A stretch of DNA of 37,948 nt, taken from Gloeocapsopsis crepidinum LEGE 06123. Its GTDB lineage: Bacteria > Cyanobacteriota > Cyanobacteriia > Cyanobacteriales > Chroococcidiopsidaceae. The translations under genes and the position numbers were made by a program. The stretch lies in contig NZ_JADEWN010000060.1 of assembly GCF_015207655.1 (NCBI RefSeq), positions 1 to 37,948 on the forward strand, read 5' to 3'. Within the stretch, counting starts at the first letter, position 1. Every line of letters begins with the position of its first letter. Shown piece after piece: positions 1 through 37,948 of this stretch. A model generated the notes under the pieces. The model ran no database searches, was not told the origin of the DNA, and worked only from the letters and a program-made list of their open reading frames with translations.

Positions 1-62
1 GCCAGCTTCTGCTTAACTTCTTCAACGCTCTGGTGGGCTACAACTCGACTGACTCTTGCCAT
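1..62 (-). CDS. 5' end of an IS630-like helix-turn-helix ORF (partial)
   Basis: An ATG on the minus strand at 62-60 opens a frame that runs off the left edge. The visible peptide begins MARVSRVVAHQSVEEVKQ. From memory, this resembles the N-terminus of cyanobacterial IS630-type helix-turn-helix/transposase proteins, which begin MARVxRVV.. followed by an SxEEVK helix. Only about 20 residues are visible, so neither the catalytic domain nor the terminal inverted repeats can be checked. It could also be an unrelated small DNA-binding protein. Confidence 0.4.
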   Translation of the reverse strand, partial: MARVSRVVAHQSVEEVKQKL

Positions 63-142
63 AACAGTGCTCGTTTCTCGGTTAACTGCACCCTACCCTA
101 ATTGTTCTTTAGAACGCAAGTTCGTATGAGGTAAGAATTAGC

Positions 143-2866
143 CTATATTTCTTCTGAATTTTGCTGCTTTATGAGAGTAGATTCGTATTTAGCACACTGT
201 TGAATTAATCTAGCAACGATACCTGTCCAGGTTTGGTGAGATGCACCTATACCTGCACCATTGTCACCATGAAAATATTCGTGAAAAAGAATTAGATTGC
301 GCCAGTGAGGATCGTGCTGAAATTTTTCTGTACCATCATAACAAGGTCTTTGTCCAGATTCATCATGCAGAAAAAGTCGAATAAGTCGTTCAGATAGTTC
401 AACCGCAACTTCTTTTAAGGTGATTTCCCGACCCGACCCTGTAGGAAATTCAATTTTGAAGTCATCACCAAAATAGGAGTAAAATCGCTGGAGCGATTCA
501 ATAATTAGGTAGTTTATGGGAAACCAAATTGGTCCACGCCAATTAGAATTGCCACCAAATATGTTAGCAGTAGATTCGGCAGGTTGATAATCTACTCGAT
601 ACTCAGTTCCATTCACATTCATTGTGTAAGGATGATTTTGGTGAAATTTGGAAACTGAACGAATCCCATAGGGACTGAGGAATTCGCTTTCATCGAGCAT
701 CTTTTGTAGAATACGCCTGAGTTTATCTGGAAAGGCGATCGCTAGTAGTCTGCGTTCACCCACACCAGGAGTCTGCATACAAGCAATTTTCTGAGTTAGA
801 TCAGGACGATTTTGAATAAACCATTTTGTCCGCTGACTAAAGCCAGGAAATTGAGATAAAGTTTCCGATTCAATAATACCGATCGCAAATAGTGGAATCA
901 GCCCCACAATCGATCGCACTTTTAGCAATTCGTAACGTCCATCGGGAAAACGCAATGCATCATAGTAAAAGCCATCATGTTCATCCCATAAAGAAATATC
1001 TGATTGTCCAATACCATCAATGGCATCGGCAATGTAGAGAAAATGCTCAAAAAATTTGCTGGCAATGTCTTCGTAGGTCGGATTAAATTTCGCTAATTCT
1101 AAGGCAATCTCCAGCATATTGAGGCAATACATCGCCATCCAACTCGTACCATCTGCCTGTTGCAAATAACCACCTGTAGGCAGTTCAGCACTGCGATCGA
1201 AGATGCCAATATTATCTAAACCAAGAAATCCACCTTGGAAAACATTTCTACCTTCAACGTCTTTGCGATTTACCCACCAGGTAAAGTTGAGTAGTAATTT
1301 TTGAAAAACTCGTTCTAAAAAGTCTGTATCAGTACAGTTGTATAACTCTCGTTCGATTTTATAGATATTCCAAGCTGCCCAAGCTTGAACAGGCGGATTA
1401 ACATCATTAAACGCCCATTCATAAGCCGGAATTTGCCCATTGGGGTGCATATACCACTCTCGCAGTAAGCGCGAAATTTGCAGCTTGGCAAAACCTGGAT
1501 CGATCATTGCTAGTGGAATCAAGTGAAAGGCTAAATCCCAAGAAGCAAACCAAGGATATTCCCATTTATCGGGCATGGAAAGCACATCATCACTAAAAAT
1601 GTGAATCCAATCTGAGTTTCGTCCTTGATTACGGGCAACTGGAGGCGGCGGACTAGCCGGATCGCCTTTGAGCCATTTTTCAACGATGTAGTAATAAAAC
1701 TGCTTATTCCACAGTATTTCCGCAAATGCTTGTCGCTGAATCTGTCGCCGTTCTGAGGACATCTCAAATGGACAGATGCGATCATAAAATTCGTCGGCTT
1801 CTTGTAACCGAGTTTGAAAAATTTGATTAAATTCAGTTCCAAAAGGTGCATTTAATTCCGCAGCATCACTTAAGCGCAATTTTATCGTTTGAGTTTCGCT
1901 TGCATTAATTGATAACTGATAATGCGTTGCAACCTTAGTGCCTAGGCGTTGAGGATTAATAGCATCTTGGCGTTGGTGAATTAAGTAATCATGAAAAGCA
2001 TCTTTGACATAAGGAGACGCATTCTCAACCCCGAATAATTTCTGAAAGTTAGTTTCGTTTTCTGTAAATAGTAAGGAGAATTTTTGTGTGTTTGTTTGAT
2101 CGCAATACAGCGATCGCTGACCTAGCGTAGGATGAATCGCTGCAACAGTACTAAAATGACTTTCCTCAGAACATACTTTGAGAATAGGTTTTTCGCAGTC
2201 ATATCCCCAAGACCATGTATTGCGAAACCAAAGAGTCGGTAATAGGTGTAAAGTTTTAGCTTCAGATCCTCGGTTAGTGATGCTGATTTGAATTAGAATA
2301 TCTTCAGGTGACTTTTTAGCATATTCTACTTCCACATCAAAGTAGCAATTTTGATCGTCAAAAATTCCAGTATCAAGCAATTCGTATTCGAGAGAATGGC
2401 GGCTACGCTGTTGATTTTCTTGCACTAACTGATCGTAGGGAAACGCCGCTTGGGGATACTTATAAAGATATTTCATGTAAGAATGAGTCGGCGTATTGTC
2501 GAGATAGAAATAGTACTCCTTGACATCCTCGCCATGATTACCTTCATTTCCAGTTAACCCAAACAAGCGCTCTTTGAGAATTGAGTCTTCACCATTCCAA
2601 AGCGCAATCGCAAAACAAAGTCGTTGATGGTTGTCACAAATACCGGCAATACCATCTTCTCCCCAACGGTAAGCACGAGAACGCGCGTGGTCGTGAGGAA
2701 AATATTCCCATGCTGAACCATCAGCACTGTAATCTTCTCGCACTGTTCCCCATTGTCGCTCACTCAGATATGATCCCCAGCGAGTCCAGTAAGCCGTGCG
2801 ATCGCCTTTGGCGCTACGCTTTGCGTAATCGCGATTTGCTTGTAACCTCTGTTCTTCAGTGGTCAT
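143..2866 (-). CDS. GH63 / MGH1-like glucosidase (907 aa)
   Basis: A large cytoplasmic-type glycoside hydrolase with no signal peptide. The N-terminal ~350 residues look like a beta-rich domain with many aromatics (for example [10 protein letters not shown]). The remainder matches the (alpha/alpha)6 barrel of the GH63/mannosylglycerate-hydrolase-like clan: [49 protein letters not shown] and [15 protein letters not shown], with a closing [16 protein letters not shown]. The Asp in QADGTSW and acidic residues in the last third are where this clan keeps its catalytic acid and base; the exact assignment needs an alignment. The substrate is unknown, plausibly an alpha-glucoside or a compatible-solute glycoside such as glucosylglycerate. 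It is the last gene of the minus-strand run, 33 bp after the oxidoreductase. Near the N-terminus, KRSAKGDRT is encoded by a palindromic HIP1-type repeat (about 2797-2830). Confidence 0.85.
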
Positions 2867-2899
2867 AATTTGTTCTCAGGTTAAACTTAGCGAAGGTGA

Positions 2900-4441
2900 T
2901 TAAGAGAGTTTTGTCAGTAACCCTAAGAATTTTTGCGATGTAGGTGTTAAGAGTGTGCGACGATAAGCATCTGCGGCTTTTTTAATTCCTTCAGCTTGTG
3001 TAGGATAAGGATGAATTACACTTGATAAACCATTCAAACCGACCTTATTCACGATCGCTGTCGTCACCTCACTAATCATCTCTCCAGCATGAGAAGCCAC
3101 AATTGTCGCTCCGAGAATTTCATCAGAACCTTTTTTATGATGAATTTTGACAAAACCTGATTCTTCCCCATCAGCGATCGCGCGATCGACATTGCTCATT
3201 GAAATCTTGATAGTATCAACAGAAATTCCTTGAGACTGCGCTTGGTGGTCAGACATTCCGACATGCGCAATTTCTGGGTCAGTATAAGTTACCCAAGGCA
3301 TTACTAAGTTACTTAGTTTAGATCGTCCAAGACCAAAAGGAGAAAACAACGTATTTTTAATCACTATCCGTGCTGCTGCATCGGCTGCATGGGTAAATTT
3401 CCAATTCATGCAGATATCGCCTGCTGCATAAATATTAGGGTTCGTTGTTTGGAGATAATCATTAACTTGTACTCCCTGGCGATCGTACTCTACCCCGACT
3501 GCTTTTAAATTCAAAGATTCCACATTAGGAGCGCGTCCTGCACCAACTAATATCTCATCAACAACAATTGATTGTTTGGTTCCATTACTAGTGAAATAAA
3601 TCGTTTTGCCATCGGTTGACTTTTTCACCCGTTCTATTTGGCTATTCAATACCAGATGAATTCCTTCGTCGATAAAGGCATTTTGAATAATTTCAGCAGC
3701 ATCAGCATCTTCTTTATCTAACAAATGAGAATGTCGGTGAAACAAAATAACTTGACATCCCAAGCGACTGAAAGCTTGAGCCAATTCGCACCCAATGGGA
3801 CCACCACCAATGACTGCAAGACGTTTAGGGCGTTCAGTTAGTGAAAAAACTGTTTCATTAGTCAAAAATCCTGCTTCTTCAATTCCCTCTATTGAGGGAC
3901 GCACAGCTCTTGCCCCTGTTGCAATCACAGCTTTTTTATAACGTAGCGTTTTCCCCGCCACTTCAATAGAGTTATTTGCTAAAAAACGACCTGCTCCCAA
4001 AAAGACATCAATACCAAGTTTCTGGAAACGTTGAGCCGAATCATGATGGCTAATTCCTGCCCGCAATTTCCGCATCCGTTTCATCACTGCCGGAAAATCA
4101 ACCTCGATTTCTTGAGGAGGATGAATACCAAATGCTTGAGCATGACGCATCTCGCCAACGACACGCGCAGAACGGATGATGCACTTTGAAGGAACGCAAC
4201 CTACATTTAAGCAATCTCCGCCCATCAGATGTTTTTCAATTAAGGCGACTTTTAAACCCAAGCCTAAACCTGCTGCACCTGCGGCGACAACTAATCCAGC
4301 CGTACCTGCACCAATGACAACGAGATCGTAGCGATCGCTCGGTTGCGGATTGTTCCAATCAGGCGGATGAACGTAAGAAATCAACTTGTTGTTATATTCA
4401 TCCATCGGTGGAACAGTGACTTTTTGAAAGGCTGATGACAT
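2900..4441 (-). CDS. MerA-like FAD/NAD(P) disulfide oxidoreductase
   Basis: A class I pyridine nucleotide-disulfide oxidoreductase of 513 aa. Visible motifs in order: an FAD dinucleotide fold (VVIGAGTAGLVVAAG, ~res 42-56), the redox-active pair GGDCLNVGCVPSK (~res 75-87), an NAD(P) fold (AVIGGGPIGCELAQAF), a second FAD motif (AAGDICMNW) and the C-terminal dimerisation-domain His-Glu motif HPYPTQAE. It resembles proteins annotated as mercuric reductase, but it has no N-terminal HMA domain and ends LTKLS without the vicinal Cys pair that canonical MerA uses to bind Hg(II). Mercury reduction is therefore not supported; it more likely reduces another disulfide or electrophile. The ATG has a strong ribosome site (AGGAG, 6 nt upstream). 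It lies downstream of the peroxiredoxin-like gene and the two VTT genes, probably in one operon. Confidence 0.88.
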   Translation of the reverse strand: MSSAFQKVTVPPMDEYNNKLISYVHPPDWNNPQPSDRYDLVVIGAGTAGLVVAAGAAGLGLGLKVALIEKHLMGGDCLNVGCVPSKCIIRSARVVGEMRHAQAFGIHPPQEIEVDFPAVMKRMRKLRAGISHHDSAQRFQKLGIDVFLGAGRFLANNSIEVAGKTLRYKKAVIATGARAVRPSIEGIEEAGFLTNETVFSLTERPKRLAVIGGGPIGCELAQAFSRLGCQVILFHRHSHLLDKEDADAAEIIQNAFIDEGIHLVLNSQIERVKKSTDGKTIYFTSNGTKQSIVVDEILVGAGRAPNVESLNLKAVGVEYDRQGVQVNDYLQTTNPNIYAAGDICMNWKFTHAADAAARIVIKNTLFSPFGLGRSKLSNLVMPWVTYTDPEIAHVGMSDHQAQSQGISVDTIKISMSNVDRAIADGEESGFVKIHHKKGSDEILGATIVASHAGEMISEVTTAIVNKVGLNGLSSVIHPYPTQAEGIKKAADAYRRTLLTPTSQKFLGLLTKLS

Positions 4442-4482
4442 GACTAACTCCTAAAAACATTCAAAATTTCAAATAAGACAAC

Positions 4483-5004
4483 CTACTCTGTTCCACGCAC
4501 TGGATAGTTTTTCTTTAACACAAAATCGATGGACGACAGCATCTCCGAGATAGGTGGACGACCAAAAGGACCACTATTGATGGCAGCATAGAAAAGTATG
4601 CCGTCGGGTTTAACTAAGAAAAGACCTGGTTCGCAAAATAAAGGCGGTTCATTTTCAAACGCACCTTTAGAAATATAAAGTCCCCAACGACGCATTAAGT
4701 CAATACTTGCTTCATAGCCAATCGTCAGATTTTGAATTCCCCAGTCGTTTTGAGATTGTTGTGCTTTTTCTCGACTATCTCCACTCAAAGCGATGACATC
4801 AACGCCAAGATTAGCGAAATCCTCTAGGTGATTGGCAATTTCAGTTAGATAGCTTTGGCAAATTGGACAAAACCATCCCCGATAAAAAACAATCATTGTG
4901 AATTGGGGCTTCTGTTCAAGTTTCCAAAAATTACCATCAAGGGTTTTGACTTCAAGTTCTGGAATTTGAGTACCAGTCATTAATTTCGTGGGTGTTGCAG
5001 TCAT
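4483..5004 (-). CDS. Peroxiredoxin-like AhpC/TSA family protein
   Basis: A thioredoxin-fold protein of 173 aa. After a beta-rich N-terminus (IPELEVKTLDGNFWKLEQ) comes VFYRGWFCPICQSYL, with cysteines at residues 46 and 49. This is the 'peroxiredoxin-like' group that carries a CxxC in place of the usual PxxxTxxC peroxidatic site. A further conserved-looking segment is GVDVIALSGDSREKAQQS. It probably reduces peroxides or protein thiols in the cytoplasm; its electron donor is unknown, although the flavin disulfide reductase encoded 41 bp downstream is an attractive partner by position. The start has AAGG five bases upstream. No signal peptide is visible. Confidence 0.85.
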   Translation of the reverse strand: MTATPTKLMTGTQIPELEVKTLDGNFWKLEQKPQFTMIVFYRGWFCPICQSYLTEIANHLEDFANLGVDVIALSGDSREKAQQSQNDWGIQNLTIGYEASIDLMRRWGLYISKGAFENEPPLFCEPGLFLVKPDGILFYAAINSGPFGRPPISEMLSSIDFVLKKNYPVRGTE

Positions 5005-5024
5005 AGCTACCTTTAACTTGTTTA

Positions 5025-5831
5025 CTAATTCAAGTGAGCTTCAGTTTCCTGGTGTGTAGGCTCCAAAACTTGCTCTTCCAAAGCCTTACGAGCTAATTTA
5101 GTTACATATAGCGTGACGGCTACTGTAGCAATAAATCCTAAGATCCGAATTGTCCATTGCACAACAGGATTGTCAGGTTGAGCTTCAGTGCCAATTGTGG
5201 CAATACTTCCAGCTAAAGAACCGATATAAACGTACATAATTGTTCCAGGAATCATCCCTACCGAACCGATAAAGTAGTCCTTTAAAGAAACTCCTGTGAC
5301 GCCATAAGCGTAATTCAATAGATTAAACGGAAATATTGGAGAAAGTCGCGTCAGTAGCACAATTTTGAGTCCTTCTCTACCGACAGCTTGATCAATCGCT
5401 CGAAATTTTTTGTTTCCTGCAATTTTTTTAGCAACCCAGCCGCGTGCTAAATAGCGCCCGACGAGAAAAGCCGCTGTAGCACCTAACGTTGCACCAATAA
5501 AAACGTAGAATGATCCTAAAAAGACACCAAAAACAACACCAGCGCCAAGCGTAAGAATCGAACCTGGTAAAAAAGCGATAGTAGCAACGATGTAGAGAAG
5601 GATAAATGCGATCGCGCCAACTGTACCTAGACTATCAATCCATTGCAAGGCATTTCGCAGCCATCCTTGAGGATTAAACGCAACTCCATTAGCATCTTGT
5701 GCGAAAGCTGGGTCGGCAGCAACAAGGGCAATGCCAAAGGTAGCCAGCATCAAGATAGTCAATCTAAATAGCTTATTTAATCTAGGGCGACTATTTTTCA
5801 TGATTTTAGTGGTTAGTTTTATTGTGGACAT
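5025..5831 (-). CDS. TVP38/TMEM64 (VTT-domain) membrane protein, copy 1
   Basis: An integral membrane protein of the VTT/DedA superfamily. It has a hydrophobic N-terminal segment ending AFAQ (possible signal peptide), then several membrane helices around the family core: LPGSILTLGAGVVFGVFLG, a LVGRYLAR motif, LLTRLSPIFPFNLLNYAYG and MIPGTIMYVYIGSLAG. Some superfamily members are lipid scramblases; the role of this one is unknown. The frame is open up to 5870, but the ATG at 5831 has AGAGG just upstream and overlaps the preceding gene by 26 nt, giving 268 aa. An ATG at 5801 is the other option. The next gene upstream is a close paralogue, so this looks like a tandem duplication. Confidence 0.85.
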   Translation of the reverse strand: MSTIKLTTKIMKNSRPRLNKLFRLTILMLATFGIALVAADPAFAQDANGVAFNPQGWLRNALQWIDSLGTVGAIAFILLYIVATIAFLPGSILTLGAGVVFGVFLGSFYVFIGATLGATAAFLVGRYLARGWVAKKIAGNKKFRAIDQAVGREGLKIVLLTRLSPIFPFNLLNYAYGVTGVSLKDYFIGSVGMIPGTIMYVYIGSLAGSIATIGTEAQPDNPVVQWTIRILGFIATVAVTLYVTKLARKALEEQVLEPTHQETEAHLN

Positions 5832-6552
5832 TTGCCTCTGAAATACTTTGGTTGAGAGCTTTTTTAGCAAGGCGCGTCATGTAAATTGTCATGGCAACTG
5901 TAGCTATTACCCCAATGATTCGCATTACCCACTGCATAATTTGAGTCTCGGCAGTCATGGGACGATTGGACATATTAAGCGTGGCAAGATCGCTTGCAAG
6001 AGAACCAATGTAAACGTACATTACAGTTCCTGGAATCATGCCGAGGGAACCTAAGATATAGTCTTTGAGTGCAACTTGCGTAACTCCGAAAACGTAATTC
6101 AACAGATTAAATGGAAATATCGGAGAAAGACGTGTTAATAAAACAATTTTCCAGCCTTCTTGAGCAACAGCGCGATCTATTGCCTGCAATTGAGGATTTT
6201 TGCCAATCTGTTGATGAATCCAATTCCGCGATAGGTAACGTCCGAGGAGAAAAGCCCACGTTGCGCCCAGCATTGCAGCAATTAAAACATAAACTGAACC
6301 CCAAAAAATACCGAATAAACAACCGCCTTTGAGCGTTAAAATTGTGCCAGGGACAAATAACAATGTTGCAATGTTGTAGATGGCGATGAATGTAATAGGT
6401 CCCAAAATACCAAGACTTTTGACTGCAATTAACGATGTCTGCAAAAGTTCTTGCAGATTAAATGGTTTAAATGCGATCGCTGTGATGGCAACTAAACTAA
6501 CGATCGCGATTAGTTTGAGCCTGATATGGTATTGGCGGTTGAATTGAGTCAT
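5806..6552 (-). CDS. TVP38/TMEM64 (VTT-domain) membrane protein, copy 2
   Basis: A paralogue of the downstream copy: it shares GWKIVLLTRLSPIFPFNLLN, LGRYLSRNW, GMIPGTVMYVYIGSLASD and the same layout of hydrophobic helices. The frame continues up to 6600. The ATG at 6552 (MTQFNRQYH) gives about 248 aa, leaves room after the upstream stop at 6602 and has a GGGA-like site nearby, so I prefer it. The predicted start is basic and is followed by a membrane segment, as expected of an inner- or thylakoid-membrane protein. It overlaps the next gene by about 26 nt, which suggests translational coupling. The function is unassigned; membrane lipid or solute transport is the usual proposal for the family. 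Confidence 0.85.
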   Translation of the reverse strand: MTQFNRQYHIRLKLIAIVSLVAITAIAFKPFNLQELLQTSLIAVKSLGILGPITFIAIYNIATLLFVPGTILTLKGGCLFGIFWGSVYVLIAAMLGATWAFLLGRYLSRNWIHQQIGKNPQLQAIDRAVAQEGWKIVLLTRLSPIFPFNLLNYVFGVTQVALKDYILGSLGMIPGTVMYVYIGSLASDLATLNMSNRPMTAETQIMQWVMRIIGVIATVAMTIYMTRLAKKALNQSISEANVHNKTNH

Positions 6553-6601
6553 TTTTCCCGATTGTGAAGAAGCGATCGCCCAAGCGCTACTAACTTGCAA
6601 C

Positions 6602-7168
6602 TCAATTTGGTTTAGGAAAATTGCCCATAAGGTGAGTGAAGGTTACTTTGCCCATTTCACCAGGCATTTGACCGTGAGTTTGTTTGTCTGCATGATAAGC
6701 TGCTGCTAGTATTTGATAATTATTGTTAGCAGGCACGGTAATCGTTGCAGTCGCATTGCCTGTATTATCGGCTCTAAATTCGTTACCAGGAGTACCACCG
6801 GCAGGTCCCATATCCATTCCGACAAGTTTTTTGTTGACCCACCAGAAGGTGTAAAGTCCATTAGGAACTAAATTGCTTGCTTTGAGGGTAACGGTGTAAT
6901 TGCCAGATTGAACAGGCGATACAGAAACCTCACCAGTAGCATCAAGCCACTTTTCTTGCGTAACACCTTGGGGAGTGCCATCATCAGCAACAGCCGATAA
7001 CATTCTAGAGGTTCTTTGATTTTGTGCTGCTACTATAATTTGTGAAGTATCATCGCTGGTAGTTAAAGTGTTTTTTTGAGTTCTACCAGTTACTTTAGTG
7101 AGATTAGGTAATATTGCAGCAGATAACAAAAGGATCGATACACCACCGAGAAGAATTAAACGTTTCAT
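6602..7168 (-). CDS. Secreted beta-sandwich protein of unknown function
   Basis: A 188-aa protein with a classic signal peptide or membrane anchor (MKRLILLGGVSILLLSAAIL). No catalytic motif is recognised. The mature part looks like a single beta-sandwich: YTVTLKASNLVPNGLYTFWW, MDMGPAGGTPGNEFRADN, then TATITVPANNNYQILAAAYH and a His/Met-containing tail (HADKQTHGQMPGEMGK). The segment NLVPNGLYTFWWV...GNEFRADNTGNA resembles the C-terminal domain of the RskA-type anti-sigma factor encoded at 11172-11918 (NLTPLPEGQVYRLWGV...GEFRPDSQGRA). A ribosome site (AGGAAG) precedes the ATG. It stands at the head of the VTT/peroxiredoxin/reductase run. His and Met residues near the C-terminus could bind metal, but this is speculative. 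Confidence 0.75.
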   Translation of the reverse strand: MKRLILLGGVSILLLSAAILPNLTKVTGRTQKNTLTTSDDTSQIIVAAQNQRTSRMLSAVADDGTPQGVTQEKWLDATGEVSVSPVQSGNYTVTLKASNLVPNGLYTFWWVNKKLVGMDMGPAGGTPGNEFRADNTGNATATITVPANNNYQILAAAYHADKQTHGQMPGEMGKVTFTHLMGNFPKPN

Positions 7169-7315
7169 AAGTCAAACTTCCTTGTTGAATAATCCACTTG
7201 AGTTTTCCTCTTCTAATCGCTCAAAACAATTAACAGCGATTGCTTTTTCAGCAACAAATAGCAATAACTTGATCGCGTGTTTCCAAGACATTTAGCGATT
7301 AAAGATTTATAAATG

Positions 7316-7348
7316 ATACGAAGCCGATGTCAAAATGGATTTACTCAA
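7316..7348 (+). repeat. Single end of a dispersed inverted-repeat element
   Basis: This 33-nt stretch starts ATACGAAGCC and continues to GGATTTACTCAA. Counting by eye, about 27 of 33 positions match the left arm of the repeat at 10378-10512. It also matches, in inverted orientation, the right arm ending at 10512 (19 of the first 25 positions). It lies 106 bp downstream of the glycosyltransferase stop, so inverted copies of one element bracket the arsenosugar trio. No clear target-site duplication was seen. Confidence 0.55.
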
Positions 7349-7371
7349 ATGTGGCAATTGAAATAAAAAGA

Positions 7372-7446
7372 CTAATTCTTAGAAAAGCAGCATAAATCTA
7401 CAACAACTGTTCCTGTTGCGCTAGCAATTAGTACATTACGTTTCAT
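7372..7446 (-). CDS. Possible 24-aa ORF with a CC pair
   Basis: A short frame beginning 8 nt after the glycosyltransferase stop encodes MKRNVLIASATGTVVVDLCC and a few more residues. The start resembles that of a signal peptide, like the next gene's MKRLILL, and it ends shortly after two adjacent cysteines. There is no ribosome site. It may be a truncated remnant of a secreted-protein gene or simply chance; I would not treat it as expressed without transcript or proteomic data. Confidence 0.2.
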   Translation of the reverse strand: MKRNVLIASATGTVVVDLCCFSKN

Positions 7447-7453
7447 AGTTTTA

Positions 7454-8257
7454 TTATTTTAGAAAATTGATATTTAATATCAGTTTAGGAACTGACTTAA
7501 ACCACTGGCTTAGAGATAATTGCGATTGATGGCGATACCAGCGAACAAGTTTTTGGGGCGAAACTCCTAGTAAATATCCACAAATCACGATCTGATTAAT
7601 CAACGTCGTCTTGAAAATTCCTTTTTTCAACCACCGACGTGCTGATGTAACTACGGGGATAGGAATAATTGCAATATATCCTCTGCGTTTTAACCGACGT
7701 ATCAATTCAAAATCTTCCATAATTGGTAACTCTGGAAAGCCACCAAGCTGGTGAAATATTTCGGCTTTGAGAAAAATAGCTTGGTCGCCGTAGGGCATTT
7801 GTAAAAAGTGCGATCGCAAACTTACACCCCATTCAATTAACCGCAAACTTCTCAAAGGTGCATCAATTTGTAATGCAAACGCACCTGCAATAGGAATTTT
7901 TCTACAAGTCTGTAATGGATTTAGTGCAGCACGAATCATCGTGTCAAAATTAGCAGGTAAACGGGTATCACTATGCAAAAACAACAGAATTTCACCTGTT
8001 GCTGCGGTAACACCCATATTCATTTGACAAGCACGACCTCTAGGGGCTGACAAAACTTTGATACCCAACGACTGAACGAACTCAAGCGTACCGTCACTAG
8101 AACCACCATCAACAACAATTACTTCTACATTAGTATTTGGTTGAGTACTTGTTAGTACTTTTTGAATCGCTTCCATCTCATTAAGAACTGGAATGATAAT
8201 TGAAATCCTTTGAGGTGTTTTTGTTAAAATCACAAGTTTACGATACCTAACTTTCAA
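7454..8257 (-). CDS. TIGR04283-type arsenosugar glycosyltransferase
   Basis: A GT-A family 2 glycosyltransferase of up to 267 aa. It shows ISIIIPVLNEMEAI at the N-terminus, VIVVDGGSSDGTLEF, RACQMNMGVTAATGEILLFL and the metal-binding acidic motif HSDTRLP, then GDQAIFLKAEIF and PIMEDFELIRRLKRRG. This is the pattern of the glycosyltransferases found next to arsM and arsS in arsenosugar clusters (TIGR04283). It would act in the cytoplasm on an arsenic-containing sugar or its lipid acceptor; the exact reaction is not settled. The start is unclear: a TTG at 8257 overlaps arsS by 11 nt, and a GTG at 8233 (259 aa) is an equally good choice. It is translationally close-coupled to arsS. Confidence 0.85.
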   Translation of the reverse strand: MKVRYRKLVILTKTPQRISIIIPVLNEMEAIQKVLTSTQPNTNVEVIVVDGGSSDGTLEFVQSLGIKVLSAPRGRACQMNMGVTAATGEILLFLHSDTRLPANFDTMIRAALNPLQTCRKIPIAGAFALQIDAPLRSLRLIEWGVSLRSHFLQMPYGDQAIFLKAEIFHQLGGFPELPIMEDFELIRRLKRRGYIAIIPIPVVTSARRWLKKGIFKTTLINQIVICGYLLGVSPQKLVRWYRHQSQLSLSQWFKSVPKLILNINFLK

Positions 8258-9260
8258 CTAAAGCACCACCACAACTAGAACCACAACCTGCTGTACAGCC
8301 ATAGCAATAAGGTGCAGTTTGGATCTCGTTAATTAAATCTAAATTTCCAGCTTCTAGTAACTTAGCAACCGTTAGTATTTCGTTATTACGAGTTTTTGCC
8401 GGAAGATTTGCCATTTGGTTAAAGTCGCAGTCGTAGACGTTACCCAGATAATCAATTGAAAGCTGATTGCGACACATTAAATGTTCAACAGTACTAAAAT
8501 TAAAATGAGACTCTAAAAAATACAAATAAGGTTTGTAAAGATTTCTGCGTTCTAGATATAACTTAGTTCGTCCTATGGGCAAGTTAGTGATGGTTAATAG
8601 GTTGTTAAAGCAAATACCAAAATGTTCTTGTAAGAACATTTTGTAATCTCGTTCGAGTTCAACTTGTTGAGGAGCAAGTGCAAACTTTTCTGCAACGGGA
8701 AGTTGAGGATTATATACTAAATCTAGAATTAAGTTGGGTGCTTGACCATAGCCGAGATGGTTTAACCATTGCAGAGCGCGAATAGAAGTCTCAAAAACAC
8801 CATTTCCCCGCATTTTATCAACATTATCTGCAAGATAACAGGGAAGGGAAGCAACAATTTTTAGCTGATGTTGAGCGCAATATTCTGGGATGTCACTAAA
8901 CCCTGCTTCAAAATAAATTGTTAAGTTAGAGCGTACAATAACTTGTTTACCCTTGGCACGTGCTGCTGCGACAATAGGTTTAAAGCCATAAAGCATTTCG
9001 GGAGCGCCACCTGTGAGATCTACAACCTGAATTTGAGGAAAATGATTGATGAGTTTAATTATTTGGTGACAAACTTTTGGAGAAAGTTCTTCAGTTCGTT
9101 GTGGACTTGCTGAGACATGACAGTGAAGACAGGCAAGATTACAGCGTTTTCCCAGGTTAATTTGTAATACATTTATATGCTTTTTTGTCAAGTTTGAACT
9201 CAGTTTTCTAAATGGTGTTACGGCTGAATCTAAAGAAGCATTGATTGCTGACGATATCAT
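8247..9260 (-). CDS. arsS: Arsenosugar biosynthesis radical SAM protein ArsS
   Basis: A 337-aa radical SAM enzyme. The N-terminal cluster motif is CNLACLHC (CxxxCxxC), preceded by NVLQINLGKR and followed by HVSASPQRTE and VVDLTGGAPEML. The C-terminus has a dense cysteine set (YCYGCTAGCGSSCGG) and an upstream MCRNQLSIDYLGNVYDCDFN, typical of ArsS, which joins an adenosyl group to methylated arsenic on the way to arsenosugars. The ATG has AGAGG eight bases upstream. It follows arsM by 34 bp and overlaps or abuts the glycosyltransferase gene, so the three are almost certainly co-transcribed. All motifs expected for function are present. Confidence 0.93.
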   Translation of the reverse strand: MISSAINASLDSAVTPFRKLSSNLTKKHINVLQINLGKRCNLACLHCHVSASPQRTEELSPKVCHQIIKLINHFPQIQVVDLTGGAPEMLYGFKPIVAAARAKGKQVIVRSNLTIYFEAGFSDIPEYCAQHQLKIVASLPCYLADNVDKMRGNGVFETSIRALQWLNHLGYGQAPNLILDLVYNPQLPVAEKFALAPQQVELERDYKMFLQEHFGICFNNLLTITNLPIGRTKLYLERRNLYKPYLYFLESHFNFSTVEHLMCRNQLSIDYLGNVYDCDFNQMANLPAKTRNNEILTVAKLLEAGNLDLINEIQTAPYCYGCTAGCGSSCGGALVES

Positions 9261-9294
9261 TTTTTTTACCTCTTATTCATCAATTGATTAGACA

Positions 9295-10260
9295 CTAACA
9301 GCACCCGCCGCCATCGTAATACCAAGTTGAATTTGTGATAGTAATTTCTTCGGAAAATGATGCTAGTTTTATAGCAGTTTTATCGCACACAGCAGCAGGA
9401 ATACCTCGTTGTAAAAGATGTCCGGCTCCATCATCAAAAAAGGGTTTTGTTCCGGCATAAATAGCTGTTTTGCCTGTAAAAACACAAGCACCATCTTCAG
9501 GAATCGGGACTTTATAGGAAACTGTATCGAGACTTTCTAAGAGTAAATGCTCTTTTAATCTGTAGCTTTGAGAATCTAAGAGACGGTAAGGACGACGCGC
9601 TCGAATTTCAATTTGACCAAAGCCAGTATTGACGAGGTGTTTGATATATTGCTCATAAGTAAGTGCTCCTGATAGACACATTGCTCTTAGTCGTTCATCT
9701 TGTTGCAGGTGTTGGGGAATCGAACGAGTAGCAATAGGATCGCTCATCAGCAAGCGTCCTTGTGGTTTCAATACACGAAAAGCTTCTTTTAAAGCTAAAT
9801 GCAGATCTTGCGGTGTGAAAATATTAAATAGGCAATTTTGTGCTAATACATCAACAGAAGCATCGGCAACTGGTAGAGAAAAAGCATCACCTTCGCGAAT
9901 CTCAACAAAACTAGGATCGAACCAGGCATTTTCTTGGGCAGCAAGTTTGAGGTTACGAGTAGCTGCTTCGCGCATTGCTGTCACTGGTTCAACCGCAATA
10001 ACTGCCCCCTGACGGCGAGAAAAATAAGCAAACTGCAACGCTTCGAGTCCTCCACCAACCCCGACATAAAGTACAGTTGGAGCATGAGCGAGTTCCGTAG
10101 GGTGTACTGTCGTACCGCAACCGTAGTTCATCTGTTGCATTTGCAGAGGAATATTAAGTTCGGGTAGTTGCAGGGAACTGCTTTGGACGCAACACAAACC
10201 GACTTGTGGTGTTTGTGCAACTTCGCTATAAAACTGGGCAGTTGTTTCGAGATAGGTCAT
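9295..10260 (-). CDS. arsM: Arsenite S-adenosylmethionine methyltransferase ArsM (arsenosugar type)
   Basis: A 321-aa class I methyltransferase with the SAM-binding motif VLYVGVGGGLEALQFA, then VIAVEPVTAMREAA, a motif equivalent to DxxxxNCLFN (VDVLAQNCLFNIF) and EAFRVLKPQGRLLMSDP. Cysteines that could hold arsenite lie in VGLCCVQ, MNYGCGTTVHP and MCLSGAL, and the protein ends with a GGGCC tail seen in cyanobacterial arsenosugar-type ArsM. It adds methyl groups to trivalent arsenic, giving the dimethylated intermediate used by ArsS. The ATG has AAGGA five bases upstream. It heads the trio and is divergent from the sigma factor gene, sharing a 351-bp upstream region with it. Confidence 0.93.
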   Translation of the reverse strand: MTYLETTAQFYSEVAQTPQVGLCCVQSSSLQLPELNIPLQMQQMNYGCGTTVHPTELAHAPTVLYVGVGGGLEALQFAYFSRRQGAVIAVEPVTAMREAATRNLKLAAQENAWFDPSFVEIREGDAFSLPVADASVDVLAQNCLFNIFTPQDLHLALKEAFRVLKPQGRLLMSDPIATRSIPQHLQQDERLRAMCLSGALTYEQYIKHLVNTGFGQIEIRARRPYRLLDSQSYRLKEHLLLESLDTVSYKVPIPEDGACVFTGKTAIYAGTKPFFDDGAGHLLQRGIPAAVCDKTAIKLASFSEEITITNSTWYYDGGGCC

Positions 10261-10611
10261 TTAAATCCTTGGTGTAGATATCGTATGTTCAGATTTGAGG
10301 AGGCGATCGCAACAAGAAGACATATGGCGAAAAGAGCGATCGCTCTTAAGTCCACTCGTTGGGTTCTATCTTGGGTAATACGAAGCTAAAGCAAAAAAGG
10401 ATTTACTCAATTTGAGCAAAGATGTCAAAACGCTTGATTTTGCAGGTAAGAATCGAAGACAACAAAATGTTGATTGAATTTAACCACATCCTTTTTCAGG
10501 TTGGTTTCGTATCACTATTGAAGCCAAAATTATGGAGTTCAATCGCACTTAGATAAATTCTGAAATTCAAACTATAGATACTACTGCTTTGAGGTCAAAA
10601 CTTGGGTCTAA
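10261..10611. promoter_or_regulatory. Divergent arsM / sigma-factor intergenic region
   Basis: A 351-bp gene-free region that must carry the promoters of both arsM (leftward) and the ECF sigma gene (rightward). It contains a 16-bp perfect palindrome around a HIP1 core at 10332-10347 (AAGAGCGATCGCTCTT), about 70 bp upstream of the arsM start, then a 135-bp inverted-repeat element at 10378-10512. I could not assign promoter boxes or a classical ArsR/SmtB operator with confidence. The palindrome may be an operator or only an extended HIP1 site. Confidence 0.5.
10378..10512. repeat. 135-bp MITE-like element with 25-nt imperfect terminal inverted repeats
   Basis: The left arm starts ATACGAAGCTAAAG and ends AAAAAGGAT at 10402. 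The right arm (10488-10512) is its inverted copy, starting ATCCTTTTTC and ending TTTCGTAT. The arms match at 19 of 25 positions, with the outer 7 and inner 9 positions identical. The ~85-bp interior has no coding frame. A related end lies at 7316-7348. It looks like a small non-autonomous element or the remains of an IS. No obvious direct target duplication flanks it. Confidence 0.55.
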
Positions 10612-11169
10612 ATGATGCTATCCAATCAGACGGATACAGAGGTATTTCAATCGTTGCGATCGGGAAATCTGCTCGCTTTGGGTATTCTGTACGAACGCTA
10701 TGGAGAGGTTGTCTACCGAGTAGCACTGCGGATGTTAGGTAATGCTCAAGAAGCTGAAGATCTCACACAAGAAGTGTTTCTTTCACTCCTCGGCAGTGGT
10801 ATCTATGACCGCAGACGGGGTTCTATGGTGGTCTTTCTTACGACTGTCACTCGATCAAAAGCGATTGATCGCCACCGTCAGATTCGCGCGCAGTGGCAAC
10901 GTATTCAACGCTGGTTTCATAGTTCTTCTCCTGAGAGTGAGCGTGCTTTGATAGATAAAGTTGCTCTTAAGGAAATGTCTTGTCGCGTCCGCGAAGCATT
11001 CGCTGAATTATCTACCACTCAGCAGCAAGTTTTGGAAATGGCGTATTATGACGGTTTGAGTCAATCAGAAATTTCTGAAGAATTAAATATGCCTATCGGA
11101 ACCGTAAAGACACACAAGCGCAAAGGGTTGTTAAAGCTGAGAGAAATATTGCAAGATTTGGTGGAGTAG
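10612..11169 (+). CDS. ECF-type RNA polymerase sigma factor
   Basis: A 185-aa sigma factor with only regions 2 and 4. Region 2 (~res 20-95): GILYERYGEVVYRVALRMLG, EAEDLTQEVFLSLL and a stretch ending FLTTVTRSKAIDRHRQ. Region 4 (~res 130-180): AFAELSTTQQQVLEMAYYDG followed by the helix-turn-helix SQSEISEELNMPIGTVKTHK. It would direct RNA polymerase to a small stress regulon once released by its anti-sigma factor. The downstream anti-sigma gene starts 2 nt after its stop with a GGAG inside the sigma 3' end, so the two are translationally coupled. The start is ATGATG with only a weak ribosome site. The sigma-K/RskA-like pairing suggests an envelope or redox signal; the true inducer is unknown. 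Confidence 0.92.
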   Translation: MMLSNQTDTEVFQSLRSGNLLALGILYERYGEVVYRVALRMLGNAQEAEDLTQEVFLSLLGSGIYDRRRGSMVVFLTTVTRSKAIDRHRQIRAQWQRIQRWFHSSSPESERALIDKVALKEMSCRVREAFAELSTTQQQVLEMAYYDGLSQSEISEELNMPIGTVKTHKRKGLLKLREILQDLVE

Positions 11170-11171
11170 CA

Positions 11172-11918
11172 ATGGTATTTCGGGAATCTGAAGAAATTCA
11201 AGAACTTTTAGCAAGTTATGTTCTAGGTGACTTGACTCCAGAAGAAGTTGCTTCAGTCAATCAATTATTGGATTCTCATCCTGAATTACAAACTGAAGTA
11301 CGCTGCTTGCAAAATACATTAGGTTTGATTCCTTTGGCACTACCAGAAGCTGAGTTACCGCCAACGTTGGGATCTCGCATCTTGCAGACAGCATCAGGAC
11401 GTTCAACTGTAAGAGCAAATCGCGTAGGAACAAGGGCAAAAACTAGGTTGGGTGTTATTGGAACTGTCGCCGCCTCGGTTGTTGTCGGATTTAGCTTTTA
11501 TAGCTATCGCCTACACCAGCAAGTTGTTGCAACTCAAGCGGAACTTTCACAATATAAAAATGCGATCGCCTTACTGCGTCAACCGAGTAACCGTTTGCTT
11601 GCACTCCAAGGAACAAGTGCAATTCCTGCTGCTTCTGGAAGTTTAGTTGTGGTTCCCAATGCTGAGGCGATCGTTCTTACGCTTCAAAATCTCACTCCCC
11701 TACCAGAAGGACAAGTTTATCGATTGTGGGGAGTTGCCGATGGTGAAAAAATCTATTGTGGCGAATTTCGACCTGATTCCCAGGGAAGAGCTTTGGTAAA
11801 ATTTCCGCTTGATGCAGAAATCTCAGACTCTTCTGCTGTTGTGATTACTGTCGAACCATCACAAAGACTTTCTTATCCTACTGGGGAAACTGTGATGACA
11901 GGAAGTATATCACTGTAA
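11172..11918 (+). CDS. RskA-type transmembrane anti-sigma factor
   Basis: A 248-aa protein with a cytoplasmic N-terminus (EEIQELLASYVLGDLTPEE, an anti-sigma helical domain without the HxxxCxxC zinc motif), one membrane helix (VIGTVAASVVVGFSFYSY, ~res 94-111), a short coiled stretch and a C-terminal extracytoplasmic beta domain: AIVLTLQNLTPLPEGQVYR, LWGVADGEKIYCGEF and VVITVEPSQ. This matches the RskA C-terminal family. It should hold the sigma factor inactive at the membrane until the outer domain senses a signal and is cleaved. It converges on the lytic transglycosylase gene with 5 bp between the stops and no visible terminator. Confidence 0.9.
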   Translation: MVFRESEEIQELLASYVLGDLTPEEVASVNQLLDSHPELQTEVRCLQNTLGLIPLALPEAELPPTLGSRILQTASGRSTVRANRVGTRAKTRLGVIGTVAASVVVGFSFYSYRLHQQVVATQAELSQYKNAIALLRQPSNRLLALQGTSAIPAASGSLVVVPNAEAIVLTLQNLTPLPEGQVYRLWGVADGEKIYCGEFRPDSQGRALVKFPLDAEISDSSAVVITVEPSQRLSYPTGETVMTGSISL

Positions 11919-11923
11919 TCAGT

Positions 11924-14113
11924 TTATTGTGGTGGTTGCGGTAGAGAAGACTGTTGACGCGCAGAGTATTTTGCAACCAATTGAGAGATTTCTGGATTAT
12001 ATAATCGCAGATAATTCCAGTAATTACCAAATACCTGTCTGACGTAGCCTCTAGTTTCTTCAAAAGGAATAGCTTCAACAAATTCATCAGGATCTCTGGT
12101 ATTTAGAGTTCTTAACCATTTAGAAACATTTCCTGGACCTGCGTTGTAACTGGCGATCGCCAACATTGAATTATTGTCATACTGTTCGTGTGTGTGATCC
12201 AAATACCACGTACCCAAGCGCATATTGTCTTGGGGATTTTCTTTGTTGTACTCCTTCAAATCAATCTTCTGCGCAATCCATTCTCCTGTACTCGGCATCA
12301 CTTGCATTAAACCTACAGCACCCGCAACAGAACGAATTTTTGGCTCAAAACGCGACTCTTGGCGAATGAGTGCTGTCACTAAGAACGGATTAAGTTGACG
12401 CTTTTGCGACCAAGTTGTAATTTCCTCAAAGAAGGGAAATGGATAACGTGCTTGCCAATAAGTTAACTCTTGTCGCAGTACTTGATACTCTGTTCGATCT
12501 TGAGGCAATTCGCGATCTTCTAAAGTCGAAACTAAATTGATTCCTTTCAAATGTTGACCAATCGCAGTTCGCAGCAATCCATCAGTAAATTGTTCAGATA
12601 CAGTGGGTTGGCGATCGTTCTGAAATTCTGTGCGCCACAGCGCCCAAGCATCAGTATCTTGCCCTAATTGATAGAGTTCTTTTAAGGTATCCGATCCGGC
12701 TGGAAGCACAGCACGTTGTGGTGGTGTAATCTCAAAATTGAGTTGGCGGACAGTGTTAAAGTTACCAACATCTAACCCCAGCATGGTTGCCGATCGCCAA
12801 GCATAATACGATTGGGGAAATTGACTTAATACATATTCAAACGCAGCTTTCGCTTCTTGTTGTCTTTCTAATTGCAGCGCCCATTTACCGATCCAAAATC
12901 CAGCACGAGGAGCCAAAATATTTTTTGGGTTACTTGCAGGAATCGGTTGCGCCCATTGCCATGCTCCTTGGTAATCTTTATTTGCAGCTTTTTGCAGTGC
13001 AATTTTCCAGCGGTACTCAACAGCAGCATCTGAATTACCATATTTTTCTAACAATAGTTGTCGCGTTTGCGCAGCAGATGTTTTATTCCCTAAGTTGTCG
13101 AGAATCGTCGCTTTTTGAGCTAAAGCTGCTCCTGCTTGTTGAGGAAATTCTTTGACAATCTGATTGAGATATGATAGAATAGCTTCCCGATTCTGGGTAA
13201 TTTGTGCCAAATTTAATAAAGCTGTACCACTTTCTGGCGCAGTCGAAAACTCGCGCAGCAGTTGTTGATAAGCGGCGATCGCCTCAGTACGTTTGTTACT
13301 CAGTTGAAGACTCCGACCAATGCGATAGACATTCAACGCTGTACGCGGTGCTTGTCGATAAGCTGTTGCTGCTTTCGAGTAAACTTGATTTTCCCAATAG
13401 GCACTAGCGATCGCTTCCCAATCTTGCGGCTGGAATTGTCCTGAATATTTATTTGTGAGTTGATCTAACACTGAGACAACTCCTGGCTGTTCGTAAGCGT
13501 GTTTTGCCAGCAGCAGCATCAACTGTGGTTGATTTGGATTTTGTTGCAGTAATGAACGCGTAATTTCAATCGTGCGGGGATGTGAAGGAAATTGCGCGAT
13601 CGCCCTTTGCCAATATTGCGGTGTTGTTTTTCCCAAGACATATAATGCTTCGACTGTAACCGGATGCGAGGGAAATCGCTGTAGTAATTCTTGATATGTT
13701 GCTTGTGCGTTTGCCGTGTCACCAAGAATTTCGTAAGCTTGTGCGCGTTTGTAAAGGATCGGTGCGGCTAATACAGAATAACTTTGTTCCAACCCATCGA
13801 GTAGTTGCAAGGCACTTTCAGCTTGCTGATTTTGCAGATAGTCGTTTGCTAACACGTAGCGCGCGTGATCGCGATCTTGAGATGGCGGTAACTGTGCGAT
13901 CGTATTTAGTTGTACCATTCGTGCTGCAGGTGACAGTGACACTAATGGAAGAACCGACGATTTTGGATGATCTAAACTCATTTGCAGTGCATTTTCTTGT
14001 GGCAACTGCAACCAATCGCTAGCCTTGGCGGCTAACACTGCTATCCCAACAAGCATAGTACATATTCCTGCACCAGCAGCTAAGGGGACTCGGTTTTTCC
14101 AACGCTGCAACAT
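11924..14113 (-). CDS. Lytic transglycosylase with TPR-like superhelix and SLT domain
   Basis: A 729-aa cell-wall enzyme related to Slt70. It has an N-terminal membrane anchor or signal (VPLAAGAGICTMLVGIAVLA), then about 450 residues of helical TPR-like repeats (for example LYKRAQAYEILGDTANAQA, YWQRAIAQFPSHP), and a C-terminal SLT domain from ~res 580: VTALIRQESRFEP (catalytic Glu in RQES), GAVGLMQVMPSTGEWIA, LGTWYLDHTHEQYD and IASYNAGPGNVSKWL. It cleaves murein between MurNAc and GlcNAc, forming anhydro ends, in the periplasm. It is a monocistronic-looking gene between the anti-sigma factor (convergent) and the metal sensor gene upstream. No missing key residue was noticed. Confidence 0.93.
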   Translation of the reverse strand: MLQRWKNRVPLAAGAGICTMLVGIAVLAAKASDWLQLPQENALQMSLDHPKSSVLPLVSLSPAARMVQLNTIAQLPPSQDRDHARYVLANDYLQNQQAESALQLLDGLEQSYSVLAAPILYKRAQAYEILGDTANAQATYQELLQRFPSHPVTVEALYVLGKTTPQYWQRAIAQFPSHPRTIEITRSLLQQNPNQPQLMLLLAKHAYEQPGVVSVLDQLTNKYSGQFQPQDWEAIASAYWENQVYSKAATAYRQAPRTALNVYRIGRSLQLSNKRTEAIAAYQQLLREFSTAPESGTALLNLAQITQNREAILSYLNQIVKEFPQQAGAALAQKATILDNLGNKTSAAQTRQLLLEKYGNSDAAVEYRWKIALQKAANKDYQGAWQWAQPIPASNPKNILAPRAGFWIGKWALQLERQQEAKAAFEYVLSQFPQSYYAWRSATMLGLDVGNFNTVRQLNFEITPPQRAVLPAGSDTLKELYQLGQDTDAWALWRTEFQNDRQPTVSEQFTDGLLRTAIGQHLKGINLVSTLEDRELPQDRTEYQVLRQELTYWQARYPFPFFEEITTWSQKRQLNPFLVTALIRQESRFEPKIRSVAGAVGLMQVMPSTGEWIAQKIDLKEYNKENPQDNMRLGTWYLDHTHEQYDNNSMLAIASYNAGPGNVSKWLRTLNTRDPDEFVEAIPFEETRGYVRQVFGNYWNYLRLYNPEISQLVAKYSARQQSSLPQPPQ

Positions 14114-14199
14114 AATTGTTTTCGGAAGTCACGCCTGATTTCCAGAAACTCTAACATTACTCCTTATTAACTGGCAGCTGCTTTTGAGTTTAATTTTGA

Positions 14200-14589
14200 T
14201 TAGGGCAAAAATCTATCTAAGGCAGCTTTTAACTCTGCCATTTCTACTTCGATGTTTCCTTCTTGAGCAGCTCTTGTAATACACTCACTAAGATGTGCGT
14301 CTAAAATCATTCTGGCGACTCGATCTAATGCACCCCGTACTGCAGCAATTTGTACTAGTACTTCTGGACACGGGCGACTTTCCTGCACCATCGTTTTAAC
14401 ACCACGAATGTGTCCTTCAATACGTGACAAGCGATTAACGATGCTTCTGAGTGATTCCTCGCTGTGGACGTGGGGATGCACTGACGAATCCCCAAGGCGA
14501 TCGCCTACGCTATGGTTGTCGTGGCTATGGGAATGTTCCTCCCTGGTGATAGGCAATTTATCTTCTGCTAATCGATGAGAACGATTCAT
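14200..14589 (-). CDS. CsoR/RcnR/InrS-family metal-sensing repressor, His-rich N-terminus
   Basis: A 129-aa four-helix DUF156 repressor. The core runs SIVNRLSRIEGHIRGVKTMV, then RPCPEVLVQIAAVRGAL and DAHLSECI. The metal ligands expected of the Cu/Ni sensors are C74, H99 and C103. The N-terminal ~42 residues carry seven further His between residues 19 and 42 (EEHSHSHDNHS, VHPHVH). This resembles the nickel sensor InrS of Synechocystis, which uses an N-terminal His as an extra ligand, so nickel or cobalt is more likely than copper, though not proven. No efflux gene adjoins it in this window. A palindromic HIP1-type repeat (~14495-14520) encodes VGDRLGDS within the His-rich arm. No clear ribosome site is seen. 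Confidence 0.88.
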   Translation of the reverse strand: MNRSHRLAEDKLPITREEHSHSHDNHSVGDRLGDSSVHPHVHSEESLRSIVNRLSRIEGHIRGVKTMVQESRPCPEVLVQIAAVRGALDRVARMILDAHLSECITRAAQEGNIEVEMAELKAALDRFLP

Positions 14590-14607
14590 GAGTGATCAAC
14601 GCACATG

Positions 14608-14625
14608 AGGATAGATATAGATCCT
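14608..14625. promoter_or_regulatory. Imperfect palindrome upstream of the metal sensor
   Basis: The sequence AGGATAGATATAGATCCT is an 18-bp inverted repeat with two mismatched pairs, centred about 28 bp upstream of the CsoR-family start codon. An autoregulatory operator would be expected here, but the site lacks the GC-tract usual in CsoR/RcnR operators. It is therefore only a candidate. Confidence 0.3.
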
Positions 14626-14810
14626 AGCTTATTGCTGAGCAAATGATAAAAATACCTATTGAAAATTTTATATTTTGAGAAACCTTATTGTTGTAAGGAG
14701 AGACAATTGAGTTTGGTAATAGATATTATTAAAGACCGCTGTAAATTTACATAAATTTTTACTTGCTTTGTCATAATAATATAAAGCTTTTAATTGAAAT
14801 ATCTTTTAAT

Positions 14811-16070
14811 CTACTGCATTAATTCAATTTCTCGATTTGCAGTATCTTGAGCTTGTTGCATAGCAACTGCGAGGGTTTGTTCGCCTAACATTGCACTAAT
14901 AAATTGATTGTTAAAATTAGTCAAAATCGTTGGTAAATTTTTACCGGCTTGCCATACAGTTGCATAGTTTGCACCTGCAATAAACGGTGCATATAGTGGT
15001 TTTTGATCGTAACCAAGTTCTTGCGTAACAGATTTACGAGTTGGTAATGCAACTCCTGTACTTGTCCAAGCTTTCATTCCCTCTTTTCCTGTTAAATAAG
15101 ACAGTAATTGCCATGCTTCTTGTTTATGCTGTGATTTCTTATTCATTACATAAGCAACGGTATAAGCCATCGTGCCTTTTCTTCCAGCAATTGTTGGTAC
15201 TTCGGCTGTTGCATATTCAAGCGCTGGAAACGTATCATCTAAATAAGGAATCAACCAAGGTCCTTCAATAACCATTGCAGCTTTACCTTGACCAAATATT
15301 TCACCCCCTGACGTTGTACCAGCATCAGAAGGTTGAGCAGATGATTGATCTTGTCGATACTGATCGACGATTAATTGTAAACCTTGTAAACTTTCTGGTG
15401 AAGCAAATATAGCCTGTTCTGACTTATTAGTTAACTGACCACCAAAAGCTTTAATTACAAAATACTGTCGTGCTAGTTCTGGCGTAATTCCGAAACCATA
15501 GCGGTCAATTCTAGCATTGTTGTTGAGATCGACAGTTAGTTTTTTAGCATACTCTCTCAATTCTTCCCAAGTTTGCGGTGGTTGCGATAAACCAGCTTCA
15601 GCAAAAGCTTGTTTATTATAAAACAAAACAAGTGTAGAAAAGTCTTTAGGGAAGCCATAAGTTTTGCCATCTTGTTGAAAAGCAGCAAGAAGTGAAGGTT
15701 GAAAGTCGGCAACATCAAATTCCGGTGTCACATAACTATCTAATGGTTCTAATACACCAGGTTCAATAAGTCCAGGTGCTTCTAAAGCATCAAGATAAAA
15801 AACATCTGCTGCAGTATCGCCAATCAAACGAGTTTTCAATACATCCATATATTCATCAGCGATCGCATCATATTTAACCCTAATCTGAGGATGCAACGAT
15901 TCAAACTCATTTAATACTTGTTGTAAAAGTTGTTTTTCTTGTAAATTACTCCATCCACTAAGAGTTACAGTAACAAACTTGTTGTTGCTATCTTGCCTCG
16001 CAATACACCCAGTAAATATAATGATTCCGAAGATAAAAAGAACAACAAATGACCAAAACCTTTTAAACAT
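14811..16070 (-). CDS. Sugar ABC transporter substrate-binding lipoprotein (1)
   Basis: A 419-aa extracellular solute-binding protein, family 1. The lipobox is FTGC (Cys22) after a hydrophobic signal. Typical segments are VTVTLSGWSNLQEKQLLQQV, DVFYLDALEAPGLIEPG, PKDFSTLVLFYNKQAFAEAG, PQTWEELREYAKKL and GKAAMVIEGPWLIPYL. A DLNNNARIDRYGF loop resembles the calcium-binding loop of UgpB/maltose-type binding proteins. It would deliver a sugar or oligosaccharide to an ABC importer from the periplasmic face. No permease or ATPase gene is adjacent, so it must work with components encoded elsewhere. The next gene on the right is a divergent paralogue. The ribosome site is weak (AAGG, 13 nt upstream). 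Confidence 0.9.
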   Translation of the reverse strand: MFKRFWSFVVLFIFGIIIFTGCIARQDSNNKFVTVTLSGWSNLQEKQLLQQVLNEFESLHPQIRVKYDAIADEYMDVLKTRLIGDTAADVFYLDALEAPGLIEPGVLEPLDSYVTPEFDVADFQPSLLAAFQQDGKTYGFPKDFSTLVLFYNKQAFAEAGLSQPPQTWEELREYAKKLTVDLNNNARIDRYGFGITPELARQYFVIKAFGGQLTNKSEQAIFASPESLQGLQLIVDQYRQDQSSAQPSDAGTTSGGEIFGQGKAAMVIEGPWLIPYLDDTFPALEYATAEVPTIAGRKGTMAYTVAYVMNKKSQHKQEAWQLLSYLTGKEGMKAWTSTGVALPTRKSVTQELGYDQKPLYAPFIAGANYATVWQAGKNLPTILTNFNNQFISAMLGEQTLAVAMQQAQDTANREIELMQ

Positions 16071-16137
16071 GAAGCAATATTGACCTTAGAATAAGTAGTA
16101 ACTTTCTTGGTTTTTAAAATTCCTGTTACTCTCTTTC

Positions 16138-16214
16138 CTCCGTGTTCTCTATACTACGGAAACTTCTACACGGGGTTCTACAATGAAGGAGACTTCCGCA
16201 CGAAAGTGTCCTCC
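16138..16214. other. GC-rich block with two potential hairpins between the two binding-protein genes
   Basis: In an AT-rich divergent spacer, 16138-16175 can pair as an 8-bp stem (CCGTGT with ACACGG plus flanking pairs, 22-nt loop), and 16188-16214 can form a second, weaker hairpin capped by CAC-GAAA-GTG, a GNRA tetraloop. The short motif TCCTCC/TTCCTCC recurs at both ends. It lies 70-150 nt upstream of the rightward lipoprotein start, so it could be a structured leader or an old repeat; I recognise no riboswitch class. Confidence 0.35.
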
Positions 16215-16284
16215 TCTGTAGTTCTTTCTAAAAAGACTTAAACTTCCAATGCAATGACTATACTAGCGTTTTGCCCTCAAAGAA

Positions 16285-17607
16285 ATGATGATACAACAAA
16301 CTCGAAATGCGTTTAAACGATTTTCTCAAATAGCATTCATCCTAACTCTAATCATTGTATTGACATTATCACTATCGGGATGTCAACCGATATCAAATAC
16401 ACAAGCAACCAGTATTACTAAAATAACATTTTGGCATGGTGTTAATCCGCCATCCAATCGAGACGTACTACAAAAATTAGTCGATCAATTTAATCAAGAA
16501 CATCCAGATATTCAAGTAGAATCACTTTACATTGGACAAGCCGAACAACAATTACCCAAAATTTTGGCAGCAGTAGTCGGCAATGCACCACCAGATCTAT
16601 TATGGTTCAACGCCACATTAACAGGTCAACTTGTAGAACTTGATGCGATTCGCCCTATCGAAGACTGGCTAACAGCATTACCCGTCAAAAATCAACTCGA
16701 TCCTGCTTTATTTGAATCAATGGAGTATCAAGGACACATTTGGTCAGTACCATTTGGGACAAATAATTCAGGAGTATTTTATCGTCCTAGTTTATTTCAA
16801 GCTGCGGGAATTACAAAACTACCTGAAACTTGGGAAGAATTGCGCCAAATTGCGCGTCAGTTGACTCGCGATACCGATGGTGACAAGCGTATCGATCAAC
16901 ACGGGATATTTTTACCTTTAGGTAAAGGCGAATTTGCGGTATTTTTGTGGCTACCGTTTATGTGGAGTGCAGGCGGGGAGTTAGTCGCGGATACTCAACA
17001 AGCCGCAGCCGTCGATTTAGCTAATAATCAAGGCGCGATCGCTGCGTTACAATTCTGGCAAAATCTCATCGCTGATGGTTCCGCCGTGTTGTCGTTACCC
17101 GAACGCGGTTTTGAAATCGATGATTTTCTGGCTGGTAAAGTCGCAATGCAACTGACAGGACCTTGGACACTGGGACAACTCAAAAGTACTGGTGTCGATT
17201 TTGGCGTGTTTCCCATTCCAGTTGATAAGCGCCATGCTACTGGAATTGGTGGTGAAAATTTATTTGTATTCAAATCTACACCACAACGCGAACAAGCCGC
17301 ACTCAAGTTTACTGAATTTGTCTTAAGCGAACAATTTCAAACTCAATGGGCAATTGGTACAGGTTACTTACCTGTGAATCTCAAAGCGCGAGAAAATGAC
17401 CAATACAAAGCATTTACAGCAGAACAGCCAGCGGTGCAAGTCTTTTTAGATCAAGCACAGTATGGGCGATCGCGTCCCATTTTTCCTGGATACAGTCGCG
17501 TCTCAGAAAATATTGGTCGGGCGCTAGAAGCCGTGTTACTACGCAAGAGTTCACCTACTGAAGCCCTACAAGCCGCCCAGCAGCGATTAAACTTAATTTT
17601 TCAGTAA
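16285..17607 (+). CDS. Sugar ABC transporter substrate-binding lipoprotein (2)
   Basis: A 440-aa paralogue of the divergent lipoprotein on the left. Signal and lipobox: LTLIIVLTLSLSGC (Cys33). Motifs: KITFWHGVNPPSNRDVLQ, PPDLLWFNATLTGQLVEL, SVPFGTNNSGVFYRPSLF, PETWEELRQIARQL, DTDGDKRIDQHGI (a near-perfect DxDGDxxxD calcium loop), GKVAMQLTGPWTLGQL and GGENLFVFKSTPQ. It binds a sugar, polyol or glycoside for an ABC importer. The gene converges on glucokinase with 6 bp between the stops, and the grouping suggests sugar uptake and phosphorylation. No membrane components are seen nearby. The start is ATGATG with a poor ribosome site. Confidence 0.9.
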   Translation: MMIQQTRNAFKRFSQIAFILTLIIVLTLSLSGCQPISNTQATSITKITFWHGVNPPSNRDVLQKLVDQFNQEHPDIQVESLYIGQAEQQLPKILAAVVGNAPPDLLWFNATLTGQLVELDAIRPIEDWLTALPVKNQLDPALFESMEYQGHIWSVPFGTNNSGVFYRPSLFQAAGITKLPETWEELRQIARQLTRDTDGDKRIDQHGIFLPLGKGEFAVFLWLPFMWSAGGELVADTQQAAAVDLANNQGAIAALQFWQNLIADGSAVLSLPERGFEIDDFLAGKVAMQLTGPWTLGQLKSTGVDFGVFPIPVDKRHATGIGGENLFVFKSTPQREQAALKFTEFVLSEQFQTQWAIGTGYLPVNLKARENDQYKAFTAEQPAVQVFLDQAQYGRSRPIFPGYSRVSENIGRALEAVLLRKSSPTEALQAAQQRLNLIFQ

Positions 17608-17613
17608 TCTTGT

Positions 17614-18651
17614 TTACAGTTTAGCTGCATACAAAGCCGCGCCAACTAATCCAACTTGCGGGTTTAGCACAATATAGACTGGTACATCTTCTAAAATTGA
17701 ACGCATCCGCCCTTTACTTGTAAAAGCATGAAGAAAGTTGCCTTCTTGAATGAGTGGAAGGATTTTAGGCGCAATTCCACCTGCTACATAAAGCCCATTG
17801 TAAGGCAGAAGTTTTAAGGCAAGATTCCCAGCTTCTGCACCGTAGGCTTCAACAAACATTCGTAACGTTTGTTCGCTGAGGCGATCGCGCCCTTCTAGGG
17901 CAGCCGTTGAGATTGCCGCCGCCGGATCGACACTTTTTTCACTTCCTGCTTGTTTTTCCCAGGTACTCACGATTTGAGCGATCTCAGGGGATTCTGTAGC
18001 ATAAGAGCGATCGCGTAAAAACTGATAGATTGCAATAATACCTAAACCTGAAACAACCCTTTCAACCGAAACTCTTTGAATATCATGCTTATCAAGCAGA
18101 TACTTCAAGAGCAAAAATTCTAACTCAGATCGCGGTGCAAAATCTGCGTGTCCGCCTTCTGAAGCGAATACATCAAACTCTTCTCCTTTTTTGATCAAAA
18201 ATCCTTGTCCTAACCCAGTTCCTGCGCCAAGTACTGCAACTGGGGCTGATGATTGCGGTTTACCTGCTTGCAGCGTATATATATCTTCTTCCTTTAAGCC
18301 TAAAACACCATAGCTAACTGCGGCAAAATCATTAATTAACGAAATTGGTGCAATTTTTAATTCTTGTTCTAGACGTTGTGAATCGAGAAACCACGCCAGA
18401 TTCGTCAGTTTTACAGTATTGTTGACGACGGGACCTGCGATCGCAAAACACGCTTTTTGTGGCATTGTATCTTTACCAGTTTTCTCTGCTGCGGTAGCAA
18501 GAAAATGCCGGACAATTGGTACTAAATCTGTATAATTGCGGCTACTGTAGCGTTCTTCATACAGCGTTTGGATCTTGCCTATTTCTGGCTGCTGCACTAA
18601 GCGCAAAATCGTTTTAGTTCCACCAATATCGCCCGCTAATAGTAATCTCAT
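17614..18651 (-). CDS. glk: Glucokinase
   Basis: A 345-aa ATP-dependent glucokinase of the Glk family (PF02685). Motifs: GDIGGTKTILRLV (phosphate 1), KACFAIAGPVVNNTVKLTNL, the catalytic Asp in INDFAAVSYG, VLGAGTGLGQGFL, SEGGHADFAPRSELE and VAGGIAPKILPLI. It phosphorylates glucose to glucose-6-phosphate in the cytoplasm, feeding glycolysis or the oxidative pentose phosphate pathway. A good ribosome site (AGAGGA) sits 3 nt before the ATG. It follows the histidine phosphatase gene on the same strand, with 65 bp between them holding two small hairpins. Confidence 0.95.
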   Translation of the reverse strand: MRLLLAGDIGGTKTILRLVQQPEIGKIQTLYEERYSSRNYTDLVPIVRHFLATAAEKTGKDTMPQKACFAIAGPVVNNTVKLTNLAWFLDSQRLEQELKIAPISLINDFAAVSYGVLGLKEEDIYTLQAGKPQSSAPVAVLGAGTGLGQGFLIKKGEEFDVFASEGGHADFAPRSELEFLLLKYLLDKHDIQRVSVERVVSGLGIIAIYQFLRDRSYATESPEIAQIVSTWEKQAGSEKSVDPAAAISTAALEGRDRLSEQTLRMFVEAYGAEAGNLALKLLPYNGLYVAGGIAPKILPLIQEGNFLHAFTSKGRMRSILEDVPVYIVLNPQVGLVGAALYAAKL

Positions 18652-18664
18652 GTTTCCTCTGCAC

Positions 18665-18702
18665 TGCTCTTTTTAGAGCATATAGGCAGGCGAGATACCT
18701 GC
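18665..18702. repeat. Two adjacent short hairpins between phosphatase and glk
   Basis: 18665-18680 is a perfect 6-bp stem, TGCTCT-TTTT-AGAGCA. 18686-18702 pairs GCAGG with CCTGC across a 7-nt loop and looks like a decayed copy of the palindrome at 31797-31815. Transcripts towards glk read through both, so they could act as an attenuator or processing site, or be a mobile palindrome. Confidence 0.45.
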
Positions 18703-18716
18703 GCTAGTATGACTTT

Positions 18717-19364
18717 TTAGTTAAACCGAATGACTTCTTCAACTTTGCTTAAATGAGATGTATCTCCTGCTAATTCTAGTAACCAGTCTGGCTCTTGACG
18801 TACAACTTTGACTAAACTGCACAAAGATGCTTTGACTTGATCTTTCGCACTTGCACCGACAAGCCCCACAGCACCACCCAACACTGATGCACCGTGTCCT
18901 ACTAATAGAATATCTTCTGAAAAGAACTCATCAGCAAGAATTGTTGTGGTTTTCCCTGCACGTACTAGCATTTCGGCGTGAGTTTCAGGATATTCTGGGG
19001 TAATGCGCGAAGTATAGCTCAGATCAATTCGCGGATATAGTTTAGTTAATGCCTCAATTGATAATTTTTCAGGCATTTCTGGAAACCAAGCAGGATTTAA
19101 CCATTCACTCAAGCCCGCCTCTAATTTGATTGGTAAATCTAAAGCTTCAGCGATTTGGTTTGCTGTTTGCACTGTACGCAAGAATGGAGAAGCAAAAATA
19201 TGGGCAATGTTTTCCGATTTCAAGCGTTGTCCTAATTGATAAGCCTGTACCACTCCATCATCCGAAAGCGGCGGGTCGAAGCGTCTTTCGGCAGTATTGA
19301 ACCACTCTGGGTTAACAAAGTCAATGCGGTTTCCGTGTCGCGCAATCCAGACAATTTGACTCAT
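18717..19364 (-). CDS. Histidine phosphatase (phosphoglycerate mutase-like) family protein
   Basis: A 215-aa protein of the two-His phosphatase superfamily. The N-terminal RHG motif is present (QIVWIARHGNRIDFV, the nucleophile His following Arg), then DPPLSDDGVVQAYQLGQRL, the phosphate-pocket Arg in FASPFLRTVQTANQIAEAL, and the second catalytic His in EDILLVGHGASVLGGA. Family members include small-molecule phosphatases and protein regulators; the substrate is unknown. It lies upstream of glk on the same strand, which fits but does not prove a role in sugar phosphate metabolism. A purine-rich GAGAG precedes the ATG at a long spacing. Confidence 0.87.
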   Translation of the reverse strand: MSQIVWIARHGNRIDFVNPEWFNTAERRFDPPLSDDGVVQAYQLGQRLKSENIAHIFASPFLRTVQTANQIAEALDLPIKLEAGLSEWLNPAWFPEMPEKLSIEALTKLYPRIDLSYTSRITPEYPETHAEMLVRAGKTTTILADEFFSEDILLVGHGASVLGGAVGLVGASAKDQVKASLCSLVKVVRQEPDWLLELAGDTSHLSKVEEVIRFN

Positions 19365-19393
19365 GCAATAAAATCTCTCGTATGCTCCAATCG

Positions 19394-19829
19394 TTACTGT
19401 AGCGAAGACAAACGTACTAGGAGTGTTCCTGCTGATAAAATTGGTAAATTACTGCCTGCAAAATCTTGAGTATCACGCGTAACAATAGCATCTAAATTTT
19501 CTGATATCGCACACGCTAACTGAATTGCATCCTCATGCATCAGCTATCTGGGATGATATGGCAGCTTCTAAAATATTCTGGTCAACTGTACAGACTTACA
19601 TCAGTACCAATAATTCAGCGATATCTTGTTTTGCTAATGCGATGCCTTTACTTTTTCTAGCAATGTAAAAAATATCAGTTAAAGTTGTTGCTGTAACATA
19701 ACCTTGAAGCTGCTTAGATTCAATAGCGTTCAGTAAAGCTTTAGCATCTATAAAAAAAGGTTCGCGTAGTAATAGAGCATCTAAAATGATATTTGTATCT
19801 ACTAAAACACGTATTAAAGGTACTTCTCC
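19394..19829 (-). pseudogene. Broken PIN-domain toxin
   Basis: Reading after the antitoxin gene, the frame encodes IRVLVDTNIILDALLLREPF, a clear PIN-domain start with the catalytic Asp. It continues through LLNAIESKQLQGYVTATTL and TDIFYIARKSKG, but a TAA interrupts it at 19596-19598 (..ELLVLM* VCTVDQNILEAA). A frameshift follows near 19535-19550, after which the C-terminal half reappears in another frame (HEDAIQLACAISENLDAIVT, RDTQDFAG, the acidic residues of a PIN active site) and ends at 19394. No ATG, GTG or TTG is available at the expected start either, although an AAAGGAG site is present inside the antitoxin 3' end. It is therefore a dead VapC-like toxin unless recoding occurs. Confidence 0.8.
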
Positions 19830-20050
19830 TTTAAACGGTTTTCTAAGATCGCATCAATTTCTTTGTCAGTTGGAGGTGGTGTATCAGTCTTTAGAGAGCC
19901 AGCCAATCGCTCTACAATTCCCTCGGTAGGTTCTGGGCGCGGTCTTAGTTCGTTACTTAAAGATCGCACGATCGCTTCTACTAATAACAGGCGATCGCTA
20001 ACTGATAATTGATAAGCTTCCTTACGTAATTCTTCCCAAGACATTGACAT
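19814..20050 (-). CDS. Antitoxin-like protein of a toxin-antitoxin pair
   Basis: A 78-aa protein: MSMSWEELRKEAYQLSVSDR, then LLLVEAIVRSL and a charged C-terminus rich in Glu, Lys and Pro. The short helical N-terminus and acidic/proline-rich tail fit cyanobacterial antitoxins paired with PIN toxins. It has a strong ribosome site (AGGAG, 8 nt upstream). The toxin frame begins overlapping its 3' end but is disrupted, leaving an orphan antitoxin, possibly kept because it can neutralise related toxins elsewhere or simply not yet lost. Confidence 0.75.
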   Translation of the reverse strand: MSMSWEELRKEAYQLSVSDRLLLVEAIVRSLSNELRPRPEPTEGIVERLAGSLKTDTPPPTDKEIDAILENRLKEKYL

Positions 20051-20162
20051 ATTTATTACTCCTTTGAAGTGACTGGTGACTAGCAGCTAGACAATTACCG
20101 ATTACCCACAATATTTTAGTGATTCAACTGAGATAGTATTAGTCCATCATTAAGGCAATTTA

Positions 20163-20846
20163 CTATTTATAAACACGTAGTAACTGATTTCCACCTTTTT
20201 GAAATTCGTATGCAACTTGCTTAATTTCTGTTGTATAACCCTGATTTTGGAGATGAGTTATTACCGGTTCTAACCAAGGAGATATATCATTTGAGAAGTT
20301 AACAAGTAAGGGAAAAATGCGAACTTCCTTCGCTACTCGGCACAGTTCTAGAACTGATTGGAGATGAAACTCTAATGAAAATTGCTCAGAATAAGTAAAT
20401 AACAAATGCGCGCATAAAGCTAAATCAAATTCCCCTGAATCAAAGGGTAAATTTGGCAACTCAGCCGTAATGTATCGCCCTGCTGCAACTCCTGTAGGGA
20501 AGTCATCAAGAAACTGGCGCATCGCCGCCATTCTAATTTTCCCTAATTGTTCTGGCGACTCAATATCTTGCCATACTAGATGATCGCGAGTTTCCTGAAC
20601 GCCCTTGAGAATCACTGGATAAGTTTCTTGAATACGTTGGGCAATTTCCGCATGAGTAAACTGATAAATTGGGTCACAAGAAACAACCTTGTAACCCCTT
20701 TTTGTTATCTCTGCATTAAAACTTGCAGGACCACCAGCACAATCAAGAATTCTTAATTTAAAATCGTCAAGTGTCAAACCAAACATCTTGATATAGTCTG
20801 GTAAAGATCGTCCCCAAGGAACAACATTCTCTAATTGAAAACTCAC
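20163..20846 (-). CDS. Class I SAM-dependent methyltransferase of unknown substrate
   Basis: A 227-aa protein starting at a GTG with AGAGGA just upstream. It has a Rossmann-type SAM site: FKLRILDCAGGPASFNAEI (motif I, with GGPASF in place of the common GxGxG), KVVSCDPIYQF (acidic end of beta 2) and LPFDSGEFDLALCAHLLFTY (motif II/post-I region). The middle has DHLVWQDIESPEQLG, possibly part of the substrate pocket. The C-terminus is LEPVITHLQNQGYTTEIKQV followed by a short beta hairpin. The substrate cannot be read from the sequence. It is 22 bp downstream of larE on the same strand and likely co-transcribed. Confidence 0.8.
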   Translation of the reverse strand: MSFQLENVVPWGRSLPDYIKMFGLTLDDFKLRILDCAGGPASFNAEITKRGYKVVSCDPIYQFTHAEIAQRIQETYPVILKGVQETRDHLVWQDIESPEQLGKIRMAAMRQFLDDFPTGVAAGRYITAELPNLPFDSGEFDLALCAHLLFTYSEQFSLEFHLQSVLELCRVAKEVRIFPLLVNFSNDISPWLEPVITHLQNQGYTTEIKQVAYEFQKGGNQLLRVYK

Positions 20847-20868
20847 AATTCCTCTATTTAATTCAAAC

Positions 20869-21690
20869 TTATACTGAAGTCATCACCTGCGGCAAAACTT
20901 GATTTAGCTTACCGCTACGATAGCCCTCCAAGTCCAATGTGACATACACAAAGCCAAACTCCTGAAACGCCCCTACTAGCGTCTGTAAATCGGTTGTTAA
21001 GATAAATTCCTTAATCTTCTCTGGCGGTAACTCAATACGCGCCGTATCGCCCTCAGAACGAACGCGGAGATTTTGCAAACCTAATTTCCGCAGATACATT
21101 TCCGCCCTACCTACGCGTTGCAACTTAGCCACTGTAATTTCTTCGCCGTAAGGAAAACGCGAACTTAAACAGGGTTGCGCGGGTTTATCCCACCACGGTA
21201 AACCTAAGTGTTGCGACATTTGACGAACTTCAGCTTTGGTCATACCAACTTCAGCTAGAGGCGATCGCACGCCACGTTCTTTTGCAGCTTGAATTCCTGG
21301 GCGATAATCGCGCAAGTCATCAGCATTCACACCATCCACAATATAGGGATATCCCATTTGTTGTGCTAGCGGTTTAAGTGTGTCGTGTAATTCACTTTTG
21401 CAGAAGTAGCAGCGATTTACTGGGTTGGCTGTGTAGTTAGGATTATCCATTTCATGTGTTTGGATAATCTGATGTGTGATACCAATTTGTACAGCTTGGA
21501 TTTTGGCGTCTTCCAACTCTTCAGGTAACAGTGATGGAGATACCGCTGTCATTGCCAAAGCGCGATCGCCTAAAACATCAAAAGCAATCTTAGCAACTAA
21601 GGTACTATCAACTCCCCCAGAGTAGGCAATTAAAGCCTGTTCCATGTCTTGAAATAATGCTTGTAGTTGCGCTAGTTTTGTCTCCAGCAT
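20869..21690 (-). CDS. larE: LarE-type PP-loop sulfurtransferase, three-cysteine form
   Basis: A 273-aa PP-loop ATPase. The loop is YSGGVDST (res 23-30), followed by DNPNYTANPVNRCYFCKSEL with C94 and C97, and DKPAQPCLSSRFPYGEEIT with C174. LarE adenylates the carboxylates of a pyridinium-dicarboxylate nucleotide and inserts sulfur, to make the nickel-pincer cofactor of lactate racemase-like enzymes. The Lactobacillus enzyme sacrifices its single Cys (C176, equivalent to C174 here). The extra CxxC puts this protein in the group known to bind a [4Fe-4S] cluster through three Cys, where sulfur can come from the cluster instead. No larA, larB or larC is present in the window. Confidence 0.9.
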   Translation of the reverse strand: MLETKLAQLQALFQDMEQALIAYSGGVDSTLVAKIAFDVLGDRALAMTAVSPSLLPEELEDAKIQAVQIGITHQIIQTHEMDNPNYTANPVNRCYFCKSELHDTLKPLAQQMGYPYIVDGVNADDLRDYRPGIQAAKERGVRSPLAEVGMTKAEVRQMSQHLGLPWWDKPAQPCLSSRFPYGEEITVAKLQRVGRAEMYLRKLGLQNLRVRSEGDTARIELPPEKIKEFILTTDLQTLVGAFQEFGFVYVTLDLEGYRSGKLNQVLPQVMTSV

Positions 21691-21825
21691 TTTTGTTCAT
21701 CACTCACAATTTGTCCTTAGATCCATTGTAGAGAGAGTGGCGCTTTGGCTAGTTACTCGTTAGGAGTGTTGAGTGTTGAGTTATAAAAATTCTTTTAATT
21801 CAAAACGTGCTAAGGCACCGCTACG

Positions 21826-24603
21826 CTAACAGAATTCAAAACTTAGAACTTCGCGAAGCGGTAAGTGGAGTGTGAAGCAACTACCGCGCCTTAATTCTGA
21901 CTGTACGGTAATATCGCCACCGTGGAGTTGTGCAAGCTTACGTGATAAAGCTAAGCCTAAGCCCGTACCTTCATACTTACGATCCAAGCCGCTATCTAAC
22001 TGCTGAAAAGGTTGAAATAATTTGGCTAAATCTTCTTGGGAAATACCAATACCTGTATCAACTACAGCAAACTGAATTTCTGTTGATGTTTGGGCGATAT
22101 CTAAAGTTACCGTTCCGAAGTCAGTAAATTTAATTGCGTTTGCTAAAAGATTAACTAAAATTTGCTTTAAACGGCGTTTGTCAGCAATACAGCTAGTAAC
22201 ATCTGGTGCAATTTGTAATTTGAGTTGTAATCCCTGTGCTTGAGCGCGTTCTTGTAACATTGATATACAGGCGTCGGCAACTTCTGCTACAAAAATTTGT
22301 TCTAATTGTAGTTCTTCTCTTGCTGTTTCAATTTTAGTTAAATCTAACAAATCATTAATAAGTTCTAATAAGTGCTTTCCGGAAGCAGAAATTAGTTCTA
22401 AATATTGCATTTGTTTATCATTTAATATACCAAAAACTTGTTCTATAAGGACACTAGAAAAACCTAATATTCCTGTAAGTGGCGTACGTAATTCATGACT
22501 CATATTACTTAAAAACTCAGTTTTTGCACGATTAGCCGCTTCTGAAAGTTGTTTTTCGTGTTCTAGTTCTTGGGTACGTTGCTGTACAATTTCTTCTAAC
22601 GATTCATAACTGCGGGCATTATAAAGTGCGATCGCAGCTTGTTCAGCAATGCGCTGTAATAAGTTAATTTCTTCAGACGTAAAAGTACGATATGTAGTTG
22701 TTGTCTGTAGTGATAAACCACCAAATAGCTGATCGCGCACAAAAATCGGTACACTCAGTACAGAAAGAGTTTGAGCTTGTTCAATTTGCTGTAAACGTGC
22801 TGGTGTTGATGGCTCCTGAGCATAATTAGGAGCATGAAAGAAATGGCGGCAAAAAAAATCAGAATCGGGATCGAGTAAGTCAGGCCAATCGGCAATTGGT
22901 GCGGTAAAATCTCGCATAGAGATAACCTCTTCATGCATCCGCCATTCGTTGAGCACTTGAATTTGCCTATTCGTAAAAGCAAAGATGACAACGCGATCAA
23001 CCGCGAAGTATTCTCCTGTAAGTTGGACAATTTGACATAAAACACCTTGCGGATCGAGACTAGAGTTAAGGGTACGACTAATTTGATTGAGCGATCGCTC
23101 TTGTAGTGCTTGTCGTTCAATGCGCTCAAAAAGTCGGGCTTGTTGCATGGCGATCGCAACGATACTAGCTACTTGCTCAGCAACTTCTTTTAGCTTGGTA
23201 GGAAAATTACCCAAAGAAGCTTTCGCTAAATTAAGCGAACCAATCAGTTCTCCTTGAGCAATTAAGGGAATGTTTATGTATGCACGTACCTGATTTCCTA
23301 ACAATAATGCTGCCGCTGTTGGCATTTCTGACGCTAGCGTTTCCTGGACAACATTCATCTCGCCACGTTGTAAATTTTCAAGCTTGCCAAATGCTGCGAG
23401 AGGTAAACAGATCTCTGGTACAAGAGTTTCGCTATCAGTGCGGATAGCCAGCAGAGTAAACTCATTTTTTTCAAAATCAAACATTGCTAGACTGATCCGC
23501 GTACAAGGTATGATCTGAGCAATTTGTGCAACTGCAGCTGCTGCGATATCACTTAGCGATCGGGTTGCTAAAATCGCTTGGTCAAGTTCGTGTAAAATTT
23601 TTAGGCGTTGAGCAGAATAATTAAGTTCTGTTTCTGCTTGCCTCCGCTGTGTGGCAAAACCTCCTAATAAAATACCAGTCAGTGAAATCGCCATCATGCC
23701 AAATTGCAAGGCAAAAATATTGGAATTACCCAGCTTTGCCTGAATTAAAATAGCGACACCAATATTGATAAACAATACTGCTGCTGCTGCTCTTTCAAAA
23801 CCATGCCGAATTGCGATCCAGATTAACGGCATAAACACAAAATAACTGTAATCTAGACTTTGTCCACGTTGTGCTCCGTAAGCTGCCCAAATTGCAACAG
23901 ACAGCATAGCTATTTCTAACAGCAACTGGGGACGTTGTTTCGGTGTCAAAGGTATTAAAGGAGGCTCTACCGCTGGTGCTTCTTGCTCTTTGTAAGTCCA
24001 AATCCAAGGTAACTGACGCAGCAAGATTACAAGAAACGGTGTGAGCATTGCAATTCCTGTCGCTGCTCCCGCCCAGGAGTGCAACGTGTATGTTAACCAA
24101 CCTGATAAAGGGATTACTCCCAGCACAACAATGTTTAATGTTTGCAACGCACCAACGACTAGAGGCGTTACTATGGTCATGACGACAATAAACCACATCA
24201 CATCGCGCAAGGTGCGTAAGCGCGGGTTGATTTTAATTATTCGCAGCAATAAAGCACAGCCACCACCATAACCAAATGTTGTGGCTAAGTTAAAAAGTAA
24301 CAGCGTATTAAAGCCTAAATCGTGACTCGTAATTAGGTATTCATGTACGAGTGTATTTAAAAATAATGCAGGAAGATAACGTAGTCCAAATACTAAAAGG
24401 ACCGCGACATCTAACCCTACAGGTGGATACCAAACAAAAATTTCTGGTGCAGTCGTAAAGAATAATGCAATTTCATCGAATGCTGCCCAAATTATCAGAT
24501 ATGCTTGAAGCATTCCTAAATAACGCAGCGGTTGGGGAATGCGTTGCTGCAATCGCAGGAGTGCCCTAGAAATCTTTGAACTAAGGGTGCTTGTTGTCGT
24601 CAT
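21826..24603 (-). CDS. MASE1-GAF-GAF sensor histidine kinase
   Basis: A 925-aa membrane sensor. Residues ~20-315 hold a MASE1-type multi-helix membrane domain (YLIIWAAFDEIALFF, IFVWYPPVGLDVAVLLVFGL, FGYGGGCALLL, FMPLIWIAIRHGFERAAAAV). Then come GAF1 (~340-490), GAF2 (~505-660, FAVDRVVIFAF, LSVPIFVRDQLFGGLSL), a coiled linker (EEIVQQRTQELEHEKQL), HisKA with the phosphorylated His in FLSNMSHELRTPLTGILGFS, and HATPase with VVDTGIGISQEDL and YEGTGLGLALSRKLAQLHGG. The GAFs lack the Cys/His signature of cyanobacteriochromes, so they may bind small ligands. The GAF2-kinase half is a close copy of that in the next gene. No DNA-binding domain is present, so the output is through a separate receiver. 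Confidence 0.9.
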   Translation of the reverse strand: MTTTSTLSSKISRALLRLQQRIPQPLRYLGMLQAYLIIWAAFDEIALFFTTAPEIFVWYPPVGLDVAVLLVFGLRYLPALFLNTLVHEYLITSHDLGFNTLLLFNLATTFGYGGGCALLLRIIKINPRLRTLRDVMWFIVVMTIVTPLVVGALQTLNIVVLGVIPLSGWLTYTLHSWAGAATGIAMLTPFLVILLRQLPWIWTYKEQEAPAVEPPLIPLTPKQRPQLLLEIAMLSVAIWAAYGAQRGQSLDYSYFVFMPLIWIAIRHGFERAAAAVLFINIGVAILIQAKLGNSNIFALQFGMMAISLTGILLGGFATQRRQAETELNYSAQRLKILHELDQAILATRSLSDIAAAAVAQIAQIIPCTRISLAMFDFEKNEFTLLAIRTDSETLVPEICLPLAAFGKLENLQRGEMNVVQETLASEMPTAAALLLGNQVRAYINIPLIAQGELIGSLNLAKASLGNFPTKLKEVAEQVASIVAIAMQQARLFERIERQALQERSLNQISRTLNSSLDPQGVLCQIVQLTGEYFAVDRVVIFAFTNRQIQVLNEWRMHEEVISMRDFTAPIADWPDLLDPDSDFFCRHFFHAPNYAQEPSTPARLQQIEQAQTLSVLSVPIFVRDQLFGGLSLQTTTTYRTFTSEEINLLQRIAEQAAIALYNARSYESLEEIVQQRTQELEHEKQLSEAANRAKTEFLSNMSHELRTPLTGILGFSSVLIEQVFGILNDKQMQYLELISASGKHLLELINDLLDLTKIETAREELQLEQIFVAEVADACISMLQERAQAQGLQLKLQIAPDVTSCIADKRRLKQILVNLLANAIKFTDFGTVTLDIAQTSTEIQFAVVDTGIGISQEDLAKLFQPFQQLDSGLDRKYEGTGLGLALSRKLAQLHGGDITVQSELRRGSCFTLHLPLREVLSFEFC

Positions 24604-24643
24604 GAATCTCTGTGTACTCCCTGAGCTTTGGTCGCTAGCTCGA

Positions 24644-26875
24644 TTAATTTATCTGCGGGGAGTGAGGCAAGATTAAGGTAAAGCAACTACCACTTCCAAG
24701 CTGCGACTGTACTGTGATATCACCACCGTGCAGTCGTGCAAGTTTGCGCGATAAAGCTAAACCTAAGCCAGTACCTTCGTATTTGCGATCGAGTCCACTA
24801 TCTAGTTGCTGAAATGGTTGAAATAAAGTTTCTTGATCGGGAGGAGAAATGCCAATACCAGTATCAATAACAGAAAATAAAATTGCCACTTCAGTCTGTT
24901 CAACTTTTAAGGTTATTGAACCAACTTCTGTAAACTTAAAAGCATTAGAAAGCAGGTTGACTAAAATCTGTTTTAAACGTCTTTGATCGGCAATGCAAGT
25001 ATGGATATCTGAGGCGATCGCAAACTTCAGTTGTAGTTCTGGTAATTGGTTTTCTGTAAATAAAGCTAAACAGTCTTGACATACTTTTAACACTTGAATT
25101 TCTTCTAAAGCTAGTTCTTCTTTCCCTGCTTCAATTTTTGTTAAATCTAAAAGATCGTTAATTAATTCTAATAAGTGTTTACCACAGGTATGAATACCGG
25201 CAATGTATTGTTTTTGCTTAGCATTTAAACTACCAAAAATCTCTTCTATTAAAATACTTGAAAAACCTAAAATTCCAGTTAAAGGAGTTCGTAACTCATG
25301 ACTCATATTACTTAAGAATTCACTTTTTGCCCGATTTGCTGCATCAGAAAGCAGTTTTTCTGCTTCTAGCTCCTGAGTTCGTTTTTTGACCAGTTCTTCA
25401 AGTAGTTCATAACTTTGAGCATTGTACAAGGCGATCGCTGCCTTATCGGCAATTCGTTGAAGTAAACTAATCTCCTCTTCAGAAAAATGCACTCGCGTCA
25501 TGGCGTGTACGGCTAAACCACCAAAAAATTCATCTCTAATGAAAATTGGTACGCTTAACACTGTTAGGTGTGGAACAGTCTTGACGATATCTACTTCTTT
25601 TGACGTTGCACGAATTTTCTCCATGTGTGGAGCATAAAAAACCTTATAAGGAGAAAAATCAATAGCTGCGATCCACTCAGCTAAAGGAGTAGTATAACCT
25701 AATAAAGAACAAATTTCTGCTGAAGAACGCCATTCTCGCGTGATTTTGATTTGCTGATTTTCTACAGCATAAATCATGACTCGGTCAACCGCAAAACATT
25801 CTCCTGTGAGTCGCACAATTTCTTGTAAGATATATTCAGGATCGAGACTAGAATTTATTGAGCGAGAAATTTGATTGAGTGTTTTTTCCCATTGAGTTTG
25901 TTGCTGCAGTTGGTGAAAAAGTTGTGCTTGATGAATCGCGATCGCACACTGATTGCTAATAGCTTGCAGTAGAGAGATTTCATCAGAATTCCATACGCGA
26001 TCGCGATCGCATTGATGGAGGACAATTCCTCCTAAAAGTGTTTGTTGGTATAACAAAGGCGCAATTAAAACAGAATTTAAACTCCAGTTTCTCACAAGTT
26101 CTTGTAATGCTACTGGAATATGAGAATCAGTACGACTAATAATTATGATTTCTCCTTGTTGAAAGGCTTCTTGATAGTGAGGATAGATAAAACATTTAAC
26201 ACCTATGCAATCTTCTCGATTCAACGTTGCTGCACTGACATGATTAACCCACATTTCTTGTTGAGCATCAGGCTGAGAAATGAAGCATCGACTGGGATTT
26301 AAAGCATCATGTAGTGCATCTACAGTAGATTTAAGGACTTCATCAAGTATCAAAGTTTCGCGCATTGCTTGCACAATACTGTTGATAATTGCTTGTTGCT
26401 GTGCTTGTTGCTGAATACAAACGATTGATGCTTGTTGCTGACGACGCAAAGCAAATTCTGCTAGCGATCGCTGAAGTACCATTGGTAAGCGAAACAACCG
26501 TTCTTTCAAGACATAGTCAGTCATTCCTGCTTTAATGCATTCAACTGCAGCTTCTTCTCCCAAACTACCCGTAACTAAAATTAACGGAATTTCTTGTGTT
26601 GATTGCTGCAATAACTGCAATACTTGATATGCCGTGAATTGTGGTAAGCGATAATCTGCTAATACAGCATCATATTGCTTCGTTTGTAATAGTTGCTCGC
26701 AGTGTATTAAGTTATCAACTGCATCGTAAGTAAACTGGATCTCTGCTGTTTCTAGAGCGATTACCATTAACTCGACATCTGCTAACACATCCTCTACAAT
26801 CAGCAGTTTTAGACTAGGTTCTCCTTTTTGCTTTTGCACAGGCTGAGATTGAGCGCAATTAAAAACGTTGATCAT
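24644..26875 (-). CDS. Receiver-GAF-GAF histidine kinase
   Basis: The frame opens at 26932, but the ATG at 26875, 4 nt after the upstream stop, is preferred (743 aa). The N-terminal REC domain has LKLLIVEDVLADVELM, the acceptor Asp in VLADYRLPQFTAYQVL, ILVTGSLGEEAA and DYVLKERL. Then come a coiled stretch rich in Gln, GAF1 (~190-345), GAF2 (~360-510, LNQISRSINSSLDPEYI, VDRVMIYAVE), HisKA (FLSNMSHELRTPLTGILGFS) and HATPase (VIDTGIGISPPDQ, YEGTGLGLALSRKLARLHGG). A receiver at the N-terminus of a kinase suggests that it takes phosphate, or a docking cue, from another kinase in the cluster. Its GAF2-kinase part resembles the preceding MASE1 kinase very closely. Confidence 0.88.
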   Translation of the reverse strand: MINVFNCAQSQPVQKQKGEPSLKLLIVEDVLADVELMVIALETAEIQFTYDAVDNLIHCEQLLQTKQYDAVLADYRLPQFTAYQVLQLLQQSTQEIPLILVTGSLGEEAAVECIKAGMTDYVLKERLFRLPMVLQRSLAEFALRRQQQASIVCIQQQAQQQAIINSIVQAMRETLILDEVLKSTVDALHDALNPSRCFISQPDAQQEMWVNHVSAATLNREDCIGVKCFIYPHYQEAFQQGEIIIISRTDSHIPVALQELVRNWSLNSVLIAPLLYQQTLLGGIVLHQCDRDRVWNSDEISLLQAISNQCAIAIHQAQLFHQLQQQTQWEKTLNQISRSINSSLDPEYILQEIVRLTGECFAVDRVMIYAVENQQIKITREWRSSAEICSLLGYTTPLAEWIAAIDFSPYKVFYAPHMEKIRATSKEVDIVKTVPHLTVLSVPIFIRDEFFGGLAVHAMTRVHFSEEEISLLQRIADKAAIALYNAQSYELLEELVKKRTQELEAEKLLSDAANRAKSEFLSNMSHELRTPLTGILGFSSILIEEIFGSLNAKQKQYIAGIHTCGKHLLELINDLLDLTKIEAGKEELALEEIQVLKVCQDCLALFTENQLPELQLKFAIASDIHTCIADQRRLKQILVNLLSNAFKFTEVGSITLKVEQTEVAILFSVIDTGIGISPPDQETLFQPFQQLDSGLDRKYEGTGLGLALSRKLARLHGGDITVQSQLGSGSCFTLILPHSPQIN

Positions 26876-26879
26876 GCCT

Positions 26880-27326
26880 CTAAAATTCAGGTGGTAGCAG
26901 TGGCTTTTTGAGTAAAACCCAACACAAGCCAATTTGACGAACTATACTGATAAATTTTTCAAATCCAAGAGGTTTGGTAACACACTCACTAACTCCTAGA
27001 GCGTAACAAGCATTTAAGTCTTTGTCATCTTGAGAAGACGCTAAGACAACTACGGCAATATCGCGAGTGCGAGGATGAGCGCGAATTGCTTGTAAAACTT
27101 GAATTCCACTAATTTTTGGTAGTTTGAGATCTAATAAGATCAGATCAGGTAAAGGACAATTTGGCAAACTACCTTCTGTTCCTAATAAGTATTGTAGTGC
27201 TTGTTCACCGTCATCTAAAATATCAATTTGATTCACAAAATGATAGCTTTCTAAAGCTAGTTGAAAAAGCTCAACATTCAAAGGTTCATCTTCTACAAGA
27301 AGAATCCGAGATGGCTCAACTTCCAC
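26880..27326 (-). CDS. Rcp-type single-domain response regulator
   Basis: A 148-aa receiver starting at a GTG, with GAGG inside the end of the upstream kinase gene (6 bp between the genes). Motifs: ILLVEDEPLNVELFQLALE, DDGEQALQYLLG, the phospho-acceptor in PDLILLDLKLPKISGIQVL, and SECVTKPLGFEKF with the conserved Lys. The position at the end of beta 4 normally held by Thr or Ser reads VVVLASSQDD, so an Ala appears to replace it. It resembles the phytochrome-partner Rcp family and has no output domain. It is most simply the partner of the Cache-PAS kinase upstream, passing phosphate on or acting by protein contact. Confidence 0.9.
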   Translation of the reverse strand: MEVEPSRILLVEDEPLNVELFQLALESYHFVNQIDILDDGEQALQYLLGTEGSLPNCPLPDLILLDLKLPKISGIQVLQAIRAHPRTRDIAVVVLASSQDDKDLNACYALGVSECVTKPLGFEKFISIVRQIGLCWVLLKKPLLPPEF

Positions 27327-27332
27327 AATAAT

Positions 27333-29561
27333 CTAGTCCTCAACCACTTGCCCGAGTTTAAAATAAAAAGTAGTTCCTTGATTCGGTTGACTATCAACCC
27401 AAATTGTGCCTCCGTGTCGATGGATAATGCGCTGTACGATTGCTAAACCAATCCCTGTGCCTGTAAACTCCCTTTGCGAATGTAGGCGTTGAAAAGCACT
27501 AAAGAGCTGATCGGCATATTCCATTTGAAACCCAACACCGTTATCTTTAACAAACAAAGTACGATCTGATAAAGAACCAATTTGGATAATTGCTGGCTGT
27601 GCATCACGACTGAATTTAACAGCGTTATCAATTAAATTAATAAAGATCTGTTGAATCAATGTTGGATCTCCTCTCACTGTAGGCAAGCGATCCACCTTAA
27701 ACTCCATAGCACGGCTGGGGGAATCCTCAACTTGGCTCATTACTAAAGAAATTGCAGTTTCTACTAACGTATAAAGCTCGACAGGTTGCTCTACTAATTG
27801 CTTTCTACCTACGCGAGAAAGTGTCAGTAAGCCATCAATTAACATCGTCATTCGTTCGCTACTACTTTGGATAGCTTCGATATAACGATTAACTTTGACA
27901 TCAGCGGTGCGATCGCGTTCTAGTTGCTGTGCTAGCGCCTCCGCAAAACCAGTAATGTGCCGTAAAGGAGCACGTAAGTCATGAGAGATTGAATAGCAAA
28001 ATGATTCAAGTTCTTGGTTCGTTGCTGCTAGTTGGGCAGTTCGTTCTTGCACTTGTTGCTCTAACGTAACATTCATCTGGCTGAGTGCAGCTTCAGCTTG
28101 CTTGCGCTCAGTAATGTCCAAGATACTACCTACAACACGCACTGCGTTGCCATTGGTATTGCGGACAATCAATCCTTTTTCCCAGACATAAATGTACTGA
28201 CGATCTCGATTACGGATGCGATATTCCAAAGAGAAATCAGTACAAGCACTTTTCAGAACTTGTGCAATGTAGTTGCGAACATACTTTTGCTCGTCAGGAT
28301 GAATGCGTTCAAACCACCAATCGTCAGTAGAATCAGCTTCTGTTGTACTGTAGCCAAGAACATCAAATAGCCCTTGGGTTCTAGTAATTGTCTTTTTAGT
28401 CAGATCCCAGTCGTAGATGATCGCGTTAACGGCTGCTGTCGCAAGTTGAAAGCGCTCGTTTGCTTGTTTAAGCTCTTGCTCAACTTGATTGCGTTGTGCA
28501 ATCTGGCTGGATAGCGATCTTGTCATGCTATTGAACGTATTAGCAAGCTGTCGCATTTCCTGGGGAATATGTTCTAAGGTCATACGGGCTGTGAAATCCC
28601 CACCCGCCAAGCGATTAATTGTATATGTGAACCGTCTAATCCAGTGCAGAATAAACACATTACTCCCAATCCACAAAATTGCGATCGCACCAGCAGTAAT
28701 CATGGCTAGCCCCAGTAGATTGCGTTGTAAATTCCGCTCAGCAATAGCAAACAGAGCCTTTTCAGAAAGCCCAATACCCATATAAGCGTTAACTTGCGGT
28801 AAGTCACTCAAGCTACTAAAGGCATACAAACGAGGAATTCTATCGACATCAACAATCTCCACCACGCCGTTACCTTGTGCCAAAATTTTTTGAATGATTG
28901 GCAAGTTAGGTGCTTTGCCTACCCATTCGGATCTGGGATAGTGCGCAAGAACGATACCTTTGAAGTCAACAATAATTAAAGAAGTACTAGGTGGTAGTTT
29001 AATTTGAGCAATGAATTGGTTTAGCCACGCTAAATCCAAGGAGGCAAAAACAACTGATTCTACTTGTCGATCTGTCGTATTAATGACAGGATAGCCAAAA
29101 ACAATGACTGGCTTACGAGTCATGCGACCAATTTGATAATCACTCACAGATAACTGCTGTTTTTGAATAGCATTTCGCATCCAAGAGCGATCTGCAAGGT
29201 TAACGTTTTGGCTGGGAGTAGAACTGCACGACACGTTACCACTGCGTTGTACAACTCCCAAAGATGCATAACGCGGGTACTGTTGCTGTAAACTTTTCAA
29301 TAGAGTGCTACAAATCCTATTACTACTTTGAATTTGAGGTAGCTGTGCTAAAATTGCGAGCAACTGCTGGGTGTCGGTAATGACTTGTTGATGATGAGTA
29401 CTGACAACCCGTGTTAACAATACGGCTTGTTCCCGTATGTAAGCCTTGCGTAACTGCAGTTCTTTCGTGTAAGCATAAAGCGTGAGTCCTAACCCTGGTA
29501 AAACAGCAAGGAGGACAAGACAGTTAAGGCGGGTACGAAGACTATTAAAATGACGTGACAT
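27333..29561 (-). CDS. Cache-HAMP-PAS sensor histidine kinase
   Basis: A 742-aa membrane kinase. TM1 is near res 12-29 (CLVLLAVLPGLGLTLYAY), then a large periplasmic ligand-binding domain of dCache type (~res 30-285, including YASLGVVQRSGNVSC, FGYPVINTTDRQVESVVFAS) and TM2 near 287-308 (MITAGAIAILWIGSNVFIL). HAMP follows (INRLAGGDFTARM, ~310-365), then PAS/PAC (IIYDWDLTKKTITR, EYRIRNRDRQYIYVWEKGL, VGSILDITERKQAE), HisKA with FCYSISHDLRAPLRHITGFA, and HATPase with LFVKDNGVGFQMEYA and GTGIGLAIVQRIIHRHGG. The His box is of the phytochrome-like type that usually pairs with Rcp receivers, fitting the receiver gene 6 bp downstream. The ligand is unknown. The start has no good ribosome site. Confidence 0.9.
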   Translation of the reverse strand: MSRHFNSLRTRLNCLVLLAVLPGLGLTLYAYTKELQLRKAYIREQAVLLTRVVSTHHQQVITDTQQLLAILAQLPQIQSSNRICSTLLKSLQQQYPRYASLGVVQRSGNVSCSSTPSQNVNLADRSWMRNAIQKQQLSVSDYQIGRMTRKPVIVFGYPVINTTDRQVESVVFASLDLAWLNQFIAQIKLPPSTSLIIVDFKGIVLAHYPRSEWVGKAPNLPIIQKILAQGNGVVEIVDVDRIPRLYAFSSLSDLPQVNAYMGIGLSEKALFAIAERNLQRNLLGLAMITAGAIAILWIGSNVFILHWIRRFTYTINRLAGGDFTARMTLEHIPQEMRQLANTFNSMTRSLSSQIAQRNQVEQELKQANERFQLATAAVNAIIYDWDLTKKTITRTQGLFDVLGYSTTEADSTDDWWFERIHPDEQKYVRNYIAQVLKSACTDFSLEYRIRNRDRQYIYVWEKGLIVRNTNGNAVRVVGSILDITERKQAEAALSQMNVTLEQQVQERTAQLAATNQELESFCYSISHDLRAPLRHITGFAEALAQQLERDRTADVKVNRYIEAIQSSSERMTMLIDGLLTLSRVGRKQLVEQPVELYTLVETAISLVMSQVEDSPSRAMEFKVDRLPTVRGDPTLIQQIFINLIDNAVKFSRDAQPAIIQIGSLSDRTLFVKDNGVGFQMEYADQLFSAFQRLHSQREFTGTGIGLAIVQRIIHRHGGTIWVDSQPNQGTTFYFKLGQVVED

Positions 29562-29624
29562 GGAATATCTAGTCTAGGTAGGAGATTAGTCCCCACACTA
29601 GCGTTCGGCTTTCTCCACAAAATA

Positions 29625-31481
29625 TCAGTGATTTGGATCACTGTACTTGTCTACTAAGCTTGCCAAAGCCTGCAGATCAATTGGTTTAGAAATATAATCA
29701 ATTGCTCCTGCGGCTAGACAAGTTTCGCGATCGCCTTTCATTGCCATTGCGGTTTGAGCAATTACGGGAATCTGACAATACTCCTCATTGGCTTGTAGTT
29801 GTTGGACTAAGGTTAGTCCATCCACATCAGGTAAATGAACATCCATCAAAATAACTGTTGGTTTCTTTTTTGGCAATGCTTCCCACATCTGTGCAGCGCT
29901 ATTTACCCAAATAACTTGGTGTCCTAACTTCCGCAAGTACGTCGTCATCAACTTAGCGTTGTGAAAGTTATCTTCTACCAACATCACAGTAGCAACTTTG
30001 GACGCCGGAATTTGAGGAGCAGTTGTTTTTACAGATACTCGCGACTCGCCTTCTGAAGAATTGCGATCGCCTTTTTGTACCTCGGCTGCAGTGTTAGCAA
30101 CTGCTGCTGTTAAAGGAAGAACAATTGTAAATTTTGAACCGCGATTTACTCTTGATTGGACTTCTACCCAACCACCATGAAGTTGTGCGAGTTTCTGTGT
30201 CAAAGCTAACCCTAAACCTGTTCCTTCTTGACGCCCAGCAACGACGTTAGAAATTTGAACGTAAGGCTGAAATAGTTGCGACTGCTTCTCTTGGGCAATT
30301 CCTGTACCTGTATCCCATACTGTAAAGTGGATAAATACACCTTTTTGTTGAACCTGTAAGCCGACTGCACCTTTGTTGGTAAACTTGAGGGCATTGGAAA
30401 GCAGATTAAACAGCATCTGTTTTAAACGCAACGAATCTGCCACCAAGGTAGTAGCGTTAGGATCAATATCTAGTTGCAGTTGTAGATTTTTGTCACTGGC
30501 TTTTTCTTTGACTAAACCAATTGCACTACGGCAAAGCTCAGGAATATTGACAGTTTCTTTGGCAATTTCTAGCTGATTTGCCTCAATTTTGGATAAATCT
30601 AAAATATCATTGATTAATGCTAAAAGGTGTTGACCGCTAGTCAGAATAATGTTGAGATACTCTTGATGTCTATGATTTTCTGGATTGTATCCTTGTGCTT
30701 TTAAAAGATGTGTAAAACCAAGAATTGAACTGAGAGGAGTACGAATTTCATGACTTGTATTTGCTAAAAATTCACTTTTTAACTTGTTAGTCCGCGACAG
30801 ATCGCGATTTTGAATTTCTAATTGTTGATATTTAACGGTTAGTGCTTGTAATTGCTGCAATTGTACAATAGCTTGCATAGTTGCATTCAGCGATCGCTCA
30901 ATCAATTGCGGCTGAAGTTGTCTTTTTAACTTTTCTGTAAACGTTGCATTAATTGGTAACGCTGCTGTAGCGATCGTCACCCAAGCAAGAACTCCTCGCT
31001 CATCTTGTAACACCCATGCAGATTTGGGCTTTTGATTCTGAAGTTTTTGTAAATCTTGAAGTGAGATGACTTGTTCTAGTTGCCAAAATTTGTGTTGTTT
31101 GCTTGATACTCCTGTGGATTGCTCCAATTGTGTTGTAGCATCTATCGGTAAGGCAGTATAGCAAATTTGATAGTCTAGTTCAGTCAGTACCACAAGATCG
31201 TCAGTGTTATGAGTAACAGCAAGTGGCGATAAGCCCTTAGGAAGTGCGATCGCGACTTTGTTTGTTTTGAAAGAAACGCTAAGTTGACGTACAAGTGTTT
31301 GAAAAACTTCAGATTCCAACTCTTGTAAAGATTGTTGACTATTCCTAGCTCGAGCTAAGCAGCTATTAATTCGACTTTGTAACTCGTTTAAACTACGTTC
31401 TAGCCACAAATCAGCAAGCAACTGCTGAAATTGCAGCACCTCTGAACTAGCAACCTTTTCTTCAATAGGTGTTGCGTCCAC
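29625..31481 (-). CDS. Hybrid sensor histidine kinase / receiver
   Basis: The open frame reaches a TTG at 31544, but the GTG at 31481 has AAGGA six bases upstream and is the better start (618 aa). Domains: an N-terminal GAF-like region (~res 1-200, VRQLSVSFKTNKVAIALP), a coiled segment (QQLQALTVKYQQLEIQNRDL), HisKA with FLANTSHEIRTPLSSILGFT, HATPase with VWDTGTGIAQEKQ and QEGTGLGLALTQKLAQLHGG, and a C-terminal REC domain: VMLVEDNFHNAKLMTTYL, VILMDVHLPDVDG, VIAQTAMAMKGD, DYISKPIDLQAL. It is soluble, with no membrane segment. The hybrid layout suggests a step in a phosphorelay; no HPt domain is seen in the window. It is 63 bp upstream of the Cache kinase on the same strand and could be the first gene of the signalling run. 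Confidence 0.9.
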   Translation of the reverse strand: MDATPIEEKVASSEVLQFQQLLADLWLERSLNELQSRINSCLARARNSQQSLQELESEVFQTLVRQLSVSFKTNKVAIALPKGLSPLAVTHNTDDLVVLTELDYQICYTALPIDATTQLEQSTGVSSKQHKFWQLEQVISLQDLQKLQNQKPKSAWVLQDERGVLAWVTIATAALPINATFTEKLKRQLQPQLIERSLNATMQAIVQLQQLQALTVKYQQLEIQNRDLSRTNKLKSEFLANTSHEIRTPLSSILGFTHLLKAQGYNPENHRHQEYLNIILTSGQHLLALINDILDLSKIEANQLEIAKETVNIPELCRSAIGLVKEKASDKNLQLQLDIDPNATTLVADSLRLKQMLFNLLSNALKFTNKGAVGLQVQQKGVFIHFTVWDTGTGIAQEKQSQLFQPYVQISNVVAGRQEGTGLGLALTQKLAQLHGGWVEVQSRVNRGSKFTIVLPLTAAVANTAAEVQKGDRNSSEGESRVSVKTTAPQIPASKVATVMLVEDNFHNAKLMTTYLRKLGHQVIWVNSAAQMWEALPKKKPTVILMDVHLPDVDGLTLVQQLQANEEYCQIPVIAQTAMAMKGDRETCLAAGAIDYISKPIDLQALASLVDKYSDPNH

Positions 31482-31894
31482 TTGTATTCCTTCTAGTAGT
31501 ACTAAACTGCCGCATAAAGCTTTAAGCCATTCAAAGAAGCTCAATTAGTGAGTACGCATCAGGTTGAAACACCATCATGATTTAACTCAATCAGCAAAGC
31601 AAACCCTTCATAATTATGTATTCCCCAAATTTCCCCAATTGAATCATCTGAATGCTTTTTCTTTAACTTACTTAAGCTTCAGTGACTTGAGTGAGAAGGA
31701 AATTTTCTATTTATTGTTATCTATGTTTCACAAGAAAGTTGTGATATGAAACCAAACCAGATGAGTAGGCTGACCAAATTAAATATTGAGACGCGGGGTA
31801 GGCATCTTGCCTGCCTCCATGTGATTCATGATACAACCATAGATTATTGTTGTCCCCTTAAGTACAATTCATACTCGACTCGCAAATTAATCAA
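31482..31894. other. Spacer between kinase cluster and permease gene
   Basis: An AT-rich divergent region of about 410 bp, so it should hold promoters for both flanking genes, which I cannot place. Two short frames within it have no ribosome site and no recognisable product. The only clear structure is a palindrome at 31797-31815. Confidence 0.4.
31797..31815. repeat. Short palindrome (GGTAGGCA-TCT-TGCCTGCC)
   Basis: An 8-bp stem with one G-T pair and a 3-nt loop. Sequences of the form GGCAGGCAAGATGCC are common dispersed palindromes in cyanobacterial spacers, and a decayed relative is at 18686-18702. As RNA it would fold strongly in the 5' region of the permease gene, 80-100 nt before its start. 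Confidence 0.6.
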
Positions 31895-32761
31895 ATGGAC
31901 GTACAACAAGCCCAACTTATCGTCAATGGAATTGCAGTAGGTAGCATCATTGCTTTAGCTGCAGTAGGATTAACACTAACCTATGGAATACTGCGTTTGG
32001 CAAATTTTGCTCACGGAGATTTTATGACGCTGGGAGCTTATCTCACGCTCGTTATTAACACCGTAGGAGTGAATATTTGGCTTTCTATCTTCATCGGAGC
32101 AATTGGTACTATAGCCGCGATGCTACTAGCAGAAAAGCTACTTTGGTCGCGAATGCGTACTTATCGTGCGACTTCTACAACACTGATTATTCTCTCAATT
32201 GGACTTGCACTTTTCGTGCGCTATGGCATTGTCTTTGTTTGGGGTGGTAGCAATCAAGCTTACAATCTGCCTATTTCTCCTGCAAGAGATATTTTTGGTC
32301 TTAAAGTTCCTCAAAATCAAATTATTGTGCTTGGTTTAGCAGTGCTAGTCATTTTGGCATTGCACTACTTATTGCAGAATACAAAAGTTGGTAAAGCAAT
32401 GCGTGCGGTTGCTGATGACATCGATCTTGCCCGAGTCTCTGGTATCAATGTTGACCAAGTTGTGGTTTGGACTTGGGTGATTGCTGGCAGTTTAACGGCA
32501 TTAGGCGGTAGTATGTATGGCTTGATTACCGCAGTACGCCCTAACATGGGCTGGTTTCTTATTTTACCAATGTTTGCTTCTGTAATTTTAGGGGGAATTG
32601 GTAATCCATATGGTGCGATCGCTGCTGCTTTTATTATTGGTATTTCCCAAGAAGTCAGCACGCCTTTTCTCGGTTCCCAGTACAAACAAGGAGTAGCACT
32701 TTTAATTATGATTCTGGTGCTACTGATTCGTCCCAAAGGTCTATTTAGAGGAACCATCTGA
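31895..32761 (+). CDS. livH: LivH-type branched-chain amino acid ABC permease
   Basis: A 288-aa inner-membrane permease with about eight helices. Motifs: NGIAVGSIIALAAVGLTLTY, GILRLANFAHGDFMTLGAYL (the family's NxAHG signature), RATSTTLIILSIGLALFVRY, KAMRAVADDIDLARVSGINV (the cytoplasmic loop that contacts the ATPase), IAGSLTALGGSMYGLI and MFASVILGGIGNPYGAIAAA. This is the HAAT/LivH family; a cyanobacterial homologue is NatD of the neutral amino acid system. The partner LivM, ATPases and binding protein are not adjacent, which is common in cyanobacteria where the nat genes are scattered. The start codon has no evident ribosome site. Confidence 0.9.
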   Translation: MDVQQAQLIVNGIAVGSIIALAAVGLTLTYGILRLANFAHGDFMTLGAYLTLVINTVGVNIWLSIFIGAIGTIAAMLLAEKLLWSRMRTYRATSTTLIILSIGLALFVRYGIVFVWGGSNQAYNLPISPARDIFGLKVPQNQIIVLGLAVLVILALHYLLQNTKVGKAMRAVADDIDLARVSGINVDQVVVWTWVIAGSLTALGGSMYGLITAVRPNMGWFLILPMFASVILGGIGNPYGAIAAAFIIGISQEVSTPFLGSQYKQGVALLIMILVLLIRPKGLFRGTI

Positions 32762-32770
32762 ATGTATGAG

Positions 32771-32817
32771 GTTAGGGGTTAAGCGCTAGCGGAAAGACAA
32801 TTCCTCTAACACCTAAC
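32771..32817 (+). terminator. Possible hairpin terminator after the permease gene
   Basis: GTTAGGGGTTA (32771-32781) pairs with TAACACCTAAC (32807-32817) with one mismatch, 10 nt after the stop codon. No T-run follows, so it may be a processing or stabilising hairpin instead of an intrinsic terminator. Confidence 0.45.
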
Positions 32818-32887
32818 AACGCTAGTTTACGGTAATGACACTCACCTGAGATCCAACTAGCTCCCTAATCCTCAAAATTTAAGTAGA

Positions 32888-33025
32888 CTAAGGATTAATG
32901 ACGCGGAAATAAATTGCAGCGATTAAGAAGTTGCCCGCTAGTAAGATAAGGGAAATGATAGTCCGATATGGATAGGGAGGATTACCTGTCTTAATCGTGG
33001 CATCTTTGGTAGCTTGAGCAGTCAT
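32888..33025 (-). CDS. psaX: Photosystem I subunit PsaX
   Basis: A 45-aa single-helix protein: MTAQATKDATIKTGNPPYPY, then RTIISLILLAGNFLIAAIYF and RVINP. The pattern PxYxxRT..LLLAxNFLxAAxYF matches PsaX of thermophilic and filamentous cyanobacteria. The Asn in LLAGNFL (res 32) corresponds to the residue that in the Thermosynechococcus structure coordinates a chlorophyll. It sits at the periphery of photosystem I in the thylakoid membrane. A good ribosome site (AGGAG, 10 nt upstream) precedes the ATG. PsaX is absent from some model cyanobacteria such as Synechocystis. The gene is short and easily missed in annotation. No other psa gene is near. Confidence 0.88.
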   Translation of the reverse strand: MTAQATKDATIKTGNPPYPYRTIISLILLAGNFLIAAIYFRVINP

Positions 33026-33161
33026 AAGATTCAACTCCTAATGTTGTAACTTACTAAGAAATACCAAACATTGGTTTCTTTGAGTACATTTCTCTAGAAA
33101 TATTTTTAAAGGGACGAGGAGTGAGTAGCTAGTGAAAGAGTTTTGAGTTGAATCTTCTCAT

Positions 33162-33185
33162 TGAGAACTCAACACTGAGAACTCA
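33162..33185. repeat. Short tandem direct repeat TGAGAACTCA
   Basis: The 10-mer TGAGAACTCA occurs twice with a 4-nt gap, followed by ATAACTCC. Related GAGTTGA-type text stands just upstream at 33143-33150 and at 21757-21782. This is the familiar low-complexity AACTCA/GTGTTGAG repeat of cyanobacterial spacers. Confidence 0.5.
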
Positions 33186-33216
33186 TAACTCCCCCAGCTT
33201 CCTCAGTCTCTACCCA

Positions 33217-34113
33217 TCAACTCTCTTCTCCAGCATGATATGAACTGCGTACTAAAGGGCCAGAACGAACGTGTGTAAACCCGATTTCACGAGCGATCGC
33301 GCCTAAATGCTCAAATTCTTCAGGTGTCCAGTATTTTTGCACTGGGAGGTGTTCTAAAGAAGGGCGCAGATATTGACCAATGGTGAGGCGATCGCACTCT
33401 AATGCGCGCAAGTCTGTCATGGTTTCTATCACTTCAGCTTCAGTTTCGCCGTGTCCTAGCATTATTCCGGATTTTGTAGGAATACTCGCATCAATTTCTT
33501 TAACAATTTGGAGAACTTGCAGCGATCGCTCATACTTGGCGCCACGGCGTACAGGTCCTTGTAAGCGACGGACTGTCTCGATATTGTGGTTATAACACGT
33601 CGGTTTTGCCTTGACGACTGTAGCAATGCGATCGCGTTGTCCTGCTTCTTGGGAATGACCGCCCCAAAAATCTGCTGTTAGCACTTCAATTTGTGTCTCA
33701 GGGTTATCTTCACGAATTGCTTCCATTGTTTTGACAAACCAACTTGCACCTTGATCGGGTAAATCATCACGTGCTACTGAAGTAAGCACTACATAACGCA
33801 ATCCTAATAACTGTACAGATTCTGCTACCTTGCGCGGTTCGTCTGGATCTAATGGCATTGGTGCATGACCTTTATCTACTTGACAAAAAGCACAGGCTCT
33901 AGTGCAAACTGGTCCCATCAAGAGAAAAGATGCTGTTTTCTGAGCATAACACTCACCGCGATTAGGACAGCGACCTTCTTCGCAAATAGTATGAATTTGA
34001 CGTTGCTTGATAATTTTTTGAACTGTCGATATTTCACTCGCTTTTCCGATCGAACGGCGTACCCATGTTGGTACTGTAAGCTCAAGATTGCGTTTAGAAG
34101 CAAACTTAGTCAT
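33217..34113 (-). CDS. lipA: Lipoyl synthase
   Basis: A 298-aa radical SAM enzyme. The N-terminal auxiliary cluster motif [12 protein letters not shown] (Cx4Cx5C) is followed by the radical SAM cluster motif CTRACAFC (CxxxCxxC) in [16 protein letters not shown]. Further family segments are [69 protein letters not shown], and a C-terminal [14 protein letters not shown] with the conserved Ser cluster ligand (RSSY). It inserts two sulfur atoms into octanoyl groups on the E2/H proteins. All expected residues are visible. Cyanobacteria commonly have two lipoyl synthases; which copy this is cannot be told here. Confidence 0.96.
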
Positions 34114-34603
34114 AAGCTAAAATTTAGCAACTTAGTTTAAGTAATCTCCTACACAACTAGGTTATCTCCGAAATGTTGCTTGCGACCTACAGCTATACAT
34201 GACTAATGCTGCATTTTTCAGTAGACAAGTTTGCAGATTTAAATCAAGTGTACTCATGACTACCGTAGTTTTACTTAAATCATCAATTTGCTGAAAATAG
34301 CCTTAGTGTAGTTATCAGTAAAATTTCCCTTGGACTGAGATCGGTAGCAGCGTTAATTTTATTCTATAAGGTTATCGTTATAAATTATAGGAGAAATGTC
34401 ATCCTGGCAACTTCTATATTCCAAGGTTATCACTGTTAAGCACAAGCAACAAATAGGGACAAGTACACAAATTATTAATCTACTTTCCTAGTATTAGCAA
34501 AAAAACGCTGATAGTATTTATCATTCGTTGTTTGAATACCGTGTAATTGTAATTACATGGAAAGTTTATTATGCATTAATTTTATTTTAAGGGAGTCGTC
34601 GCT
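34114..34603. other. Long spacer between lipA and the receiver gene
   Basis: About 490 bp of AT-rich sequence between divergent genes. The only coding hint is a 31-codon frame with a ribosome site (34396-34491). TATAAATTATAGG at 34379-34391 could be a -10 region. No repeats, tRNA or recognisable regulatory RNA was found. Confidence 0.4.
34396..34491 (+). CDS. Possible 31-aa small ORF
   Basis: ATG preceded by AGGAG with a short spacing encodes MSSWQLLYSKVITVKHKQQI and about ten more residues before TAG. The peptide is basic and matches nothing I know. It is upstream of and co-directional with the receiver gene, ending 112 nt before it, so it could be a leader peptide. The ribosome site is the only positive evidence. 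Confidence 0.25.
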   Translation: MSSWQLLYSKVITVKHKQQIGTSTQIINLLS

Positions 34604-35155
34604 GTGGCAAGTAATAAAATACTCGTTATTGATGATAGCCGAGTTATCAGAGCACGAGTTAAAGAAATGTTACCCCCTGGCAATTTTGAGATTTTAGAAG
34701 CCAGGGATGGTGTTGAAGGAATAAAACTCATATCTCAAGAATCTCTCAGCTTAATCATGCTAGATTTTCTTTTACCAAAACTGAGTGGATGGGAAGTTTT
34801 TCAACAAATTCAACAAAATAATACTTGGCAAAAAATCCCTCTTGTTTTAATGTCTGGGCGTAAGGAAGAAGTCATAGAGAAAATTCAGGAACCTTTTGAA
34901 TATTTTGAGTTTGTCTCTAAGCCTTTTGAACAAAAAGAATTAATTGCAGCAATTAAGTCAGCAATGTACAAAGCAAAGCTGCCACGTAAATCAGTTACTA
35001 GCAATACTACTGTTATACAAGCTCCTCTAGAAGATACAAATACAAGTGAGCTGGAAATCTTAACTGAAAAAGTTACAAAAATGCAAGCAGAAATTAATCA
35101 GTTAAAAAAACAAATGACACAACTAGTATCCTGGCTACATCAGCGTGCTAGCTAG
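34604..35155 (+). CDS. Response regulator with C-terminal coiled coil
   Basis: A 183-aa protein that starts at a GTG with GGGAG nine bases upstream. Res 1-125 form a receiver: ILVIDDSRVIRARVKEML, the acceptor Asp in LSLIMLDFLLPKLSG, LVLMSGRKEE and FEFVSKPFEQKELI. A linker rich in Thr/Ser follows, then a heptad-like helix (LEILTEKVTKMQAEINQLKK, QMTQLVSWLHQ), which probably dimerises or docks a partner. It has no DNA-binding or enzymatic output. Such receivers act as adaptors, for example in phototaxis or gene-control complexes, but no partner is encoded beside it. It stands alone between long spacers. Confidence 0.85.
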   Translation: MASNKILVIDDSRVIRARVKEMLPPGNFEILEARDGVEGIKLISQESLSLIMLDFLLPKLSGWEVFQQIQQNNTWQKIPLVLMSGRKEEVIEKIQEPFEYFEFVSKPFEQKELIAAIKSAMYKAKLPRKSVTSNTTVIQAPLEDTNTSELEILTEKVTKMQAEINQLKKQMTQLVSWLHQRAS

Positions 35156-35640
35156 CCTTAAGTGCTTATTCTGAGTTTTTACTTAATTGTCTGCTCAATA
35201 GCTACAGTCTTTGCTGTAGCTTCTGACTTAAGTGCTTAAATCAAATGGCTCAAACTTTACTCAGTTGTAGATAACTACATTTGGTCATGCCAATTTATCA
35301 ATTGTTTTGACATCATTTTTGCACACAGAGATAACGTGTCGCATGACTGCGCATACAACCTATTCAGAAAAAGCTAGACTCTAGAGCATTTAATAATGTT
35401 CGCCGAACAGTCGCTAAATACCGTAAGCTTGCAGGAATCCCACCCACTCACATCCATCGTCATCATAAGAATTGCAGACTCCCTCGACTCCCTAAACGAA
35501 GTGTGACGAACCCACACTCTTAAGTTCGAGTTTTTATCTCTAGAATTGGGGAACGGGGCGAATCCAGGATTTAGGATGAGAAAGACGATTTATACATATA
35601 GGTCTGTCAATATATGTCTATGAGCAGTGTTAGCAATAAT
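35156..35640. other. Long spacer with hairpin, direct repeats and an unexplained coding-like frame
   Basis: The 485-bp region starts with a hairpin between two direct repeats (35157-35238). At about 35346-35514, a plus-strand frame without a start codon reads FNNVRRTVAKYRKLAGIPPT then HIHRHHKNCRLPRLPKR before TAA. It is basic and looks like a scrap of a DNA- or RNA-binding protein, possibly a decayed gene, but I do not recognise the family. The rest is AT-rich, with nothing else supported. Confidence 0.35.
35157..35238 (+). terminator. Hairpin flanked by direct repeats after the receiver gene
   Basis: AGCTACAG (35200-35207) and CTGTAGCT (35214-35221) form a perfect 8-bp stem with a 6-nt loop. 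The 12-mer CTTAAGTGCTTA occurs exactly on both sides, at 35157-35168 and 35227-35238. The placement suggests a transcript end for the receiver gene, but there is no T-run. The flanking repeats could also mark a small insertion. Confidence 0.45.
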
Positions 35641-37161
35641 TCACTGCATTCTGTCAATAGTACGATACTGAATTGCTTCAGCAACATGATGAACTTGCAA
35701 ATTTTCATCGCCAGCCAAATCAGCAATCGTACGAGCAACTTTGAGGATGCGATCGCTTGCCCGTGCGGATAAGCCTAATTTTCTAATTGCGCCTTCAAGT
35801 AAAGTAGATGCAGTTGCGTCTAACTGACACCAAGTTTTCAGATGGCTACTTTGCATAGCAGCATTACAACGAATTTCTGAATCGAAGCGTTGTAGTGCGC
35901 GGTTCCGTGCAGCTTGTACTCTTTGTCGCACACTATCTGAATTTTCTCCAGTAGACTGCTGCGTAATTTCTTCTGGTTTCAAGCGATTTACAGCAACTTG
36001 TAAATCAATGCGATCCATCAATGGACCCGAAAGTTTTGCCCAATATTGCTCTCTTTGTCGTGGCGAACAGGTACATGGCTGAATTGAGTCGCCATAATAA
36101 CCACACGGACAAGGATTTGTACTCGCAACCAAGGTAAACTGTGCTGGAAAAACGACGGATTGCCTCGTCCGCGATACAGTCACGTAGCCATCTTCAAGCG
36201 GCTGGCGCAAGAATTCTAAGACATCACGTTTAAATTCTGTTAGTTCATCCAAGAACAGGACACCGTGATGTGCTAGTGAAATTTCTCCAGGACGGGGAAA
36301 GCTACCACCACCGACAAGTGAGGGACCAGAAGCCGAATGATGTGGACTCCGAAATGGGCGATCGCTTACCAAAGAACCATGATTTTTTAGTAATCCAGCG
36401 ACTGAGTAAATTTGTGTTGCTTCCAAAGCTTCGGCAAAACTCAACGGTGGTAGAATCCCTGGTAAACGGCGAGCTAGCATTGTTTTTCCACTCCCTGGAG
36501 GTCCTACAAAAATTAAGTTGTGTCCTCCTGCGGCGGCAATTTCTAATGCCCTGCGTGCATGAGCTTGACCTTTGACGTCTTTTAAATCTCCACTGTACGA
36601 GCGCGTCTTACTTAACTGCTGTACATTGCTCTGCACTGGCTGATAGCGCTGTGGGTTATTGAGAAAATCAGCCACCTCAGACAAGTGCTTAAAACCATAA
36701 ACTGATACATCTTTTATAACTGCGGCTTCCTGAGCATTATCAACAGGAACAACTAAACCTACAATACCTAGTTTCTCAGCAGTAGCTGCGATCGGTAATA
36801 CCCCAGCAATAGGGCGCAGCGAACCATCAAGAGAAACTTCACCTAGAAAAAGATAATCTCCTAAAAGCTGAGCGCTGACTTGCTCAGATGCCACTAATAT
36901 ACCAACACTAATTGGTAAATCAAAACTAGGACCTTCTTTACGCACATCAGCAGGCGTCAGGTTAATCACAATTTTACGCATGGGAAAAGCATATCCAGCA
37001 TTCTTGAGCGCTGTTTTCACTCTTTCGCGCGATTCTTGTACTGCTGTGTCAGGTAGTCCTACAACAACAATTCCTGGTAATCCGCCAGCTACATCGATTT
37101 CTACACCCACCTTCAAAGCATCAATGCCGACAATTGATGCACTCCAAACCCGCGCTAACAT
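35641..37161 (-). CDS. YifB/ComM family Mg-chelatase-like AAA+ ATPase
   Basis: A 506-aa protein. The N-terminal ChlI-like domain shows VAGGLPGIVVVGLPDTAVQE, SRERVKTALKNAGYAFP and INLTPADVRKEGPSFDLPIS. The AAA core has Walker A VGPPGSGKTMLARRLPG, Walker B VLFLDELTEFKRDVLEFL, sensor 1 TLVASTNPCPCGYYG with a Cys-rich insert (PCTCSPRQ), and LSGPLMDRIDLQVAV. The C-terminal helical domain has SARASDRILKVARTIADLAG. ComM homologues are hexameric helicases promoting branch migration during natural transformation, so a role in DNA uptake recombination is likely. It is divergent from the HIT gene across 64 bp. Confidence 0.93.
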   Translation of the reverse strand: MLARVWSASIVGIDALKVGVEIDVAGGLPGIVVVGLPDTAVQESRERVKTALKNAGYAFPMRKIVINLTPADVRKEGPSFDLPISVGILVASEQVSAQLLGDYLFLGEVSLDGSLRPIAGVLPIAATAEKLGIVGLVVPVDNAQEAAVIKDVSVYGFKHLSEVADFLNNPQRYQPVQSNVQQLSKTRSYSGDLKDVKGQAHARRALEIAAAGGHNLIFVGPPGSGKTMLARRLPGILPPLSFAEALEATQIYSVAGLLKNHGSLVSDRPFRSPHHSASGPSLVGGGSFPRPGEISLAHHGVLFLDELTEFKRDVLEFLRQPLEDGYVTVSRTRQSVVFPAQFTLVASTNPCPCGYYGDSIQPCTCSPRQREQYWAKLSGPLMDRIDLQVAVNRLKPEEITQQSTGENSDSVRQRVQAARNRALQRFDSEIRCNAAMQSSHLKTWCQLDATASTLLEGAIRKLGLSARASDRILKVARTIADLAGDENLQVHHVAEAIQYRTIDRMQ

Positions 37162-37219
37162 CAGTACTATTTATTCCAGAACAATAACCCTTTAAAATCT
37201 CTAGCAGAATTAAACATAG

Positions 37220-37576
<357 letters not shown>

Positions 37577-37626
37577 TGTGTCAACATAACTAGCTATTAA
37601 TATTAACCAGACTCCACAATTTTTTA

Positions 37627-37645
37627 TTCGGGGCTAGCGACCCCT
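37627..37645. other. GGGG/CCCC hairpin in the psbA upstream spacer
   Basis: CGGGGCTAGCGACCCCTAG can form a four-pair GGGG/CCCC stem with a 7-nt loop. It lies ~55 nt after the HIT stop, preceded by a T-run on the plus strand and not followed by one, so it is a poor terminator for HIT. It may separate HIT transcription from psbA. Confidence 0.3.
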
Positions 37646-37748
37646 AGTTACGAACTCACCAAATATCTCTACATTAGCTCGCTTTGCAATCAGCTAACCG
37701 TAAAAGAACAATAAATCTTTTTCATAAGGAAAGCTTATATTTAAAAGA

Positions 37749-37798
37749 TTTACAAATCTCAATGAAGCATTTAAGCTAAGAAATAAGGAAGTATTCCT
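37749..37798 (+). promoter_or_regulatory. Candidate psbA promoter and leader palindrome
   Basis: TTTACA at 37749-37754 and TAAGCT at 37772-37777 are separated by 17 nt, a plausible sigma-70 pair with a weak -10 box. Just downstream, AGGAAGTATTCCT (37786-37798) is an inverted repeat in what would be the 5' leader, about 40 nt before the start codon. Light-responsive psbA leaders often carry such stability elements; here this is inferred. Confidence 0.4.
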
Positions 37799-37839
37799 AC
37801 CCTTTTTGGGTTTAAATAACGACAAAAAGCAATCATAGT

Positions 37840-37948
37840 ATGACAACAACTCTACAAAGACGCGAAAGCGCTTCGTTGTGGGAGAGGTTTTGCAACTGGG
37901 TAACATCAACCGACAATCGCCTATACGTAGGCTGGTTCGGAGTACTGA
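37840..37948 (+). CDS. psbA: Photosystem II D1 protein PsbA (5' part)
   Basis: The frame from the ATG at 37840 encodes [20 protein letters not shown], then [16 protein letters not shown], and runs off the right edge. This is the highly conserved N-terminus of D1, the reaction-centre subunit of photosystem II that carries the chlorophylls, pheophytin, QB site and most Mn-cluster ligands. Only 36 codons are visible, too few to tell the standard high-light form from rare or divergent D1 variants. Its residues here are all typical of ordinary D1. Confidence 0.97.

Follow-up and report, generated by a model that had tools for sequence, protein, structure and literature searches.

Algae and seafood commonly contain arsenosugars and arsenolipids, and we know of no established enzymes for the steps past ArsS, including the transfer of arsenosugars to lipids. 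Eight co-directional genes, all on the minus strand and spanning positions 2900-10260 of the window (the whole analysed stretch of 37,948 nucleotides from Gloeocapsopsis crepidinum LEGE 06123), place arsenosugar genes beside genes for membrane and redox proteins. Do they constitute one arsenosugar/arsenolipid module, or do unrelated units lie side by side? The genes and a divergent pair of possible regulators are as follows.

arsM: 9295..10260, minus strand, arsenosugar-type arsenite methyltransferase (NF038099, 573 bits, cut-off 400)
arsS: 8247..9260, minus strand, radical SAM protein of arsenosugar synthesis with DUF3641 (TIGR04167, 410 bits, cut-off 300)
GT: 7454..8257, minus strand, TIGR04283 family glycosyltransferase (264 bits, cut-off 182)
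SEC: 6602..7168, minus strand, predicted secreted protein, sporadic accessory
VTT1: 5806..6600, minus strand, VTT/DedA membrane protein (PF09335, 101 bits, cut-off 33.9)
VTT2: 5025..5870, minus strand, VTT/DedA membrane protein (PF09335, 101 bits, cut-off 33.9)
PRX: 4483..5004, minus strand, peroxiredoxin-like CxxC protein (AhpC-TSA, PF00578, 62.8 bits)
MERL: 2900..4441, minus strand, MerA-like FAD disulfide reductase without the C-terminal cysteines (NF004991, 877 bits, cut-off 620)
ECF sigma factor: 10612..11169, plus strand, divergent from arsM, possible regulator (NF009172, 232 bits, cut-off 222)
Anti-sigma factor with RskA_C domain: 11172..11918, plus strand, possible regulator (PF10099, 82.6 bits)

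Gene content and organization of the locus

Open reading frame coordinates and family profiles confirmed the eight genes with the identities and positions given in the initial annotation. ArsM, ArsS, and GT each exceeded a curated cut-off and are thus predicted, by gene content, to form an arsenosugar biosynthesis cluster. ArsM and ArsS are separated by 34 bp, ArsS and GT overlap by 11 bp, SEC and VTT1 lie 1 bp apart, VTT1 and VTT2 overlap by 65 bp (with uncertain TTG starts), and 20 and 41 bp separate VTT2 from PRX and PRX from MERL. The interval between GT and SEC measures 285 bp; no terminator-like site was found in it, and its terminator and promoter signals did not rise above the shuffled background. 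Across positions 2700-10700, the 13 promoter-like matches were below the shuffle mean of 18.1. A GH gene at 143-2866 is only 33 bp from MERL, yet we excluded it from the module because, among the loci read, its homologues occur near ArsS in L056 and near MERL in L180, on the opposite strand both times. Homologues of the ECF gene, each accompanied by an anti-sigma gene, stand first in the interleaved cluster L065 and also occur within L162 and L184. The G. crepidinum genome carries a second arsM-arsS copy without a VTT gene within 3.5 kb.

VTT1 and VTT2 are 48% identical and belong to the VTT/DedA superfamily, as both passed the PF09335 cut-off; the genome of 5.67 Mb contains five such genes. 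Comparison of the VTT proteins with solved structures returned nothing useful by fold or by sequence, and the VTT2 model (mean pLDDT 76.6) had no PDB match at E 0.001. In MERL, the redox pair C77/C82 was invariant across 10 aligned sequences. A C-terminal vicinal cysteine pair is the motif of the mercuric reductase MerA. The last cysteine of MERL is residue 344 of 513, so that such a pair is absent, in agreement with the earlier description of a MerA-like reductase without mercury-binding cysteines. This absence, together with a score of 406 bits against the MerA model TIGR02053 (cut-off 454), ruled out a true mercuric reductase. PRX carries a CPIC motif at C46/C49 and was found only in L159 and L162 among 50 loci read. 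Searches of SEC against Pfam and NCBIfam at E 0.001 gave no match, and Foldseek indicated, with low confidence, a weak Cu,Zn-SOD-like fold (best E 2.2e-4, TM 0.36/0.44, model pLDDT 67). A kinship of SEC to the anti-sigma RskA_C domain was unsupported (BLASTP E 0.016). SEC matches also occur in clusters L065 and L162, and SEC was rejected as a core part because only 5 of 194 genomes, its own included, contain a match.

Neighbourhoods and co-occurrence across genomes

We surveyed 80 other cyanobacterial ArsS loci, taken from 94 non-picocyanobacterial ArsS matches listed. In 18 of the 80, from eight family groups, ArsS had a VTT gene at a distance of 3.5 kb or less, where the five VTT genes in 5.67 Mb would lead one to expect about 0.5 loci; among the 18, the VTT of L036 is short with an internal stop, and that of L081 is divergent and 3.3 kb away. 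The near zone held 24 VTT matches in 549 kb, as against 2 in 672 kb at 5-9.5 kb. Eight of 28 named cyanobacterial ArsS loci also had a near VTT, two of the 28 (both without VTT) duplicating loci of the set of 80. In other phyla, VTT was near ArsS in 21/52 loci, with no VTT match in 318 kb at 5-9.5 kb, and the loci with the pattern were titled Pseudomonadota groups, Myxococcota, Phycisphaerales, Pedosphaera, Oligoflexia, and Latescibacteria. The survey of arsS neighbourhoods for VTT and MerA-like genes suggested by the initial annotation thus gave a strong result for VTT and VTT-reductase units.

The arrangement is directional: where the gap between ArsS and VTT is tight (36 loci), VTT lies downstream of arsS in 34, and it is usually the gene immediately after arsS. 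Unbiased clustering of neighbours put VTT first among the genes downstream of ArsS in the cyanobacterial set (17/80). For the 52 loci from other phyla, a VTT-reductase/reductase cluster came out on top (25/52, some being ordinary reductases), followed by glycosyltransferases (22) and ArsM (12); read by eye, 20 of the 52 had VTT and then directly a MERL-type reductase. The genes are interleaved in L065 (ECF-ASIG-SEC-VTT1-arsM-arsS-VTT2-MERL, with 7 bp between arsS and VTT2) and L047 (VTT1-arsM-arsS-VTT2-MERL), and L162 has the order arsM-arsS-SEC-VTT2-PRX-MERL. VTT also comes directly after arsS in cyanobacterial genomes such as G051, G366, G119, G114, G103, G253, G170, and G141 that have no MERL above the cut-off; these genomes encode a weaker relative of about 510-540 bits elsewhere.

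Around MERL, we read 40 further loci, mostly from one family group, with 38 of the 92 MERL matches over the cut-off left unread. VTT was found just upstream of MERL in 38/40, and a full arsS was near MERL only in L162 (39/40 being without one). The trio of ArsM, ArsS, and GT proposed earlier holds for the present locus by its scores and calls for one correction: GT is near ArsS in 1/80 cyanobacterial loci and precedes VTT in 21/40 MERL loci. The glycosyltransferases of these GT-VTT-(VTT)-MERL runs belong to TIGR04283 in the two cyanobacterial cases tested, and in genome G282 a GT-VTT pair stands apart from the over-cut-off MERL of that genome. VTT and reductase form a single polypeptide in L183 and L184, and the reductase match spans VTT and reductase parts in 50/60 genomes of the gammaproteobacterial class of L250; the fused reductases tested scored below the NF004991 cut-off. 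The VTT-reductase fusions mentioned in the initial annotation are therefore real, and they also appear in print (PMC10127716, in the part available to us).

Across 129 non-picocyanobacterial Cyanobacteriia, the counts for both genes, ArsS only, MERL only, and neither were 85/29/3/12 (p 6e-5, or 0.02 with 57 picocyanobacteria added), and relatedness inflates both p values. With the reductase in 185 genomes of the L250 class, they were 48/46/12/79 (p 2e-8), or 39/55/11/80 (p 5e-6) after removal of the 10/60 matches to the reductase part only, again with p inflated by relatedness. Seven of the 48 co-occurring pairs in this class lie within 10 kb (0.3 expected) and 41 do not, some because of contig breaks, and 12/60 genomes with the reductase match have no ArsS. 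ArsS is present in all 57 picocyanobacteria; no MERL match there exceeds the cut-off, and four of these genomes have a stronger fusion-type match. VTT was absent from 30 picocyanobacterial ArsS loci of 3.9 kb (0/30), and in two loci read further, chosen for a MERL-like match nearby, a VTT-MERL fusion lies about 5 kb away.

We thinned 153 VTT proteins to 62 for a tree rooted on L277, in which ArsS-linked and MERL-linked proteins were mixed. Of six proteins labelled as unlinked, L277 is the root, L275 is basal, and L276, L302, L295, and L057 are nested inside; the tree is no gauge of specificity because most sequences were sampled for being linked.

A possible membrane and redox branch and its alternatives

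VTT shows conserved physical linkage with ArsS, MERL, and GT, and the adjacency of ArsS, VTT, and reductase in unrelated bacteria suggests that the pathway has a membrane and redox branch not described so far. With a probability of about 0.5, we read the eight genes as one arsenosugar/arsenolipid module, in which VTT would handle the membrane-bound product and MERL would supply reducing power. By their established family functions, ArsM would methylate arsenite and ArsS would attach the 5'-deoxyadenosyl group. GT might then load the arsenosugar onto an acceptor, for which a membrane lipid, for instance phosphatidylglycerol, is the likeliest candidate. The VTT proteins might handle or flip this product between leaflets or membranes, a role suggested by other members of the VTT/DedA superfamily that act as scramblases or flippases. 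MERL, together with the PRX-like protein in loci that encode one, could work at the membrane as an NAD(P)H-FAD disulfide reductase and maintain the thiol-arsenic chemistry in a reduced state; it might, for instance, regenerate a dithiol required to bring pentavalent methylarsenicals back to As(III). The initial annotation had also considered that the VTT/redox half might be independent across the 285-bp gap; genomes such as L065, where nearly everything is interleaved, argue against such a divide between unrelated units. More tentatively, and rather doubtfully at this stage, the VTT proteins after arsS could be dedicated arsenosugar-phospholipid flippases or scramblases that, alongside the TIGR04283 glycosyltransferase and a disulfide reductase docked at the membrane, make up the missing arsenolipid membrane branch in several phyla. 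The exclusivity of the module is limited: 62/80 ArsS loci have no near VTT, and ArsS in 57/57 picocyanobacteria occurs without a cut-off MERL.

ArsS acts on trivalent arsenic. The reductase, with PRX, might be the essential component, its electrons keeping dimethylarsenic trivalent for ArsS, while VTT would serve as an anchor or an entry for lipophilic arsenicals and no flipping would occur. The single VTT-reductase polypeptides, the direct VTT-reductase succession at 20 of the 52 ArsS loci, and the conserved active-site pair of MERL agree with this account. We nevertheless consider it unlikely, because genomes with VTT after arsS and no cut-off MERL imply that the position of VTT is independent of MERL (a weaker relative could substitute), and because the GT-VTT pair of G282 is away from the cut-off MERL of that genome.

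Quite unlikely, in our estimation, is that VTT and MERL form a broad membrane unit for thiol redox or metal tolerance that sits in a metalloid island outside arsenosugar synthesis. Reductases without ArsS, the mostly distant pairs in the L250 class, the retention of ArsS without MERL by picocyanobacteria, MerA as the closest solved relative of MERL, and the published link of DedA-reductase fusions to aerobic metabolism (PMC10127716, available part) speak for such a unit, but a loose island would hardly be expected to show the fixed position after arsS, the interleaving with arsM-arsS, and the repeated pairing with TIGR04283 glycosyltransferases. VTT genes are common and the arsS loci were drawn from related genomes, which could raise the suspicion of chance or an annotation artefact. 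This is extremely improbable: the same pattern recurs in Cyanobacteriota and other phyla, the distal bins are nearly free of VTT, and chance linkage was rejected by these bins and by the expectation from the VTT gene number.

Relation to known systems

On the favoured reading of a single module, the membrane protein and reductase that accompany arsS in several phyla are concrete candidates for the steps after ArsS, and some of the VTT/DedA proteins, a poorly understood group, would gain a specific cargo. Among the matches listed in our literature search, which left most subscription journals outside, none joined arsenosugars with VTT/DedA, TVP38, or SNARE-associated terms. Arsenosugar and mercuric reductase terms co-occur in at least three papers; one of them, PMC5398495, as far as its accessible text goes, is unrelated. 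The available parts of three papers give Synechocystis arsM as slr0303 (PMC4010505), slr0304 as hypothetical (PMC3516471), and a Tvp38-type gene as slr0305 (PMC3836016). These gene numbers suggest an arsM-X-VTT run, an arrangement also met in our survey. The main text of PMC3836016, as accessible, does not contain "arsen", and that of PMC4010505 contains neither "slr0305" nor "DedA". Synechocystis PCC 6803, with arsM slr0303 and the VTT gene slr0305, is thus a ready test organism.

Other known systems resemble parts of this locus. MerA is the nearest solved relative of MERL by sequence (5x1y, E 1e-85) and shares the CxxxxC pair, whereas MERL falls under the MerA family cut-off and has no C-terminal cysteine pair. 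The COG0398 DedA/TVP38 family, including its DedA-PF07992 fusions, shares the VTT domain and a disulfide reductase that is fused or adjacent; PMC10127716 ties this family to aerobic metabolism, and "arsen" occurs 0 times in its main text as available. The arsenosugar genes described in NCBIfam, arsM-arsS with a TIGR04283/TIGR04282 glycosyltransferase, are matched here by ArsM, ArsS, and GT above their curated cut-offs. The eight-gene run differs from that set in having no TIGR04282 gene and in adding the VTT proteins, the disulfide reductase, PRX, and SEC, with the ECF/anti-sigma pair alongside.

The eight-gene run and its surroundings

On the minus strand, from 10260 down to 2900, the genes lie in the order arsM, arsS, a TIGR04283 glycosyltransferase (GT), a predicted secreted protein (SEC), two VTT/DedA (TVP38/TMEM64, PF09335) membrane proteins (VTT1 and VTT2), a peroxiredoxin-like CxxC protein (PRX) and a MerA-like FAD disulfide reductase (MERL), with small intergenic gaps except for the 285 bp between GT and SEC. 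Family scans upheld the names that the initial annotation had given. MERL scored 877 bits against NF004991, above the cut-off, and did not reach the MerA family cut-off; it retains the C77/C82 pair and lacks the C-terminal cysteines. The scans also identified the genes on the other side of arsM:

ECF sigma factor, adjoining arsM, divergent
Anti-sigma factor (RskA_C), adjoining arsM with the ECF gene, divergent

A CsoR-like metal-responsive repressor, named from its sequence, lies near the cluster (14200-14589, minus strand). The genome around the window (5.67 Mb, 150 contigs, with cyanobacteria as relatives) has five VTT genes and a second arsM-arsS pair on another contig (G000:C40:50884-51861), whose ArsS is 73% identical; no VTT, GT or MERL was found within the 20 kb read around that pair.

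VTT genes near arsS and near the reductase

The ArsS profile TIGR04167 passed its cut-off in 174 of 386 genomes. We read up to 20 kb around each of 80 ArsS loci, namely 80 of the 94 non-picocyanobacterial matches among those listed, including the second copy in the window's genome and excluding the window's own locus. Eighteen of them, spread over eight family groups, have a VTT gene no farther than 3.5 kb from ArsS (24 matches in 549 kb), against about 0.5 of 80 loci expected by chance given the five VTT genes of the window's genome, and 2 matches in 672 kb at 5-9.5 kb. Among the 18, the VTT of L036 is short with an internal stop and that of L081 is divergent and 3.3 kb away. In unbiased clustering of neighbours within a 5-kb radius, VTT was the commonest gene downstream of ArsS (17/80), with ArsM (51/80) and a response regulator (20/80) mostly upstream.

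Nine loci (L041, L055, L073, L206, L208, L210, L212, L216, L220) have an additional VTT near arsS, which the VTT tree places in a clade separate from VTT1/VTT2 and which in several loci is the second of a tandem pair. In G051 and G366, the sole VTT gene detected per genome directly follows arsS. In 10 of the 80 loci (e.g. L044, 8423-9382) a PiT-type phosphate permease-like protein, named from its sequence, is encoded some 1 kb upstream of arsS, and similar proteins occur in L219 and L267.

An ArsS-profile scan of named genomes yielded the best 80 of 583 confirmed ArsS loci, comprising 28 cyanobacterial ones (two duplicating loci of the first 80, neither with VTT) and 52 labelled in the records as Pseudomonadota, Myxococcota, Planctomycetes, Acidobacteria, Omnitrophota, Latescibacteria and others. 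Among these best 80, 8/28 and 21/52 loci have VTT at most 3.5 kb from ArsS, and none was found at 5-9.5 kb in 180 and 318 kb, respectively. Reading the gene orders by eye placed a MERL-type reductase, fused or separate, directly after VTT in 20 of the 52, and clustering without prior families ranked VTT-reductase/reductase first (25/52, some members being ordinary reductases), followed by GTs (22) and ArsM (12). Where gaps were examined, ArsS and VTT are less than 600 bp apart in 36 loci, with VTT downstream in 34.

From the other end, 89 of those 386 genomes have an NF004991 match above the cut-off (92 matches in all, 38 of which were left out of locus reading). Up to 20 kb was read around 40 MERL loci from 39 genomes, most of them from a single family group and with scores among the highest. 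Of these loci, 38 have VTT no more than 3 kb upstream, and in 21 the GT comes just ahead of VTT. Both of the two cyanobacterial GTs tested beside VTT-MERL belong to TIGR04283. VTT is adjacent in nine of ten further, shorter MERL stretches, among them L183 and L184, two picocyanobacterial loci whose genomes were chosen because a MERL-like match was placed near ArsS; here roughly 5 kb separates ArsS from a VTT-MERL fusion, and an ArsM-like match lies farther out. Full arsS is also within these two stretches. No VTT was found near ArsS in 30 picocyanobacterial loci (3.9 kb each), to which these two genomes contributed. The enrichment of VTT and MerA-like genes around arsS that the initial annotation suggested checking was borne out for VTT and for VTT-reductase units. 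Of the 40 MERL loci, L162 alone contained full arsS in the stretch read.

Among 129 non-picocyanobacterial Cyanobacteriia, 85 genomes have ArsS and MERL, 29 ArsS only, 3 MERL only and 12 neither (Fisher p 6e-5); adding 57 picocyanobacteria, all ArsS-positive and none with MERL above the cut-off, gives 85, 86, 3 and 12 (p 0.02), both p-values being optimistic because genomes share ancestry. In 185 genomes of the class of L250 (a Burkholderiales MAG, its class inferred as Gammaproteobacteria), the corresponding counts for ArsS and a VTT-MERL-fusion match are 48, 46, 12 and 79 (p 2e-8), or 39, 55, 11 and 80 (p 5e-6) without the 10 of 60 matches spanning the reductase part alone, with the same optimism. 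ArsS and the match lie within 10 kb in 7 of the 48, against 0.3 expected. Genomes with the match but no ArsS, together with the 41 unlinked pairs, provide real evidence against VTT-MERL being exclusive to arsenosugars.

Rearranged loci and a possible shared pathway

The most informative part of the evidence is the rearranged loci. L065 reads, in one direction, ECF, anti-sigma, SEC, VTT1, arsM, arsS, VTT2, MERL, arsS and VTT2 being 7 bp apart; L047 has VTT1-arsM-arsS-VTT2-MERL, L046 VTT1-MERL-arsM-VTT2-arsS, and L162 arsM-arsS-SEC-VTT2-PRX-MERL, with GT far off in that genome beside another VTT. The partner of VTT varies by lineage and is arsS, MERL or GT. Such variation is predicted by a shared pathway and not by two independent units, which argues against the VTT/redox half being a separate unit across the 285-bp gap, as the initial annotation had alternatively suggested.

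ArsS adenosylates arsenic during arsenosugar synthesis (PMC12159101), and among the VTT/DedA proteins are phospholipid scramblases of eukaryotes and bacterial flippases for undecaprenyl phosphate (PMC10127716). VTT-reductase fusions, which the initial annotation mentioned for other bacteria, are indeed found: L183 and L184 have them, and COG0398 members joined to disulfide reductases are described in PMC10127716. By analogy with this chemistry, these activities and the COG0398 fusions, attachment to a lipid acceptor might depend on GT, the product might be moved by VTT, and MERL/PRX would provide a reduction step. VTT still follows arsS where a genome has no MERL that passes the cut-off (e.g. 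G051, G119, G114, G141), which favours a VTT that would handle the product rather than merely act as an anchor, although such genomes do carry a weaker reductase relative elsewhere.

An S-methyl-5'-thioadenosine phosphorylase-like gene adjoins arsS in 5 of the 52 other-phyla loci (L272 by family scan; L228, L239, L250 and L260 by clustering), and the enzyme it encodes could cleave adenine off the product of ArsS.

Comparison with known systems

Among the papers that our literature search covered, none was found to connect arsenosugars with VTT/DedA proteins. In Synechocystis, arsM is slr0303, for which arsenic induction was absent in one study (PMC4010505); induction after two weeks is another report, as cited in PMC4284471. 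The Tvp38/DedA protein slr0305 has been tied to thylakoid membranes (PMC3836016), and neither PMC4010505 nor PMC3836016 connects the two genes. ECF-type sigma factor genes that form one sequence cluster lie near arsS in 5 of the 52 other-phyla loci (L242 by family scan; L231, L248, L251 and L270 by clustering), and they resemble the ECF/anti-sigma pair of the window.
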